From contig NZ_JOHS01000001.1 in the NCBI RefSeq assembly GCF_000725625.1, forward strand, positions 186,001-250,000: a stretch of 64,000 nucleotides of DNA. The letters are read 5' to 3'. The translations under genes were made by a program, and so were the position numbers. This DNA comes from Streptomyces sp. NRRL F-6676. Its GTDB lineage: Bacteria > Actinomycetota > Actinomycetes > Streptomycetales > Streptomycetaceae. The notes under the pieces were generated by a model. It ran no database searches. It was given only the letters and a program-made list of their open reading frames with translations, and was not told where the DNA came from. The number at the start of each line of letters is the position of its first letter. Position 1 is the first letter of the stretch. Below, piece by piece: positions 1-64,000 of the stretch.

Positions 1-1068
1 TGGCTGCCGTTCGCATGCCGGATGGCCCACAACACCTGGGACTTCGCCGCCTGGTCCGAGCTGTCGGCGCGGCTGGTCGACCTCGCCCGCGGCAACGGAG
101 CGCTCGCCGTGCTGCCCTCGGCCCTCCTGCTGCGCCTGTCGAACCGGGTGTTCGCCGGCGACCTGCACGGTGCGGCCTCCCTCACCGTGGAGGCGAGCGC
201 GATCGGCGAAGCCACCGGCAGCAGCTTCCTCGCCCACTACGGCGCACTCGTCCTGGAGCCCTTCAGGGGGCGGGAGTCGACGACCCGGCAAGCGATCGAG
301 ACCCTCACCCAGGACCGCTTCCTGCGCGGTGAGGGCAAGGTGACGACGGCCACCCAATGGGCCGCCGCCGTCCTCTACAACGGCCTCGGCAGATACGAGG
401 AGGCCTACGCCGCGGCCGAGCGGGGCTGTGAGAACCCGCAGGAGATGGGCCTGTCGCTCCAGTCCCGGGTCGAACTCGTCGAAGCGGCCGTGCGCCTCGG
501 GCGTACCGAGCGGGCGGCCGAGGCCGTACGGACGATCGAGGAGATGGCCCAGGTCAGCGGCACCCCCTGGGCGCTCGGCACCTCCGCGGCCGCGCGTGCC
601 CTGGTGAGCGAGGGAGAGACGGCCGACGCCCTGCACCGGGAAGCGATCGAGCGGCTCGATGCGGCCGGGGTCCGGATGGACAGCGCCCGCGCACGGCTTC
701 GGCACGGTGAGTGGCTGCGCCTGGAACGGCGCCGGGCGCAGGCGCGTACCCGGCTGAGCGAGGCACACGAGATGCTCGACGCCGCCGGGGCCGAGGCGTT
801 CGCGGACCGCGCCCGACGTGAGCTGAAGGCCGCCGGCGTCACAGTGCGCGGCCGCGCCACGGCGGAGACCGCGGTGCTCACCGCGAAGGAGGTCGAGATC
901 GCCCGGCTCGTGCAGGGAGGCTTCACCAACCCGGAGATCGGCGCGCGGCTCTTCCTCAGCCCGCACACGGTCGAATGGCATCTGCGCAAGGTCTTCGCGA
1001 AACTCGGCGTCTCCTCCCGCAAGGAGATCAGCTCGGTGCGGTTGGAGGCGATGGCGACCACGCCCTGA
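1..1068 (+). CDS. LuxR-family LAL-type regulator, C-terminal part (5' end outside window)
   Basis: The reading frame is open from base 1 to the stop at 1068, so the gene begins upstream; what remains is about 355 residues. The visible part is the helical, TPR-like region of large ATP-binding LuxR (LAL) regulators, followed by a C-terminal LuxR helix-turn-helix. The HTH contains FTNPEIGARLFLSPHTVEWH and then LRKVFAKLGVSSR. The N-terminal STAND ATPase is not in the window. It is the first of three such regulators in 11.5 kb, and its HTH closely resembles theirs. The ATG at 22 is internal, not a true start. The ligand and target genes are unknown. Confidence 0.9.
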   Translation, partial: WLPFACRMAHNTWDFAAWSELSARLVDLARGNGALAVLPSALLLRLSNRVFAGDLHGAASLTVEASAIGEATGSSFLAHYGALVLEPFRGRESTTRQAIETLTQDRFLRGEGKVTTATQWAAAVLYNGLGRYEEAYAAAERGCENPQEMGLSLQSRVELVEAAVRLGRTERAAEAVRTIEEMAQVSGTPWALGTSAAARALVSEGETADALHREAIERLDAAGVRMDSARARLRHGEWLRLERRRAQARTRLSEAHEMLDAAGAEAFADRARRELKAAGVTVRGRATAETAVLTAKEVEIARLVQGGFTNPEIGARLFLSPHTVEWHLRKVFAKLGVSSRKEISSVRLEAMATTP

Positions 1069-1088
1069 CCCGCCCGGCGAGGACCGGC

Positions 1089-1496
1089 TCAGACGTGCGA
1101 CGCCTCCGGTTCCGCCAGCAGCGCGGGCACCGTGACGATCTTCGACTCCCGGCTCAGCAGGCGGTGGACCGGACAGCGCCCGGCCGCCGCCAGCAACTGC
1201 TCCCGCTGCTCCGGTTCCAGGTCGCCGGTCAGCCCGACGTTCTTGACGATGTGCCCCTGCTTCCCGAACCGCACGGCCACGTCGATCCGCTCCAGTGGCC
1301 AGTCGTGCCGGTCCGCCAGAGCCCGCACGGCCATGGAGGTACAGGACCCCAGCGCGGCCAGCAGCAGCTCGCCCGGAGTGGGGCCCTCGTCGGCGCCGAT
1401 GGGCTCGGGCTCGTCGGCGGTCAGGTGGTGCCTGCCGATCGAGACGGAACGGGTGAGCCGTCCGCCTTCGGCGACGGTCACGAGGCGCGTGGTCAT
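1089..1496 (-). CDS. OsmC family peroxiredoxin-like protein
   Basis: A 135-residue OsmC/Ohr-fold protein, cytoplasmic, expected to reduce organic hydroperoxides through a two-cysteine mechanism. The two conserved cysteines are visible at C52 (in LGSCTSMAVRAL) and C108 (in GRCPVHRLL), the usual spacing for the family. The start at 1496 is chosen because GAGAGGAAG lies just upstream and OsmC homology begins there; the frame extends a further 38 residues upstream but these look non-coding. It sits 3' to 3' with the truncated LAL gene. An inverted repeat with TGTGACACC/GGTGTCACA arms (1580-1611) lies upstream. The family also includes acyl-transfer or uncharacterised branches, so the exact substrate is open. 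Confidence 0.88.
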   Translation of the reverse strand: MTTRLVTVAEGGRLTRSVSIGRHHLTADEPEPIGADEGPTPGELLLAALGSCTSMAVRALADRHDWPLERIDVAVRFGKQGHIVKNVGLTGDLEPEQREQLLAAAGRCPVHRLLSRESKIVTVPALLAEPEASHV

Positions 1497-1579
1497 GGGT
1501 CTTCCTCTCGGCCTGGGTAAGGGGACCGGGGCAGCGTCGACAGGTCCCTCTTCCGCAGTGACCGAGCGGCGCGGGCGTG

Positions 1580-1611
1580 TGTGACACCTCGGCCGGCGAG
1601 GGGGTGTCACA
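1580..1611. promoter_or_regulatory. Inverted repeat TGTGACACC / GGTGTCACA
   Basis: Nine-base perfect arms (1580-1588 and 1603-1611) are separated by 14 bases that themselves hold a CTCG/CGAG pair. It lies between the osmC-like gene and the 3' end of the next LAL gene, both on the minus strand. It could be an operator upstream of osmC or a terminator of the LAL gene. Related GTGAC/GTCAC motifs occur upstream of the other LAL genes. Confidence 0.4.
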
Positions 1612-1679
1612 GACGGGGCGCGTGTCCCGTCACCAGCGCGTCCGTCCGGGCGGCCCGACAGCCGGTCGGGCGGCGCCGC

Positions 1680-4421
1680 TCACAGGACCGTGCTCAGGAG
1701 GCGCCGGGAGGTGATGCCCAACTTGGCGTACACCTTCCGCAGATGCCATTCCACGGTGTGCGGGCTCAGGAACAACTGGGCGCCGATCTCGGAGTTGGTG
1801 AGCCCCTCCCGGGCCAGGCGCGCGATCTGGCTCTCCTGAGGGGTGAGCGCCGCCACGGCGGCAGCGTCACGGCGGGCCACCGTCTCGCCGGTGGCCCGCA
1901 GTTCGCGGACGGCGCGCTCGGCGAACGCCTGCGCGCCGAACCGGGTGAACAGTCCGTGGGCCGTCCGCAACTGCGCACGGGCGTCGGCGCGGCGGCCCTC
2001 CCGCCGCAGCCACTCCCCGTACAGCAGACGCGCCCGGGCCGTCTCCATGGCGGCCCGGGTGCGACCGAGCCGCTCGATCGACTCCCGGTACAGCTCGTCG
2101 GCCGCCGTTCCGTCACTGAGCAGGGCGCGGCAGCGCGTCTGTACGCCCAGTGCCCAGTCCGTGGCGGCGGCGTCCGTGTCCCGGGTCAGCCGGGCCAAAG
2201 CCGCCTCGGCCATGTCGAGCCGGCCGCTGCGCGCCCCGGCCTCCACCAGCTCCACCAGCCCCCAGCCGGCCGCGACCAGGTCCTGCGGATGCGCGCTCGC
2301 CCGACGGGCGGCTTCCAGCGCCTCCTCGTACCTGCCCAGGCCGTTGAGGAGCACGGCCTCTGCCCGGCACGCGACGGCCACCCCGATGCCCTCACCGCGG
2401 CCGAGGGCGTCCTCCGCGTCGGCCTTGATCAACGGTGCGGCTTCGCTCGCGTGGCCCTGCCAGGCGGCGAGCGTCATCGCGCCGTACGGCGAGAAGCCGC
2501 TGCCGATCGCCTCCTGGACCCGGCCGGTCTCGGCGATGAGCAGCGCCGCCGCTTCCAGTTCACCGGCGGTCGTGTGGACGACCACCCGTGAATTGAGCGC
2601 GAGCGGCAACTCGGTCAGCGCCCCGACGGCACGGGCGGTGCGCACGTGGCGGGTGACCAGTTCCGTCCAGGCCTCGTGGTCCCACATGTCGGCCGCCAGT
2701 GCCGAAGCCACCCACGACCAGCGCAGTACCTCGTCGGGCTCGGTCTCCCGGCGGAACGCGCGCACCGCGTCGCGCGCGACGGTGACCGCGTCGCGATACC
2801 CGTCGAGGAAACGGGTGGTGAGTGCGTCCAGCAGCAGATCGGCGTTGCGCGGCGGTCCCGTGCGGGACGGGGCCGTCCCGCGCGCGGCCGCCGCCACCTC
2901 GCGTACACGCGCTTCGGACGCGAGGCGCCCGGCGAACATGGCGGCCGACAAGGCGTCCAGGAAGGTCTCGCGGGCCAGACCCACATCGAGCGGGACCAGG
3001 CGTCGCGCGGTGGCCGACAGCCTGGGGAGCGCTTCGTCCACGCGGCTGGAGGTGAGGGAGATCCGGGCCTCGACGAGATCCGCGCGGGCCCGGCCGAGTT
3101 CGTCGAGCGTGCCGGCCCGTGCCAGCTCCAGCAGGTCGCGCGCCGCGGCGGGCGCGCCGGCGCGCAGCTTCGCCTGAGCCGCGGCGAGGGCACGCGTCGC
3201 CTTGCGCCGCCGGTGCGGCGTCAGTACGGCAGCGTGGGCGAGGAACGCGGCCGCCGCGGCGGTGCCGCCCCGTGCCCGCGCCCGTCCGGCGGACGACTCC
3301 AGCTCCGCGGCGACGGCCTCGTCCGGCCGGACCGTGGCCCGCGCGAGGTGCCAGGCACGACGGTCGGGGTCGAGGTCGGGGTCCGTCGCTTCGGCCAGCA
3401 CCCGGTGCACCTCCCGCAGCTCCGCGAGCCCGGCCGACCGGTAGATCGCGGAGCGCAGCAGCGGATGCCGGAAACGCACCAGCGTGCCGACGTCGAGCAG
3501 CCCCGCCGTCACCGCCGGCTCCACCGCGTCCGGGTCGACGCCCAGTCGCTCGACGGCGCTCCGGAGCAGCGACACGTCACCGACCGGCTCGGCGGCGGCC
3601 GCCAGCAGCAGGCGCTGCGTCGGCTCCGGGAGCGAGCGGACTCGCGCGAGATAGCTCCGCTCGATTCGGCCGGTCACCCTTCCGGGACCGTGCGGAGCGG
3701 TCCCGTCGACCGCTTCCGCGTCGACGCGGCCGTGGGGGAGTTCCAGCAGCGCCAGGGGGTTGCCGCGCGCCTCGGCCAGGACGCGGTCGCGGATCCGCTC
3801 GTCCATCGGGCCTTCGGCGTTCGCGTCCAGCAGTGCACGGGCGTCGGCGTCGTCCAGCCCGCGCAGCGTCAGCTCGGGCAGGCCGGCCAGGTCGTCGCGT
3901 CCCCGCTGCTCACGGGTGGCGAAGATCAGAGCCAGCGGTTCGGCGAGCATCCTTCGCGCCACGAACGCCAGCGTCTGCGCGGAGACCCGGTCGAGCCACT
4001 GGGCGTCGTCCACGAGGCAGAACAGCGGTCGCCGGGCGGCCACGTCGGTCAGCAGCCCGAGCACGGCCAGACCGACCAGGAACCTGTCCGGAGGCGGCCC
4101 CGCGCTCACCCCGAACGCCGTGGCCAGCGCTTCCGCCTGCGGGGGCGGCAGGGAACCGGCGTGGCCGAGGAAGGGCGCGCACAACTGGTGCAGTCCCGCG
4201 AACGGAAGCTCCATCTCCGACTCGGCACCCGCTCCCCGGGCGACCCGGTGCGCGGTGACGCGTGCCGCCAGGTGATCCAGGAGGGCGGACTTCCCGATGC
4301 CGGCGTCGCCGCGCAGCACCAGCACCGCGCTGCGACCTGCCTCCACCTCCGAGACCAGCCCGTCCAGCACTTCGTACTCACGGCGCCGGCCACGCAGCCG
4401 CTCCGGACCGTCCCCGCTCAC
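1680..4421 (-). CDS. LuxR-family LAL-type transcriptional regulator (STAND ATPase)
   Basis: A 913-residue regulator of typical LAL size. The N-terminal ATPase shows Walker A (RGDAGIGKSALL, near residue 37-46) and Walker B (LFCLVDDAQWLD). A long helical TPR-like middle follows, and a C-terminal LuxR HTH contains LTNSEIGAQLFLSPHTVEWH. The GTG at 4421 is chosen because LAL proteins start with a short RLRGRRREYEVLDGL-like segment; the frame stays open upstream to 4697, but that extension has no family similarity and the ribosome site here is weak. It is divergent from the aldehyde dehydrogenase. Family members activate antibiotic or sugar-related promoters when bound to ATP; the target here is unknown. 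Confidence 0.9.
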   Translation of the reverse strand: MSGDGPERLRGRRREYEVLDGLVSEVEAGRSAVLVLRGDAGIGKSALLDHLAARVTAHRVARGAGAESEMELPFAGLHQLCAPFLGHAGSLPPPQAEALATAFGVSAGPPPDRFLVGLAVLGLLTDVAARRPLFCLVDDAQWLDRVSAQTLAFVARRMLAEPLALIFATREQRGRDDLAGLPELTLRGLDDADARALLDANAEGPMDERIRDRVLAEARGNPLALLELPHGRVDAEAVDGTAPHGPGRVTGRIERSYLARVRSLPEPTQRLLLAAAAEPVGDVSLLRSAVERLGVDPDAVEPAVTAGLLDVGTLVRFRHPLLRSAIYRSAGLAELREVHRVLAEATDPDLDPDRRAWHLARATVRPDEAVAAELESSAGRARARGGTAAAAAFLAHAAVLTPHRRRKATRALAAAQAKLRAGAPAAARDLLELARAGTLDELGRARADLVEARISLTSSRVDEALPRLSATARRLVPLDVGLARETFLDALSAAMFAGRLASEARVREVAAAARGTAPSRTGPPRNADLLLDALTTRFLDGYRDAVTVARDAVRAFRRETEPDEVLRWSWVASALAADMWDHEAWTELVTRHVRTARAVGALTELPLALNSRVVVHTTAGELEAAALLIAETGRVQEAIGSGFSPYGAMTLAAWQGHASEAAPLIKADAEDALGRGEGIGVAVACRAEAVLLNGLGRYEEALEAARRASAHPQDLVAAGWGLVELVEAGARSGRLDMAEAALARLTRDTDAAATDWALGVQTRCRALLSDGTAADELYRESIERLGRTRAAMETARARLLYGEWLRREGRRADARAQLRTAHGLFTRFGAQAFAERAVRELRATGETVARRDAAAVAALTPQESQIARLAREGLTNSEIGAQLFLSPHTVEWHLRKVYAKLGITSRRLLSTVL

Positions 4422-4884
4422 GCAGCGCCCCACACGCGGCGAGCATAACAACACGGCGGGCGGCCGGAGCCGGGTCGGCTTACGCGGCCGTCTCCGTGAC
4501 GTTGTCACAGAACGGAGATGCACGTGGTGGACGGCGCCGGCGACGTCTCCCGAGCGGTGCGTGCCGCCCTGGCGCGCGCCACCAGTGTCCAGGAGAGGCG
4601 GGCGCGGGGCGGCGGGTCCTTCACGGGGGAGGACCTGGAAGTCCGCGGGATCACGCTGGACGTCCTCGGGCACACGTGCCTCGACGCCCCCGGACACACG
4701 CGCCCGGACGGCCCCGGCGACCGGTCGGCCACGCCCTCATGGTGAGGGCCGGGAGCGGCGGGCGAAGCCTCGCGCCGCAGCCGGGACGTCCCACGGAAGT
4801 GCCACGCTCGCACGGTCCTGTGACCCGGATCATGGGCACGGGAGAGCATGGATGCCCCATGCCGCGCGATGTTCGCTGGGCGAC
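4422..4884. other. 463-base divergent intergenic region, LAL regulator / aldehyde dehydrogenase
   Basis: This stretch separates the divergent LAL gene and aldehyde dehydrogenase gene. It contains the GTGAC-GTT-GTCAC inverted repeat at 4496-4508. A short open frame at 4518-4745 has no recognisable product and I do not call it a gene. A GGAGAG at 4841-4846 could serve an upstream ATG (4852) of the dehydrogenase. Nothing else is evident. Confidence 0.5.
4496..4508. promoter_or_regulatory. Inverted repeat GTGAC-GTT-GTCAC
   Basis: Perfect 5-base arms with a 3-base spacer lie 75 bases upstream of the LAL start codon at 4421, in the divergent region. Position and symmetry fit an operator. The motif recalls the GTGAC/GTCAC sequences near the other LAL genes. 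The binding protein is unknown. Confidence 0.35.
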
Positions 4885-6318
4885 ATGAACGAAAACCCCA
4901 GGACTCCTTTCCCGACCCCTTCCCACTGGATCGACGGCCGTGCCGTCACCGGCTCCGGACCGTTGATCGACGTCGTGAACCCCGCCGACGAGTCGATCGT
5001 CGCCCACCTGCACGAGGCCACCGCCGACGAGGTGGACGCGGCAGTCGACGCCGCGGTCGCCGCCTTCCCCGGATGGGCCTCGAAGCCCCCGCGGCACCGG
5101 GCGGACGTCATGCGACGTCTGGCCGAGGGCGTGCAGAAGCGGAGCGAGGAACTGGCGGCCACCATCACCCTGGAGATGGGCGCCCCCATCGCCTTCTCCC
5201 GGCAGGCGCAGGTCGGATTCCCGGTCGCCTCCGTTCTGGCCGCGATCGCCGCGGCCGAGCGGTTCGAGTGGACGGAGACGGTCGAGAACTCGCTCGTCGT
5301 CCGCGAGCCCGTCGGAGTGGTGGGGGCCATCACCCCGTGGAACTTCCCGTTGCAGCAGTTGGTGACGAAGGTGGTCCCGGCGATGCTGGCGGGCAACAGC
5401 GTCGTCCTCAAGCCCTCGGAGATGTCTCCCCTCAGCGCCCGTATGTTCGCGGAGATCGCGACGGAGGCCGGGCTCCCGAACGGTGTGTTCAACGTGGTGC
5501 AGGGAACCGGCCCGGTGGTCGGTGAGGCCCTGTCCCGCCACCCGAAGATCGGCATGATCTCCTTCACCGGGTCCACCCGCGCCGGCAAGAGCGTCTCCAG
5601 CGCCGCTTCCGACACGGTGAAGCGGGTCGCACTCGAACTGGGCGGCAAGGCGGCCCACATCATCCTCCCCGAGGCCGACCTCGACTCCGCCGTCACCCGC
5701 GGACTCGCCTTCGCCTGGGCCAACGCCGGCCAGGCCTGCGGTGCCTACGTGCGCATGCTCGTGCCCGAGGACCTTCAGGCGACCGTGGTCGACAAGCTCC
5801 GGACCGCCGCCCAGGAGTACGTGGTCGGTGATCCCGCCGCCGAGGCCACGCGGATCGGACCACTCGCCTCGGAGACCCAGCGCCGACGCGTCGACGACTA
5901 CATCCGGCGCGGCATCGCCGACGGCGCCACCCTCGTGACGGGCGGCCCCGGCCGTCCGGAGGGTTTCGGGACCGGCGCCTACGTCAGGCCCACGATCTTC
6001 TCCGACGTCGCACCGGAGTCGGTCATCGCCCAGGAGGAGATCTTCGGCCCCGTCCTGGTCGTCATCCCCTACACCGACGACGATCACGCCGTCGAGATCG
6101 CCAACGGCACGGTCTACGGCCTCAACGCCGCGGTGACCGGAGACGAGGACCACGCCATGGCGATCGCCATGCGCCTGCGTGTCGGGCAGGTCGACGTCAA
6201 TGGCGGCCCGCACAACTTCCAGGCACCGTTCGGCGGATACAAGCAGTCCGGCAACGGCCGGGAGATGGGCCGTGCGGGCCTGGAGGAGTTCCTGGAGACC
6301 AAGGCGATCACACGCTGA
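4885..6318 (+). CDS. Aldehyde dehydrogenase family protein (NAD(P)-dependent)
   Basis: A 477-residue cytosolic aldehyde dehydrogenase oxidising an aldehyde to the acid with NAD(P)+. The diagnostic residues are present: N153 in TPWNFP, the general base E251 in LELGGK, and the catalytic C285 in AGQACG. The motif EIFGPVLVVIPY and the C-terminal PFGGYKQSGNGREMG are also typical. The start at 4885 gives the usual length. An in-frame ATG at 4852 has the better ribosome site (GGAGAG at 4841-4846) and would add 11 residues, so the start is uncertain. It diverges from a LAL regulator and precedes an XRE regulator. The substrate cannot be told from sequence. Confidence 0.93.
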   Translation: MNENPRTPFPTPSHWIDGRAVTGSGPLIDVVNPADESIVAHLHEATADEVDAAVDAAVAAFPGWASKPPRHRADVMRRLAEGVQKRSEELAATITLEMGAPIAFSRQAQVGFPVASVLAAIAAAERFEWTETVENSLVVREPVGVVGAITPWNFPLQQLVTKVVPAMLAGNSVVLKPSEMSPLSARMFAEIATEAGLPNGVFNVVQGTGPVVGEALSRHPKIGMISFTGSTRAGKSVSSAASDTVKRVALELGGKAAHIILPEADLDSAVTRGLAFAWANAGQACGAYVRMLVPEDLQATVVDKLRTAAQEYVVGDPAAEATRIGPLASETQRRRVDDYIRRGIADGATLVTGGPGRPEGFGTGAYVRPTIFSDVAPESVIAQEEIFGPVLVVIPYTDDDHAVEIANGTVYGLNAAVTGDEDHAMAIAMRLRVGQVDVNGGPHNFQAPFGGYKQSGNGREMGRAGLEEFLETKAITR

Positions 6319-6482
6319 CGCACCCTGCCACCGTTTCCGAAGGGGAACACACTGTTCATCGGGAATGCGGCAACTCGGATGCGACGTTGAGTCGTTGACA
6401 CGTGCTCGACATCTCGTTGATCCACTGAATCACGGCGGTGCGCCCGAACCGGGGCGGCACGGCCCCGTGCGAAAGGACGACC

Positions 6483-7313
6483 ATGACGGACCGCGCGGCG
6501 CTGGCCGCGTTCCTGCGGGCGCGCCGCGAGGCCCTGCAACCCGAGGACGTCGGGTTGCCGCGCGGCCGCCGCAGACGAACCGGGGGACTGCGACGCGAGG
6601 AGGTCGCCACCCTGTGTGACATGTCGGTGGACTACTGCAGCCGGCTGGAGCAGCCGCGGGGCCCGCACCCCTCGGAGCAGATGCTCACCGCGATGGCCCG
6701 CGGCCTGCGCCTGTCACTGGAGGAACGCGATCTCCTGTTCCAGCTCGCCGGTCATGCCCTGCCGCGCCGTGCCCGACGCGGTGATCACGTCGCCCCCGGG
6801 ATGATGCGCATCCTGGACCGGCTGGAGGACACTCCCGCCCAGGTGATGAACCACCTGGGCGAGACGCTGAGCCAGACCCGCCCCGCGGTGGCCCTGCTGG
6901 GCGACCAGACGGCCTACACAGGACTGGCCCGCAGTTCCCACTACCGCTGGTTCACGGACCCCGCCGCCCGCCTGGTCCACCCCGAGAGCGATCACGCCGA
7001 GCAGAGCCGTCTCATGGTGGCCGACCTCCACAGCGCCTACTCCCGCGACGGGGGCGACTCGGGTGCCGCCGCGCTCGTGGACGCGCTGAACAGGGAGAGT
7101 CCCGAGTTCGCCGGCCTGTGGCGGCAGCGACCCGTGCTGGGACCCTACTGCGCCTCCAAGCGCTTCGTGCACCCACAGTTCGGAACACTCGAACTGCACT
7201 GCCAGACACTGATCGACCCCGACCAGTCCCAGCGGCTCGTGGTCTACACCGCGACACCGGGGACGGAGAGCCACACCAACCTCCGACTGCTGTCCCTCCT
7301 GCCGGTCCTGTGA
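6483..7313 (+). CDS. XRE-family regulator with MmyB-like ligand-binding domain
   Basis: A 276-residue DNA-binding protein. The N-terminal XRE HTH (about residues 30-65, with LRREEVATLCDMSVDYCSRLEQ) is followed by the MmyB-like ligand-binding domain common in Streptomyces. The start at 6483 has GAAAGGA eight bases upstream; the frame extends upstream to 6438 without similarity. It lies 164 bases after the aldehyde dehydrogenase on the same strand and may control it or a neighbour. A TTGACA element at 6395-6400 could be its -35, but I see no convincing -10. A paralogue with the same architecture occurs at 56715-57569. Confidence 0.88.
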   Translation: MTDRAALAAFLRARREALQPEDVGLPRGRRRRTGGLRREEVATLCDMSVDYCSRLEQPRGPHPSEQMLTAMARGLRLSLEERDLLFQLAGHALPRRARRGDHVAPGMMRILDRLEDTPAQVMNHLGETLSQTRPAVALLGDQTAYTGLARSSHYRWFTDPAARLVHPESDHAEQSRLMVADLHSAYSRDGGDSGAAALVDALNRESPEFAGLWRQRPVLGPYCASKRFVHPQFGTLELHCQTLIDPDQSQRLVVYTATPGTESHTNLRLLSLLPVL

Positions 7314-7339
7314 AGGTACGGCCCTCGCGGCTGCCGGGG

Positions 7340-7948
7340 TCAGGCCCAGTCGAGGGCGTGCTCGTGGGCCAGCCTCGGCAAGCGGTCGAACGCCGGAGGT
7401 CCGGCCGGGTGCCCGATGTTGACCACGAGGATGGAGTGCCAGTCGCTGTCGGCGAAGAACTCCTTGTCGATCCCGGCCCGGTCGAAGCCGGCCATCGGAC
7501 CCGCGGCCAGACCGAGGGCGCGCACGGCGAGGATGAAGTAACCGGCCTGAAGCGGTCCGTTGAACGACGTGATGGCCTCGCGCCGGGCGGGCTCGCTCTC
7601 GAAGTACTCCTTCATCTCCGGACGGATGGGCAGGACGTGCGGGATGTGCTCGTGGAAGCGGTGGTCCGCGGCGAGAACCGCGACGACGGGCGCGGAAGCC
7701 GACTTCGGCCGGTTCCCCTCGTCGAGGTGCGGCAGCAGGCGCTCCTTGCCCTCGGCCGTACGGACGTACAGGACGCGCAGCGGCTGGGTGTTCGCCGCGG
7801 TCGGTGCCCAGCGGGTGAGCTCCCAGATGCTGGTGAGCGTCGCGTCGTCGACCGGGGTGTCGGCGAAGGAGTACGCGGTGCGGGCGTCGGTGAAGAGCGC
7901 GGCGCCGGCCTCTGCGGGGATGCGGGGGAGGGGTCCGGGGACGGACAT
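7340..7948 (-). CDS. Nitroreductase family protein, RutE/HadB-like
   Basis: A 202-residue FMN-dependent oxidoreductase of the nitroreductase fold, most like the malonic semialdehyde reductase (RutE) branch. It has an N-terminal RTAYSF segment, TRWAPTAANTQPLRVLYV (FMN phosphate contacts) and the conserved MKEYFESEPARREAI region. Length is usual for the subfamily. The start at 7948 has AGGAGAC at an ideal distance. It is divergent from an HxlR regulator 112 bases away, a pairing common for redox enzymes regulated by electrophile-sensing HxlR proteins. No other rut genes are nearby, so a pyrimidine-degradation role is not supported; detoxification of quinones or nitro compounds is as likely. Confidence 0.88.
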   Translation of the reverse strand: MSVPGPLPRIPAEAGAALFTDARTAYSFADTPVDDATLTSIWELTRWAPTAANTQPLRVLYVRTAEGKERLLPHLDEGNRPKSASAPVVAVLAADHRFHEHIPHVLPIRPEMKEYFESEPARREAITSFNGPLQAGYFILAVRALGLAAGPMAGFDRAGIDKEFFADSDWHSILVVNIGHPAGPPAFDRLPRLAHEHALDWA

Positions 7949-7975
7949 GCGAAGTCTCCTGGCTCGTTGTGCTCG

Positions 7976-7988
7976 TACTAAGGAAGTA
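7976..7988. promoter_or_regulatory. Putative HxlR operator, TACT-N5-AGTA
   Basis: The sequence TACTAAGGAAGTA holds a perfect TACT/AGTA inverted repeat in the 112-base divergent region between the nitroreductase and the HxlR regulator. TACT...AGTA half-sites are known for HxlR/DUF24 regulators such as YodB, though usually with a longer spacer. Two CTAGGA copies follow at about 7990-8013. Location and half-sites support the call; the spacing keeps it tentative. Confidence 0.45.
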
Positions 7989-8060
7989 ACTAGGAGAAAG
8001 CTGGTCGCTAGGAAAAACAGAGCGACCTTCGACAGAGTAGCACCCGGCTACCCTGGGGCC

Positions 8061-8462
8061 ATGGAGAAGGCGAAGGGCACCCGATCGGCAGACGCGGACG
8101 GCACGGAGGCCGAGCGGCATCATCCGGCGGCTTGTGACGGCGCGCTGAGCAAAGCGTTCGGCTTTCTCGGCAAGCGATGGAACGGCGTCCTCCTGGCCAC
8201 CTTGCAGCACGGCCCGCTGGGCTTCGCCGAGTTGCGGCGCGCTGTGGAGGGCATCAGCGACTCGGTCCTCTCGGAGCGGCTCTCCGAGTTGTCCGCCGCC
8301 GGTCTCGCGTACCGCGAGGTGGAGCCCGGACCGCCCGTCACGGTGCGCTACCGCCTCACCCCGGACGGGACGGCCCTGATGCCCATCCTCACCGAGCTGG
8401 CCGATTGGGCGTCCCGGCACCTCCCGGACACGCCGACTTCGCGGCGCGGCGGCCGCGGTTAG
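8061..8462 (+). CDS. HxlR-family winged-helix regulator
   Basis: A 133-residue regulator of the HxlR (DUF24) family. The typical pattern is seen: a single cysteine (in AACDGALSKAFGFLGKRWNG), then FAELRRAVEGISDSVLSERLSEL as recognition helix and a wing (YRLTPDGTALMPILTEL). The cysteine near residue 27 matches the position of the redox-sensing Cys in YodB/QorR-type proteins. The ATG at 8061 is favoured by homology; the frame extends upstream through the operator region without similarity. It is divergent from the nitroreductase gene, which it most likely represses. Confidence 0.88.
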   Translation: MEKAKGTRSADADGTEAERHHPAACDGALSKAFGFLGKRWNGVLLATLQHGPLGFAELRRAVEGISDSVLSERLSELSAAGLAYREVEPGPPVTVRYRLTPDGTALMPILTELADWASRHLPDTPTSRRGGRG

Positions 8463-8559
8463 ACGTCGCCGCCGTGGTGACACGGCGGGGGGGAGGGGAA
8501 CGACAGCGTCGCGAGCTTCCTTGTGACAGCATTCGCCCCCTCTCTCACGTGGATTGAGT

Positions 8560-8584
8560 CACAAGGTGTGGGCACAAGGTGTGG
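8560..8584. repeat. Tandem direct repeat CACAAGGTGTGG x2
   Basis: The 12-mer CACAAGGTGTGG occurs at 8560-8571 and again at 8573-8584, 13 bases apart, in the leader of the LAL gene at 8673. An inverted CTTGTGAC (about 8519-8526) faces GTCACAAG (8558-8565). The arrangement looks like binding sites on one face or adjacent faces of the helix. The binding protein is unknown. Confidence 0.45.
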
Positions 8585-8672
8585 TGTCTGCTCCGGGTAT
8601 CGTGAAAGGGATCGTTCCGACATTCGTTGTGGGAGCTCGCCGTCCCCCGGAGCCACCTGAGGAGCCACGCGC

Positions 8673-11486
8673 ATGATCGCCAGCCCGCTTCCGGACCTGG
8701 TCGGTCGGCGGCATGAGTGCGCGGCACTCGACGACCTGCTGGTCGGCCTGGGTGAGGGAGAGTCCCGGGTGCTGGTGGTCCGCGGCGAGGCGGGCATCGG
8801 GAAGACGGTGCTCCTGGAGTATCTGGCCGCGCGGGCGTCCCGGACGAAGGTGACCCGGGCGCAGGGCATCGAGGCGGACATGGAGCTGCCCTACGCGAGC
8901 CTGCACCAACTGTGCGCGCCGTTCCTCGACGAGCTGGACGGCCTGCCGGAACCCCAACGTGAGGCCCTGCGCGTGGCGTTCGGCATGGCGGCCGGGGATC
9001 CGCCCGACCGCTTCCTGGTCGGCCTCGCCGTGCTCACGCTGCTCACCCGGGCCTCGGAGACGCGGCCGGTGCTCGTCCTGGTCGACGACGCGCAATGGCT
9101 GGACCAAGTCTCCCTTCAGACACTGGAGTTCGTGGCCAGACGGCTGCTCGCCGAGGCGGTCGCGATGGTGTTCGCGGTACGCGACCCCGAAGGACAGCAC
9201 GCCCTGACCGGTCTGCCGGCCCTCCACATCGGCGGCCTCGATGCCTCCGCCGCGGGGAACCTCCTGGAACAGGCCGTCGGAGGACGGCTGGAGAAGCGGG
9301 TCCGGGACCGGTTCGTGGCCGAGATGCACGGCAACCCCCTCGCCCTGCTGGAGTTCTCCCGAGGCCGCAGCGCCGCCGAACTGGCCTACGGCCTGGACTC
9401 GTCCGGCCACCCGATGGCCCAGGGCCCGGTCGCGACCCGCATCGAGCGGGACTTCGCCCACCGGCTCGGGTCGCTGCCGGAGGCGACGCGGACGCTGCTG
9501 CTGATCGCCGCGGCGGAACCGGTCGGTGACGCCCGCCTGTTGGCCCGCACGGCCGCCACGCTCGAGCTCACCCCCTTCGCCGCTCCGGCCAAGGTGGCCG
9601 GACTGATCGAGTTCGGCGAGTCCGTCCGGTTCCGGCATCCGCTGGTCCGTTCGGCGGTCTACCACCAGGCGGCACCCGAGGCGCGCCGAGCGGCACACCG
9701 GGCCCTGGCCGTCGCCACGGACCCGGTCCTGGACCCCGACCGGCGCGCCTGGCATGCCGCCCAGGCCGCGGACGGACCGGACGAGGAGGTCGCCGCCGGG
9801 CTGGAACGCGCGGCCGACCGCGCCCGGCAGCGCGGGGGCATCGCGGCCGAGGCGGTACTGCTGGAACGCGCGGCCGAGGTGACACCGGACCGCCGGCAAC
9901 GAGGGCGCCGCGCCCTGGCGGCGGCGGAGGCGCACTTCTCCGCCGCGGCGCCCGACCGGGCCACGGAGCTCGCGACGGTGGCCGAACTGTGTCCCCTCAG
10001 CACCCTGGACCGCGCTCGCCTGGCGCGGCTGCGGGCCCGGATCCTCTTCGCCCGCAGCCGCAGCGACGAGGCCGCGCCCCTGTTCCTCGACGCGGCGGCG
10101 CAGTTCACCGCCGCCGGCTCGCCGCTGGCGCGGGAGACGTACCTGGAGGCGATCAGCGCCACCATCTTCGCGGGCCGTGTCCACGGCCCCACCGGGGCGC
10201 GCGCCGCCGCGATCGCCGCACGCGCGTCGGGCGCGCCCCCCTCCGGCTCCGAGGCCGCCGACCTCCTTCTGGACGGTGTGGCCGCGCTCCTCACCGACGG
10301 GTACGAGACCGGTGTGCCCGCGCTGCGCGGCGCCCTGGAACTGCTGGCCACCGAAGAACTGCGCACACGCGAGTCGACCGTGCGCTGGCTCTTGCTCGCA
10401 CCGGTCGCGCTGGAGGCGTTCATCCACTACGCCTGGGACCTGCACGCGTGGGACACGTTGTCCGGCCGCGCGGTGCGCCTGGCCCGCGACATCGGCGCCC
10501 TCGGCGCGCTGCCACCGGCCCTCGTCTACGCCGGTGGGGTGCACATCCACTACGGCGACTTCGCCGAGGCGGCCAGGATGATCGACGAGGCCGACGCCCT
10601 CGCCGCCGCGACCGGTCACGCGCCGCACAAGTACGCGACGCTGGTGCTGGCCGCGTGGCGGGGCGAGGCGGACGTCGCCTCCAGGATCATCGAGGAGGCC
10701 CGGCAGAGGGCCGACCAGCGGGGCGAGGTGTCCCTGCTGGGTGCCACGGGCTACATCCAGGGAGTGCTGTACAACGGCCTGGCCCGGTACGAGGAGGCAC
10801 TGGAGGCCGCGCGCACCGGCATCGAGCACGACGGGTTCAACTTCGTCGGCCTGTCGCTGGTCGAGCACGTCGAGGCCGCCACGCGGTGCGGTGAGCCGGA
10901 CCAGGCCAGGGCCTCACTGGACCGGCTGGTCGATCTCACCCGCGCGGCCGACTCCGGCTGGGCCCGCGGCGCCAGGGCCCGCAGTCAGGCCCTTCTCGCC
11001 GACGGCGACGAGGCCGACCGGCTGTACCGGGCGGCGATCGTGGAGTTCGGGCGCGGCGGCGTCACCGTGGAGGTGGCCCGTAGCCATCTGCTGTACGGCG
11101 AGTGGCTGCGCCGTACCCACCGCCGGTCGCTGGCCCGCGAGCACCTGCGTACGGCTCACGAGATGTTCGACGGGATGCGGGCGCATGCCTTCGCCGAACG
11201 AGCCCGCCGCGAGCTGCTCGCCACCGGGGAGCACGTCAGGGCGCGGGAGACCAGGGTGACCAGCGCCCTCACCCCCCAGGAGTCACAGGTCGCCGCACTC
11301 GCCGCCGACGGCATGACGAACGCGAAGATCGGCGCGGAGCTGTTCATCAGCCCGCACACCGTGGAGTGGCACCTGCGGAAGGTGTACACGAAGCTCGGGA
11401 TCAACTCGCGTCGCGCGCTGCCGGGTGCCCTGGCGAGCACCCGGCCCGTGGACAGGAAAGACCAGGGCATCGTGCGTGTCGGCTGA
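8673..11486 (+). CDS. LuxR-family LAL-type transcriptional regulator (STAND ATPase)
   Basis: A 937-residue complete LAL regulator. It opens with LVGRRHECAALDDLL and has Walker A GEAGIGKT (38-45) and Walker B PVLVLVDDAQWLD. The long helical TPR-like region is followed by a C-terminal LuxR HTH (LTPQESQVAALAADGMTNAK, then SPHTVEWHLRKVYTKLGINSR). The ATG at 8673 has GAGGAG upstream. It is a paralogue of the LAL genes at 1 and 1680. The leader holds CACAAGGTGTGG direct repeats. A hairpin at 11487-11524 directly follows the stop. Targets are not evident, but an ECF sigma gene lies just downstream on the same strand. Confidence 0.92.
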   Translation: MIASPLPDLVGRRHECAALDDLLVGLGEGESRVLVVRGEAGIGKTVLLEYLAARASRTKVTRAQGIEADMELPYASLHQLCAPFLDELDGLPEPQREALRVAFGMAAGDPPDRFLVGLAVLTLLTRASETRPVLVLVDDAQWLDQVSLQTLEFVARRLLAEAVAMVFAVRDPEGQHALTGLPALHIGGLDASAAGNLLEQAVGGRLEKRVRDRFVAEMHGNPLALLEFSRGRSAAELAYGLDSSGHPMAQGPVATRIERDFAHRLGSLPEATRTLLLIAAAEPVGDARLLARTAATLELTPFAAPAKVAGLIEFGESVRFRHPLVRSAVYHQAAPEARRAAHRALAVATDPVLDPDRRAWHAAQAADGPDEEVAAGLERAADRARQRGGIAAEAVLLERAAEVTPDRRQRGRRALAAAEAHFSAAAPDRATELATVAELCPLSTLDRARLARLRARILFARSRSDEAAPLFLDAAAQFTAAGSPLARETYLEAISATIFAGRVHGPTGARAAAIAARASGAPPSGSEAADLLLDGVAALLTDGYETGVPALRGALELLATEELRTRESTVRWLLLAPVALEAFIHYAWDLHAWDTLSGRAVRLARDIGALGALPPALVYAGGVHIHYGDFAEAARMIDEADALAAATGHAPHKYATLVLAAWRGEADVASRIIEEARQRADQRGEVSLLGATGYIQGVLYNGLARYEEALEAARTGIEHDGFNFVGLSLVEHVEAATRCGEPDQARASLDRLVDLTRAADSGWARGARARSQALLADGDEADRLYRAAIVEFGRGGVTVEVARSHLLYGEWLRRTHRRSLAREHLRTAHEMFDGMRAHAFAERARRELLATGEHVRARETRVTSALTPQESQVAALAADGMTNAKIGAELFISPHTVEWHLRKVYTKLGINSRRALPGALASTRPVDRKDQGIVRVG

Positions 11487-11524
11487 GAGTCCGTAGCCCC
11501 CTGGCCCCCGGGCCCCACGGACTC
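11487..11524 (+). terminator. Hairpin after LAL gene
   Basis: GAGTCCGT (11487-11494) pairs with ACGGACTC (11517-11524) around a GC-rich 22-base loop that can fold further. It begins immediately after the LAL stop codon. There is no T-run, which is usual for Streptomyces terminators. Confidence 0.5.
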
Positions 11525-11618
11525 GACCACGGACAACAAGGGCGCGATGAGGGGGGCCGCGGACCGAGGGTGGACCCATCGCCCCTGAAGGGGCGTCCGT
11601 TCACCAGAAGGAGTCCCG

Positions 11619-12359
11619 ATGTCCGCGCCCACTCCGGAAACCACCACGCCGGCCGGCACCTCGGCCGCCCGGCCTGCCGAGGGCGACCTGGACACCGCCC
11701 TCGACGTCTTCCTGACCCAGCGGAGACGACTGTTCCGCCTCGCCCACCGGATCGTCGGCGATGCCTCGGGAGCCGAGGACGTGGTGCAGGAGGCGTGGGT
11801 GCGCTGGCAGCTCACCGACCGCGCGGACGTCAAGAACCCGGCCGCCTTCCTGACCACGACCACCACCCGCCTGGCGCTCAACGTCGTCCGGTCGGGACGG
11901 CGCCGGCACGAGACGCCGTCCGAACCGCGGTTCACCGACGACCTCGACGACCACGCCACCTCCGACGACCCCATACTGTGCGCCGAGCGGACCGTGGCCA
12001 TCGAGTCGGCTCTGGCCCTGCTCATGGCCAGGCTGACGCCCGATCGGCTGGCCGCCTACGTGCTGCGCAAGGGGTTCGACTACACCTACGCGGAGCTGGC
12101 GAAGGTGCTGCGGACCAGCGCCCCGAACGCGCGCGTGGTGGTCCATCGCGCCCAGGCCCGTCTCGACAGCGAACGCGAGCGGCCGATTCCCACCGAGTCG
12201 CACCGTCGCCTCGTCAACGCGTTCAGGACCGCCGCCGACACCGGGGAACTCGAAGGGCTCCTGCGACTGCTCGTTCCCGAGGAGCGGGTGCGCCGCTTGA
12301 CGCCGTCGTCCCGCAGACCGGCCGGTGCCGCACACTTCCCGGCCCGCCACGCCGCGTGA
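11619..12359 (+). CDS. ECF sigma factor, ECF41/SigJ-like with truncated C-terminal extension
   Basis: A 246-residue extracytoplasmic-function sigma factor. Region 2 is seen in RLFRLAHRIVGDASGAEDVV and region 4 in TYAELAKVLRTSAPNARVVV. The segment HRRLVNAFRTAADTGELEGL matches the start of the SnoaL-like extension of ECF41-type factors. That extension, normally about 120 residues, then stops within roughly 40 unrelated residues, and the next gene begins only 181 bases later, so no intact SnoaL domain can follow. AGAAGGAG precedes the ATG. A small CGCCCC-TGAA-GGGGCG hairpin (11580-11595) lies in the leader. In ECF41 factors the extension modulates activity, so the truncation may alter regulation. 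Confidence 0.85.
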   Translation: MSAPTPETTTPAGTSAARPAEGDLDTALDVFLTQRRRLFRLAHRIVGDASGAEDVVQEAWVRWQLTDRADVKNPAAFLTTTTTRLALNVVRSGRRRHETPSEPRFTDDLDDHATSDDPILCAERTVAIESALALLMARLTPDRLAAYVLRKGFDYTYAELAKVLRTSAPNARVVVHRAQARLDSERERPIPTESHRRLVNAFRTAADTGELEGLLRLLVPEERVRRLTPSSRRPAGAAHFPARHAA

Positions 12360-12540
12360 CACAGGGCGGCTGTGCGGGGGAGACCGGCCGCACCTCGGCC
12401 AGGGGCACGAGCTGCCGCACCGGTTCTCGTCGGCGGCGCTCTGCTGTCACATCCACGGCCTCCGTCCTGTCTTTCCTGTGCCGGGACACCGCCCGGCTCC
12501 AAGCAGCCATACGCCGGGGACAGCAGGGAGGCCACTGCCC

Positions 12541-13026
12541 ATGAACGACGACGCCACGTTGATCACACAGTGGAACAGGCTGACTCGGGTCCATCGTCGG
12601 ATCGAAGCCCGTATGGAGCGGCACCTCCACCGGCACCTGGGCCTGGGCGTGAGCGAGTTCTACGCCCTGCGCACCCTGAGCGACGGCGTGCGGGCCGGCA
12701 CGGGACTGCTGTACCTGAGCGACCTGGCCAACGGGACGGGGCTGAGCCAGTCCGCCACCAGCCGCCTGGTCTCGCGCCTTCAGGAAAGGGGCCTGATCAC
12801 CACGCACACCGCGTCCGACGACCGCCGGAGCGTCGAGATCGAGCTCACCGCCGTCGCGCATGACGTGGTGCGGAGGGGGTCGCCCCTGCTCGGCCAGGCG
12901 GTCGAGGAAGTCGTGCGACAGCTCCACGTCGAGGAGACGGACCAGGATCTCCTCCGCTACCTGCGTGGAGGTGCGGGCGACGGCGTGAGCGCCCGTGTCC
13001 CGCGAGCCGACTCCGCCGCCCGATGA
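12541..13026 (+). CDS. MarR-family transcriptional regulator
   Basis: A 161-residue winged-helix regulator. Typical MarR features are LGLGVSEFYALRTLSD, LSDLANGTGLSQSATSRLVS (recognition helix) and the wing TASDDRRSVEIELTAVAHDV. The ATG at 12541 has GGGAGG about 10 bases upstream; the frame is open back to 12325 but without similarity. It lies downstream of the truncated ECF sigma gene and upstream of an ArsR gene on the same strand. Members respond to phenolic or oxidising ligands; nothing here identifies the effector. Confidence 0.88.
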   Translation: MNDDATLITQWNRLTRVHRRIEARMERHLHRHLGLGVSEFYALRTLSDGVRAGTGLLYLSDLANGTGLSQSATSRLVSRLQERGLITTHTASDDRRSVEIELTAVAHDVVRRGSPLLGQAVEEVVRQLHVEETDQDLLRYLRGGAGDGVSARVPRADSAAR

Positions 13027-13095
13027 CAGGCGGCAGTTCGCTTCCGGCCCGTGAGGGGAGACGTCCAGGTGCGCGCCCTCCTTGTTCGACAGGCG

Positions 13096-13107
13096 CCGAA
13101 CGTTCGG
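13096..13107. promoter_or_regulatory. 12-bp palindrome CCGAACGTTCGG
   Basis: A perfect 12-base palindrome lies 13 bases before the likely ArsR start codon at 13121. This is the place expected for an autoregulatory operator, since ArsR repressors commonly block their own promoter. GTTC/GAAC half-sites also occur in the inverted repeat upstream of the SDR gene at 13723. Confidence 0.45.
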
Positions 13108-13120
13108 TAGCATGGCCGGT

Positions 13121-13471
13121 ATGCCCGACCCTCACGCGTCGCCCGTCGAGAGCGAGATCTCCCTGCCGCGCCTGCTCGGAGTGCTCAGTGATCCGACGCG
13201 GTTGGGAATCGTCCGGATCCTGTCCGACGGTGCCGAGCGAGGGTGGGGGCAGTTCAGCGCTCCCGTCGCCAAGTCCACGCTCAGCCATCACCTCAAGATG
13301 TTGCGTGAGGCGGGCGTGACGCAGACCCGTCAGGAAGGCACCCGGTGCTTCGTGAAGCTGCGGGGCGACGCCCTGGAGGCTCGTTTCCCCGGCTTCCTGC
13401 CGGCGCTGCTGTCCGCCGCCGTCGCCGACCACGTCGGAGACCACGTCACCGAGCGGGCCGAGCAGGCCTGA
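13121..13471 (+). CDS. ArsR/SmtB-family helix-turn-helix regulator
   Basis: A 116-residue regulator with LLGVLSDPTRLGIVRILSDG followed by KSTLSHHLKMLREAGVTQTR, the classic ArsR recognition helix and wing entry. No CxC metal-binding motif is visible, so it belongs to the non-metal branch that often controls oxidoreductases. Two in-frame ATGs (13112 and 13121) are possible; neither has a good ribosome site and a leaderless transcript is possible. A perfect palindrome (13096-13107) abuts the start. It precedes an SDR gene on the same strand with its own strong promoter, the probable target. Confidence 0.87.
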   Translation: MPDPHASPVESEISLPRLLGVLSDPTRLGIVRILSDGAERGWGQFSAPVAKSTLSHHLKMLREAGVTQTRQEGTRCFVKLRGDALEARFPGFLPALLSAAVADHVGDHVTERAEQA

Positions 13472-13656
13472 CCTCGTAGACACTCCACGCCGCACGCGTA
13501 GCGCCGGACTCGGCCCTCGATTTGACGTGTGCATGATTACCGACTGGGCGGGACGGCCGCATCACGTCCGAGGGGACGGCCGCATCGCGCCTGAGCAACT
13601 CCCGCGTGCTCAAAGAGCTTTGACTCCTCTCACGGTCGCCGTCGGCGCCCCCGCAT

Positions 13657-13685
13657 TTGACGCCCCTGTCGGTCCTGCCCATAGT
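13657..13685 (+). promoter_or_regulatory. HrdB-type promoter for SDR gene
   Basis: TTGACG (13657-13662) and CATAGT (13680-13685) are separated by 17 bases, close to the vegetative sigma consensus. The predicted start point, around 13692, falls inside the inverted repeat at 13686-13703, so a bound repressor would block it. Confidence 0.6.
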
Positions 13686-13703
13686 GTTCTATGTACATCG
13701 AAC
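13686..13703. promoter_or_regulatory. Operator-like inverted repeat GTTC-T-ATGTACAT-C-GAAC
   Basis: An 18-base inverted repeat with a single mismatched pair overlaps the transcription start region of the SDR gene. A second ACATCGAAC copy follows directly at about 13703-13710. The ArsR protein encoded upstream is the simplest candidate binder. Confidence 0.5.
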
Positions 13704-13722
13704 ATCGAACAAGGAGTTCCTG

Positions 13723-14490
13723 ATGTCCTCGAACCACCCCCACCAGACGTTCGCCGGTCACGTCGTGATCGTCACCGGCGCGGGGACCGGCATCGGCCGA
13801 GCCACCGCTGTCGCCTTCGCCGAGGCGGGAGCGCGCGTGCTGGGAGTGGGCCGTCGCCAGGAGTTGTTGAAGGAGACCGCCGCGGCCCACACCGGCATCG
13901 ACGTCCTGGCGATCGACATCCGCGGCGACGACGCGCCCGGCAAGGTGGTGGACGCCGCCGTGGAGCGGTGGGGACGCCTCGACCACCTGATCAACAACGC
14001 TGGTGCGACAGCGGTCATGCCACTGGCGGAGACCGAGAAGCAGACGATCGACGATCTGCTCGCGCTCAACGTCGTCGCGCCCAGTCTTCTGGCCCGTGCA
14101 GCCCTGCCGCACCTCCGCCGGACCTCGGGGTCGATCATCAACCTCTCCAGCACCTACGGGCACCGCCCGATGGCGGGGGGCGCGCACTACTCGGCCACCA
14201 AGGCCGCCATCGAGCAGATGACACGGAGCTGGGCCCTGGAACTGGCCGGCGAGGGCGTCCGTGTCAACTCGGTCGCCCCCGGCCCCACCCGCACCGACGT
14301 CATGCTGCACGCCGGTCTGACACCGGAGGCGGCCAACGACATGTACGCCTACGAGCGCGACCGCATTCCGACCCACCACATCGCGCACGCGGACGAGGTG
14401 GCTCACTGGATCCTCCGCATGGCGGACCCGGCCGGACGTCATGCGACCGGCCAGGTGATCACCGTCGATGGCGGCCTGGAACTCGTCTGA
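13723..14490 (+). CDS. SDR family NAD(P)-dependent oxidoreductase
   Basis: A 255-residue classical short-chain dehydrogenase. The cofactor motif GAGTGIGRA (19-27), NNAG (91-94), catalytic serine (142/143), and YSATK with Y156 and K160 are all present. The C-terminal TGQVITVDGGLELV is typical. The ATG at 13723 has AAGGAG six bases upstream; the frame runs back to 13657 but that part contains the promoter. It is preceded by an ArsR gene and followed by a VOC protein on the same strand, a likely redox/detoxification group. The substrate is unknown. Confidence 0.92.
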   Translation: MSSNHPHQTFAGHVVIVTGAGTGIGRATAVAFAEAGARVLGVGRRQELLKETAAAHTGIDVLAIDIRGDDAPGKVVDAAVERWGRLDHLINNAGATAVMPLAETEKQTIDDLLALNVVAPSLLARAALPHLRRTSGSIINLSSTYGHRPMAGGAHYSATKAAIEQMTRSWALELAGEGVRVNSVAPGPTRTDVMLHAGLTPEAANDMYAYERDRIPTHHIAHADEVAHWILRMADPAGRHATGQVITVDGGLELV

Positions 14491-14736
14491 CCTCGGACGC
14501 ATCCGTGACAGAACATGGAAAACGGACTCGGCGCGGGCCCGGCGAGCGGTGCACGAACGACATGGTGCACATCGTTCCCGGCTCCCACGAGTGATCGTCG
14601 GTGTCACGGATCGACGCCCGGCCCGGTCACATGTCGCAGGTGCGGTGGTGCGATCACGGCACCCGCGTGGACACCGACGGGCCGGACTTCGGAGCCGACC
14701 CGTGACAGCTTGGTCTGACGAAGGGACGACGGGACG

Positions 14737-15213
14737 ATGACACCACCAGGGAAGCTGCCCGCACCGCAACACGGCCTCCTGCTCACGCACTTCCTCACCG
14801 TGCGCGACGTCGCCGTCTCCCGGCGCTTCTACGCCGACGTCTTCGGCGGAGAGGTGGTGATGGCGGAGAACCCGGCGATGGTGAAGGTCGCCAACAGCTG
14901 GATCATCATGAACCCCGGCGGCGGGCCCACCCCCGACAAGCCGGGGGTCACGCTGGAGCCTCCCCTAAGCGGTGAGCGGGTGTCCAGCTTCCTCAACGTG
15001 CGGGTGGCCGACCTGGCCGCCTTCTACGCGCACGCGGTCGCTCAAGGAGCCGAATTCCTCACCGAGCCCGTCGATCGCGGTGCCGAGCTGCGCTGCTATC
15101 TGCGCGACCCCGACGGCTACCTCATCGAGGTGGGCCAGTCCACCGGTCTGCTGCTGGGCGTCCACGCGGAGGCTCCGCGTGCCGCGACCGATGGCGAAGG
15201 GGTACCTGAATGA
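14737..15213 (+). CDS. VOC (glyoxalase/bleomycin-resistance fold) family protein
   Basis: A 158-residue single protein with two beta-alpha-beta-beta-beta modules of the vicinal-oxygen-chelate fold. HFLTVRDVAVSRRFYADVFG and the C-terminal LRDPDGYLIEVGQ are diagnostic; the glutamate in LIEVG is a metal-ligand position. It could be a dioxygenase, a lyase or a binding protein. A GGGACG precedes the ATG. Its stop codon overlaps (ATGA) the start of the SDR pseudogene at 15210, showing the two once formed an operon. The upstream gap of 246 bases shows no gene. Confidence 0.85.
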   Translation: MTPPGKLPAPQHGLLLTHFLTVRDVAVSRRFYADVFGGEVVMAENPAMVKVANSWIIMNPGGGPTPDKPGVTLEPPLSGERVSSFLNVRVADLAAFYAHAVAQGAEFLTEPVDRGAELRCYLRDPDGYLIEVGQSTGLLLGVHAEAPRAATDGEGVPE

Positions 15214-15539
15214 GGGTCGTTGTGCGGGACGACAGCGGGCTCATCGGTGTGGAGACCGCGCTCCGGGTCAGGGATCACGGACACGAGGTCGAACTGCTCT
15301 CCGCACCCCAGGGTCTCGACTCCTAGCCGGTCCGGAGAAGACCGGCCCGGACACCTTCGTGCGTGCCGACCTCGCGGCGAACGCGGAGTACCACCGTGTG
15401 TTCACGGACGTCCACAGCCCTTTCTTCGGCAGGTGCTTCGGGCCCTCGGACCTTTCTTCCCGACGCGAACGCCGTCATCGCGCGGACGAGTCACCGGGAA
15501 TGGTTCGCCGGCCGGCCCTCGCCCGGCATCAATTCCTGA
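15210..15539 (+). pseudogene. Decayed NmrA/SDR-type NAD(P)-binding protein
   Basis: The ATG at 15210 overlaps the VOC stop and opens with MRVVVRDDSGLIGVETALR, a degenerate Rossmann start of atypical SDR proteins (normally G-A-S-G-L-I-G). A stop appears at 15324-15326. In another frame from 15323 the C-terminal part continues with LAGPEKTGPDTFVRADLAAN and TDVHSPFFGRCF, a tail pattern of the same family. A third frame then carries IARTSHREWFAG before a stop at 15537-15539. About 330 bases remain of a roughly 750-base gene, so a central deletion plus frameshifts have inactivated it. I see no other function. Confidence 0.75.
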
Positions 15540-15572
15540 CGGACCACGACGCCGTCCTCTCCAGGAGTACAC

Positions 15573-16991
15573 ATGACCAGCACCTCCCACGCGCCCGGTT
15601 CAGGAATCGGGACGGCTCGTCCCGATCATCTCGGGCACGTCATCTTCATCGCGGCGGCGGCCGCGATGGGCGGTTTCCTGTTCGGTTACGACAGTTCCGT
15701 GATCAACGGTGCGGTCGAGGCGATCCGGGACCGCTACGGCGTCGGTTCCGCGGTGCTGGCGCAGGTCATCGCGATCGCGCTGATCGGCTGTGCCATCGGT
15801 GCCGCGACCGCGGGCCGCATCGCCGACCGCATCGGCCGTATCCGCTGCATGCGGATCGCGGCGGCTCTCTTCACAGTGAGTGCCGTCGGCTCGGCGCTGC
15901 CCTTCGCGCTGTGGGACCTCGCGATGTGGCGGGTCATCGGCGGCTTCGCCATCGGCATGGCCTCGGTGATCGGTCCCGCCTACATCGCCGAGGTGTCCCC
16001 GCCCGCCTACCGCGGCCGGCTCGGTTCCTTCCAGCAGGCGGCGATCGTCGTCGGTATCGCGGTGTCGCAACTGGTCAACTGGGGGCTGCTGAACGCCGCC
16101 GGCGGTGACCAGCGCGGTGAGCTGATGGGCCTGGAGGCCTGGCAGGTCATGCTCGGCGTCATGGTGATCCCGGCCGTCCTGTACGGTCTGCTGTCTTTCG
16201 CCATCCCCGAGTCCCCCCGCTTCCTGATCTCCGTCGGCAAGCGCGAGCGGGCCAGGAAGATCCTCGAAGAGGTCGAGGGCAAGGACGTGGACTTCGACGC
16301 CCGCGTCAGCGAGATCGAGCACGCCATGCACAGCGAGGAGAAGTCCTCCTTCAAGGACCTCCTGGGCGGCAGCTTCTTCTTCAGGCCCATCGTCTGGATC
16401 GGTGTCGGCCTGTCGGTCTTCCAGCAGTTCGTCGGCATCAACGTCGCGTTCTACTACTCCTCGACGCTGTGGCAGTCGGTCGGTGTCGACTCGACGGACT
16501 CCTTCTTCTACTCGTTCACCACGTCGATCATCAACATCATCGGCACCGTGATCGCGATGATCTTCGTGGACCGGGTCGGCCGCAAGCCGCTCGCCCTGAT
16601 CGGCTCCGTCGGCATGGTGATCGGTCTGGCGCTGGAGGCCTGGGCCTTCTCCTTCGACCTGGTCGACGGCAAGCTCCCGGCCACCCAGGGCTGGGTCGCC
16701 CTGATCGCCGCGCACGTGTTCGTCCTCTTCTTCGCCCTGTCGTGGGGTGTGGTCGTCTGGGTCTTCCTCGGCGAGATGTTCCCCAACCGGATCCGCGCCG
16801 CCGCCCTGGGTGTCGCCGCCTCCGCGCAGTGGATCGCCAACTGGGCCATCACCGCGAGCTTCCCGTCGCTGGCCGACTGGAACCTCTCCGGCACCTACGT
16901 GATCTACACGGTCTTCGCCGCCCTCTCCATCCCCTTCGTGCTCACGTTCGTGCGGGAGACCAAGGGCAAGGCCCTGGAGGAAATGGGCTGA
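15573..16991 (+). CDS. glcP: Glucose permease, MFS sugar-porter family
   Basis: A 472-residue, 12-helix sugar/proton symporter closely resembling the Streptomyces glucose permease GlcP. Sugar-porter signatures are seen: GGFLFGYDSSVINGA, GRIADRIGRI, PESPRFL, and the second-half motif DRVGRKPLALIG. QQFVGINVAFYY marks the sugar-binding helix 7. AGGAG lies five bases before the ATG at 15573. A strong 18-base hairpin follows the stop. Streptomyces lacks a glucose PTS and takes up glucose by this carrier, then phosphorylates it with glucokinase. The gene follows a pseudogene and stands alone as a transcription unit; its genome may hold a second copy. Confidence 0.93.
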   Translation: MTSTSHAPGSGIGTARPDHLGHVIFIAAAAAMGGFLFGYDSSVINGAVEAIRDRYGVGSAVLAQVIAIALIGCAIGAATAGRIADRIGRIRCMRIAAALFTVSAVGSALPFALWDLAMWRVIGGFAIGMASVIGPAYIAEVSPPAYRGRLGSFQQAAIVVGIAVSQLVNWGLLNAAGGDQRGELMGLEAWQVMLGVMVIPAVLYGLLSFAIPESPRFLISVGKRERARKILEEVEGKDVDFDARVSEIEHAMHSEEKSSFKDLLGGSFFFRPIVWIGVGLSVFQQFVGINVAFYYSSTLWQSVGVDSTDSFFYSFTTSIINIIGTVIAMIFVDRVGRKPLALIGSVGMVIGLALEAWAFSFDLVDGKLPATQGWVALIAAHVFVLFFALSWGVVVWVFLGEMFPNRIRAAALGVAASAQWIANWAITASFPSLADWNLSGTYVIYTVFAALSIPFVLTFVRETKGKALEEMG

Positions 16992-17309
16992 CCTGGGCCG
17001 GCCGACAGGCCGGTGGCCGCGCCGCAGCGGCGCGGCCACCGGCCTGCCCGGCGCGTCACGTCGGTCCCGGTCTCCTCGGCGAAGGTCGTCCTGATGACGC
17101 CGGCGCGGCGTCTCCGTCACCGGGGTCCGTCCGGATCTCCCCGCACAGAGGGGCATCGGCGGACGCCTGTACGCCCACGGCCCAGGCCCCGCCGTAACGA
17201 GCCCCGACGTCCAGGCCGCGGCCACACCTGCACGGTGACGGTCGCCCTTCTCCTCAGGAGCCCTGAGGCGGCTCCGGCTGCTCCTGTGCGGCCGAGGTGC
17301 GCGGCCTCG
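16992..17309. other. 318-base convergent intergenic region glcP / gap2
   Basis: Between the glcP stop and the gap2 stop lies the terminator hairpin at 17006-17046. The remaining 263 bases show no gene or repeat that I can recognise, only frames that mirror the neighbouring genes. Confidence 0.5.
17006..17046. terminator. Strong hairpin terminator, glcP / gap2
   Basis: Perfect 18-base arms (17006-17023 and 17029-17046, CAGGCCGGTGGCCGCGCC and its complement) flank the loop GCAGC. It begins 15 bases after the glcP stop. The symmetry would serve transcription from either side. Confidence 0.85.
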
Positions 17310-18764
17310 TCACACCGCCGGCGCCGGGTACGTCGGGTACTCCACCCCCGACACGTACTGCACCACCCGCACCACCTGACACGAGTACCCGAACTCGTTG
17401 TCGTACCAGAGGTACAGGATCGCGTTGTCGCCCTCGACCTTCGTCGCGCCCGCGTCCACGATCGAGGCGTGCCGGGAGCCGACGAAGTCGCTGGACACCG
17501 CGTCCGGCGCGGTCGTGAAGTCGATCTGCCGCTTGAGCGGCGAGGTCAGCGACACCTCGCGCAGATGGTCGAGGACCTCCTCGCGACTGGTCTCCCGCCC
17601 GAGCTGGAGATTCAGGATCGCGATCGAGACATCGGGCACCGGCACCCGGATCGAGCTCCCGGTGATCCGCGCCTTCAGACCGGGCAGCGCCTTGGCGACC
17701 GCCGACGCCGCCCCCGTCTCGGTGAGCACCATGTTCAGCGGCGCCGACCGCCCCCGCCGCTCCGACTTGTGGTAATTGTCCAGCAGATTCTGGTCGTTGG
17801 TGAACGAGTGCACCGTCTCCACGTGCCCGCGCTCCACCCCGAACTCGTCGTCCATCGCCTTCAACGGCGGCACGATCGCGTTGGTCGTGCAGGACGCGCA
17901 GGACAGGATCCGCTCGTCCGGCTTGATGGTGTCGTGGTTGACGCCGTGCACGATGTTGGGGACGTCGCCCTTGCCCGGCGCGGTGAGCACGACCTTGTCG
18001 ATGCCGGGCCGCAGATGCTGCGACAGCCCCTCGCGGTCACGCCACTTGCCGGTGTTGTCGATGAGCAGGGCGTCCTTGATGCCGTACGCCGTGTAGTCCA
18101 CCGAGGCCGGGTCGTCGGCGTGGATGACCTTGATGACATTGCCGTTGGCGGTGATCGTGCCGTTCGCCTCGTCGACGGTGATCGTGCCCTGGAACTGGCC
18201 GTGCACGGAGTCGCGGCGCAGCAGCGAGGCCCGCTTGACGAGGTCCTCGCCCACCCCGCCGCCACCGCCGCGCACGACGATCGCGCGCAGCCGCAGCCCG
18301 TTGCCGGAGCCGGCCTTCTCGATGAGCAGTCGCGCGACCAGGCGCCCGATGCGGCCGAACCCGTAGAGCACCACGTCACGCGGCTCACGGCGCTCGATCC
18401 TGTTGCCGCCGGTGGCCCCGGCGACGGCCGCCGCGGTGAACTCCGCCACCGACAGGCCGCGGTCGTCCTCCTTGTACGTCGCCGCGAGCATGCCGAGGTC
18501 GATCTGGGACGGGCCGAGGTCGAGCGTGGTCAGCGCCTCGAGGAAAGGCAGCGTCTCGGTGACCGACAGCTCCGCGCCGGCGATCTGCCGGGCGAACCGG
18601 TGGGTCTTGAGGATGCTGACCACCGACTTGTTCACCAGGGAGCGGCTGTGGAGGAGGACGGTGACGTCCCGCTCCCGGTGCAGCTTCCCGATCATCGGGA
18701 TCATCGACTCCGCGATCTCCTCGCGGTGCTTCCAGTGGGTGAACGAACCGTCGTTGTCAGTCAC
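17310..18764 (-). CDS. gap2: Glyceraldehyde-3-phosphate dehydrogenase, long form (Gap2-like)
   Basis: A 484-residue cytosolic dehydrogenase converting glyceraldehyde-3-phosphate to 1,3-bisphosphoglycerate with NAD(P)+. The first 125 residues form an extension found in this actinobacterial subgroup and absent from the usual 335-residue enzyme. The Rossmann motif VVLYGFGRIGRL (131-142) and the catalytic C292 in SCASCTTN are clear. The C-terminal YLWYDNEFGYS is conserved. The GTG at 18764 is chosen because similarity begins with TDNDGSFTHWKHREEI; the frame extends 16 residues upstream without support. TAGCAT (18800-18805, reversed) may be its -10, and a perfect TTGATCGATCAA palindrome lies upstream. 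It is convergent with glcP. Confidence 0.93.
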   Translation of the reverse strand: MTDNDGSFTHWKHREEIAESMIPMIGKLHRERDVTVLLHSRSLVNKSVVSILKTHRFARQIAGAELSVTETLPFLEALTTLDLGPSQIDLGMLAATYKEDDRGLSVAEFTAAAVAGATGGNRIERREPRDVVLYGFGRIGRLVARLLIEKAGSGNGLRLRAIVVRGGGGGVGEDLVKRASLLRRDSVHGQFQGTITVDEANGTITANGNVIKVIHADDPASVDYTAYGIKDALLIDNTGKWRDREGLSQHLRPGIDKVVLTAPGKGDVPNIVHGVNHDTIKPDERILSCASCTTNAIVPPLKAMDDEFGVERGHVETVHSFTNDQNLLDNYHKSERRGRSAPLNMVLTETGAASAVAKALPGLKARITGSSIRVPVPDVSIAILNLQLGRETSREEVLDHLREVSLTSPLKRQIDFTTAPDAVSSDFVGSRHASIVDAGATKVEGDNAILYLWYDNEFGYSCQVVRVVQYVSGVEYPTYPAPAV

Positions 18765-18819
18765 AGAACTATCTCTCGATCGAGCTAGCAGGCGCTCATA
18801 TGCTAACCACACGGTTCGT

Positions 18820-18831
18820 TTGATCGATCAA
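18820..18831. promoter_or_regulatory. 12-bp palindrome TTGATCGATCAA upstream of gap2
   Basis: A perfect palindrome lies 56 bases before the gap2 start and about 15 bases upstream of the likely -10 (TAGCAT, reverse strand), overlapping the -35 region. It is a candidate operator; no local regulator is an obvious partner. Confidence 0.4.
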
Positions 18832-19044
18832 GGGGGGCGCATCCGCCCGGGCCGGCCCTGGCGCGACCCGCCCGGACCCGGCTCGGCCGGCAGCGCGAAG
18901 CGCATGAGGGGCGCACGGATTCAGACAGTGAGACCTGGACGCGCCCCCGCGGGCGTCGGGAGAATGCGCGGTGTCGGCGATCACGTGGCCGGGGTGCCGG
19001 CGGTCCGCCCGCCCATCCCCTCGCAGGAAAGCAGGTCGGCTGCC

Positions 19045-19770
19045 GTGCTGTTGTCTCTGCCCACCACCGTGTCCGGAATACAGCAGGCCCTGGCCGAGGG
19101 CGCGGTGCCGATCGGCGGCGCGACCCTCGTCTGGGCCACCTGGCAGCGGGACGGCTTCCCCGAGCGCGCCGTGTCGCTGCGCAAGCTGCCGGAGGCCAAC
19201 GTGGTCGGGCGCGAGGAGCTCGGCGCGGCCGTCCTGCTGCACCAGGTCGACGACCGGGTGCCCGAGGTGCTGCGCCGGGCGGCCGGCTCGGTGGGGACCG
19301 GTGCCGTGCGCCGGACCGCCACGGTCGGCGGCAACATCGTCGGCAGCACGCTGCGCTGTCTGCTGCCCGCCGCACTCGTCCTGGACGCCCGGGCGCGGGT
19401 GCTGGCGACTGACCGGCCCTACGAGACCGACCTCGCCGAACTCGTCGCCAAGCGGCCGCTGTTGCTCGGCCTGCGCTGGCGCGCCCCGCTCACCAGCGGC
19501 TACCGCAAACTGCCGGGCGACGCGGGCGGACCGCCGCCCTTCGTGGTCGCCGCCGCCGTGCACACGGACGGCGAGGACGGCGGCCGCCTCCTCCGCGTCG
19601 CCGTCCGCGACGGCTACGACGTGATCAGCGAGTCCGCCGACTGCGGCGCGGGCACGCAAGCCGTGCTCGACACCCTGTGGCGGACACCCCTCGGCGCCCT
19701 TCCCGCCACGGCCCGGGAAGCGGTACGCGCACAGGTCACCGAGACCCTCGCCGATCCGGCGCTCGGCTGA
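19045..19770 (+). CDS. Orphan FAD-binding protein, CoxM/molybdopterin-dehydrogenase FAD-subunit family
   Basis: A 241-residue protein with the FAD-binding fold of the medium subunit of molybdenum hydroxylases. [16 protein letters not shown] and [10 protein letters not shown] correspond to the FAD pyrophosphate loops, and the C-terminal CO-dehydrogenase flavoprotein region is recognisable. The GTG at 19045 begins the family similarity; an ATG at 18964 is an alternative. No large molybdopterin subunit or 2Fe-2S subunit gene is nearby, which is unusual because these proteins work as complexes. It may partner with distant subunits or act alone. It is divergent from gap2. Confidence 0.75.
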
Positions 19771-19878
19771 GGCGGTGTCAGGGAGCGGGGCCGGCGCGCC
19801 CCGCCCGTTCCGCCCGGGCGGCGAACCCCCTGCCACCCGGGGCTGTTTGGCGCCCGGGTGAGCGGCAAGGCGGAGTGC

Positions 19879-20319
19879 ATGACTGCATCGAACTCCAAAC
19901 CGAACCACACCACACAGGCGAAGTCCGGGGCGGCCGCGGCCACCCGCGCCAAGGCCCAGGGGACCGCCGAGAAGGCGACCGCCCCCGCCTCCGGGGCCGC
20001 GAAGGCCGCCGCGGGCAAGGCGTCCGACGCCGCGTCGGCCGCCCGGGCCGGGACCGAGCGCGCGGCCACCGCGACCGCGCAGGCCGCCCAGACGGCGGCC
20101 AAGGGCGTCGAGGCGGGCCGGCAGGCGGTCGTCGCCACGACCGGGCAGGTCGCGGCCACCGCGCGGACGGCCTGGACGGTCCTCGCCCAGCGCAAGGCCG
20201 TCGCCGCGGGCGTCGGCGCCGGGCTGACCGCGCTCACCGCCGCCTCGTACGCGGTGGGCCGCCGCTCGGCGCGCCACACCCACGGCCCCCTCACCCGGCT
20301 CACCGGCGGCCGCTTCTGA
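19879..20319 (+). CDS. Ala/Lys-rich small protein with one C-terminal hydrophobic segment
   Basis: A 146-residue low-complexity protein, rich in alanine, threonine and lysine, with heptad-like spacing through residues 10-95 suggesting an amphipathic helix. A hydrophobic stretch ([20 protein letters not shown]) and a basic tail follow. It resembles phasin-like or nucleoid/membrane-associated helical proteins, but no family can be named from sequence. ATG 19879 has GGCGGAG nearby; GTG at 19858 is an alternative start. It lies between the orphan FAD gene and pgm, all on the plus strand. Confidence 0.6.
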
Positions 20320-20513
20320 GGGGCCGCCCCCGGGGAGTGCCCGGCGCTTCGCGCCCTGCCCCGGTCCCTCCGTCCGGCCGTCGGCGGGCCCTGCCCGCCG
20401 ACGCCCGGCCCCACCCGCGCCACGGCCGTCGTCCGCCGCGCACGTGCACATCACCCCGGCGGGGGAAGATGAGAGCGCGAGCGAACGCACGACCGACGCG
20501 GAGGAGTGGGCGC

Positions 20514-22154
20514 ATGCTGCACGAACGAGCCGGCAAGCCGGCCGAACCCGAGGACCTGATCGACGTCGCCCGGCTGGTGACCGCGTACTACGCGCTGCAC
20601 CCCGACCCGGCCGAGCCCGGGCAGCGCGTCGCCTTCGGCACGTCCGGACACCGGGGATCGGCCCTCGCGACGGCGTTCAACGAGGACCACATCGCCGCCA
20701 CCAGCCAGGCCATCTGCGAGTACCGGACGGCGCAGGGCACCGACGGCCCGCTCTTCCTCGGCGCCGACACCCACGCCCTGTCCGAGCCCGCCCGGGTCAC
20801 CGCGCTGGAGGTGTTCGCGGCCAACGACGTCACCGTGCTCATCGACAGCGCCGACGGCTACACCCCCACCCCGGCGGTCTCGCACGCCATCCTCACTCAC
20901 AACCGGGGCCGCACCTCCCGCCTCGCCGACGGCGTGGTCGTCACCCCCAGCCACAATCCGCCCGCCGACGGCGGCTTCAAGTACAACCCGCCCAGCGGCG
21001 GCCCGGCCGGCTCGGACGCCACCTCCTGGATCCAGGACCGCGCCAACGAGATCATCGCCGCCGGGCTGAAGGACGTACGGCGGCTGCCCTACGCCCGCGC
21101 GCTCGCCGCCCCCGGCACCGGCCGCCACGACTTCCTCGGCGCCTACGTCGCCGACCTGCCGAGCGTCCTCGACCTCGACGCGATCCGCTCGGCCGGGGTC
21201 CGCATCGGCGCCGACCCGCTGGGCGGGGCCTCCGTCGCGTACTGGGGGCGCATCGCCGAGCAGCACCGGATCGACCTCACCGTGGTCAATCCGCTCGCCG
21301 ACCCCACCTGGCGGTTCATGACGCTGGACTGGGACGGCAAGATCCGCATGGACTGCTCCTCGCCGCACGCCATGGCCTCCCTCATCGCGCAGCGCGACCG
21401 GTTCCGCATCGCCACGGGCAACGACGCCGACGCCGACCGGCACGGCATCGTCACCCCGGACGCCGGGCTGATGAACCCCAACCACTACCTCGCCACCGCG
21501 ATCTCCTACCTCTACGCCCACCGCCCCGACTGGCCGGGCCACGCGGGCGTGGGCAAGACGCTGGTGTCCTCCAGCATGATCGACCGGGTCGCCGCCGACC
21601 TCGGCCGCCGGCTCGTCGAGGTGCCCGTCGGGTTCAAGTGGTTCGTCGACGGGCTGGCCGACGGCTCGCTCGGCTTCGGCGGCGAGGAGTCCGCCGGGGC
21701 CTCCTTCCTGCGCCGGGACGGCTCGGTGTGGACCACCGACAAGGACGGCATCCTGCTGGCGCTGCTCGCCTCCGAGATCACCGCCGTCACCGACCGCACG
21801 CCCTCCGAGCACTACGCCGCGCTCACCGCCCGCTTCGGCGAGCCCGCCTACGCCCGTATCGACGCGCCCGCCACCCGGGAGCAGAAGGCGCGGCTCGGCA
21901 AGCTGTCCCCGGCGCAGGTCGGCGCCGACACGCTCGCCGGGGAGCCGGTCACCGACGTCCTCACCGAGGCCCCGGGCAACGGCGCCGCGCTCGGCGGCAT
22001 CAAGGTCGTCACCGACAACGCGTGGTTCGCGGCGCGGCCCTCGGGCACGGAGGACGTCTACAAGGTCTACGCGGAGTCCTTCCGCGGCCCCGACCACCTG
22101 CGGCAGGTCCAGGAGGAGGCCCAGTCGGTGGTCAACCAGGCGCTGGGCGACTGA
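20514..22154 (+). CDS. pgm: Phosphoglucomutase (alpha-D-glucose phosphate-specific)
   Basis: A 546-residue enzyme interconverting glucose-1-phosphate and glucose-6-phosphate through a phosphoserine. The phosphoserine loop [10 protein letters not shown] (S146), the metal loop [10 protein letters not shown], the sugar loop [10 protein letters not shown] and the phosphate loop ARPSGTED are all intact. Length matches the bacterial alpha-phosphoglucomutases. GAGGAG at 20501-20506 sits seven bases before the ATG at 20514; the frame is open far upstream without similarity. It links glucose uptake and glycolysis genes nearby (glcP, gap2) to glycogen and trehalose synthesis. It is convergent with the P450 gene across a shared terminator. 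Confidence 0.95.
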
Positions 22155-22187
22155 CGCACCACGGGCGCCGTGCGGCCTGCGCCGCCC

Positions 22188-22216
22188 GTCCGGCCGGGGG
22201 TCAGCCCCGGCCGGAC
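22188..22216. terminator. Bidirectional hairpin pgm / P450
   Basis: GTCCGGCCGGGG (22188-22199) pairs perfectly with CCCCGGCCGGAC (22205-22216). The five-base loop contains the P450 stop codon, so the hairpin's lower-coordinate arm lies in the P450 3' untranslated region and the other arm in its last codons. Confidence 0.75.
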
Positions 22217-23451
22217 CGGTGGGAGCCGGTGGGCAGCGCCACGGTCAGGTCCCGGATCTCGTAGCCGTCGATCGCGGGCCGGAGCACCACCCGCGGCCGG
22301 CCGGTCATCCGTACGCCCTCCAGGGCGAACAGGCGGCTGAGGAACACGTCCGTTTCCAGCAGGGCGATAGGGGCGCCGGGGCACCGGTGCGGTCCGTCCC
22401 CGAAGGAGAGTCCGGCACGGCCGGGGCCGGACGAGAACGTCCGGTCGGGGCACACCCGCAGTGGCTCGGCGCCCACCGCCGTCGGATCGGCGTTCGCCTC
22501 GTCCAGCAGTACCTCGACGCACTCCCCGGCGCGCACGGCGACCGGACCGCCGGACGCGGGCAGCTCCAGGTCCGCCGTGGCCCGGCGGCGCAGCGAGCCG
22601 ACCACCGGCTCCAGCCGCAGCAGCTCCTGGAGGACGACGAGGCGCCCGCTCTCGTCCGCCGCCCGGTACCGGGCGCGCAGCGCGTCGTCCGTGAACAGGT
22701 GCCAGGCCGCGAGGCAGACGAACTCGCGCGTGGTGACCATGCCCGCCGCCGCGAACGTCAGGCACTCGCCGAGGATCTCCACGTCCGAGCAGCCCTCCGA
22801 GAGGAGGTGAGAAATCAGGTCGTCGTGCTTCCGGCGGCGGTGCGCGCGGATCGCGGGGCGCACGTCGGCGAGGTGGATGCGCAGCCAGCTGGTGTTCTGC
22901 CGGACCAGCCAGTACAGACCCCGCGCACTCGTCAGCCCCGGCTCGCCGAACTCCTCGGGGAAGAACCGCTCCAGCCGCCGCCGGATGCCCGGCCGGCCGT
23001 ACCGCAGCCCGACGACCTCGCTCACCACGCCGATCGCCAGTTCGAAGGCGAGCTCCGGCAGCGCGGCCTCACCCGCCGTGCGCAGCACCGCCAGCTGCTC
23101 CTCGGCCAGGCGTTCCATCACCGGGCGGTAGTGCGTGTCCACCCGGCGGGGAGTGAAGTAGCGGGCGGTCTGCCGCCGGTGCTCGCGGTGTTCCGGGCCG
23201 TCCCGGTAGAGCACGGGACGGCGTACGCGCCGCGGCAGCTTCTCGACGGTCTCGACACCGAGCCCGGCCTGCACGGTGCCGGGGCCGCGCAGCAGGGCCC
23301 GGGCCGCGGCGTACTCGCGCACCGGCCACGTACCGTCGTCCGCCCGCCCGACCGGGCACGCCGCGGGGGACCGGCCCCGGTCCGCCTTGCGCGTGCCACC
23401 CTGTCCGTCGCCCCGTCCGCCGTCCTGTCCGTCGCCTTGTGCGTCGTCCAC
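22201..23451 (-). CDS. Cytochrome P450
   Basis: A 416-residue soluble bacterial P450. The heme-binding loop FGDGPHRCPG supplies the thiolate C357. The I-helix AAAGMVTTREF contains the acid/alcohol-pair region AGxxTT, although the usual acidic residue before TT is a valine-threonine variant. ELLRLEP provides the ExxR motif. The GTG at 23451 is preceded by a run of G residues as ribosome site. No ferredoxin or ferredoxin reductase gene is adjacent, so redox partners are encoded elsewhere. It stands apart from any biosynthetic cluster. The substrate is not predictable. Confidence 0.9.
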   Translation of the reverse strand: MDDAQGDGQDGGRGDGQGGTRKADRGRSPAACPVGRADDGTWPVREYAAARALLRGPGTVQAGLGVETVEKLPRRVRRPVLYRDGPEHREHRRQTARYFTPRRVDTHYRPVMERLAEEQLAVLRTAGEAALPELAFELAIGVVSEVVGLRYGRPGIRRRLERFFPEEFGEPGLTSARGLYWLVRQNTSWLRIHLADVRPAIRAHRRRKHDDLISHLLSEGCSDVEILGECLTFAAAGMVTTREFVCLAAWHLFTDDALRARYRAADESGRLVVLQELLRLEPVVGSLRRRATADLELPASGGPVAVRAGECVEVLLDEANADPTAVGAEPLRVCPDRTFSSGPGRAGLSFGDGPHRCPGAPIALLETDVFLSRLFALEGVRMTGRPRVVLRPAIDGYEIRDLTVALPTGSHRSGRG

Positions 23452-23577
23452 CGGAACACCCCCCGAGCGGGGCCCGGCCGGCCGCCGGCCCCGTAGGCCA
23501 TGTGACTCACAGGATCGGGGACGGGCGGATGCGGCGGCCAGGTCTGTTTCCGGCCGCCGTCGGCGACGGAAACCGCC

Positions 23578-24669
23578 TCACGAGGCCGGGGCGGGCGCGG
23601 TGACCAGTGCGCCGAGGACGAGGGACGCGTCGCGCCGCCGCGTGGCGACGAGCACCCTCTCGTCGCCGTCCCGGCACTCGATGACGATGCCGTCGAACTT
23701 GTACACCCTCGACCAGCCGGCCGGATCGTCCGGCTGGAAGGACCGTACGCCCTGGACGACGAGCGACGGCGCGAGCGGCACGAGACCGTAGCGCCCGGAC
23801 GGATCCGGGGTGGCGGCCGGGCGCCCGTCGCCCACCAGCACATATCCGAGGCCGGCCACGCCGGTCATGCCGTCGGCGACGTCTCCCCGGACGCTCGCCC
23901 GTACGCACTTCCGGTGCGCGGGGACGACCGGGACGATGTCCCGCACGTCCGCCGCCCGCCGCAACCGGCGCCGCGTCCACCACACGAACAGACCGCTCAC
24001 GGCCGCCGCCGGGAGAACACCCACCGCCGTGATCAGCAGCGCGTGCGGGACGTCGCCGCCGGCGGCGCCCGCGAAGAACCCGACGGGGCACAGGACCGCC
24101 GCGGTCACCCAGGCCCCGACCGGCAGCCACGGCCAGGACCGGTTCCCCCGGGCGCGGTAGCGGGGGAGGACCCAGGCGGACCACAGGGTGACGAGGCCGA
24201 GGGGGAGCACCGCGAGACCGACGCCCAGGGGGATCTGCCAGTCGTCGACCGGGGAGAGGCGGGTGTCCTGGACGGCATCCCCGGACCGCACGGCCCGGAT
24301 CGCGCCGTGCCAGGAGGTGAGCGTCACCGTGTCACCGGCGCGCACCGCGTCGTACACGGGAGTGTGCCCGTCCATGTGCAGGCGCCGCTCGCCGCCGGAG
24401 CCCGGTGAGGTGACCACGAGGTAGTAGTCGGGGGTCTTCTTGTCGTGCACCTCCACCTTCTCCTCGACGGTGGCCTCGACCGCCGCCCGGCAGTCGGCGG
24501 ACCGTGCGCCGGCCGGGCAGGCGGGCGCGGAGAGGTAGGCGTCCTTGTCCGCGATCTTTCCGGGCACCAGTGCGAACATCGCGGCGGACAGCAGGAGCAG
24601 CAGCACACCGAAGCCGTACCGTGCCCACGTTCCCCCGTCACGTGGCGTGCCGCTCGCCGTCCCCGCCAT
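23578..24669 (-). CDS. Four-helix membrane protein of unknown function
   Basis: A 363-residue protein I do not recognise. Helix 1 (YGFGVLLLLLSAAMFALV) is followed by an extracytoplasmic domain of about 120 residues with two cysteines (CPAGARSADC). Three further helices come next: IPLGVGLAVLPLGLVTLW, LPVGAWVTAAVLCPVGFFAG and ALLITAVGVLPAAAVSGLFV. A cytoplasmic C-terminal domain of some 120 residues ends the protein. The ATG at 24669 is chosen for its GGAGGGGG; upstream ATGs at 24711 and 24714 are alternatives. It sits between the P450 and a small hydrophobic protein. Confidence 0.75.
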   Translation of the reverse strand: MAGTASGTPRDGGTWARYGFGVLLLLLSAAMFALVPGKIADKDAYLSAPACPAGARSADCRAAVEATVEEKVEVHDKKTPDYYLVVTSPGSGGERRLHMDGHTPVYDAVRAGDTVTLTSWHGAIRAVRSGDAVQDTRLSPVDDWQIPLGVGLAVLPLGLVTLWSAWVLPRYRARGNRSWPWLPVGAWVTAAVLCPVGFFAGAAGGDVPHALLITAVGVLPAAAVSGLFVWWTRRRLRRAADVRDIVPVVPAHRKCVRASVRGDVADGMTGVAGLGYVLVGDGRPAATPDPSGRYGLVPLAPSLVVQGVRSFQPDDPAGWSRVYKFDGIVIECRDGDERVLVATRRRDASLVLGALVTAPAPAS

Positions 24670-24816
24670 CCCCGTCGCCCCCTCCGCGGCCCCCTTGGCC
24701 GATGGATGCATCATGCACCCGGGGGCGGCCCGCGCTTGTTGCCGAGGTCCGGCAGTCTTCACCGCCGCCGGTTGCCGGGAGGGGCCCCGCGGTGCGGGGG
24801 ACCGGTGGCGACCGCC

Positions 24817-24987
24817 TCAGCGGGTCACGCGGCGCCCCGAGCGGCGTCCGAGGCGGAGCCCGCCCAGGAACAGGGCGCCGATGAACACGATGATGCCGAT
24901 GATCAGCAGATAGATCAGACCCTTGACGAGTGCGCCGATGAGGCCGAGGGCCACGGCGACCAGGACGAGGAAGAGGAAGACGGCCAT
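24817..24987 (-). CDS. Small hydrophobic membrane protein (56 residues)
   Basis: A 56-codon gene reading MAVFLFLVLVAVALGLIGAL, then VKG, a second hydrophobic stretch LIYLLIIGIIVFIGALFLGG and a basic tail LRLGRRSGRRVTR. This is a two-helix hairpin with positive-inside tail. AAAGG lies eight bases before the ATG. Such small proteins are common in Streptomyces, often annotated only as hydrophobic protein. It lies just before the PRC-barrel gene on the same strand and may be co-transcribed with it (59-base gap). Confidence 0.75.
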   Translation of the reverse strand: MAVFLFLVLVAVALGLIGALVKGLIYLLIIGIIVFIGALFLGGLRLGRRSGRRVTR

Positions 24988-25046
24988 GGCCGTGCCTTTC
25001 TTGTTCGTGTCGGGGACGGAACCCGCGGGCCCGAGCCCGTGGGCGG

Positions 25047-25403
25047 TCAGCGCCGTGCCAGCCGGCGTTCCCCCGTCGCGCCGGGGCGGTGTTCGAGCTC
25101 GTAGTGGGCGAACACGGCGGGCTCGTCGGTGGCGAGCAGCTCACCGTCGGTGTCGATGCTGGGCGCGCCCTTGATCTGCCTCTTGTCCCAGGCCACCCGG
25201 ATGTACTCCGGCCCCACCTGCGCCTTGGCCAGCGGTACGAAGGTCAGCCGGTGCCGGGTGGGCATCCCCACGCGCACGGTGGCGAAGGCGGGCTCGTCCG
25301 TGGTGGTGTCCACGTAGATCGCCTCCAGCGTGCCGAGCTTCTTGTCGGATGCGTCGAGGACGTCACGCCCTCGCCATTCGCGGATGTCGGTGACGGTGAA
25401 CAC
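25047..25403 (-). CDS. PRC-barrel domain protein
   Basis: A 118-residue protein beginning FTVTDIREWRGRDVLDASDK followed by LGTLEAIYVDTTTDEPAF, the PRC-barrel beta fold, and a C-terminal helical tail. Such stand-alone PRC-barrel proteins are implicated in RNA metabolism or photosynthesis-type complexes and in stress responses, but no role is certain. The GTG at 25403 is favoured because AAGGAAGG lies about seven bases upstream; GTG 25409 is closer than ideal. A helically phased GCAC array (25431-25496) lies upstream. Confidence 0.8.
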   Translation of the reverse strand: MFTVTDIREWRGRDVLDASDKKLGTLEAIYVDTTTDEPAFATVRVGMPTRHRLTFVPLAKAQVGPEYIRVAWDKRQIKGAPSIDTDGELLATDEPAVFAHYELEHRPGATGERRLARR

Positions 25404-25813
25404 GTCCACGCCTTCCTTTCTGCTGCCGGGATGCACCTGGGTGCACCGGAACGCACCGGGGGTGCACGGAGCGCACCGGGTGCACGGGTACCGCACGACG
25501 GCGAGTACCTCGCCACCCTCCGGTTATCCCCGATCCGCCGCCGGGACCCCGCCGGACACCCGCCCGAACCCTCCGGCACGGCCGGGCCCGACGGTGCCGC
25601 CAGTAAACGCGCGCCGGACGCACGACGCATCCCGGGCGGCGCACCGCGCACATCACGGAAGCGGCCCGGAACGGTGCCCCTACGCCCCCAACTCCCTTCG
25701 GCGGGCACACCGTTGTCAGTGCCGGCCGCTAGTGTCCCCGGCGACAGGAACGACCGAGGACCACCGCCCGGGAACGGCCGGACGGCGGCCCGCACAAGCG
25801 TGAGGAACCGCAG
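25404..25813. other. 410-base divergent region, PRC-barrel / discoidin-fold gene
   Basis: The region separates two divergent genes. Beyond the GCAC array (25431-25496), the remaining roughly 320 bases show no gene. A TAGTGT at 25730-25735 could be a -10 for the plus-strand gene, but no matching -35 is present at a normal distance. Confidence 0.4.
25431..25496. repeat. Phased GCAC array (seven copies, ~10-base spacing)
   Basis: GCAC occurs at 25433, 25443, 25453, 25464, 25473, 25482 and 25493, mostly within TGCACCGG-like units, at 9 to 11-base spacing, about one helical turn. It lies immediately upstream of the PRC-barrel gene, in a divergent region. This could be a multi-site operator or a mere local duplication. 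Confidence 0.5.
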
Positions 25814-27394
25814 ATGGACCCTGCCTTCGCCGTATTCGCCGACTTCGGCTCCCGCCCCGCCGAGCTGACCAACGCCGTCGTGCGCCACCACCGCTGCGCG
25901 GTGGCCTCCTCGTACGTCGTGGTGACGGCCGGCGGCCACCTCAAGGCCGACTTCGTCGTGCCGGACCACCTGGACACCGCCGAGGCGGTCCTGCGGCTGG
26001 AGACGCTCGGCACCACCGCGCCGGTGGACGTCGTACTGAACGGCGAGACGGTGGCCAAGGAGGTCCGGCTGCCCGAGGCGGACACCCCCGACGCCCTGCG
26101 GGAGTACGTCCTCACCGTGCCCCGCGCGGCCCTGCTGCCCGGCGTCAACGTGCTGCACATACGCAACACCGACGGGGGCGGCGGCCTGCTGAGGCTGCGC
26201 TCGCTCGCGCTGGACCCCGTCGAGACCGCCGAGCGCGCCCAGCGGGCCCGCGCGGGCGGCGCCTCGGTGCGGACCTACGCCACCGAGCGGCGCCCGCTCG
26301 GCGCGCCCGCCTGGCACCCGGGGCCGCCCCTGCTGCTCCACCTCGACCAGGGCGAAACCCCCACCGGCGGGACCGGCCCGGCGCAGGAGCCGCCGGCCCG
26401 GCTGGCCTGGCGCGGCACCGACGGCACCGAGTCGTCCGTGGCGTTCCGCACCGACCTGTCCGGCTTCCACGGCCATGTCCGCGCGGCCGACGGCTCCCTC
26501 GGCGAGGTGCGCGGCACGCTCGCCGGGCAGCAGGCCGGCCCGGACGCCGCGCTCGCGGCCCGGTCGCGGCACTTCGTCACCGAGGAGGAGCACGACGGCG
26601 TCTGGCGCCCGGCCGGCCGTCTCGCCCTGCTGCTCGACGACGGCGGCGCCCCGGTGGAGCGCGTGACCTGGAGCGACCGCCGGGGCGGGGCCACCTCGCT
26701 CTCCCTGGTCACCGGGGCCGCCGGGGCGCCCGTGGGCGAGCGCCGCGACATCACCGGCCAGGTGCGCGAGGTGGAGGCCAGCGACGAGTTCGAGGCGGCC
26801 GGCGAGATCGCCCAGAACCTGCTGCGCGCCGCCCGCACCAAGTGGCTCGCCCACGAGGACGACCCCGAGGTGACCTTCACCTTCGGGGACCCCGTCGCGG
26901 TCACCGCCTACAGCCTGACCTCCGCCAACGACTTCACCGGGCGCGACCCCTCGGACTGGACCCTGGAGGGCTCCCACGACGGCCGGACCTGGACGACGCT
27001 CGACACCCGCGAGAACGAGCACTTCCAGCGGCGGTACGACACCAAGGAGTACGTCCTCGCCACCTCCGGCGTCTTCCGCCACTACCGGCTGAACATCAGC
27101 GACAACGCCGGTGACCATCTGACCCAGCTCAGCGCCGTGCGGTTCTTCGACGGGGGCGACGCGCCCGTCGCGCCCGGCACCTCCGACTTCCTCGGCTACC
27201 GCCAGGAGCCCGGTGCGGAACCGGTGGGCTACCGCGGCACGCGCGTCCCCGCGCCCGCCACCGGGACCCCGCTGGAGAAGACGGACGGCGAGGACGGGGA
27301 GGAACTGCTCGCCGGGGACTTCTCCGACACCGCGCAGAGCCTCCAGGAGGCCGCCCAGCTGCTGGATCGCCTGACCCGCTACCTGCGCCACTGA
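25814..27394 (+). CDS. Galactose-binding/discoidin-fold (F5/8-type) protein, unknown role
   Basis: A 526-residue protein with no signal peptide. Residues about 20-130 form a carbohydrate-binding-like beta-sandwich domain (HLDTAEAVLRLETLG, NGETVAKEV). Around residues 345-450 a clear F5/8 type C pattern appears: VTAYSLTSANDFTGRDPSDW, then TLEGSHDGRTWTTLDTRENE and FRHYRLNISDN. The C-terminal about 30 residues are helical. No catalytic domain is recognised. GAGGAACC precedes the ATG. It ends at a strong bidirectional terminator. It is likely a cytoplasmic or non-classically exported binding protein. Confidence 0.7.
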   Translation: MDPAFAVFADFGSRPAELTNAVVRHHRCAVASSYVVVTAGGHLKADFVVPDHLDTAEAVLRLETLGTTAPVDVVLNGETVAKEVRLPEADTPDALREYVLTVPRAALLPGVNVLHIRNTDGGGGLLRLRSLALDPVETAERAQRARAGGASVRTYATERRPLGAPAWHPGPPLLLHLDQGETPTGGTGPAQEPPARLAWRGTDGTESSVAFRTDLSGFHGHVRAADGSLGEVRGTLAGQQAGPDAALAARSRHFVTEEEHDGVWRPAGRLALLLDDGGAPVERVTWSDRRGGATSLSLVTGAAGAPVGERRDITGQVREVEASDEFEAAGEIAQNLLRAARTKWLAHEDDPEVTFTFGDPVAVTAYSLTSANDFTGRDPSDWTLEGSHDGRTWTTLDTRENEHFQRRYDTKEYVLATSGVFRHYRLNISDNAGDHLTQLSAVRFFDGGDAPVAPGTSDFLGYRQEPGAEPVGYRGTRVPAPATGTPLEKTDGEDGEELLAGDFSDTAQSLQEAAQLLDRLTRYLRH

Positions 27395-27414
27395 GCCGGG
27401 GCCGAGGCCAAAAG

Positions 27415-27455
27415 GGCCGTGCCGCACCCCGCACGAGGCGGGGTGCGGCACGGCC
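27415..27455. terminator. Strong bidirectional hairpin
   Basis: GGCCGTGCCGCACCCCGC (27415-27432) pairs perfectly with its complement at 27438-27455, loop ACGAG. It lies between the convergent discoidin-fold gene (plus) and the SH3-like secreted protein gene (minus). Confidence 0.9.
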
Positions 27456-27481
27456 GGTTCAGCGGCTCCGCTCGGTCCTGC

Positions 27482-27880
27482 TCAGCACTGACGCAGACCG
27501 GGCGCCGGGTCGACCCGGGTGTGCACGTCGGCCGCCGGGACGTTGCCCCACTGGCCGTTGTCCAGCTTCGTCCAGTACCAGACGTTGTTGCCGCCGAGGT
27601 GGGTGTCGCCGGGGCCCCAGCACTGGAACCAGCTGAAGCCCGTGGTCAGCGTCCCGCGCACGTTGGAGCCGTAGGAGCGGTGCTCGTACCCCTTGGCCCC
27701 GACGCGGTTGCCGCACCACAGCTTGCCGTCGGAGCGCACCCCGCACTCGGCGGCCGGCGCGGCGTGCGCGGCCCGGGCGGCGTGGCCGGCCGGTGCGGCC
27801 GCGGCGGGGGCGGTGACGGTCAGGCCGCCGAGCAGGGCGGCTCCGGCGAGGGACAGGGCGATCTTCTTGAACGCGGACAT
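27482..27880 (-). CDS. Secreted SH3-like small protein
   Basis: A 132-residue exported protein. The N-terminus MSAFKKIALSLAGAALLGGL, then TVTAPAAAAP, is a Sec signal peptide with AxA-type cleavage. The mature part carries four cysteines and tryptophan-rich segments (LWCGNRVG, FSWFQCWGPG, VWYWTKLDNGQWGNVP), the pattern of bacterial SH3-like wall-binding domains. AGGAGGAAGC precedes the ATG. It lies 75 bases downstream of an NlpC/P60 gene on the same strand, whose C-terminal region has the same kind of domain, so a joint cell-wall role is likely. The exact ligand is unknown. Confidence 0.78.
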   Translation of the reverse strand: MSAFKKIALSLAGAALLGGLTVTAPAAAAPAGHAARAAHAAPAAECGVRSDGKLWCGNRVGAKGYEHRSYGSNVRGTLTTGFSWFQCWGPGDTHLGGNNVWYWTKLDNGQWGNVPAADVHTRVDPAPGLRQC

Positions 27881-27955
27881 GCTTCCTCCTGGAACGTGGC
27901 TCCCCGTGGAGCCGGGTGGGTGGTGGTGGAGCGGAAGGGCCGGGAGCGCCCGCCG

Positions 27956-28846
27956 TCAGCGGCAGGTGGGCACGCCGTCCAGCCAGGCGGGGCCCTTGAG
28001 GTAGATGTTGGTGATCCACGCCCGGTACTCGGGCAGATAGGACCAGGCGTCGTTGGTGTAGCCGTCCGCCGTCACGGTCTGGGCGTGCTTCTGGCACTCC
28101 ACGCGCACCATGGTCGGCCCGTCGAACCGGTGCACCCGCGCACTGGTCGTGGACGCCTCCGTGTGCGTCCACACCCCCGTGCCCCACGTGCTGAAGGTGC
28201 CCGAGGGCGCCGAGCCGGTGCCGATGCGGACGGCGCCGGCGTAGTCGCCGCCCAGCCGCACATCGCTGACCATGACGTGGGTACCGGACTGCCGGGCCTC
28301 GACCATCTTCCCGGCGCCCAGGTAGATCGCGATGTGATGGATCCCGCCGCCCGAGCCCCAGGCGAGCAGGTCGCCCGGGAGCAGCGGGGCCGTGCCCTGC
28401 CCGGCGCTGAACCGCTGGGTCACCCGCGAGGAGTGGAACTGGTGGTACGAGTTGCCGTTCAGCGGGTCCCCGCCCAGAGCGCGGGCGTAGGAGTAGCGGA
28501 CCAGCCCCGAGCAGTCGAAGCCGCGCCGCTCCGGGTCGTGGGCGCTGGCCGGGTCGCTCGGGTCGACCTGGCCGTACGTCGGCCCCGGCTGCGCCCCGTG
28601 ACCGCCGCCCCACGTGTACCAGACGCCGATCTGCTCGCAGGCGGCCCGCACGGCGGCCTGCGCGGCGGCGGAGGCGCCGGGGGAGAGCACGGCACAGTTC
28701 CCGGCCGCCGCCGGGGCGGCGGGTGCCGCGGCGGCGGGTGCCGCCAGGGCGGCACCCCACAGGGTGAGTACCGCCGTCGCCGCGGCGGCCGCTCTGCGAA
28801 GCAGCGGCTTCCCCCGCGCCGCCGCGAAGACCTCGCGTGTCGTCAT
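27956..28846 (-). CDS. Secreted NlpC/P60 endopeptidase
   Basis: A 296-residue wall hydrolase cutting peptidoglycan stem peptides. The signal peptide (RRAAAAATAVLTLWGAALAA) ends near residue 47. The NlpC/P60 domain has the catalytic cysteine C112 in GFDCSGLVRYSY, a histidine in GGGIHHIAIYLG (170/171), and a third polar residue expected near SGTHVMVSDVRL. A C-terminal SH3-like domain (VWTHTEASTTSARVHRF) follows. The ATG at 28846 has GGGGAACGG upstream; the frame extends further but lacks similarity. It lies close to the STAND-WD40 gene (28971), same strand, with a 124-base gap. Confidence 0.9.
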   Translation of the reverse strand: MTTREVFAAARGKPLLRRAAAAATAVLTLWGAALAAPAAAAPAAPAAAGNCAVLSPGASAAAQAAVRAACEQIGVWYTWGGGHGAQPGPTYGQVDPSDPASAHDPERRGFDCSGLVRYSYARALGGDPLNGNSYHQFHSSRVTQRFSAGQGTAPLLPGDLLAWGSGGGIHHIAIYLGAGKMVEARQSGTHVMVSDVRLGGDYAGAVRIGTGSAPSGTFSTWGTGVWTHTEASTTSARVHRFDGPTMVRVECQKHAQTVTADGYTNDAWSYLPEYRAWITNIYLKGPAWLDGVPTCR

Positions 28847-28970
28847 GTCCGTTCCCCGTTTCCCGCGCTCACGGCTGCCGTGAGCGTCGTGGATGTCGTC
28901 GATGTCCGGCCGGGCGCACGTGACCGGCCCGGCCGGCCACGGCCGGTAGTCACCGAAGGTGTACCGGTGA

Positions 28971-32711
<3,741 letters not shown>

Positions 32712-32831
32712 GGGTGCCCTCCCCCGGATGCGGGCGCTCACGCTAGCGGGGCCGGGCCCGCAACCGCGCGGGTCAATCACTCGTTGGGCTGAGGTGACCA
32801 CCCTGTGGCGTGAACGGAGAGCCCCTTGCGC

Positions 32832-34331
32832 ATGACCGACATCCAGCATTGCGAGATCCGTCCCGGACGGCTCGTGGAGTGGGCGCTGCACCCGGAGACG
32901 GTCGAGGCGGCGGCGGCTCTCCCGGAGGACTCCCGTCCACCGGCCTACGTCCAGGAGTCGCACGTACGGACGGCGCGAGCGGTGCGCGAGGACGGCCTCT
33001 ACGTGCCGACCTGGACCGGCACCGCGTTCGACCTCCCCGGACCGGTCGACCTCGACGCGCTCGGGCGGGCCCTGCGCGCCTGGACCCTGCGGCACGAGAC
33101 GCTGCGCAGCGGCTTCCGCTGGGCCGGCGACGAGATGCGGCGCTTCACCCTGGACGCCGACGCCGTCACCCTGCACCGCGAGGACATCGGCGACTTCCCC
33201 GACGCCGCCGCGCTCACCCGCCACCTGGAGCGCCGTTTCGACGCCGCGGCGGACGCGCTCGTCTGGCCCAACTTCCTGTACACGGCGGTCCTCCGGCCGG
33301 ACGGCGCGAGCCTCTACCTCGCCTTCGACCACAGCAACGTGGACGCCTACTCCCTCTACCGCATCCCCGCCGAGATCCACGAGCTCTACGCCGCGGCCCG
33401 CACGGGCACGACCGTGCCCGAGCCCCCCGTCTCCAGCTATGTCGACTTCTGCGCCCTGGAACGCGCCAACGCCGACCTCATCGACGACACCCACGCGATC
33501 GTCGCCCGCTGGCGGGAGTTCGTCGCCCAGTGCGACGGCAGGCTGCCCAACTTCCCCGTCGACCTCGGCCTCGAACCCGGCGGTCCGCTGCCGGAGCAGA
33601 AGCTGATGCGCGACATACTCGTCGACGACGCGGACGCGGCCGGGTTCGAGGCGTACTGCCGGCCGTACGGCGGGAGCCTCGTCGGCATCCTCGCCGCCAC
33701 CGCGCTCCTCGTCCACGAGATCGGCGGGCAGTCGGTTTACCGCACGGTCGTGCCGTTCCACACCCGGGCGAAGTCGCAGTGGCGAGAGTCGGTCGGCTGG
33801 TACGTGGGCGGGGCGCCGATCGAGGTCCCGGTGGCGCGGGCGCCCGACTTCGACAGCGCGCTGGCGATGGTCCGGGCCGAACTGCGCAGGAACCGCGCCC
33901 TGTCGTGGATGCCGCTGGCCCGCGTCCTGCACCTGCTCGGCGACGACTTCCGCCCCACGTCACCGGACCGCTACTCGATCGTCTCCTTCGTCGACACCCG
34001 CGGCTTCCCCGGCGCGGACCGCTGGCGTGAGATGCGTGCCCACGGCCTGATCCGCGTCTCCTACGGCGACCAGGTCTGCGCGTGGATCTCCCGCTTCCAC
34101 GACGGCCTCCACTTCGCCGCGCGCTACCCCGACACGGAGATCGCACAGAAGAACATGCGCCGCTACGCGGAGGGCCTGCGGGAACACATCGTGGCGGCGG
34201 CCCGGGCCGGAAGGGGCGCGGGGAACGGCGCGAGGAGTCCCCACCCACCCGCACTCCCCAGTCAGCCCCACCCACCCGAGTTCTCCCGGGGCTCAAGGGG
34301 CGGAGCCCGTTGTCAAGGACGGGAAGGGTAG
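32832..34331 (+). CDS. Stand-alone condensation-domain (acyltransferase-fold) protein
   Basis: A 499-residue protein with the NRPS condensation/CoA-acyltransferase fold. The active-site region reads LAFDHSNVDAYSLYR, where the classic HHxxxDG becomes DHxxxDA: the second His and the Asp remain, the first His and the Gly do not. FRWAGDEMRRFTL and YIVSFVDTRGF-like segments are typical of the N and C lobes. The ATG at 32832 is chosen with GGAGAG ten bases upstream. The last about 40 residues are encoded by a dispersed inverted-repeat element and are probably not functional. It diverges from the STAND-WD40 gene by 120 bases. No adenylation or carrier domain is near. Confidence 0.8.
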   Translation: MTDIQHCEIRPGRLVEWALHPETVEAAAALPEDSRPPAYVQESHVRTARAVREDGLYVPTWTGTAFDLPGPVDLDALGRALRAWTLRHETLRSGFRWAGDEMRRFTLDADAVTLHREDIGDFPDAAALTRHLERRFDAAADALVWPNFLYTAVLRPDGASLYLAFDHSNVDAYSLYRIPAEIHELYAAARTGTTVPEPPVSSYVDFCALERANADLIDDTHAIVARWREFVAQCDGRLPNFPVDLGLEPGGPLPEQKLMRDILVDDADAAGFEAYCRPYGGSLVGILAATALLVHEIGGQSVYRTVVPFHTRAKSQWRESVGWYVGGAPIEVPVARAPDFDSALAMVRAELRRNRALSWMPLARVLHLLGDDFRPTSPDRYSIVSFVDTRGFPGADRWREMRAHGLIRVSYGDQVCAWISRFHDGLHFAARYPDTEIAQKNMRRYAEGLREHIVAAARAGRGAGNGARSPHPPALPSQPHPPEFSRGSRGGARCQGREG

Positions 34332-34374
34332 GGCGGCGGGGGCGGAAAAACAGGGTGCCGGTCGCCGAGCGAGG

Positions 34375-34764
34375 TCAGCCCTCGGACGCCCGCTCCGCAT
34401 CGCGCGCCTTCAGACGGGCCGCCTCCCGGCGAACCTCCGCCTGCGTCGCCCGCTCCTTCTCCAACCACTCCGGCCGCTCGGCCTTCAGCGCCTCGATCTG
34501 CTCCGTGGTGAGCGCCTCCGTCACCCCGCCCCGGGCCAACCCCGCGATGGACACCCCGAGCCTCGCCGCCACCACCGGCCGGGGATGCGGCCCCTCGCGC
34601 CGCAACGTCCGCAGCCACTGGGGCGGCTCGGCCTGGAGCGCGTCGAGCTCGGCGCGCGTGACGACACCGTCCTGGAACTCCGCGGGGGTGGCGGGGAGGT
34701 ACACACCCAGCTTCTTCGCCGCGGTGGCGGGCTTCATCGTCTGGGCGGTCTGCTGCGACTTCAT
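34375..34764 (-). CDS. DUF5997 family protein
   Basis: A 129-residue protein beginning MKSQQTAQTMKPATAAKKLG and containing YLPATPAEFQDG, the typical start of DUF5997. A charged C-terminal helical region rich in Glu, Lys and Arg follows. The GGAGGG just before the ATG at 34764 supports the start. It is divergent from a LysR substrate-binding-like gene 58 bases away. The two occur as a conserved divergent pair in actinobacteria, suggesting a functional link, but no function is known. Confidence 0.82.
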   Translation of the reverse strand: MKSQQTAQTMKPATAAKKLGVYLPATPAEFQDGVVTRAELDALQAEPPQWLRTLRREGPHPRPVVAARLGVSIAGLARGGVTEALTTEQIEALKAERPEWLEKERATQAEVRREAARLKARDAERASEG

Positions 34765-34822
34765 GCCCTCCAGACTATCGGCCCCCCGCCGGGCCCCCGA
34801 CCACGGTGGGTAACCTGGCGGC

Positions 34823-35659
34823 GTGACAGGCTCGGAAGAAACACCCCCCACGTTCCGTCTCGCGTACGTGCCGGGGGTGACACCGGCGAAGTGGGCGCGG
34901 ATCTGGGCCGAGCGGCTGCCCGGCACCCCGCTCACCCTCCTCCAGGTGCCCGCCGCCGAAGCCCCCGGCACCCTGCGTGACGGTACGGCCGACGCGGGCT
35001 TCGTACGGCTCCCGGTGGACCGCGAGGTCTTCAGCGCGATCCCTCTCTACACGGAGGCGACGGTGGTCGTCGTCCCGAAGGACCACGTCGTCACGGCGGC
35101 CGAGGAAGTGACCCTCGACGATCTCGCCGACGAGGTCGTCCTCCACCCCCTCGACGACGTCCTCGGCTGGGACACCCCGCCCGGGGAGCCCGCCTTCGAG
35201 CGCCCCGCGACCACCGAGGACGCCGTCGAACTGGTGGCGGCCGGCATCGGCGTCCTCGTCGTGCCGCAGTCGCTGGCCCGGCTGTACCACCGCCGGGACC
35301 TCACCTACCGTCCGGTCACCGACGCACCGCAGTCCGGTGTCGCCCTGTGCTGGCCGGAGGAGGCCACCACCGGCCTCGTCGAGGACCTGATCGGCATCGT
35401 CCGCGGCCGGACCGTCAACAGCACCCGGGGCAGACAACGGCCGCAGGAGGAGCAGCAAGGCGAGCGCCGAGGGGAACAGACACGGCGCAAGCCGGCCACC
35501 GGCGGAACCAAGTCCGGCGGCAGCGGAGCGAAGTCGGGCGGGGCGAAGACCGGCGGCGCGAGGTCCGGCGGCACGAAGGCGGGCGGGAAGTCCGGCGGCG
35601 GCCCCCGCACAGGCCGCACCGGCGGCGGCAGACGCGGCGGCCGCCCACGCCGCGGCTGA
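34823..35659 (+). CDS. LysR substrate-binding domain protein lacking HTH, with basic Gly-rich tail
   Basis: A 278-residue protein. Residues about 10-195 match the periplasmic-binding-type effector domain of LysR regulators (RLAYVPGVTPAKWARIW, VVVVPKDHVVTAA, VVLHPLDDV, LVAAGIGVLVVPQSLARLY). There is no N-terminal winged helix. From about residue 210 the tail is a low-complexity basic repeat (KSGG, KTGG, RSGG, KAGG) rich in Lys, Arg and Gly, likely to bind nucleic acid or nothing specific. The GTG at 34823 begins the family similarity. It is divergent from the DUF5997 gene, its usual neighbour. Confidence 0.82.
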   Translation: MTGSEETPPTFRLAYVPGVTPAKWARIWAERLPGTPLTLLQVPAAEAPGTLRDGTADAGFVRLPVDREVFSAIPLYTEATVVVVPKDHVVTAAEEVTLDDLADEVVLHPLDDVLGWDTPPGEPAFERPATTEDAVELVAAGIGVLVVPQSLARLYHRRDLTYRPVTDAPQSGVALCWPEEATTGLVEDLIGIVRGRTVNSTRGRQRPQEEQQGERRGEQTRRKPATGGTKSGGSGAKSGGAKTGGARSGGTKAGGKSGGGPRTGRTGGGRRGGRPRRG

Positions 35660-35716
35660 GGCGTCCGCAGGACATTCCGCCCGTACCCCACCGGCCCCGG
35701 CCGACCCCCGCGCACA

Positions 35717-36241
35717 TCACAGCGACCGCAGCCACTCCGCCGTCGCCCCCGGCCGGGGGAAGCGCAGCGTCCGCAGGGGTGCGAAGCGCGGGTCGCGCGT
35801 GCGCCGTTCGATCTCCCGGCGCCGGCCCGCGTGCTGCGACCACGCCCACCAGGCGGGATGCGCACGGCTGAACCACCCCGCCCAGGTCTCCCGGTTGCCG
35901 CCGAAGAGGGACTCGCGGGTGACCGTGCGGCGCAGTGAGCGGCGCAGCACGCGGGGCATGACGACGTGCCGGGGGTAGTCGAGCCAGAGCACGGTGTCGG
36001 CCCGCTCCCAGAGCAGGTCGCGGACCTCGGGGTAGCCGAGCGAGTCGACGATCCAGCACGGCCCGGCCGCCAGCCGCGCCACCGTCTCGGCCAGCTCCCC
36101 GTTGACGGCCCAGCCGGGGCCCGTGAAGTACAGCGCGTCCATCTCGTGGTACGGCACGTCCAGGCGCCGCCCCACGGCCCGGGCGAGCGTCGACTTGCCC
36201 GCACCCGTGACCCCCACCACCAGTATCCGCCGCACGCGCAC
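35717..36241 (-). CDS. Small P-loop kinase-like protein (FlaR/topology-modulation type)
   Basis: A 174-residue nucleotide-binding protein. RRILVVGVTGAGKSTLARAVG carries Walker A (GVTGAGKST), and YHEMDALYFTGPGW resembles the substrate segment of adenylate/shikimate-kinase-like proteins. CWIVDSLGYPEVRDLLWERADTVLWLDYPR provides Walker B and the lid region. The GTG at 36241 is the likely start. It is divergent from the Ser/Thr kinase gene. The family is annotated as topology modulation protein, but its substrate is not known. Confidence 0.8.
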   Translation of the reverse strand: MRVRRILVVGVTGAGKSTLARAVGRRLDVPYHEMDALYFTGPGWAVNGELAETVARLAAGPCWIVDSLGYPEVRDLLWERADTVLWLDYPRHVVMPRVLRRSLRRTVTRESLFGGNRETWAGWFSRAHPAWWAWSQHAGRRREIERRTRDPRFAPLRTLRFPRPGATAEWLRSL

Positions 36242-36357
36242 ACCCTACGGGGCAGGCCATCACCCGCCGTACGCGGTGGCACTAGTCTGAGTGCCGCCGA
36301 ACAGACGTATGAGTCACGTGGGGCGCGAGTGCAGTGCAAGGGGAGAGGCGACCGGCG

Positions 36358-38505
36358 ATGCCGTTGAGCACCGGGGAATCGGATTCCGTCGGGTCCGTGG
36401 GCGGCTACGAGCTGGTCGAACGGCTCGGCAGCGGCGGCATGGGCGTCGTGTACCTGGCGCGTGCGGCGTCGGGGCGGCTCGTGGCCGTCAAGGTGGTGCA
36501 CGCGCAGTACGCGCAGGACGAGGAGTTCCGGGCCCGGTTCCGGCAGGAGGTCGCGGCGGTCCGCCGGGTGAGCGGGGCGTTCACCGCGCCCGTCGTGGAC
36601 GCCGACCCGGACGCCGAGCAGCCCTGGATGGCGACGATGTACGTGCCGGGCCGTACGCTCGCCGGCATCGTCGCCGAGGACGGGCCGCTCGGCGGGCGGG
36701 CGCTGCGGGCGCTGGCGCTGGGGCTCGTCGAGGCGCTGCGGGACATCCACCAGGCCGGTGTGGTGCACCGCGACCTCAAGCCGAGCAATGTGCTGATGGC
36801 CGAGGACGGCCCGCGCGTCATCGACTTCGGCATCTCGCGCGCCGCCGACAACCAGGCGCTCACCGTGACCGGACGGCTGATCGGCACCCCGCCGTTCATG
36901 TCCCCGGAGCAGTTCGCCACGCCCCGGGACGTCACCGCCGCCTCCGACGTGTTCTCGCTGGGCTCGCTGCTCGTGTTCGCGGCCACGGGCAAGGGCCCCT
37001 TCGACGCCGACAGTCCGTATCTGACGGGGTATCAGGTGATGCACGAGCAGCCGACCCTGGAGGGGGTCGCCGAGCCGCTGCGTTCCCTCGCCGAGCGCTG
37101 CCTGGCCAAGGACCCGGCGTCGCGGCCCCCACTGGCCGAACTGCACGAGCTGTTCCGCTCCCTGCCGGACACGCCCGCTGCCCCCGGCACTCCGGCTCCT
37201 GCCCCGCGGCCCGCGCCCCGCACGGGCAGGGGCCGCCGTCTCGCCGTCCTCGGCGCGGCCCTGGTCACCGTCGTGGCGGCCGTGACGGCGTACCGGCTGG
37301 TGTCCGGCCCGGAGGACGACGACAAGGCGCCCGCCGCCTCCGCCACCCACCCCGCCGCCGTGCTGCCCGCCGGCTGGCAGCCCTGGCGGACCGGCCTCAC
37401 CCGTCCCGCGACCAACGAGTCCCCGAGCCACGACGTGGACGCGGTGGACGCCGGCTGCGTGGCGAGCGGCGCCGCGCTGTACTGCGCGGGAACCGGCTTC
37501 ACGGTCGCGCGCGTCGACGCCGCCACGGGCCGCGTCGGCTGGTCGTACGGCAGCAGCGCGGAGGCCGCCGAACGCCCCCTCGGCGTGCGCGACGGGCTCG
37601 TCTACACCTACGAGCAGCCCGACGAGACCGAGGTGTACGCGGCCCGGACACTGGTCGCCCTCGACGCCGGCACCGGCAAGCGGGTCTGGAGCCGCGACAT
37701 CGACGCGAGCCACCCCGCCGCCCTGTTCAACGGCGGCATCCTGGCGGTGCCGCGGGGATCGTCCGACCTCATGGCCCTGGACGCCAGGACCGGCAAGCCG
37801 AAGTGGCGGACCCCGGCCAAGTCGTCGGCCGGCACCGGGTGCGGTCCTCTGGTGCTCGGCGGTGCCCCCTACGCCGTCTGCGTGGACGCCGAGAACCCCG
37901 CCGAGGGCCCGGCCGCCCTCGTCCGCCTGGACCCGGGCGACGGCAGGGCACACGAACTCACGCACCTCTCGCGGCGGGCGGTGCCGCTCGGCGCCGTCAG
38001 CGCACAGCCCCTGTTCGCCCTGCGCAAGCACCAGGACACCGAGTCGGAGGGCGGGCGGGACGAGGAGTACGACGACCTGATCCGGGTCGACCCGATCAGC
38101 GGCGCCCTCATCCACGTCCGCCTCCCCGACACCCCGCGCGGCACCCCGGCCCTCCTCAACGGCATGGTCTACTTCGTCCGCCCGGACGGCACCGTCACCG
38201 CCTACTCCTCCAACGGGCCGCGGCTCTGGCAGCGCGACACCGGGATCGAGAACCTGTCCGCCCCGGCCCGGTCGACGACCCGCGACGCCCTCTACTTCGC
38301 CAACCGCTACGGGCGTCTGGTCGCCCTCGACCGCACCACGGGCGCCGTCCGCTGGACCACGGCCAAGCTCGACGGCCTCGGCACCGCGGCCGCGAACACG
38401 CTCCCGAACGTGCTGACGGTGAAGGACGCGCTCGTCGCGGTGGCGGGCGACACGGCCTTCTCCGTCGACCCGGACCACCCCTCGCGCACCGCCGCGAGGA
38501 ACTGA
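36358..38505 (+). CDS. Ser/Thr protein kinase with extracytoplasmic PQQ-like propeller
   Basis: A 715-residue membrane kinase. Residues about 15-265 form the kinase domain: P-loop LGSGGMGVVYLA, catalytic VVHRDLKPSNVLM, magnesium loop VIDFGISR and APE-like GTPPFMSPEQF. A Pro-rich linker leads to one membrane helix (LAVLGAALVTVVAAVTAYRL). The outer part has PQQ-enzyme-type propeller repeats (VARVDAATGRVGWSYG, LVALDAGTGKRVWSRD, LMALDARTGKPKWR, LVALDRTTGAVRW), a likely ligand sensor. ATG 36358 is chosen; a GTG at 36334 is an alternative. A divergent small kinase gene lies upstream. Substrates are unknown. Confidence 0.92.
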   Translation: MPLSTGESDSVGSVGGYELVERLGSGGMGVVYLARAASGRLVAVKVVHAQYAQDEEFRARFRQEVAAVRRVSGAFTAPVVDADPDAEQPWMATMYVPGRTLAGIVAEDGPLGGRALRALALGLVEALRDIHQAGVVHRDLKPSNVLMAEDGPRVIDFGISRAADNQALTVTGRLIGTPPFMSPEQFATPRDVTAASDVFSLGSLLVFAATGKGPFDADSPYLTGYQVMHEQPTLEGVAEPLRSLAERCLAKDPASRPPLAELHELFRSLPDTPAAPGTPAPAPRPAPRTGRGRRLAVLGAALVTVVAAVTAYRLVSGPEDDDKAPAASATHPAAVLPAGWQPWRTGLTRPATNESPSHDVDAVDAGCVASGAALYCAGTGFTVARVDAATGRVGWSYGSSAEAAERPLGVRDGLVYTYEQPDETEVYAARTLVALDAGTGKRVWSRDIDASHPAALFNGGILAVPRGSSDLMALDARTGKPKWRTPAKSSAGTGCGPLVLGGAPYAVCVDAENPAEGPAALVRLDPGDGRAHELTHLSRRAVPLGAVSAQPLFALRKHQDTESEGGRDEEYDDLIRVDPISGALIHVRLPDTPRGTPALLNGMVYFVRPDGTVTAYSSNGPRLWQRDTGIENLSAPARSTTRDALYFANRYGRLVALDRTTGAVRWTTAKLDGLGTAAANTLPNVLTVKDALVAVAGDTAFSVDPDHPSRTAARN

Positions 38506-38529
38506 TTCCCCGGTGGTCCCCGGCCCGGT

Positions 38530-39411
38530 TCAGCCGAGCAGCGCGGCCGCCAGCCGGCGCCACTCGGCGCGCGGCAGGGCGGCGAGCGGGTCCTCGGTGA
38601 CGACCTGGAGCGCGAGGTGGTCCGCGCCGGCCGCGAAGAACTCCTCCGCCTTGCCGACGACCGCCTCCTCGTCGCCGAGCGCGAACACCGCGTCCACCAG
38701 CCGGTCGCTGCCGCCGTCCCGCACGTCGTCCTCGGTGAAGCCCGAACGCAGCAGATTGCCGGTGTAGTTGGGCAGCGCCAGATAGCGCCCGAGATACGCG
38801 CGGGCGGTGGCGCGGGCGCGGCCGGGGTCCGTGTCCAGGACGACCTTCAGCTCCGGTGCGAGGAGCGGCCCGGGGCCGAGCGCCGCGCGGGCGGACGCCG
38901 TGTGCCCGGCGGTGACGAGGTACGGGTGCGCGCCGGCGGCCCGGTCGCGGGCCAGCTCCAGCATCCGCGGGCCCAGCGCCGCCAGTACCCGCCCGTCCGC
39001 CGGCACCGGCTCGGCGGCGTCGTCCAGCGCGGTCAGGTAGTCCCGCATCGCGGAGTACGGGCGCGCGTACCGCGGGGCGAGCGCGCTGTGGCTCACGCCG
39101 AGCCCGAGCAGGAAACGCCCGGGGTGCGCGCGCTCGACCTCCGCGCGTTGCGCGGCCACGTCCGCCGCCTCGTGCTGCCAGATGCTCAGGATGCCGGTCG
39201 CCACGGTGATGCGGCGCGTCGCCCCGAGGACCCGTGCCGCGTACCCGACGGACGGGTTCCCGCCCAGCCAGAGCGTGCCGAAGCCGAGCGCGTCGAGTTC
39301 GGCGGCGGCCTCGTCGTAGGCGGCGGTGTACGCCTGGCCGTCGCCGCCGAGCGCACTGCTCCAGGCGCCGCTCCACACGCCGATCCTGCCGGTACGGTCA
39401 CGCTGTGCCAT
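38530..39411 (-). CDS. F420-dependent LLM-class oxidoreductase (TIGR03620-like)
   Basis: A 293-residue flavin-like TIM-barrel oxidoreductase of the luciferase-like monooxygenase superfamily, probably using F420. LGFGTLWLGGNPSVGYAARV, ITVATGILSIWQ and the HPGRFLLGLGVSHSAL segment are characteristic, and PYLVTAGHTASARAALGPGP matches the family's cofactor region. AAGGAG precedes the ATG at 39411; the frame runs further upstream without similarity. The reaction is unknown. It is divergent from the DUF2945 gene at 39588. Confidence 0.88.
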   Translation of the reverse strand: MAQRDRTGRIGVWSGAWSSALGGDGQAYTAAYDEAAAELDALGFGTLWLGGNPSVGYAARVLGATRRITVATGILSIWQHEAADVAAQRAEVERAHPGRFLLGLGVSHSALAPRYARPYSAMRDYLTALDDAAEPVPADGRVLAALGPRMLELARDRAAGAHPYLVTAGHTASARAALGPGPLLAPELKVVLDTDPGRARATARAYLGRYLALPNYTGNLLRSGFTEDDVRDGGSDRLVDAVFALGDEEAVVGKAEEFFAAGADHLALQVVTEDPLAALPRAEWRRLAAALLG

Positions 39412-39587
39412 GGAGGTTCTCCTTGTCGGTGTCCCGGTCGGGGAGGCGGCACCCGCCCCTCCTCCCTCCGCAACCTCCGTGTCCCCCGATTTGTGCCGGC
39501 GACGCCGGAGGTGCGCGCCCGCGCGGGGGCCCTCAGGCTGGGTACCGGGGAGCCGGGGGGCCGACACCGAGGGAACGGAGCAGGGCC

Positions 39588-39824
39588 ATGGCCAAGAGCC
39601 GGGACCAGGGCAAGAAGCTGAAGAAGGGCGACAAGGTCGCCTGGAAGAGCCACGGCAGCGAGGCCGAGGGCACGGTGGAGAAGAAGATCACCGAACGCAC
39701 CGAGGCGGCCGGACGCACGGTCGACGCCTCCTCCGACGATCCGCAGTACCAGGTGCGCAGCGAGAAGTCCGGCAAGTCCGCGGTGCACAGGCCGTCCGCG
39801 CTGAAGACGCCGAAGAAGGAGTGA
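39588..39824 (+). CDS. DUF2945/hypervirulence-associated TUDOR-domain protein
   Basis: A 78-residue basic protein: KLKKGDKVAWKSHGSEAEGT, then VEKKITERTEAAGRTVDASS and YQVRSEKSGKSAVHRPSALK. This matches DUF2945 (hypervirulence-associated TUDOR domain), a small SH3-like barrel often in stress-responsive clusters. GGAG is at about eight bases before the ATG. It precedes the DUF3140 gene by seven bases with its own ribosome site at the stop codon, so the two form an operon. Confidence 0.82.
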   Translation: MAKSRDQGKKLKKGDKVAWKSHGSEAEGTVEKKITERTEAAGRTVDASSDDPQYQVRSEKSGKSAVHRPSALKTPKKE

Positions 39825-39831
39825 GCCGGAC

Positions 39832-40164
39832 ATGGACGACAAGGAGCGCGAGGCGAGCCGCGAGGAGTTCCACGAGCTGGTGAACATGAAGCCGGCCGAG
39901 TTGGAGAAGTGGCTCGCCTCCGAGCCGTCCCGCGGCGCCGGGCAGCACAAGGACGGCGGCGAATCCACCGGCCACGCCTCCGGCCGCCGCATCGTGGACC
40001 TCCTCCGTACGAAGAAGGGGGACCTGTCGGACGACGACTACCAGCACATGCGCAAGGTCGTGGGCTACATCCGCCGCCATCTCGCCCAGCGGCCCGACGG
40101 CGACGTGCGCGAGACGCGCTGGCGGTACTCGCTGATGAACTGGGGGCACGACCCTCTGGAGTGA
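39832..40164 (+). CDS. DUF3140 family protein
   Basis: A 110-residue protein containing EEFHELVNMKPAELEKWLAS, SGRRIVDLLRTKKGDLSDDD and MRKVVGYIRRHLAQRP, matching DUF3140, a helical nucleoid- or stress-type protein often found with DUF2945. GAAGGAG overlaps the end of the upstream gene. The pair occurs in many actinobacteria and cyanobacteria, but no function is established. Confidence 0.85.
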   Translation: MDDKEREASREEFHELVNMKPAELEKWLASEPSRGAGQHKDGGESTGHASGRRIVDLLRTKKGDLSDDDYQHMRKVVGYIRRHLAQRPDGDVRETRWRYSLMNWGHDPLE

Positions 40165-40342
40165 CGGTCACGGCTTGGGTACCCGGCGGTATGCGGGCTC
40201 GTCGCGGTCACTAGGATCGGAGCCCGAAACAACCGATCGACCGGCAACGGGGTGAGTGCCGTGGGTGCCGGTCGGGGTCGCCGATGCCAGGGACCGCTCC
40301 CCGGGCTGCGGTGATCTTCCTGCCTCTGGGAGGACCTTCCGC

Positions 40343-42514
40343 ATGTTCCGACGCATTGGGAACACTGTCGTCCGACATCCTGTCTGGACGATCGTGGCAT
40401 GGCTGATCGCGGCGGTGGCGATCGTCGCCACCGCGCCGAGCCTGCCATCGAACAGTGACGAGAGCAGCTTTCTGCCCAAGAGCTACGAGTCGATCAAAGC
40501 CGCCGACCTCCAGGAGAAGGCGTTCCCCAGCGCCTTCACCCCGTCCGCGATCGCGCTCTACCAGCGCACCGACGGCGGCAAGCTGACCGCCGCCGACACG
40601 AAGGACGTCGCCCGCATCACCAAGGAGCTGGGCGCGAAGCACATCGACCAGGTGCAGAAGGTCGTCCCCGGCCAGCCGTCCAAGGACGGCAAATACACCA
40701 TGACCCTGGTCCAGATGGACAGCAAGAGCGCCGGCCAGCCCAAACAGGCCGACGCCGCCAAGGAGCTCCGCGACTCGGTCAAGTCCCTGACCAAGGGCAC
40801 CGATCTGGAGGCCAAGCTCGGCGGTTCCGCCGCGCAGGCCCTCGACCAGCAGGAGTCGTCCACCCGGGGCGAGGCGCTGATCGGCATCGGCACCTTCGTG
40901 ATCATCCTGGTGACGCTGCTGATCATCTTCCGGGCGCCGATCCTGGCCGTGCTGCCGCTGATCCTGATAGGCGTGGTGTCCGCGATCGCCAACGGGCTCA
41001 TCGCGTACGCCACCAAACTCTTCGATCTCCAGGCCAACAGCTCGATCTCGTCGATCCTCATCGTCGTGCTCTTCGGCGTGGGCACCGACTACTTCCTGTT
41101 CCTGATGTTCCGCTACCGAGAACGTCTGCGCGCCGGTGACGAACCCAAGCAGGCCATGGTCAACGCGGTCGCCCGGGTCGGCGAGGCCATCGCCTCGGCG
41201 GCGGGGGCGGTCATCATCGCCTTCCTCGCGCTGGTGCTCTCCACGCTGGGCTTCCTCAAGCAGATGGGCCCGGCGCTCGCCATCGCGGTCGCCGTCACCC
41301 TGGTCGCCGGCCTGACCCTGATCCCGGCCGTGGTCTCGCTGATCGGACCGAAGGTCTTCTGGCCGTCCAAGTCCTGGCAGACCGAGCCGGAGAACGCCCG
41401 CTTCGCCGCGCTCGGGCGCGGAGTGCGCCGCCGGCCCGGGCTGACCGCCGCGGTGTCCGGGCTGATCCTGGTCGCGCTGTCCCTCGGCACGCTCGGGTTC
41501 AACGCCACGTTCGACCTGGCCTCGGGCTCCATGCCCAAGGACAAGGAGTCCATGGTCGTCCAGGACGAGATGCAGAAGGCGTACTCGGCCGGCGCCGCCG
41601 CGCCCACCGACGTCTACCTCTCCAGCACCGACGGCAAGCCGCTGGACAAGGGCTCCTTCGACGCGTACGCCAAGAAGCTCGGCGCCGTGGACGGCGTCAG
41701 CAGCGCCACGATGAGCCAGATCAGCAAGGACGGCGCCACCGCCGACTTCACCGTCACCCTCAAGTACGAGGCCTCCGCGGACAAGGCGATCGACGCCGTC
41801 GGCGATGTGCGCGACGTCGCGCACTCCGCCGCGCCCGAGGGCACCGAGGCCCTCGTCGGAGGCATGTCCTCGATCTACAAGGACATCGACACCGCGGTCA
41901 ACCACGACTACCGCACGGTCTTCCCGGTCGCCGCGCTCCTCATCATGGTGATCCTCGGACTGCTGCTGCGCAGTGTGGTCGCGCCCTGGTACCTGATGGC
42001 GTCGGTGGGTCTCGGCTTCGGCGCCACGCTCGGTGCCACCGTGTGGATCTTCCAGAACGGCCAGGGTCACTCGGGGCTGATGTTCATGCTCCCCGTGATC
42101 ATGTATCTGTTCGTGGTCGCCATCGGCACCGACTACAACATCCTCATGATCGCCCGGCTCCGCGAGGAGGCCCGCGAGGGCCGCGATCCGCGCGAGGCCG
42201 CCGGCATGGCACTGCGGCACGCCGGCCCGACCGTGGCCGCGGCCGGCTTCATCCTGGCGGCGACCTTCGCCACGATGATGCTCGCGGGCAACGCGCTGCT
42301 CACGGAGATGGGCTTCGCGGTGTCGTTCGGCATCGCGATCGCCGCGTTCGTGATGTCGATGTTCTTCACCCCGAGCCTCACCGCGCTCATCGGCCACGCC
42401 GCGTGGTGGCCGGGCCACGGTGACCGGGTCGAGGGCACACCCGACACCACGGCCCCGGCCGTCGACACGGACCGCACCACACCCGCCCCGGACCCGTCGG
42501 GACGCGCCCACTGA
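40343..42514 (+). CDS. MMPL-family RND transporter
   Basis: A 723-residue inner-membrane exporter of the MMPL/RND superfamily, expected to have 12 helices and two large extracytoplasmic loops. NTVVRHPVWTIVAWLIAAVA begins helix 1; the sterol-sensing-type segments GVGTDYFLFLMFRYRE and AIGTDYNILMIARLREEARE recur in both halves with the proton-relay residues (TDY). It probably exports lipid-like or drug substrates. GGGAGG lies nine bases before the ATG at 40343; the frame extends upstream to 40256 (GTG) without similarity. No TetR neighbour is visible. A hairpin with a T-run follows. Confidence 0.93.
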   Translation: MFRRIGNTVVRHPVWTIVAWLIAAVAIVATAPSLPSNSDESSFLPKSYESIKAADLQEKAFPSAFTPSAIALYQRTDGGKLTAADTKDVARITKELGAKHIDQVQKVVPGQPSKDGKYTMTLVQMDSKSAGQPKQADAAKELRDSVKSLTKGTDLEAKLGGSAAQALDQQESSTRGEALIGIGTFVIILVTLLIIFRAPILAVLPLILIGVVSAIANGLIAYATKLFDLQANSSISSILIVVLFGVGTDYFLFLMFRYRERLRAGDEPKQAMVNAVARVGEAIASAAGAVIIAFLALVLSTLGFLKQMGPALAIAVAVTLVAGLTLIPAVVSLIGPKVFWPSKSWQTEPENARFAALGRGVRRRPGLTAAVSGLILVALSLGTLGFNATFDLASGSMPKDKESMVVQDEMQKAYSAGAAAPTDVYLSSTDGKPLDKGSFDAYAKKLGAVDGVSSATMSQISKDGATADFTVTLKYEASADKAIDAVGDVRDVAHSAAPEGTEALVGGMSSIYKDIDTAVNHDYRTVFPVAALLIMVILGLLLRSVVAPWYLMASVGLGFGATLGATVWIFQNGQGHSGLMFMLPVIMYLFVVAIGTDYNILMIARLREEAREGRDPREAAGMALRHAGPTVAAAGFILAATFATMMLAGNALLTEMGFAVSFGIAIAAFVMSMFFTPSLTALIGHAAWWPGHGDRVEGTPDTTAPAVDTDRTTPAPDPSGRAH

Positions 42515-42535
42515 CCCTCCGACCCGCACCGCACC

Positions 42536-42569
42536 GCCGGCCCGCTCCCTCCCGGAGCGGGCCGGCTTT
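42536..42569 (+). terminator. Hairpin with T-run after MMPL gene
   Basis: GCCGGCCCGCTCC (42536-42548) pairs with GGAGCGGGCCGGC (42554-42566), loop CTCCC, followed by TTT. It lies 22 bases after the MMPL stop. Confidence 0.85.
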
Positions 42570-42662
42570 GCGTCGTACCGCTCGACCGGCAGGTCACGCC
42601 GCACCCCGCACCTGGACATCGAGGTGGACGACCTGACCGCCGGCCGAGGGCGCCCGGGGCCC

Positions 42663-43478
42663 TCAGATCCTGCTCGTCGTCGAGGTGTCGGCGGAGAGGC
42701 GCTGGGCGGCGTAGATCGGGAGGACCGACAGCAGGACCAGGACGGCGGCGACCACGTTGACCACGGGGGCCTGTTGGGGGCGGGTCATGTTGTCGTAGAT
42801 CCACAGGGGCAGCGTCTGCACGCCGGGGCCCGCGGTGAACGTGGTGACCACGATCTCGTCGAAGGAGAGGGCGAAGGCGAGGAGCGCGCCCGCCAGCAAC
42901 GCCGGGCGCAGCTGCGGGAAGGTGATGTCCAGGAAGGCGCGGAAGGTGTGCGCCCCGAGGTCCATGGCGGCCTCCTCCTGGGAGGCGGTGGTGCGGCGCA
43001 GCCGCGCGGCGACGTTGTTGAAGACCACCACGACGCAGAACGTGGCGTGACCGACGACGACGGTGAACAGCCCGAGCCCCACCCCGAGCGGCTCGAGGAC
43101 CGTCCCGAACGCCGAGTTGAGGGCGATGCCGGTGACGATGCCGGGCAGCGCGATCGGCAGCACGACCACGAAGGACAGGGTGTTCCGGCCGAGGAACCGG
43201 TGCCGGGCGACCGCGAGGGCGAGCAGCGTGCCGAGCACCAGCGCGATCGCCGTGGCGCCCAGGCCGGCCTTCACCGACGTCCACAGCGCGTGCACCGCAC
43301 CGTCGTTGCGGGCGGCCACCGACCACCAGTGGAGCGTCAGCCCGGACGGCGGCCAGCTCGCGCTGCGGTCGGGGTTGAGCGAGTTGACGAGGACCAGCAG
43401 CAACGGCACGTAGATCACGGCGAAGCCGATCCCCGCCCCGAGGCGCAGCAGGATCCGCGCGGTACGGCCCAGTCGCAT
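42663..43478 (-). CDS. ABC transporter permease, PotC-like (polyamine type)
   Basis: A 271-residue inner-membrane permease of the spermidine/putrescine type. It has the EAA loop EEAAMDLGAHTFRAFLDITF and six predicted helices (FAVIYVPLLLVLVNSL, FVVVLPIALPGIVTGIALNS and others). The start at 43478 has a GGAG upstream; a GTG at 43496 is an alternative. It follows potB-like at 43518 with a 39-base gap, in the operon A-D-B-C. Together with PotA, PotD and PotB it would take up a polyamine or related cation; substrate specificity cannot be assigned. Confidence 0.9.
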   Translation of the reverse strand: MRLGRTARILLRLGAGIGFAVIYVPLLLVLVNSLNPDRSASWPPSGLTLHWWSVAARNDGAVHALWTSVKAGLGATAIALVLGTLLALAVARHRFLGRNTLSFVVVLPIALPGIVTGIALNSAFGTVLEPLGVGLGLFTVVVGHATFCVVVVFNNVAARLRRTTASQEEAAMDLGAHTFRAFLDITFPQLRPALLAGALLAFALSFDEIVVTTFTAGPGVQTLPLWIYDNMTRPQQAPVVNVVAAVLVLLSVLPIYAAQRLSADTSTTSRI

Positions 43479-43517
43479 CCGGCGACTCCCCTCCACGGGC
43501 GCCCGCGGGCGCGGTGG

Positions 43518-44417
43518 TCACAGACTGTTCAGCGCACCCGTACGGCGCACCGCGAACAGGTACAGCACGATCACGACGACGGGCACGGTGCCAAGGGCCG
43601 CCGCCATGGGCAGGTCCAGATCGATGTGGGAGTACACGACATTGCCGATCAGCTGCGTCTTGCCGCCGACGATTCCCACGGTGATGTAGTCACCGAGGCT
43701 GAGCGAGAAGGTGAACACCGACCCGGCGGCCACCGACGGCAGCACCATCGGCAGCACCACCGAACGGAACGTGCGCCAGGACCGCGCCCCGAGGTCGGCC
43801 GAGGCCTCCAGCAGACTGTCGGGCAGCTGGGCCAGCGCGGTGTGGATCGGGAGGATCATGTACGGCAGCCACAGATACGTCAGGGTGAGGACGACCGCGG
43901 GCAGCCCGTACCCGGGCCCGTGCGGGCCGAACGGCCGGAGCAGCCAGTCGGCGAGCCCGTCCCGGGACAGGATCAGCCGCCAGGCGTACGCCTTGACCAG
44001 GTAACTCGCCCACAGCGGGGTGAGGATGGCGACCACCAGGAAGGGCCGCCACCGGGGCCGGGCGACCCGCGCGGTGTAGAACGCGAGCGGAAAGGCGAGC
44101 ACCGCGCACAGCACGGTGACCGCGAGCGCCACCCCGATGCTGCGCAGCACCACCTGGCGGTAGACGGGCTCGGTGAACAGCTCGCGGAAGTTGTCCGTCG
44201 ACCACACCTTCACCACCTCGGAGGTGAAGGTGTCGGTGGTCCAGAACGCGGAGACGAACAGCACGGCCAGCGAGCCCAGATACAGCACGGCCAGCCACAG
44301 CAGCGGAGCGGTCAGCAGCAGGCCGAGGCGGAGCCGGGGCCTGCGGTGCAGCGCCCCGGCCAGCCACCGGACCGGGCCCGGGCCGGGCCGCCGGGCGGCC
44401 CGCGGCATGGTGGTCAT
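43518..44417 (-). CDS. ABC transporter permease, PotB-like (polyamine type)
   Basis: A 299-residue permease with six predicted helices. Its EAA loop is LEASADLGARSWRTFRSVVL. The N-terminal basic stretch then LLLTAPLLWLAVLYLGSLAV marks helix 1. The ATG at 44417 sits one base after the stop of the substrate-binding gene, so the two are translationally coupled. It pairs with the PotC-like permease, normal for binding-protein ABC systems. Confidence 0.9.
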   Translation of the reverse strand: MTTMPRAARRPGPGPVRWLAGALHRRPRLRLGLLLTAPLLWLAVLYLGSLAVLFVSAFWTTDTFTSEVVKVWSTDNFRELFTEPVYRQVVLRSIGVALAVTVLCAVLAFPLAFYTARVARPRWRPFLVVAILTPLWASYLVKAYAWRLILSRDGLADWLLRPFGPHGPGYGLPAVVLTLTYLWLPYMILPIHTALAQLPDSLLEASADLGARSWRTFRSVVLPMVLPSVAAGSVFTFSLSLGDYITVGIVGGKTQLIGNVVYSHIDLDLPMAAALGTVPVVVIVLYLFAVRRTGALNSL

Positions 44418-44418
44418 C

Positions 44419-45621
44419 TCAGCCCTTGATCTCGGTCCAGGCCCGCACCCACTTCGCGTACGGCACGCACTTCACGTCCGTACGGCCGTCCAGGCACTGC
44501 TCGATGGGCGTGTTCCAGAAGGCGACGCGCTTCCAGTAGCCCTCGTCGTCGGCGTGGTAGGTCGCGCAGAAGTCCTTGTCACTGGTCCGCGCGCATGCCT
44601 TGGAGTTGGCCGGCGCCTCGCCGAAGTACTCGGCGACCTGGGCGTTGACCTTCGGCGAGACGATCCAGTCGAGCCACTTGTAGGCGCAGTTGGGGTGCTT
44701 CGCCTTCGCCGAGACCATCCAGGTGTCCGACCACCCGGTGGAACCCTCCTTCGGCACGGCCGCCTTGACGGGCGCGCCCTCGTCGGCGGCGAGATTGGCG
44801 ATGACCTGCCAGGTGGTGCCGATGACGGAGTCACCGCTCTTGAAGGCGGAGACCTCCTTGAGGTAGTCGCTCCAGTACTCGCCGATGTCGGCGTTCTGCC
44901 GCTTCAGCAGACCGACGGCCGCTTCGAACTGCCTCTGGTCCAGGGCGTAGGGGTTCTCGATGCCCAACTCCGGCTTCGTGGCCTTGAGATACAGAGCGGC
45001 GTCGGCGAGGTAGATGGGGGAGTCGTAGGCGGTGACACGGCCCTTGTACCGGGCGGCGTCGTCGAAGACGGCCGACCAGGAGGTGGGCGCGGGCTTCACC
45101 CTCTCGGTGTTGTACATCAGCAGATTGGCGCCCCGGCCGTGCGGGATGCCGTACATCTGCCCGCCGACGGAGTTCCAGGCGCCGTTCTTGAGTCCGGCGA
45201 AGACGTCCCTGTAGTTCGGTACGAGGCCGGTGTTGACGGGCGCCGCGTCACCGGAGGCGATCAGCCGCAGGGAGGCGTCGCCCGAGGCGGAGACGGCGTC
45301 GTACTCGCCCGTCTTCATCAGCTTGACCATCTCGTCGGAACTGGCGGCCGTCCGCGCGTGCACCTGGCAGCCGGTGCGCTTCTCGAAGCCGCTGACCCAG
45401 TCGGCCTTCGGGTCGTTGGAGCCGTCCTCGACATAGCCGGCCCAGGCGATGAGGTTCACCTCGCCCTCGGTCTTCCCCAGCGAGGCGAGGGGCTTGAGGT
45501 CGGGCGGATCGAAGCCGGCCGAGGAGCCGCCGCCGGAACCGGAGTCGGCGGAGCCGCAGGCGGTCGCGGCGAGGAGCAGGACGGCGGCGGAGGTGACCTG
45601 GAGGGTACGGGCGAGGTGCAC
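44419..45621 (-). CDS. ABC substrate-binding lipoprotein, PotD-like
   Basis: A 400-residue exported lipoprotein. The signal peptide ends in the lipobox LAATAC, with the lipidated cysteine near residue 22. LIAWAGYVEDGS, SSDEMVKLMKTGEYDAVSAS and IPHGRGANLLMYN match polyamine-binding PotD/PotF folds. The binding pocket Trp/Asp/Glu are plausible but not confirmed. The GTG at 45621 has AGGAGAC upstream. It follows the ATPase gene by 33 bases and is coupled to PotB. Cysteine content (C352-C363 region) is unusual for the family. Confidence 0.9.
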   Translation of the reverse strand: MHLARTLQVTSAAVLLLAATACGSADSGSGGGSSAGFDPPDLKPLASLGKTEGEVNLIAWAGYVEDGSNDPKADWVSGFEKRTGCQVHARTAASSDEMVKLMKTGEYDAVSASGDASLRLIASGDAAPVNTGLVPNYRDVFAGLKNGAWNSVGGQMYGIPHGRGANLLMYNTERVKPAPTSWSAVFDDAARYKGRVTAYDSPIYLADAALYLKATKPELGIENPYALDQRQFEAAVGLLKRQNADIGEYWSDYLKEVSAFKSGDSVIGTTWQVIANLAADEGAPVKAAVPKEGSTGWSDTWMVSAKAKHPNCAYKWLDWIVSPKVNAQVAEYFGEAPANSKACARTSDKDFCATYHADDEGYWKRVAFWNTPIEQCLDGRTDVKCVPYAKWVRAWTEIKG

Positions 45622-45654
45622 GACGGTCTCCTGGGTGGGGGAGGGAGGTGCGGG

Positions 45655-46731
45655 TCAGCCGGTGGAGCGGGTGGGGCCGGTGGTGGGATCGGCGGGAGTG
45701 GTGGACGGTACGGGGACGCAGTGACCGCGGTGCCACTGGAGACGGACCCGGGTGCCGAGCGTGGCGTCGACGTCCGCCGAGGAGGTCTCCAGGTTCTGCC
45801 GCAGCGCGGTGAGACGGCCGCCGCCGTCCAGGTCGACGACGAACCGTGTCGCGTCCCCGAGATAGACGGCCTCGGCGACGGTGCCGGTCACGGAGGCATG
45901 CTCCGGGAGGCCGGGGTCCTCGCCCTCCTTGGACAGGCGGATCTTCTCCGGGCGGATGCTGTACGTGCCCGCGGCGCCCACGATCCGCCGCGCGCCCTCG
46001 CCCGTGAGCATGTTGGAGGTGCCGACGAAGGACGCCACGAACGGGGTCGCGGGCCGCTCGTACACGTCGGCCGGGCTGCCCACCTGCAACAGCCGCCCCC
46101 GGTCGAGGACGGCGACACGGTCGCTCATCGTCAGTGCCTCGCCCTGGTCGTGGGTGACGCACACGAAGGTGATGCCGACCTCGCGCTGCAACGCCTTGAG
46201 TTCGCCCCGCATCGTCTCGCGCAGCTTGAGATCGAGGGCGCCGAGCGGTTCGTCCAGGAGCAGCACCCGCGGCCGGCCGACGAGGGCGCGGGCGAGCGCG
46301 ACGCGCTGGCGCTGACCGCCGGACAGCTGCGCGGGGCGCCGCCGTCCGTGGTCCGCGAGGCGGACCGCGGCGAGCGCCTCCCCGGTGCGGCGCACCCGCT
46401 CGGCGCGGGGCACCTTGCGCACCCTGAGCCCGTAGGCGACGTTCTGCTCCACCGTCATGTGCGGGAACAGGGCGTAGTCCTGGAAGACGGTGTGCACCTC
46501 GCGGGCGAAGGGCGCCAGGTCGGTGACGTCCCGCCCGGCGAGCTCGATCCGGCCGCCGTCGGGCCGCTCGAACCCCGCGATCAGCCGCAGCAGGGTGGTC
46601 TTGCCCGAACCGGAGGGCCCGAGCAGGGAGAAGAACTCGCCGTCCCTGATCTCCAGGTCGACACCGGCCACCGCGGCCGTGTGCCCGAAGGACTTCCGTA
46701 CCTCCCGCAGCCGGATCGCATTCCCCTCCAT
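45655..46731 (-). CDS. ABC transporter ATPase, PotA-like
   Basis: A 358-residue ATPase with Walker A GPSGSGKTT, signature motif LSGGQRQRVALARAL, Walker B VLLLDEPLGALD and the C-terminal TOBE domain typical of polyamine and sugar ATPases. The ATG at 46731 is the family start; the frame extends 40 residues upstream. A TTGCCG-N17-TATCCT promoter lies at 46772-46800, so this is the first gene of the A-D-B-C operon. It energises uptake through the PotB/PotC permeases. Confidence 0.92.
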   Translation of the reverse strand: MEGNAIRLREVRKSFGHTAAVAGVDLEIRDGEFFSLLGPSGSGKTTLLRLIAGFERPDGGRIELAGRDVTDLAPFAREVHTVFQDYALFPHMTVEQNVAYGLRVRKVPRAERVRRTGEALAAVRLADHGRRRPAQLSGGQRQRVALARALVGRPRVLLLDEPLGALDLKLRETMRGELKALQREVGITFVCVTHDQGEALTMSDRVAVLDRGRLLQVGSPADVYERPATPFVASFVGTSNMLTGEGARRIVGAAGTYSIRPEKIRLSKEGEDPGLPEHASVTGTVAEAVYLGDATRFVVDLDGGGRLTALRQNLETSSADVDATLGTRVRLQWHRGHCVPVPSTTPADPTTGPTRSTG

Positions 46732-46771
46732 GGTCCGCAGCCCTTCCAGGCGCCCGCTGGGTCGAGTCGTG

Positions 46772-46800
46772 AGGATAGGAACGCCCGGTTCGTGCGGCAA
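46772..46800 (-). promoter_or_regulatory. HrdB-type promoter of polyamine-type operon
   Basis: On the minus strand, TTGCCG (46800-46795) and TATCCT (46777-46772) are separated by exactly 17 bases, close to the vegetative sigma consensus. It would start transcription near 46765, about 35 bases before the ATPase start codon. Confidence 0.65.
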
Positions 46801-46938
46801 GACCCCCGTGTGCTCCCCGTGTGACGATCGTGTGCCGGTGTCCGGTCCCATCGTGCCGGTGTGCGGCCGGAGTTGGCGGAGGGACGAGAGGGGTGCCGGG
46901 GCGGCGGTCTCCTGGAGGGGGGTGGCCCGCCGGCACCC

Positions 46939-46956
46939 GGCGCGGCCGGCCGCGCC
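46939..46956. terminator. 18-bp palindrome, possible terminator
   Basis: GGCGCGGCC-GGCCGCGCC is a perfect 18-base palindrome 37 bases after the stop codon of the histone-like gene (minus strand). No T-run follows. It could fold into a hairpin with a small loop. Confidence 0.35.
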
Positions 46957-46992
46957 GTGGGACGTGCCGTGCCGCGGTCGGCGGCGCCGCGA

Positions 46993-47760
46993 CTAGGCGG
47001 GCTGCTTCTCCTCCGCGGGCTTGTCCGCCTCGGCGGTGACGGCGGTGTAGAAGACGGACGAGCCCTGCTTGGAGCGGTGCGCCTGGTCCTTGGCGACCAG
47101 CGCCTCCAGGGTGTTGCGCACGACGGTCGTCTTGACGGCGCGCTCGGGGTGGAGCTGCTCCAGCGCGGAGGCGATCTCGGCCGCGGACCGCGGTTCGCTC
47201 TGCCCGGCCAGGTGGTCCCGGACGAGGGTGACGAGCGTGGGCTGGGCGGGCTTGTCCGCCTTCGCGGCGCCGGCCGACTTCGCCGACGTCCTGGTGGCCG
47301 ACTTGGCGGGCGACTTGGCCGACGCCTTCTTCGCGGTGCTCCTGCGGGCGGCCGGCTTGTCGGTCACCTTCGGCGCAGCCTTCTCGGCGGGCTTCTCCGT
47401 CGCCTTCTCGGCAGGCTTCTCCGCCTTCTTGGCGGGCTTGGCGGCGGTCTTCGCGGGCTTGCCCGTCGTCGCGCCCGACTTCTTGCGCGGCGCGGGCACC
47501 GGCGCTCCGGGCGTGACCGCGGGCGCGGGCGCCGCGGGCACGGGCGCGGTGGGCGCCACGGGCGCCGGCGCGAGACCGAGCGCCTGACGCAGGCTGACCA
47601 GCACCGCGTGGTCCTGCTGAAGTGCCGTCAACTGCTCCTGGAGAGCGGCGATCTCCGCTCCGATGCGTTCCTGTTCCTTGGCGTTGCGCTCGAGGTCGTC
47701 GGCGACCTGGGCGGTGTACTGCGAGGTCAACCCGGCCGCCGTGGTGGTGGTTTCGGACAT
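46993..47760 (-). CDS. Histone-like Lys/Ala-rich protein with coiled-coil and winged helix
   Basis: A 255-residue protein. Residues about 15-65 (YTAQVADDLERNAKEQERIG, AEIAALQEQLTALQ) form a coiled coil. A Pro/Ala linker leads to an about 90-residue Lys/Ala/Pro-rich segment (repeated PAKK, AEK, PAEKA) like histone H1 tails. The C-terminal about 65 residues (TLVTLVRDHLAGQSEPRSAA, EIASALEQL, TTVVRNTLEALVAKDQ) look like a winged-helix DNA-binding domain. GGAGGAATCC precedes the ATG at 47760. Nucleoid-structuring is the likely role, but direct evidence is lacking. Confidence 0.78.
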   Translation of the reverse strand: MSETTTTAAGLTSQYTAQVADDLERNAKEQERIGAEIAALQEQLTALQQDHAVLVSLRQALGLAPAPVAPTAPVPAAPAPAVTPGAPVPAPRKKSGATTGKPAKTAAKPAKKAEKPAEKATEKPAEKAAPKVTDKPAARRSTAKKASAKSPAKSATRTSAKSAGAAKADKPAQPTLVTLVRDHLAGQSEPRSAAEIASALEQLHPERAVKTTVVRNTLEALVAKDQAHRSKQGSSVFYTAVTAEADKPAEEKQPA

Positions 47761-47778
47761 GGATTCCTCCGACTTCCC

Positions 47779-47995
47779 TGCGGATCCGCACACCGGGGAC
47801 GTGAGGTGTGCGGGCTGTGCGATGTCACATGCCGCTGCGTTGCGAGCCGGTGCGCCCTGGGCAGCACCGATGACCGCTGCACAGCAGTGTGGCAGTGATA
47901 CTACGGAAGTGGGATGTGTGGCGCGCTTTTCCCCATGTCCGAGAACAGCCCGCACACATGTCCGGGCAGGTGCACCGGCGTGTGTGCGGGCTGTG
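47779..47995. promoter_or_regulatory. Symmetric-repeat-rich leader of the histone-like gene
   Basis: The region upstream of the start at 47760 contains a 12-base palindrome TGCGGATCCGCA at 47779-47790. GTGTGCGGGCTGTG recurs at 47806-47819 and 47982-47995. An inverted copy of its first 12 bases (CAGCCCGCACAC) lies at 47946-47957 and pairs with the second copy as a 13-base inverted repeat around a 22-base loop. Such density suggests a multi-site operator or attenuation region. Confidence 0.5.
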
Positions 47996-48057
47996 AGCGG
48001 GTCCGTGTGAGGGGTGGGACGGGTGTCCCGGGCGGTCGGTGGGAGGTGGGTGGAAGG

Positions 48058-48495
48058 TCAGTTCTCCCGCGGCGGCTTGGCCGCGACGTCCAGGTAGAAG
48101 GAGTCGATGCTGCGCACGGCCTCCTCGAACTCCGCGAGGTTCACCGGCTTGGTGACATACGCGTTGGCGTGCTGGCGGTACGCACCCGCCACGTCGTCCG
48201 GCGCCGAGGAGGTGGTGAGCACCACGATGGGGATGGTGCGCAGCTCCGGGTCCTCCTTGACGATGGCCAGGAACTCGCGGCCGTTCATGCGGGGCATGTT
48301 CAGGTCGAGGACGATGAGGTCGGGCCGCGGGGTGCCGGGGGCGCGCAGGTGGTCGAGGGCGGCCATGCCGTCCTCGACCTGGGTGAGGTTGCGGGCCCCG
48401 CGCTCGGCCAGGGCGTCCTGGATGAGCATGGCGTCGGCGAGGTCGTCCTCGACCAGCAGCACGTCGTGAGGGTGGGTCGAGGCGGACGCGATCAT
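48058..48495 (-). CDS. CheY-like response regulator (Rcp1 type)
   Basis: A 145-residue single receiver domain. The acidic pair VEDD is near residue 16, the phospho-acceptor aspartate in LIVLDLNMPRMNG, the Thr/Ser in VVLTTSSAP and the Lys in AYVTKPVN. No output domain follows, so it relays a phosphoryl group or acts by protein contact. It overlaps the next gene with ATGA (48492-48495), so the two are translationally coupled. It faces a histidine kinase gene divergently, suggesting a common phospho-relay. Confidence 0.9.
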   Translation of the reverse strand: MIASASTHPHDVLLVEDDLADAMLIQDALAERGARNLTQVEDGMAALDHLRAPGTPRPDLIVLDLNMPRMNGREFLAIVKEDPELRTIPIVVLTTSSAPDDVAGAYRQHANAYVTKPVNLAEFEEAVRSIDSFYLDVAAKPPREN

Positions 48496-48866
48496 GATGA
48501 CGAGCTCCGGGTGATGGTGCGGGTGGGGGACTGGGGCATGGCGTTGGTCACAAGGCCCGGCCAGCGGCGGCGCGCGCCCTGGCGGCTCATGTTGGTGGCA
48601 TCACCGATCTGGGGATAGCCGGCCCCGGCCGCGGCGGCCGCCTGTGCCGCGCCGTACTGGAGATGGTGCACGGCCTGCTCCAGATTGGCCAGCACGTGCA
48701 GGCGGGCCAGGGCCCGCGCGCGGGCGACGCCCGCCTCGTCGTCCGGGCCCGGCAGGGGGCGCAGCATCCGGTCGGCGAGGGTGCGGACGAGGGCGTCCGC
48801 GGCGTCGGTGACCAGAGCAGAGGTCTCCGCCGGGTTCATGCGGGAGGAGAAGGGGGTGCCGGTCAT
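48492..48866 (-). CDS. Small helical DNA-binding-like protein upstream of response regulator
   Basis: A 124-residue protein I do not recognise by family. Helices (ETSALVTDAADALVRTLADR, LARLHVLANLEQAVHHLQYG) are followed by a turn and a basic segment (YPQIGDATNMSRQGARRRWP), which looks like an HTH recognition helix. It overlaps the response regulator gene by four bases and likely shares its transcript. It is divergent from the CHASE3 histidine kinase, with a GACAAC-AAGC-GTTGTC inverted repeat between. A transcription-factor output for the module is a fair inference. Confidence 0.65.
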   Translation of the reverse strand: MTGTPFSSRMNPAETSALVTDAADALVRTLADRMLRPLPGPDDEAGVARARALARLHVLANLEQAVHHLQYGAAQAAAAAGAGYPQIGDATNMSRQGARRRWPGLVTNAMPQSPTRTITRSSSS

Positions 48867-48896
48867 GGCGCCACTCTAGGCGGCTGCGACGCTGAT

Positions 48897-48914
48897 CGAC
48901 AACAAGCGTTGTCG
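48897..48914. promoter_or_regulatory. Inverted repeat CGACAAC-AAGC-GTTGTCG
   Basis: Perfect 7-base arms with a 4-base spacer lie in the divergent gap between the small HTH-like protein and the histidine kinase, 30 bases before the 48492-48866 start. It is a plausible operator for the shared intergenic region. Confidence 0.45.
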
Positions 48915-48992
48915 TCCGCCCGGTAGAGTTGCCCTGCCGTACATTCGACGCGGCGTTCGAGTGGCGGTGTTCGAATGAGGGAGCAGTCAGGC

Positions 48993-50573
48993 GTGAGGGA
49001 CAAGCAGGCGGCGGACGCCGGTGTGAGGCTGTCCGGCTGGACGACCCGGCGCTGGCTGCGGGTCGGGGTCGGCGTCACCCTGGCGGTACTGGCCGTCCTC
49101 GGCGGGCTCGGCGCGTGGAGCATGTCCCGCGCCTCGCAGCTCACCACCCAGGTCGTGGACACCAGCTCCCCGGCGCTCATCGACGCGGTGCGGCTGGAGG
49201 CGGCCCTGGTCAACCAGGAGACCGGCATCCGCGGTTACGGCCTCTCCGGCCAGCGGGACTTCCTCGACCCCTACCACCAGGGGGTCACCGACGAGAAGGA
49301 CGCCCTGCGCCGGCTCCGCCCGCTGATCAAGGGCGACGAACTGGCCGGCAAGGACCTCGCCGAGGTCGAGAAGCTGGCCGGGCAGTGGCAGCGCCGCATC
49401 GCCCGCCCGGTGGCCGCCTCACCCGCCGGCGCCGCGGTGCCGCTGGCCACGGAGCGGGCGGACGAGGGCAAGACCACCTTCGACTCCCTGCGGCGTGCGC
49501 TGGACCGGCAGCAGACCCATCTGCGGGACACCCGCGCGGCCGCGAGCGCGGACCTCAGCCGCGCGGTCACCCTGCGCAACTGGGTGTTCGGCGTGATCGC
49601 CCTGAGCATCCTGGTCGTCGCCGCACTGATCTTCGAGGGGCTGCGCCGGGGGGTGACCACCCCGCTGACCCGGATCGCCGCCTCGGCCCGTGAGGTCGCC
49701 CGCGGCCGCTTCGACCGGCCGATCACGGCGGAGGGCCCCGCCGATCTGCGCCGGCTCGGCACGGACGTCGAGGAGATGCGCCGCCGCCTGGTGGACGAAC
49801 TCGCCCTCGCCGAGCGCTCCCGGCAGCAGCTCGACGAGCAGGCGGCCGACCTCCGGCGTTCCAACGCCGAACTCGAACAGTTCGCCTACGTCGCCTCGCA
49901 CGACCTCCAGGAGCCCCTGCGCAAGGTCTCCAGCTTCACCCAGCTCCTCCAGCGGCGCTACGGCGAGCAACTGGACGAGCGCGCCGACCAGTACATCGCC
50001 TTCGCCGTCGACGGCGCCAACCGCATGCAGGTGCTCATCAACGACCTGCTGGCCTTCTCCCGCGTGGGCCGGGTGCACAACGAGAGCCGCGAGGTCGACC
50101 TGGACGCGCTCGTCGAGCGCACCATCGGCACTCTCAGCATGGCCGCCGAGGAGACCGGCGCGGAGATCACCCACGACGAGCTGCCCACCGTGGTCGGCGA
50201 CACCACCCAGCTCGGCATGCTCTGGCAGAACCTCCTCTCCAACGCCCTGAAGTTCCGCGAGCCCGAGCGTCCCCCGCGCATCCACATCGAGGCCCGCCAG
50301 GAGGGCGACATGTGGCACTTCGCCGTGCGTGACAACGGCATCGGTATCGCCCCCGAGTTCCGCGAGAAGGTCTTCGTCATCTTCCAGCGGCTGCACACCA
50401 AGGACGCCTACCCCGGCACCGGGATCGGCCTGGCCATGTGCAAGAAGGTCGTCGAGTTCCACGGTGGCACCATCGGCATCGACCCCGAGTACAGCCCCGG
50501 TACCCGGGTCTTCTTCACCCTTCCCGTCCTGCGTGCCGTTCCCCCGGCCACGACCGAGGAGCCGACCGCGTGA
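48993..50573 (+). CDS. CHASE3/HAMP sensor histidine kinase
   Basis: A 526-residue membrane sensor. Helix 1 (LRVGVGVTLAVLAVLGGLGA) and helix 2 (WVFGVIALSILVVAALIFEG) bracket an outer CHASE3 domain (VNQETGIRGYGLSGQRDFLD). HAMP, a coiled coil, and HisKA with the phospho-accepting His in YVASHDLQEPLRKVSSF follow. The catalytic domain has N-box NLLSNALKF, G1 DNGIGIA and G2 GTGIGLAM. GTG 48993 has GGGAG nine bases upstream; ATG 48975 is an alternative. It overlaps the next gene (GTGA), coupling it to the receiver-PP2C phosphatase. Confidence 0.92.
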   Translation: MRDKQAADAGVRLSGWTTRRWLRVGVGVTLAVLAVLGGLGAWSMSRASQLTTQVVDTSSPALIDAVRLEAALVNQETGIRGYGLSGQRDFLDPYHQGVTDEKDALRRLRPLIKGDELAGKDLAEVEKLAGQWQRRIARPVAASPAGAAVPLATERADEGKTTFDSLRRALDRQQTHLRDTRAAASADLSRAVTLRNWVFGVIALSILVVAALIFEGLRRGVTTPLTRIAASAREVARGRFDRPITAEGPADLRRLGTDVEEMRRRLVDELALAERSRQQLDEQAADLRRSNAELEQFAYVASHDLQEPLRKVSSFTQLLQRRYGEQLDERADQYIAFAVDGANRMQVLINDLLAFSRVGRVHNESREVDLDALVERTIGTLSMAAEETGAEITHDELPTVVGDTTQLGMLWQNLLSNALKFREPERPPRIHIEARQEGDMWHFAVRDNGIGIAPEFREKVFVIFQRLHTKDAYPGTGIGLAMCKKVVEFHGGTIGIDPEYSPGTRVFFTLPVLRAVPPATTEEPTA

Positions 50574-51811
50574 CTCCCCTCCCACCCGGTGTCCGGGACA
50601 CCGGCGATCTGCGCATTCTGCTGGTCGAGGACGACGCGGGCGACGCGCTGCTGGTCGAGGAACTGCTCTTCGACACCGATCTCGGCCACACCCTCGTGCA
50701 GTGCCGCACCATCGCCGAGGCGCGCGCCGAACTCACCGCCCGCCCGGCCGACTGCGTCCTGCTCGACCTGCACCTGCCCGACGTGTCCGGACTCGAGACC
50801 ATCGACGCGGTCCGTGACACCGGCACCCAGGCGGCCGTCATCGTGCTGACCGGCCTGGCCGAGTCGCACGCCGGGGTCGAGGCCCTGGCCGCGGGGGCGC
50901 AGGACTACCTCGTCAAGGGCAAGGTGGACCCCGAGCTGTTGCAGCGCGCGGTCCGGTACGCCGTCCAGCGCAAGCAGTCCGAGCTCGCCGGGGTCGCCCT
51001 GCACGAGGGCCGGCTGCGCGCCCAGGAGAACGCGCGCCTGGAGCGGGGCCTGCTGCCCCTGCCGCTGCTCACCTCGTCCCGGGTGACCACCACGACCCGG
51101 TACTTCCCCGGCCGGGAACAGGCCCTGCTCGGCGGTGACTTCCTCGACGTCGTCCAGACCGAGGACGGACTCGTGCACGCCGTCGTCGGTGACGTCAGCG
51201 GCCACGGCCCCGACGCGGCGGCCCTCGGCGTCTGCCTGCGCATCGCCTGGCGCGCGCTGACCCTCGGCGGCCACCGCGGGCACGGACTGCTGCACCTGCT
51301 GGAACAGATCCACCTCGCCGAACGCGCCCACCACGACCTGTTCACCACCTGCACGCTCATCACCGCCGACCTGACCGCGGGCACCGCCACCATCCACCTG
51401 GCCGGGCACCACGAGCCCCTGCTCCTCGACCGGGACGGCCCCCAGGTGGTGAAGGCCGCCCACGGCCTCGCCCTGGGCATCCTGCCCGGCACCGAGCACT
51501 GGCCCGCCACCACCGTCGCCCTGCCGCCCACCGGAGCCCTGCTCGTCTACACCGACGGCCTCATCGAGGGGTACGCGGACGGCGGCACCGGCGAGGACGG
51601 CGCGGCCCCGGGCAGCGGGGGCGGCGCGGGCGGGGCCGAACGGCTGGGCACCGAGGGGCTGCTGCGCATCCTCGCCCGGACCGCCGCGGACGACCCCGGC
51701 ACCCATCTGGACCGCCTGATCAGCACCGTGCGGAGGCTCAACGCCGACCGGCACACCGACGACATCGCCGTCCTCCGCCTGGACTGGTCCACACCGGGAC
51801 AGACCGGCTGA
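50570..51811 (+). CDS. Receiver-PP2C (RsbU-type) phosphatase
   Basis: A 413-residue protein. The N-terminal receiver (VEDDAGDALLVEELLF, D in DCVLLDLHLPDVSG, K in DYLVKGK) is followed by a PP2C domain with metal ligands in GGDFLDVV, GDVSGHGPDAA, TDGLIEG and DDIAVLRL. It is expected to dephosphorylate an anti-sigma-antagonist or other phosphoprotein when its receiver is phosphorylated by the upstream kinase. The GTG at 50570 overlaps the kinase stop; GAGGAG lies eight bases upstream. No STAS protein is in the window, so its target is elsewhere. Confidence 0.92.
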   Translation: MTPLPPGVRDTGDLRILLVEDDAGDALLVEELLFDTDLGHTLVQCRTIAEARAELTARPADCVLLDLHLPDVSGLETIDAVRDTGTQAAVIVLTGLAESHAGVEALAAGAQDYLVKGKVDPELLQRAVRYAVQRKQSELAGVALHEGRLRAQENARLERGLLPLPLLTSSRVTTTTRYFPGREQALLGGDFLDVVQTEDGLVHAVVGDVSGHGPDAAALGVCLRIAWRALTLGGHRGHGLLHLLEQIHLAERAHHDLFTTCTLITADLTAGTATIHLAGHHEPLLLDRDGPQVVKAAHGLALGILPGTEHWPATTVALPPTGALLVYTDGLIEGYADGGTGEDGAAPGSGGGAGGAERLGTEGLLRILARTAADDPGTHLDRLISTVRRLNADRHTDDIAVLRLDWSTPGQTG

Positions 51812-51883
51812 ACGGCGCGGCCGGGCGGCCGAGTTGAACGACGCGACCGATCCGACGGCGGAAAAGATTCCACGTCGCGAGGG

Positions 51884-51913
51884 TTGCCCCGGCGCTCAAC
51901 TCATCAGTTAAAT
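51884..51913 (+). promoter_or_regulatory. Possible promoter and AACT-CATC-AGTT repeat before secreted beta-helix gene
   Basis: TTGCCC (51884-51889) and TTAAAT (51908-51913) are 18 bases apart, a fair vegetative match. An inverted repeat AACT-CATC-AGTT (51898-51909) overlaps the -10 region, so a repressor there would block transcription. It lies 95 bases before the ATG at 52008. Confidence 0.4.
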
Positions 51914-52007
51914 CAAGACGTGAACTAAGCGGACAGGGCGGCGTTCGCTCCTCTTCGGCGTGCCCGTTCGCGCTGCTGACCCCACGTACCCCACCGCAGG
52001 GAACCAG

Positions 52008-54545
<2,538 letters not shown>

Positions 54546-54580
54546 CCTTGGCCGGGAGGGGATGAGTGCGCCCCTCCACG

Positions 54581-54622
54581 GCAGGTGCCCCGGGCGGAGC
54601 CGACTTCGCCCGGGGCACCTGC
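54581..54622. terminator. Strong bidirectional hairpin
   Basis: GCAGGTGCCCCGGGCG (54581-54596) pairs perfectly with CGCCCGGGGCACCTGC (54607-54622) around a ten-base loop. It lies between the convergent beta-helix and GNAT genes. Confidence 0.85.
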
Positions 54623-54629
54623 GTGTGCC

Positions 54630-55256
54630 TCAGCCCGTGACCTCCGTCGACCTGCCCAGGTAGGTGAGCGGGCCCGGGTCCGGGACCGGGATGACGTGGA
54701 AGCCGAGGCGGTCGTAGAAGGCGCGGGCCGGGGTGTTGGCGGTGACCATGCCGAGGTGCACCGCCGGGACGTCGCGGTGGTGCAGTGCGGTCAGGAAGGT
54801 GTGCATCAACCGGCGTCCCCAGCCGCGTCGTTGCCAGGCGGGGAGCAGGTCGATGTGCAGATGGGCCGGGTAGTCGCCGAGGTCGGGCAGGATCATCCGT
54901 TCGGGCGTGTGGAGCAGGGCCACCATGTGCTCGGTGGGCGTGGTGGGTGAGCCCTGGGGCCTCGGATAGCGGTCGGCGACCAGTGGCAGCCAGCGGTCGC
55001 GGAAGTCGGTCACGAACCGCTCGGTGTCCGCGGTGCCCACGACGTAGCCGCCGACCCGGCCGTGTCCGTCGTCGAGGACGAAGGCGAGCTCCGGGTCGAA
55101 GTGGCAGTACGGGTGGGCGAACAGGGTCGGCATCAGCGCGAGGTCGGGGTACAGGTGCCGCGAGTCGCCGCCGTTGTCGGCCGTGCGCACGCACACGTCG
55201 GCGACTCCGTCGCGGTCCGAACGGCGGTAGGGGCGCACCCTTGGCAGTGGGTCCAT
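54630..55256 (-). CDS. GNAT-family N-acetyltransferase
   Basis: A 208-residue acetyltransferase. VRPYRRSDRDGVADVCVRTA starts the fold, the acetyl-CoA loop is LLPAWQRRGWGRRLMHTFL, and VHLGMVTANTPARAFYDRLG is the conserved C-terminal motif. Its N-terminal resemblance is to the OGA-type/eukaryotic-like GNAT group. The ATG at 55256 has AGGAG ten bases upstream; the upstream frame holds a decayed methyltransferase. Convergent with the beta-helix protein. The acceptor is unknown. Confidence 0.88.
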   Translation of the reverse strand: MDPLPRVRPYRRSDRDGVADVCVRTADNGGDSRHLYPDLALMPTLFAHPYCHFDPELAFVLDDGHGRVGGYVVGTADTERFVTDFRDRWLPLVADRYPRPQGSPTTPTEHMVALLHTPERMILPDLGDYPAHLHIDLLPAWQRRGWGRRLMHTFLTALHHRDVPAVHLGMVTANTPARAFYDRLGFHVIPVPDPGPLTYLGRSTEVTG

Positions 55257-55391
55257 ATGCCGTAGTCTCCTGCATATGGGAGCGCTCCCACAAGGGCGGT
55301 GCCCGCCCCTGCCGGCCGCCGGCGGGCGTGCGCCGGACGGAGACCGCCGACGTGGTGCGTGCCGACGTGGAACGGCCGGGGCCGTCCCGCC

Positions 55392-55750
55392 GGGCAGATG
55401 GACCAGCGCGAACTCGCCCGGCGTCCGGACCAGTGCCATGTCGCCCCGCGTCACCGCGACGGCGTCGCCGCCGGGCCTGCGCCGCAGCTCCCGCACCATG
55501 TGCGCGGACAGCTCGATCCCGGCGACGTCCAACCGCGTTCCCGCAGCGGCAGCGCCACCCGCCCGGTCCCGATCGCGAACTCCAGAACCGGGCCGCCCTC
55601 GGCGCGTTCGGCCAGGAAGGCGACCGTCGGCTCCAGGACCTCGGGGGCGGACATGAAGGCGGACGACTCGTCGCAGGACCGTGCCACCCGCTCGCCCCAC
55701 GGCTCGGGTTCGCCGCTCGCGCGGGTGTCGTGCTCCTCGTCCCGTCCCAC
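55392..55750 (-). pseudogene. Decayed class I SAM-dependent methyltransferase
   Basis: From a GTG at 55750 the frame reads GRDEEHDTRASGEPEPWGER, later FMSAPEVLEPTVAFLAERAE and GGPVLEFAIGTGRVALPLRE, the SAM-binding motif I of class I methyltransferases. Near 55545 the similarity changes frame and continues LDVAGIELSAHMVRELRRRP, GGDAVAVTRGDMALVRTPGE and FALVHLP. The C-terminal two thirds are missing. At least one frameshift and a truncation have inactivated it. It lies directly upstream of the GNAT gene, same strand. Confidence 0.75.
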
Positions 55751-55818
55751 GGCAGGACAGGCGGACAGCCGGGCGGCTGCCTTCGCCGGCGCATTACGTT
55801 CCGCCCGGCACCGTCCGT

Positions 55819-56628
55819 TCAGGCGCGGGCGCCGCCGTCGACGCGCAGGACCGTGCCGGTCACGTACGAGGCGCGGTCGCTGAGCAGCCAGGCGGCGGCC
55901 TGGGCGATCTCCTCCGGGTCCGCCGCGCGCCCCAGCGGGTGGTGCGCCGTCAGCCGGTCCTGGAGGCCCGGCGAGTGCGTCTCCCAGGTGCGGATCATCT
56001 CGGTGAGCGTATTGCCGGGAGCGATGGCGTTGATCCGTATGCCCTCGGGCCCGTACGTCACGGCCGCCGACTCCGTGAGGCTGTTCACCGCCCGCTTCAT
56101 CGCCCCGTACGCGGGCAGCTCGGGGTTGGCCATGAGGCTGCCGACGCTGGAGTTGTTGACCAGCGCGCCCACCTTCGCGGTGGCCCGGATCGCGGCGACC
56201 TCGGCGGCCATGGCGAGCCAGACCCCCTTGAGGTTGACGGTGTAGACATGGTCGAAGTCGGCCTCGCTCATCCGGTCCAGCGGGCCCGGCGGCACGAAGG
56301 TCGCGCCGTTGTTGAAGGCGACGTCGAGCCGGCCGTACAGCTCCACGGCACGGTCGACGGCGGCGCGCACGCTCGCCCCGTCGGCCAGGTCGCACACCAT
56401 GTACGCGGCGGTTCCGCCCGCCGCCCCGATCTCCTCCGTCACCGCTTTCAGCTGCGCCTCCGTACGGGCGGCCAGCAGCACCTCGGCGCCCTCGCGGGCG
56501 AACAGCCGGGCCGCCGCGGCGCCGATGCCCCGCCCGGCGCCGGTCACGAAGGCGACCTTGCCGGCCAGCAGCCCGGAGCCCGGTGTGTCGTTCCCGCGGT
56601 CGGTCGTGTTGTTGCTCTTGTCGTCCAT
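55819..56628 (-). CDS. SDR family NAD(P)-dependent oxidoreductase
   Basis: A 269-residue classical short-chain dehydrogenase. Cofactor motif TGAGRGIG (29-36), NNG (106-108, NNGA instead of NNAG), catalytic S160, Y174 and K178 (YGAMK), and C-terminal VTGTVLRVDGGARA. The substitution in the NNAG motif is notable but tolerated in some members. The ATG at 56628 begins the fold closely. It is divergent from an XRE regulator at 56715, its probable controller. The substrate is unknown. Confidence 0.92.
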   Translation of the reverse strand: MDDKSNNTTDRGNDTPGSGLLAGKVAFVTGAGRGIGAAAARLFAREGAEVLLAARTEAQLKAVTEEIGAAGGTAAYMVCDLADGASVRAAVDRAVELYGRLDVAFNNGATFVPPGPLDRMSEADFDHVYTVNLKGVWLAMAAEVAAIRATAKVGALVNNSSVGSLMANPELPAYGAMKRAVNSLTESAAVTYGPEGIRINAIAPGNTLTEMIRTWETHSPGLQDRLTAHHPLGRAADPEEIAQAAAWLLSDRASYVTGTVLRVDGGARA

Positions 56629-56714
56629 GGCAGCGAGCCTGCGCCCGGCCCCGGGGCTCAGCCAGGCACCAGCGGTACCTGGATGACGTGCCGGGACCCG
56701 CGCACACTGGGGGA

Positions 56715-57569
56715 GTGGACCGACGAGAACTGGGCGAGTTCCTGCGCAGCAGACGCGCGCGCATCACCCCCGCCGACGTGGGCCTGCCCGCCGGGCGGCG
56801 GCGCCGCACCCCGGGGCTGCGCCGCGAGGAGGCCGCGCAGCTGGCGTACATCTCGACCGAGTACTACACGCGGCTCGAACAGGCCCGCGCCCCCCGCCCG
56901 TCACGGGAGGTGCTGGCCGGACTGGCCCGCGCCCTGCGCCTGGACGACGCCGAGCGCGCCCACCTCCACCACCTCGCCGGCGCCTCACCGAGCCCGCCGC
57001 CCGGGCCCTGCCGCGAGGTGCGGCAGAGCATCCTGGAGCTGCTGAACCGGCTGCCGGGCACCGCCGCCCACGTGGTCTCCGCGACGTACGAGGTGCTCGC
57101 CTGGAACCCGCTCGCGGCCGCCCTGATGGAGGACTTCTCGGCCCTGCCGCCCAAGGAGCGCAACCTGCTGCGCAAGGTCTTCCTCGGCCCCCAGGGCCCG
57201 GGGGAGCGGCTGTACGGCGTGTCCGATGCCGACACCTTCGCCCGCTGCTCGGCCCAGCAACTGCGCGCCACCGCCGCCCGCTACCCGGACGACCCGGAGG
57301 TGCGGGAGCTCGTCGCCGAACTGCGCGCGGGCAGTGAGGAGTTCGCCAGGCTGTGGGACTCGCACGACGTACGGACGCAGCGCAGCCTGCGCAAGACGTT
57401 CCCGCACACGGTGGTCGGCCCGGTCACCGTCGACTGCGACGTCCTCGACGTCACCGACCGGGACCAGCGGGTCGTGCTGTACACCGCGCCGCCCGGGTCC
57501 CGCTCGGAGGAGGCCCTGCGGCTGCTGTCGGTCGTGGGCACCCAGAACCTGGACGTGAGCGAGGCGTAG
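56715..57569 (+). CDS. XRE-family regulator with MmyB-like ligand-binding domain
   Basis: A 284-residue regulator of the same architecture as the one at 6483. The XRE HTH is in RREEAAQLAYISTEYYTRLE (about residues 38-60) after LGEFLRSRRARITPADVGLP. The MmyB-like domain follows (TYEVLAWNPLAAALMEDFSA, FARLWDSHDVRTQRS, LTDRDQRVVLYTAPPGSRSE-like). The GTG at 56715 is chosen by homology; GGGGGA directly abuts it. Divergent with the SDR gene across 86 bases, a pattern in which the regulator controls the oxidoreductase. It converges on the Sir2 gene. Confidence 0.88.
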   Translation: MDRRELGEFLRSRRARITPADVGLPAGRRRRTPGLRREEAAQLAYISTEYYTRLEQARAPRPSREVLAGLARALRLDDAERAHLHHLAGASPSPPPGPCREVRQSILELLNRLPGTAAHVVSATYEVLAWNPLAAALMEDFSALPPKERNLLRKVFLGPQGPGERLYGVSDADTFARCSAQQLRATAARYPDDPEVRELVAELRAGSEEFARLWDSHDVRTQRSLRKTFPHTVVGPVTVDCDVLDVTDRDQRVVLYTAPPGSRSEEALRLLSVVGTQNLDVSEA

Positions 57570-57576
57570 GGGCTCC

Positions 57577-58446
57577 TCACGCCCCGAGGCGGTCGGCCAG
57601 ACCGGTCAGGGTCCGCCCCAGCGGGAGGTCCAGCCGTACGGCGGCCAGGTCGTCGCCGCGGGTCGGGCCCTGGTTGACGACGGCGACGGGCTTGCCCGTC
57701 TTCGCGGCGTGGCGCACGAAGCGCAGACCGGACATCACCGTCAGGGAGGACCCGGTGACCAGCAGCGCGGACGCCGCGTCGACCAGGTCGAAGCAGTGCG
57801 CGACGCGCGGCTTGGGCACGCTCTCGCCGAAGAACACCACGTCCGGCTTGAGCGTCCCCGTGCCGCACACCTGACAGGACACCGTACGGAACGCCGCCTC
57901 CCGGTCGCGGGCCAGCTCCGCGTCGCCGTCGGGGTTGACCCGGGCGGCGAGGTCGCGGAACTCCGGGTTGGCCTCGTCCAGGCGCTGGTGCAGCTGCCGG
58001 CGCGAGACGATGTTCTCGCAGGTCAGACAGATCACCCGGTGCAGACTGCCGTGCAGTTCGACCGCCTGGGGCGTGCCCGCCGCGGCGTGCAGACCGTCCA
58101 CGTTCTGGGTGATGACACCGGAGACCAGACCGGCCGCGACCAGCCGGGTCACCGCCCGGTGCCCCGCGTTCGGCCGCGCCCGCCCGATCGACTCCCAGCC
58201 GAGGTGACTGCGCGCCCAGTAGCGGCGCCGGTTCTCCTCGCTGCCGGTGAACTCCTGGTACGTCATCGGCGTGTGCCGGCGCCGGCTGCCCGAGGGGCCG
58301 CGGTAGTCGGGGATCCCCGACTCAGTGGAGATCCCGGCGCCGCTCAGCACGAGGACGCCCCCGCCCGCGAGCATCCGCTCCACCACCGCGAGCCCGTCGG
58401 CGGACTCGGTGCGGAGCGGGGGATCCGGAGTCACGGCTGTGTCCAT
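57577..58446 (-). CDS. Sir2-family NAD-dependent deacylase
   Basis: A 289-residue sirtuin. GAGISTESGIPDYRG and TQNVDGLH are the NAD-binding motifs, the catalytic histidine is in VELHGSLHRV, and the zinc knuckle has CLTC and CQVC pairs. VVFFGESVP and TGSSLTVMS close the pocket. It removes acyl groups from lysines using NAD+. The start at 58446 follows a gap of 60 bases from the GntR gene. No acetyltransferase or Acs gene adjoins it. The partner GNAT is 2.3 kb away but no link is shown. Confidence 0.92.
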   Translation of the reverse strand: MDTAVTPDPPLRTESADGLAVVERMLAGGGVLVLSGAGISTESGIPDYRGPSGSRRRHTPMTYQEFTGSEENRRRYWARSHLGWESIGRARPNAGHRAVTRLVAAGLVSGVITQNVDGLHAAAGTPQAVELHGSLHRVICLTCENIVSRRQLHQRLDEANPEFRDLAARVNPDGDAELARDREAAFRTVSCQVCGTGTLKPDVVFFGESVPKPRVAHCFDLVDAASALLVTGSSLTVMSGLRFVRHAAKTGKPVAVVNQGPTRGDDLAAVRLDLPLGRTLTGLADRLGA

Positions 58447-58506
58447 GCAGGCAGGGTACGTCGCCGCCCGCCGCAGCGGCGGGGGCCCGGCCCCGGGGCC
58501 GCCGCC

Positions 58507-59220
58507 TCACTCCCAGACGACGACGTTCCGCCGCACGGGCACCGCGTCCGAGTTGGACGCGAACAGCTCCGGGGAACGGCTGCGAAGCTGCTCGATGTCC
58601 TCGAAGACCGCCCGCAGATGCCCGCGCATGGTCGTGCGGGCGCGCTCGATGTCGTGGTCGAGAACGGCGCGGAGGATGTCCTCGTGCTGGTCGGCGAAGA
58701 ACCGCGGCGAGCCCACCTCGTACAGCCCGAGGCGCCGCGCCCGGTCGAGATGGCCCTTGGCGGAGACCACCGTGGACCACGCGCTGCCGTGGCTGCTGAG
58801 CCGCAGCAGCCCGCGGTGGAACTCCTCGTCGAGCCCGAAGAACTCCTCCACGTCGATCCCGGGCCGCTGCTGCCGGGCGATGTTCTCGCGCAGCTCCGCG
58901 ACGAGCCCGGGGTCCGGGTCGGCGGGCAGGTCGTCGAGGGCCGCCAGCTCCACCGCCTCGCGCAGGAACTGGGCGTCGGCGACCCGCGCCGGGTCGACGC
59001 GCGAGACGAACGAGCCCACCTGCGGGAAGACCTGGACGAGCCCCTCCTCGGCGAGCAGGATCAGGCTCTCGCGCACCGGGGTGCGGCTCACGCCGAGGGC
59101 GGCGGCCAGCTCGTTCTCCGACAGCGCGCTGCCGGGCGGCAGCTCCAGCGTCAGCACCCTGCGCCTGAGCGTCTCGTAGACGACGCGGCGACTGGTGCGC
59201 CGCCTGTCGGATCCAGCCAT
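58507..59220 (-). CDS. GntR-family (FCD/FadR-type) repressor of the sugar-acid cluster
   Basis: A 237-residue regulator. The winged helix ([40 protein letters not shown]) is followed by the FCD ligand-binding domain with helices ([38 protein letters not shown]). The metal-binding Asp/His pattern of FCD proteins is plausible. It is divergent from manD, and the perfect 22-base palindrome (59282-59303) between them contains TTGTATACAA, typical of GntR operators. It should repress the catabolic operon until the sugar acid binds. Confidence 0.92.
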
Positions 59221-59281
59221 GCCGTCACTGTAGTCGACAGCCCTGGTGCACTAGTACTCCACTCTTGACCACCCCGTCGGC

Positions 59282-59303
59282 CAGTGCTTGTATACAAGCA
59301 CTG
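59282..59303. promoter_or_regulatory. GntR operator: perfect 22-bp palindrome
   Basis: CAGTGCTTGTA (59282-59292) is followed at once by TACAAGCACTG (59293-59303), a perfect palindrome with core TTGTATACAA. It lies 27 bases before manD and 61 bases before the GntR start, exactly where an operator controlling both divergent transcripts should be. A TTGACC at 59265-59270 may be a -35, but the -10 is unclear. Confidence 0.8.
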
Positions 59304-59330
59304 TTATGCCACTGCGACGGGAGTAGGACC

Positions 59331-60539
59331 ATGAGCCGGATCGAACGTGCCGAGGTGTTCGTGGCGTCACCCGGACGCAACTTCGTCACCCTGCGGCTGA
59401 CGACCTCGGACGGCGTCACCGGCCTGGGCGACGCCACCCTGAACGGCCGCGAACTCGCCGTCGCCAGCTACCTCCGCGACCACGTCGCCCCCCTGCTGAT
59501 CGGCCGCGACCCGGCCCGCATCGAGGACATCTGGCAGTACCTCTACCGGGGCGCGTACTGGCGCCGGGGCCCGGTCACCATGACCGCGATCTCCGCCGTC
59601 GACACCGCCCTGTGGGACATCAAGGGCAAGGTCGCCGGACTGCCCGTCTACCAGCTCCTCGGCGGCCGCTCCCGCGACGGCGTCCTCGTCTACTCCCACG
59701 CCAGCGGCACCGACGTACCCTCCCTCCTCGACGACGTCGCCCGCTTCCGCGAGCTGGGCTACAAGGCGATCCGCGCCCAGGCCGCCGTGCCCGGCGTCCC
59801 CGGCAGCTACGGCGTCCGCGTCGGCCCCGTCTACGAGCCCGCCGCCCACTCCCTGCCCGAGGAGCAGCCCTGGTCCACCGAGGCCTACCTGGACTTCGCG
59901 CCCACCTACCTGGAGGCCGTCCGCGACCGCTTCGGGTTCGACTTCCACCTCCTGCACGACGTGCACCACCGGCTCACCCCGATCGAGGCCGCCCGGTTCG
60001 GCAAGCGGGTGGAGGACTGCCGGCTGTTCTGGATGGAGGACCCGACCCCGGTCGAGAACCAGGAGTCCTTCCGCCTCATCCGGCAGCACACCACGACCCC
60101 CCTCGCCGTCGGCGAGGTGCTCAGCTCCATCTGGGACGTCCAGCACCTCATCACCGAACAGCTCATCGACTACGTCCGCACCACCGTCGTGCACGCCGGC
60201 GGCATCACCCACCTGCGGCGCATCTTCGACCTGGCCGCGCTCTACCAGGTCCGCACCGGCTCCCACGGCGCCGCCGACCTGTCACCCGTCACCCTCGCCG
60301 CGGCCGTCCACCTCGACACCGCCGTCCCCAACTTCGGCATCCAGGAGTACATGCCGCACGTCGAGGAGACCGGGGAGGTCTTCCGCAGCGAGGTGCGCTA
60401 CGCCGACGGCATGCTGCACGTCGGAGAGGCCCCCGGGCTCGGCGTCGAGTACGACGAGAAGGCCGCCGAGCGCTTCCCCTACGACCCCCGCTATCTGCCC
60501 GTCGCCCGCCGCCTCGACGGCTCGGTCCACGACTGGTGA
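59331..60539 (+). CDS. manD: D-mannonate dehydratase, ManD family (enolase superfamily)
   Basis: A 402-residue enolase-superfamily enzyme dehydrating D-mannonate (or low-efficiency D-gluconate/D-mannonate variant) to 2-keto-3-deoxygluconate. It has the ManD pattern [40 protein letters not shown], metal ligands in LLHDVHHR and WMEDPTP and AVGEV, and the terminal VHDW. GGGAG precedes the ATG at 59331. It heads the operon controlled by the GntR operator. ManD members vary in efficiency; the low-efficiency group is often linked to L-gulonate or L-idonate pathways. Confidence 0.93.
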
Positions 60540-60546
60540 GGACCCC

Positions 60547-62025
60547 GTGACCCAGCAGCACACCCCGAGCGACCTGAGCCGGGACAGCCTCTCCCGGCTC
60601 GCCCCCGCACACCGCCCGCTCGTCGACCCCCGCGAACTGCGGCCGCGCACCGTCCACTTCGGTCCCGGCGCCTTCCACCGGGCCCACCAGGCCCTCTACA
60701 CCGAGACGGCCGCCGCGCGCTCCGGCGAACCCTGGGGCATCGTCGCCGTCGCCCCGCGCTCCGCGGAGACGACCGCCGCCCTGCGCGCGCAGGACTGCCT
60801 GTACTCGGTCACCGAGCGCGCGCCGGGAGGGGCCCGTACGCGCGTGGTCGGCGCCCTGGTCGGTGCGCTGACGATGCGCCCCGACGCCGGCCGCGTCGAT
60901 GCGCTGCTCGCCTCGGCCGAGGTCACCACGGTCACCCTCACCGTGACCGAGAAGGGCTACGCCCGGGACGCCGAGACCGGCGGACTGGACGCGGCGGCGC
61001 CCGGCATCGACGCCGACCTCGCGGCCACGGCCGGGAGGGGCACGGCCGGCATGGTCACCGTCGTCGGCCGGCTCGCCGCGTCCCTCGCCGTCCGTTTCCG
61101 CGGCTCGGCGGCCCCGCTCTCCGTCGTCTCCTGCGACAACGCGGCGGGGAACGGGAGGGCACTGGCCCGTGTCCTGCGCGAGTTCGTCGAACGCTCCGCC
61201 TGGCCCGACCGGCGGCCGCTGCTGGACTGGCTCGCCGCCGAGGTCGCCTTCCCCGACACCGTCGTCGACCGCATCGTCCCCGCCACGACGGACGAGGACC
61301 GCGAGGGCGCGTCCGCGGCGCTCGGCGTGCGCGACGCGCTGCCCGTCGCCGGGGAGCCCTACCGGCAGTGGGTGCTCCAGGACTCCTTCCGCGCGGAGCG
61401 CCCGCCCTGGGAACACGGCGGTGCGCTCCTCGTGCCGGACGTCGCCCCGTACCAGCTCACCAAGCTGCGCCTGCTCAACGGGGCGCACTCCGCCATGGCC
61501 TATGTCGGCGCGGCCGCCGGCTGCCGGACCGTGGCCGAGGTGATGGAGACGGAGTGGGGGGAGCGGCTGGTCCGCGCCTTCTGCGCGGAGGTGGCCCCCA
61601 CGCTGCCCCCGGGCGGTCCCGACCCGGCGCGCTACACCGACGACCTCGTCGAACGGTTCCGCAACCCGGCGATGCGGCACCTGTTGCGGCAGATCGGGTC
61701 CGACGGGTCCCTGAAGATTCCGGAGCGGTGGGTGGGGCCGTTGCGCACGCTTCGCGCGGCGGGGGCCGGCACGCCGGTACTCGAACTGGCGCTGGCGGCA
61801 TGGGCGGACGCCACCCGCCCGGGCGCGGACGGCCGTCAGCTCCACGGCACGACCGATCCGGCGGCGGAGGCGCTCGCGCGGTGCGGGGAGGCCGGTGATC
61901 CGGCCTCAGTCGTCGGCCGGCTGCTGACGACGATCGGCGCGGCGGATCTGGCGGGCGCGCCGGATCTCGTCGCGGCCGTGGCCGACCGCCTTCCCGCGCT
62001 GCGCGCGGGGCGCGTCGAGCTCTGA
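60547..62025 (+). CDS. uxuB: Mannitol/mannonate dehydrogenase family, fructuronate reductase-like (UxuB)
   Basis: A 492-residue polyol/mannonate dehydrogenase reducing D-fructuronate to D-mannonate with NAD(P)H. The N-terminal FGPGAFHRAHQALY is typical, and KLRLLNGAHSAMAYVG carries the catalytic Lys, Asn and His. The GTG at 60547 lies seven bases after manD with GAGG as ribosome site, so they are co-transcribed. Its product is the ManD substrate. Members of the family also act on altronate or mannitol; the context favours fructuronate. Confidence 0.9.
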   Translation: MTQQHTPSDLSRDSLSRLAPAHRPLVDPRELRPRTVHFGPGAFHRAHQALYTETAAARSGEPWGIVAVAPRSAETTAALRAQDCLYSVTERAPGGARTRVVGALVGALTMRPDAGRVDALLASAEVTTVTLTVTEKGYARDAETGGLDAAAPGIDADLAATAGRGTAGMVTVVGRLAASLAVRFRGSAAPLSVVSCDNAAGNGRALARVLREFVERSAWPDRRPLLDWLAAEVAFPDTVVDRIVPATTDEDREGASAALGVRDALPVAGEPYRQWVLQDSFRAERPPWEHGGALLVPDVAPYQLTKLRLLNGAHSAMAYVGAAAGCRTVAEVMETEWGERLVRAFCAEVAPTLPPGGPDPARYTDDLVERFRNPAMRHLLRQIGSDGSLKIPERWVGPLRTLRAAGAGTPVLELALAAWADATRPGADGRQLHGTTDPAAEALARCGEAGDPASVVGRLLTTIGAADLAGAPDLVAAVADRLPALRAGRVEL

Positions 62026-62053
62026 CGCGGAGCGTCGGGGGCGGGTGGGTTCG

Positions 62054-62173
62054 GCGGGTGCGGGTGCGGCGTGGCTGGTCGCGCAGTTCCCCGCGCCCCT
62101 GAAAGGCGCCTGCGGGGCCATAGGAGCGCGGGGAACCGCGCGAGCGACCACGACCTACCCGCACCCGCCCACC
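62054..62173. repeat. Streptomyces dispersed inverted-repeat element
   Basis: GGTCGCGCAGTTCCCCGCGC (from 62077) and GCGCGGGGAACCGCGCGAG (62126-62144) form imperfect arms, flanked by GCGGGTGCGGGTG (about 62055) and its complement CACCCGC near 62160. The same kind of repeat element occurs in many Streptomyces intergenic regions and at the end of the condensation-domain gene. It lies between uxuB and the MFS gene inside the operon and may attenuate or stabilise the transcript. Confidence 0.7.
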
Positions 62174-62233
62174 TGCCGTACCCCCCCACCCGCCGTACCC
62201 CCCACCCCCTTTGGCGATTCAAGGAGGCACACG

Positions 62234-63622
62234 ATGACGCACACCACCCAGGCCCCGCCCGGCAGGGCGAGCCGTAGTACCCGGGACCTCACCCGCGCCG
62301 CCGTGTCCGGGTGGCTCGGTACGGCGATGGAGTTCATGGACTTCCAGCTCTACTCGCTCGCCGCGGCCGTCGTCTTCAACCAGATCTTCTTCCCGGACGT
62401 CAGCCCCGCCATCGGCCTGATCGCCGCGATGGCGACCTACGGCGTCGGGTACGTCGCCCGTCTCGCCGGCGCCGTCTACTTCGGTCGCCTCGGCGACCGG
62501 ATCGGCCGCAAGAAGGTGCTGTTCGTCACCATCGTGCTGATGGGCGCGTCCACCACCCTCATCGGCGCCCTGCCGTCGTACGCCACCATCGGCATCGCCG
62601 CCCCGGTCCTGCTCGTCGCGTTCCGCCTGATCCAGGGCTTCGGCGCCGGCGCGGAGATCGCGGGCGCCACCGCGATGCTGACCGAGTACGCCCCGTCCGG
62701 CCGCCGGGGACTGATCTCCTCCCTGGTCTCGCTGGGTACCAACTCCGGCACACTGGCCGCCTCCGGGCTGTGGGCCGTGCTCCTCGCCACCCTCTCCGAG
62801 GACCAGATGCTCGCCTGGGGCTGGCGCCTGCCGTTCCTGTGCAGCTTCCTGCTGCTGCTCTTCGCCGTGTGGCTGCGCACCCACCTCAAGGAGAGCCCGG
62901 TCTTCGAGCAACGCCCCGACGTGGTCGACGGCGTCGCGCTCTCCCGCGAAGAGCTGAAGGCCGACGGCGGTGCCGGGACGGAGTCCGGCGCGCACGCCCT
63001 GGAGGCCGGGCTGCGCCAGCGCAAGGGCCGGGCCTTCTTCCTCGCGCTCGGTCTGCGCTTCGGCCAGGCCGGCAACTCGGGGCTCATCCAGACCTTCCTG
63101 GTCGGCTACCTCGCCACCACCCTCATGGTGGACCGCTCCGTGCCCACCACCGCCATCGTCTACGGCTCACTGCTCGGTTTCGTCACCGTGCCGGTCGTCG
63201 GGCTGCTCGGCGACCGCTTCGGCCGCCGGCCCGTCTACCTCGCGCTGACCGCGCTCACCATGGTCGTCGCCGTGCCCCTGATGTACGTGATCGCCAACGG
63301 CGGCACCGTGGCGCTCACGATCGCGGTCGTCCTCGCCCTCAACATCGGTGTCCTCGGACTGTTCTCGCTGGAGAGCGTCACCATGGCCGAACTCTTCGGC
63401 TCCCGCACCCGGTTCACCCAGCTCGCCGTCGCCAAGGAGATCGGCGGCATGCTGGCCACCGCCGTCGGACCCGTCATCGCGGCGTCGCTGACCGCCGCCA
63501 CCCACCACTGGTGGCCGATCGCCGCGATGCTCGTCGGCTACTCCCTCATCACGCTCGTCTCCGCCTGGCTCTCACCCGAGACGAAGGGGCGCGACCTCGT
63601 CGGACTGGAGGACGCGGCATGA
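62234..63622 (+). CDS. MFS transporter, metabolite:H+ symporter type (sugar-acid uptake)
   Basis: A 462-residue carrier with 12 predicted helices. It has GRLGDRIGRKKVLF (motif A), RLIQGFGAGAEIAGATAMLT, GLISSLVSLGTNSG, DRFGRRPVYLALT and the MHS-type PETKGRDL end. AAGGAGG lies six bases before the ATG at 62234; a GTG at 62045 would add repeat-encoded residues and is rejected. Its operon places it as the importer of the acid sugar (L-gulonate, L-idonate or hexuronate). It overlaps the next start by ATGA. Confidence 0.92.
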   Translation: MTHTTQAPPGRASRSTRDLTRAAVSGWLGTAMEFMDFQLYSLAAAVVFNQIFFPDVSPAIGLIAAMATYGVGYVARLAGAVYFGRLGDRIGRKKVLFVTIVLMGASTTLIGALPSYATIGIAAPVLLVAFRLIQGFGAGAEIAGATAMLTEYAPSGRRGLISSLVSLGTNSGTLAASGLWAVLLATLSEDQMLAWGWRLPFLCSFLLLLFAVWLRTHLKESPVFEQRPDVVDGVALSREELKADGGAGTESGAHALEAGLRQRKGRAFFLALGLRFGQAGNSGLIQTFLVGYLATTLMVDRSVPTTAIVYGSLLGFVTVPVVGLLGDRFGRRPVYLALTALTMVVAVPLMYVIANGGTVALTIAVVLALNIGVLGLFSLESVTMAELFGSRTRFTQLAVAKEIGGMLATAVGPVIAASLTAATHHWWPIAAMLVGYSLITLVSAWLSPETKGRDLVGLEDAA

Positions 63623-64000
63623 AGGCCGTCGTCGTACACGGTGCCGGTGATCTGCGCATCGACCAGCTGCCCGATCCGGTCCCCGGCCCCGGCGAGGTGC
63701 TCGTCGCCATGGAGTGGGGCGGGATCTGCGGCTCCGACCTGGCGTACTGGCGGCACGGTGGCTCCGGTACGGCCGTGCTCAAGCACCCCATGGTGCTCGG
63801 GCACGAGGTCGCCGGGCGGGTCGTCCGCACGGGGCCCGGTGTGCGCGGCTTCGAGGGCGGGCAGCCGGTCGCCGTCCATCCGGCCCGGGTGGTCGGGGAC
63901 GAGGTGCTGCCGGAGCGGATCGCCGGACGCACCAACCTCCATGCCCGGGTACGGTACTTCGGCTCCGCTGCCTTCGATCCGCACACCGACGGCGGGTTCA
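63619..64000 (+). CDS. Zinc alcohol dehydrogenase, L-idonate/L-gulonate 5-dehydrogenase-like (3' end outside window)
   Basis: The first 127 residues of a medium-chain dehydrogenase. Catalytic zinc ligands are C37 (GGICGSD) and H62-E63 (LGHEVAG). VRYFGSAAFDPHTDGGF matches the IdnD family. The structural-zinc lobe HPARVVGDEVLPERIAGRTN has V92, E95, P98 and H108 where IdnD has four cysteines, so no structural zinc can bind. The ATG overlaps the MFS stop (ATGA). It would oxidise L-gulonate or L-idonate at C5 to D-fructuronate or 5-ketogluconate, feeding UxuB and ManD. The gene continues beyond the window. Confidence 0.85.
   Translation, partial: MKAVVVHGAGDLRIDQLPDPVPGPGEVLVAMEWGGICGSDLAYWRHGGSGTAVLKHPMVLGHEVAGRVVRTGPGVRGFEGGQPVAVHPARVVGDEVLPERIAGRTNLHARVRYFGSAAFDPHTDGGF

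Follow-up and report, generated by a model that had tools for sequence, protein, structure and literature searches.

A conserved gene block with a divergent GntR-family regulator in Streptomyces sp. NRRL F-6676 and its predicted role in L-gulonate catabolism

Layout of the locus and its predicted operator

The window analysed here—a 64,000-nt stretch of the genome of Streptomyces sp. NRRL F-6676—ends in a block of five genes, in which the gene for a GntR-family regulator is divergent from manD and the genes for a UxuB-like reductase, an MHS-type MFS transporter and an IdnD-like dehydrogenase (Table 1). All five genes were confirmed, with the families and orientations as first described. The original prediction also spoke of short gaps or ATGA overlaps between the genes, which is true of manD and the uxuB-like gene (7 bp apart) and of the transporter and dehydrogenase genes (ATGA at 63619-63622), but not of the uxuB-like and transporter genes, which lie 208 bp apart. 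A long hairpin repeat lies in this gap, folding as RNA at −121.3 kcal/mol (z −8.4) and matched in dozens of rows elsewhere in the genome. The manD start was assigned to the ATG at 59331, the start in the list of open reading frames lying further upstream (59265). Beyond the window, the dehydrogenase gene ends at 64677 in window numbering (position 7178 of locus L009). A scan for sigma-70-type promoters returned none.

Table 1 Features of the five-gene block, numbered from the first base of the window
Feature	Position	Strand	Proposed role or remark
GntR-family regulator with FCD domain, RspR-like	58507-59220	-	proposed repressor of the divergent operon
Palindrome, 22 bp, perfect	59282-59303	.	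proposed operator
manD, 402 aa, RspA/ManD subgroup of the enolase superfamily	59331-60539	+	
UxuB-like long-chain (mannitol-dehydrogenase family) reductase	60547-62025	+	proposed D-fructuronate -> D-mannonate
Dispersed palindromic repeat, long GC hairpin	62035-62192	.	in the uxuB-transporter gap
MHS-type MFS transporter, YdfJ-like	62234-63622	+	proposed sugar-acid uptake
IdnD-like zinc-type MDR dehydrogenase	63619-64677 (window cuts at 64000)	+	proposed L-gulonate (or L-idonate) 5-dehydrogenase

We do not regard the block as a chance arrangement, because ManD scores 706.9 bits against the NCBIfam model for D-mannonate dehydratase (NF043051), above the curated cut-off of 550, and because the whole block recurs among relatives: of 392 genomes sampled within the genus, 26 carry this manD lineage, and 24 of these have all five genes.

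The regulator matches the Pfam families GntR (73 bits) and FCD (67 bits), is closer to Escherichia coli RspR (34% identity, 132 bits) than to UxuR (26%, 37 bits), and its gene is kept beside manD in relatives. Between the two genes lies the palindrome, CAGTGCTTGTATACAAGCACTG, the last base of which is 27 bp before the manD ATG. Its core, TGCTTGTATACMAG, was present in 27 of the 28 regulator-manD gaps compared, and the palindrome is likely, on this pattern of sequence conservation, to be the operator. Exact matches to GCTTGTATACMAG in the organism's own genome were confined to the palindrome, on both strands because it is palindromic, and an 18-base scan of that genome with up to three mismatches also matched the palindrome alone (control: 0). 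A 13-base scan with one mismatch added a site on contig C6; however, the real pattern and the reversed control gave three matches each, so the C6 site is no evidence of a further regulon member. The box by which an RspR regulon might be recognised before rspA—ATACnnGTAT in E. coli, according to an excerpt of PMC8249747—does not match the palindrome here, which has the core given above.

Enzyme families and the proposed route

By family membership the manD product is a predicted D-mannonate dehydratase. Residue 314 of ManD has been linked to catalytic efficiency, and some enzymes of the ManD subgroup dehydrate D-gluconate. Here, residue 314 is Ala, as in the structures 2qjj (presumably an efficient D-mannonate enzyme), 2qjm and 4fi4, where 4il2 and 4e4f have Pro; this comparison covers the five structures aligned out of 15 that matched. 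Ala314 is found in all 30 ManD rows of at least 84% identity (the organism's own gene probably counted twice) and in all 14 rows of 70-84%, while rows below 70% have Pro in 70 cases out of 79 and Ala in nine. The transporter has TIGR00883 (MHS family) as its top family, at 382.5 bits against a curated cut-off of 443.45, and is closer to E. coli YdfJ (53% identity, 461 bits) than to YhjE (32%, 180 bits).

We propose, with a probability of roughly 0.65 and on the strength of sequence comparisons, that the block is a self-regulated operon for L-gulonate catabolism, in which inversion at C5 yields D-mannonate and dehydration then yields 2-keto-3-deoxygluconate (KDG). L-gulonate would be taken up by the YdfJ-like transporter and oxidised at C5 by the IdnD-like dehydrogenase with NAD(P)+, and the resulting D-fructuronate would be reduced from the opposite face by the UxuB-like enzyme to D-mannonate; since the reduction comes from the other face, C5 would be inverted at no net redox cost. 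ManD would dehydrate D-mannonate to KDG, whose phosphorylation and cleavage may fall to the products of two unlinked genes, a KDG-kinase-like protein (C3:90370-91302) and a KDPG aldolase (C21:59787-60368), respectively. The RspR-like protein, bound to the palindrome, would repress the operon until an intermediate releases it. A route from L-gulonate or L-idonate to KDG had been predicted originally: the gene set fits it, kinase and aldolase genes stand behind the operon in four named relatives, and UxuA and UxaC went undetected; however, the UxuB-like and IdnD-like proteins that were expected both fall below curated cut-offs, and sequence does not separate L-gulonate from L-idonate.

The top family of the dehydrogenase is L-idonate 5-dehydrogenase (NF007375, IdnD; 252.7 bits, below the curated cut-off of 469). 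The motif F-G-S-A-x-x-x-P-H-x-D-G-G-F is common to this protein and E. coli IdnD, whereas in RspB only the part H-x-D-G-G-F is conserved. The catalytic Cys is conserved in all 29 dehydrogenase sequences. Of the IdnD cysteines 93, 96, 99 and 107, which we take to form its structural zinc site, the first three are kept in 0/29 and the fourth in 1/29, so that all four together occur in none. The top family, the common motif and the D-gluconate dehydration known in the ManD subgroup would suit a route that begins with oxidation of L-idonate by the IdnD-like enzyme. The UxuB-like enzyme would then turn the 5-keto-D-gluconate formed into D-gluconate, and ManD, acting as a D-gluconate dehydratase, would again produce KDG. 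We consider this route unlikely: the annotated 5-keto-D-gluconate reductase of E. coli is IdnO, which is encoded beside idnD and is a short-chain dehydrogenase, not of the UxuB type, and Ala314 of ManD is as in 2qjj, although the title of a 2014 paper does name D-gluconate dehydratases together with 'L-gulonate and L-idonate'.

The UxuB-like protein contains both Pfam domains (Mannitol_dh and Mannitol_dh_C), and its K306-N311-H314 triad is conserved in 30/30 sequences. Such a Lys-Asn-His triad is the mark of polyol-specific long-chain dehydrogenases, among which domains and triad place the protein. Its top family is fructuronate reductase (NF011611, UxuB), but the score of 261.8 bits misses the curated cut-off of 603, so we use the name 'UxuB-like' only. 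Its closest solved structure is YdfI (4im7, 258 bits), and it is almost equally distant from YdfI (39% identity), UxuB (36%) and YeiQ (35%), so fructuronate is not singled out as its substrate. This even spread, together with a resemblance of the IdnD-like dehydrogenase to sorbitol dehydrogenases, leaves a small chance that the operon serves both acids, or that D-mannonate or D-fructuronate is taken up directly while the dehydrogenase acts on some other polyol or acid. However, the dehydrogenase is present in every one of the 25 manD-lineage clusters (own included) whose contig reaches that far, which argues for its place in the pathway.

A further candidate, the classic D-glucuronate isomerase pathway with an incidental dehydrogenase, was rejected as highly improbable. 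It too uses fructuronate reduction and mannonate dehydration (excerpt of PMC6353982), but neither UxuA nor UxaC had any match in the organism's own genome, in searches that were positive in 5/14 and 7/14 control genomes, respectively. D-glucuronate would thus enter only via another enzyme, such as one that reduces it to L-gulonate.

Kinase, aldolase and conservation among relatives

On the L-gulonate route, a KDG kinase and an aldolase had been predicted outside the window, with the sequence after 64000 as the place to look. Candidates do lie on other contigs, but a search of the 12 kb that follow the operon turned up neither enzyme. Besides the end of the dehydrogenase gene, this stretch contains a terminator-like hairpin, at which the operon stops, an ABC uptake system that comes closest to models of siderophore and F420-0 transporters, a pair of efflux transporters and another sugar- or organic-acid cluster. 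The KDPG aldolase on C21 is the single copy found in the genome. The best kinase candidate, on C3, has KDG/KDGal kinase as its top family (184.5 bits, below the cut-off of 400) and is matched at no less than 65% identity in 24/26 manD-lineage genomes, own included; the own-genome scans showed no further operator near it.

Linked kinase and aldolase genes, absent from the operon here, are found elsewhere. Among 80 listed named loci—a sample biased to GC-rich genomes, so that these counts are not frequencies—four, all from actinomycetes, have the identical gene order and six more have the same four families in a different order. KDG-kinase-like and KDPG-aldolase genes come directly after the block in all four same-order loci, one of which (L014) lies on a contig that begins too near manD to show the regulator. 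Within the genus, a KDG-kinase-like gene stands next after the dehydrogenase gene in 13 of the 22 clusters that could be judged; the remaining nine, own included, have no linked kinase and could feed another pathway. Among the matches listed in the open-licence literature, none dealt with the use of L-gulonate by Streptomyces.

Comparison with known systems

All five roles are also represented in the rspA-rspB/ydfJ-ydfI/rspR locus of E. coli K-12, which the Qin prophage splits: by RspA (66% identity to ManD), YdfJ (53%), YdfI (39%, weak) and RspR (34%), plus an MDR dehydrogenase. The order there is rspA, rspB, ydfJ, ydfI; rspR lies beyond these genes and points back towards them, whereas the regulator gene here is divergent from manD; the dehydrogenase here is IdnD-like (37.5% identity) where RspB (28%) has that role in E. 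coli. Residue 314 is Ala in ManD here and Pro in 4il2, which is named RspA, and E. coli also possesses uxuA, whereas UxuA went undetected here. In E. coli the RspA-type L-gulonate route is cryptic only. We tentatively suggest, at rather less than even odds, that the actinomycete cluster is the physiological form of this route, with an IdnD-like L-gulonate 5-dehydrogenase that is non-orthologous and lacks the structural zinc site, with the Ala314 ManD as the cell's sole mannonate dehydratase, and with a kinase-aldolase end repeatedly swapped or lost between species.

If the L-gulonate reading is right, a group of soil actinomycetes uses this acid through a compact self-regulated operon, and RspA-family dehydratases would have a place in the physiology of a cell in which UxuA is not detected. 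Annotation would gain two families, one of IdnD-like C5 dehydrogenases that lack the structural zinc site and one of YdfJ-like transporters for sugar acids, together with a clear candidate for the operator. The value lies in annotation rather than surprise; this type of route is already known in other bacteria.

In Haemophilus influenzae, the chain GulD, UxuB, UxuA, KdgK and KdgA has been proven experimentally for L-gulonate and runs, like the chain proposed here, to glyceraldehyde 3-phosphate and pyruvate; uptake there is by a TRAP transporter (GulPQM), in contrast to the MHS type here, and the dehydratase is UxuA (73% identical to E. coli UxuA), in place of the ManD proposed here (excerpt of PMC5788505). 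The L-gulonate locus of Chromohalobacter salexigens likewise combines catabolic enzymes with a GntR-family regulator, but has a TRAP-family transporter (Wichelecki et al. 2014, doi 10.1021/bi500837w, as cited in an excerpt of PMC5507952). The E. coli idn operon (idnR, idnT, idnO, idnD) shares an IdnD-type C5 dehydrogenase with the present block, but relies on IdnO as the 5-keto-D-gluconate reductase; manD and UxuB-like genes are absent from that stretch, and its regulator and transporter genes differ from those of Streptomyces sp. NRRL F-6676.

Organisation of the operon and its products

The genome of Streptomyces sp. NRRL F-6676 comprises 8.1 Mb in 166 contigs, with the window covering bases 186001–250000 of a 575-kb contig (C1). 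Within the operon, manD and the UxuB-like gene lie 7 bp apart, 208 bp separate the UxuB-like and transporter genes, and the transporter and dehydrogenase genes share an ATGA overlap. The operon probably ends shortly beyond the dehydrogenase gene, because a terminator-like hairpin occurs there (terminator-like sites: two observed versus 0.7 expected in shuffles). The UxuB-like–transporter gap is filled by a long GC-rich palindromic repeat that might act on the operon transcript by attenuation or stabilisation; related copies occur elsewhere in this genome (dozens of rows, often on both strands).

Features of the operon and its surroundings (window numbering, except for L009, a stretch of C1 reaching past the window end, and contig C3)
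Feature	Position	Strand or side	Remark
Divergent pair of genes for a short-chain dehydrogenase and an MmyB-like (MLTR ligand-binding) regulator	55819–57569		
Sir2-type deacetylase gene	57577–58446		Adjoins preceding pair
GntR/FCD regulator gene	58507–59220	−	Right end of window
Palindrome	59282–59303		Regulator–manD gap
manD	59331–60539	Divergent from regulator gene	
UxuB-like dehydrogenase gene	60547–62025	Same side as manD	
Palindromic repeat	62035–62192		Fold −121.3 kcal/mol, z −8.4
MHS-type transporter gene	62234–63622	Same side as manD	
MDR dehydrogenase gene	63619–64677		Cut by window end
Terminator-like hairpin	L009 7296–7329		~120 bp past MDR dehydrogenase gene
ABC uptake system	L009 7692–10515		Behind operon
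Second GntR-headed cluster	L009 14059–19312 (C1 about 257.6–262.8 kb)		~7 kb downstream of operon
Kinase candidate	C3 90370–91302		Unlinked

ManD scored 706.9 bits against the NCBI D-mannonate dehydratase model, above the cut-off of 550, with 4il2 (named RspA) and 4e4f as its top solved structures, and was the sole mannonate-dehydratase candidate found in this genome. The UxuB-like protein contains both mannitol-dehydrogenase domains and has YdfI as its top solved structure (4im7, 258 bits); it fell under the fructuronate reductase cut-off (261.8 versus 603), and the Lys-Asn-His triad is kept in 30/30 UxuB-like sequences. For the MDR dehydrogenase, the nearest family was L-idonate 5-dehydrogenase (252.7 bits, below the cut-off of 469), while structure comparisons gave 192 bits for sorbitol dehydrogenase, 187 bits for IdnD and a lower 90 bits for RspB. 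Its catalytic cysteine is kept in 29/29 sequences; of the four IdnD cysteines that we take to be the structural zinc site, the first three occur in 0/29 and the fourth in 1/29. The IdnD stretch F-G-S-A-x-x-x-P-H-x-D-G-G-F is also present in the window enzyme and in three relatives inspected.

Substrate and relation to known routes

L-gulonate and L-idonate differ at C2 only. Oxidation at C5 converts L-gulonate to D-fructuronate and L-idonate to 5-keto-D-gluconate; opposite-face reduction then gives D-mannonate and D-gluconate, respectively, each of which dehydrates to 2-keto-3-deoxygluconate (KDG). The proposed route would run through C5 oxidation, reduction from the other face and dehydration to KDG. 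The original prediction named both acids; we rank L-gulonate first as the putative substrate, with a probability of roughly 0.65, because the reductase is UxuB-like, not IdnO-like, and ManD carries Ala314. Those same features count against L-idonate, which ranks second as an unlikely substrate despite the resemblance of the MDR dehydrogenase to IdnD. ManD residue 314 probably tracks catalytic efficiency; the alanine is shared with structures 2qjj and 4fi4, unlike 4il2, and occurs in 30/30 ManD rows at ≥84% identity (this strain's gene apparently counted twice, as L170 and L171) and 14/14 at 70–84%, whereas below 70% proline predominates (Pro 70/79, Ala 9/79). The classic glucuronate isomerase pathway is unlikely, since UxuA and UxaC had no match in this genome; of 14 control genomes, five matched UxuA and seven UxaC in the same searches.

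In E. coli K-12, the Qin prophage separates rspR, ydfI and ydfJ from rspB and rspA, and rspR faces ydfI, whereas the window regulator gene is divergent. Identities to E. coli proteins were 66% for ManD (RspA), 53% for the transporter (YdfJ; another MFS protein, YhjE, 32%), 34% for the regulator (RspR; UxuR 26%), 39% for the UxuB-like protein (YdfI; UxuB 36%, YeiQ 35%) and 37.5% for the MDR dehydrogenase (IdnD; RspB 28%). The window proteins are likely orthologous to their E. coli counterparts. PMC5788505 describes the L-gulonate chain as experimentally established in H. influenzae, and PMC5507952 cites, for C. salexigens, an L-gulonate locus that includes a GntR regulator and a TRAP transporter. 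Together, these comparisons suggest that the window operon belongs to a kind of route already known, from which its dehydrogenase lineage, predicted operator and absent linked kinase–aldolase end set it apart. No Streptomyces study of this route was among the matches listed in the open-licence literature.

Distribution of the five-gene block

ManD, with four candidates scored per genome, was found at E 1e-150 or better in 92 of 392 sampled genus genomes, with one such match in our strain. Best matches per genome fell into a close lineage at ≥84% identity (26, own included), a middle lineage at 70–78% (11) and a distant lineage at 61–66% (55); we examined 40 neighbourhoods (25 close, 11 middle and 4 of the 55 distant). 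The complete block, identically arranged, is present in 24/26 close-lineage loci (own included), the exceptions being L143, without the transporter, and L144, cut by a contig end. Seven of the 11 middle-lineage loci have the divergent regulator, ManD and UxuB-like gene, the other four being arranged otherwise; three of the seven have a more distant dehydrogenase (42–43%) nearby and 0/7 a transporter match. In the four distant-lineage loci, manD was the only one of the genes seen. Within this sample, the full block therefore travels with the close manD lineage. In L143 (genome G261), no transporter match was found from the UxuB-like gene to the dehydrogenase (5313–7754), so uptake there would need another carrier.

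Beyond the genus sample, manD is carried by at least 80 named loci, the closest named relative among them being Streptomyces sp. S465 (ManD 92%). Among these matches, at least four share the window gene order: Streptomyces sp. S465 (L012), Kineosporia babensis (L013), Amycolatopsis acidicola (L014, where the contig begins 84 bases before manD and the regulator position therefore lies outside) and Saccharopolyspora rosea (L026). At least six (L038, L044, L053, L057, L076, L082) have the order UxuB-like, dehydrogenase, transporter, ManD, which L045, L063 and L081 resemble, interrupted by contig ends; in the remainder, manD is accompanied by at most some of its partner genes. Two orders of the same four families argue for a single pathway, which would underlie both.

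Kinase, aldolase, regulation and neighbouring genes

The original prediction placed a KDG kinase and aldolase outside the window. Behind the operon, 4/4 same-order loci have a KDG-kinase-like PfkB gene followed by a KDPG aldolase gene; the kinase-like genes score best against KDG-kinase-type NCBIfam families without reaching the cut-offs, and the aldolase gene passes TIGR01182 in L013 and L014 and was called by similarity in L012 and L026. A KDG-kinase-like gene comes next after the dehydrogenase in 13 of 22 judgeable close-lineage clusters (four more end too early to judge), and none occurs in at least 3.6 kb behind it in the other nine, own included. The linked kinase of one cluster (L129) is 99% identical to that of S465 and the other 12 only 36–42%, so at least two kinase lineages occupy the same slot.

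Our strain has a single KDPG aldolase, encoded on contig C21, which passes the cut-offs of TIGR01182 and PRK05718 and falls short of the PRK06015 one. The strain's kinase candidate, on C3, has KDG/KDGal kinase as top family (184.5 bits, cut-off 400). The kinase candidate was matched at ≥65% in 24/26 close-lineage genomes (own included; in pieces in two) and the aldolase at ≥227 bits in 23/26; by their distribution, both look like core genes. In species without linked copies, we infer that this unlinked pair would complete the pathway.

The divergent regulator, judged by position and family, likely represses the operon. The regulator–manD gap contains a perfect 22-bp palindrome, CAGTGCTTGTATACAAGCACTG, whose core, TGCTTGTATACMAG, occurs in 27/28 such gaps (own, L012, L026 and 25 genus loci; L134 differs by one base) and in L014, with a diverged form in L013; it was found in 0/7 middle-lineage gaps. 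The exact 13-mer core occurs in this genome solely in this gap; one mismatch gives three matches, versus three for the reversed control. The palindrome differs from the site protected by E. coli RspR, which contains ATACnnGTAT according to PMC8249747.

The second GntR-headed cluster encodes an FAD-dependent oxidoreductase, an IlvD/Edd-family dehydratase and an MHS-type transporter (37% to the window transporter), and likely represents another organic- or sugar-acid route. In the ABC uptake system, the permease scored best against the putative F420-0 transporter TIGR03869 (374.1 bits, cut-off 437.35) and the binding protein against EitA and TIGR03868, below cut-off.
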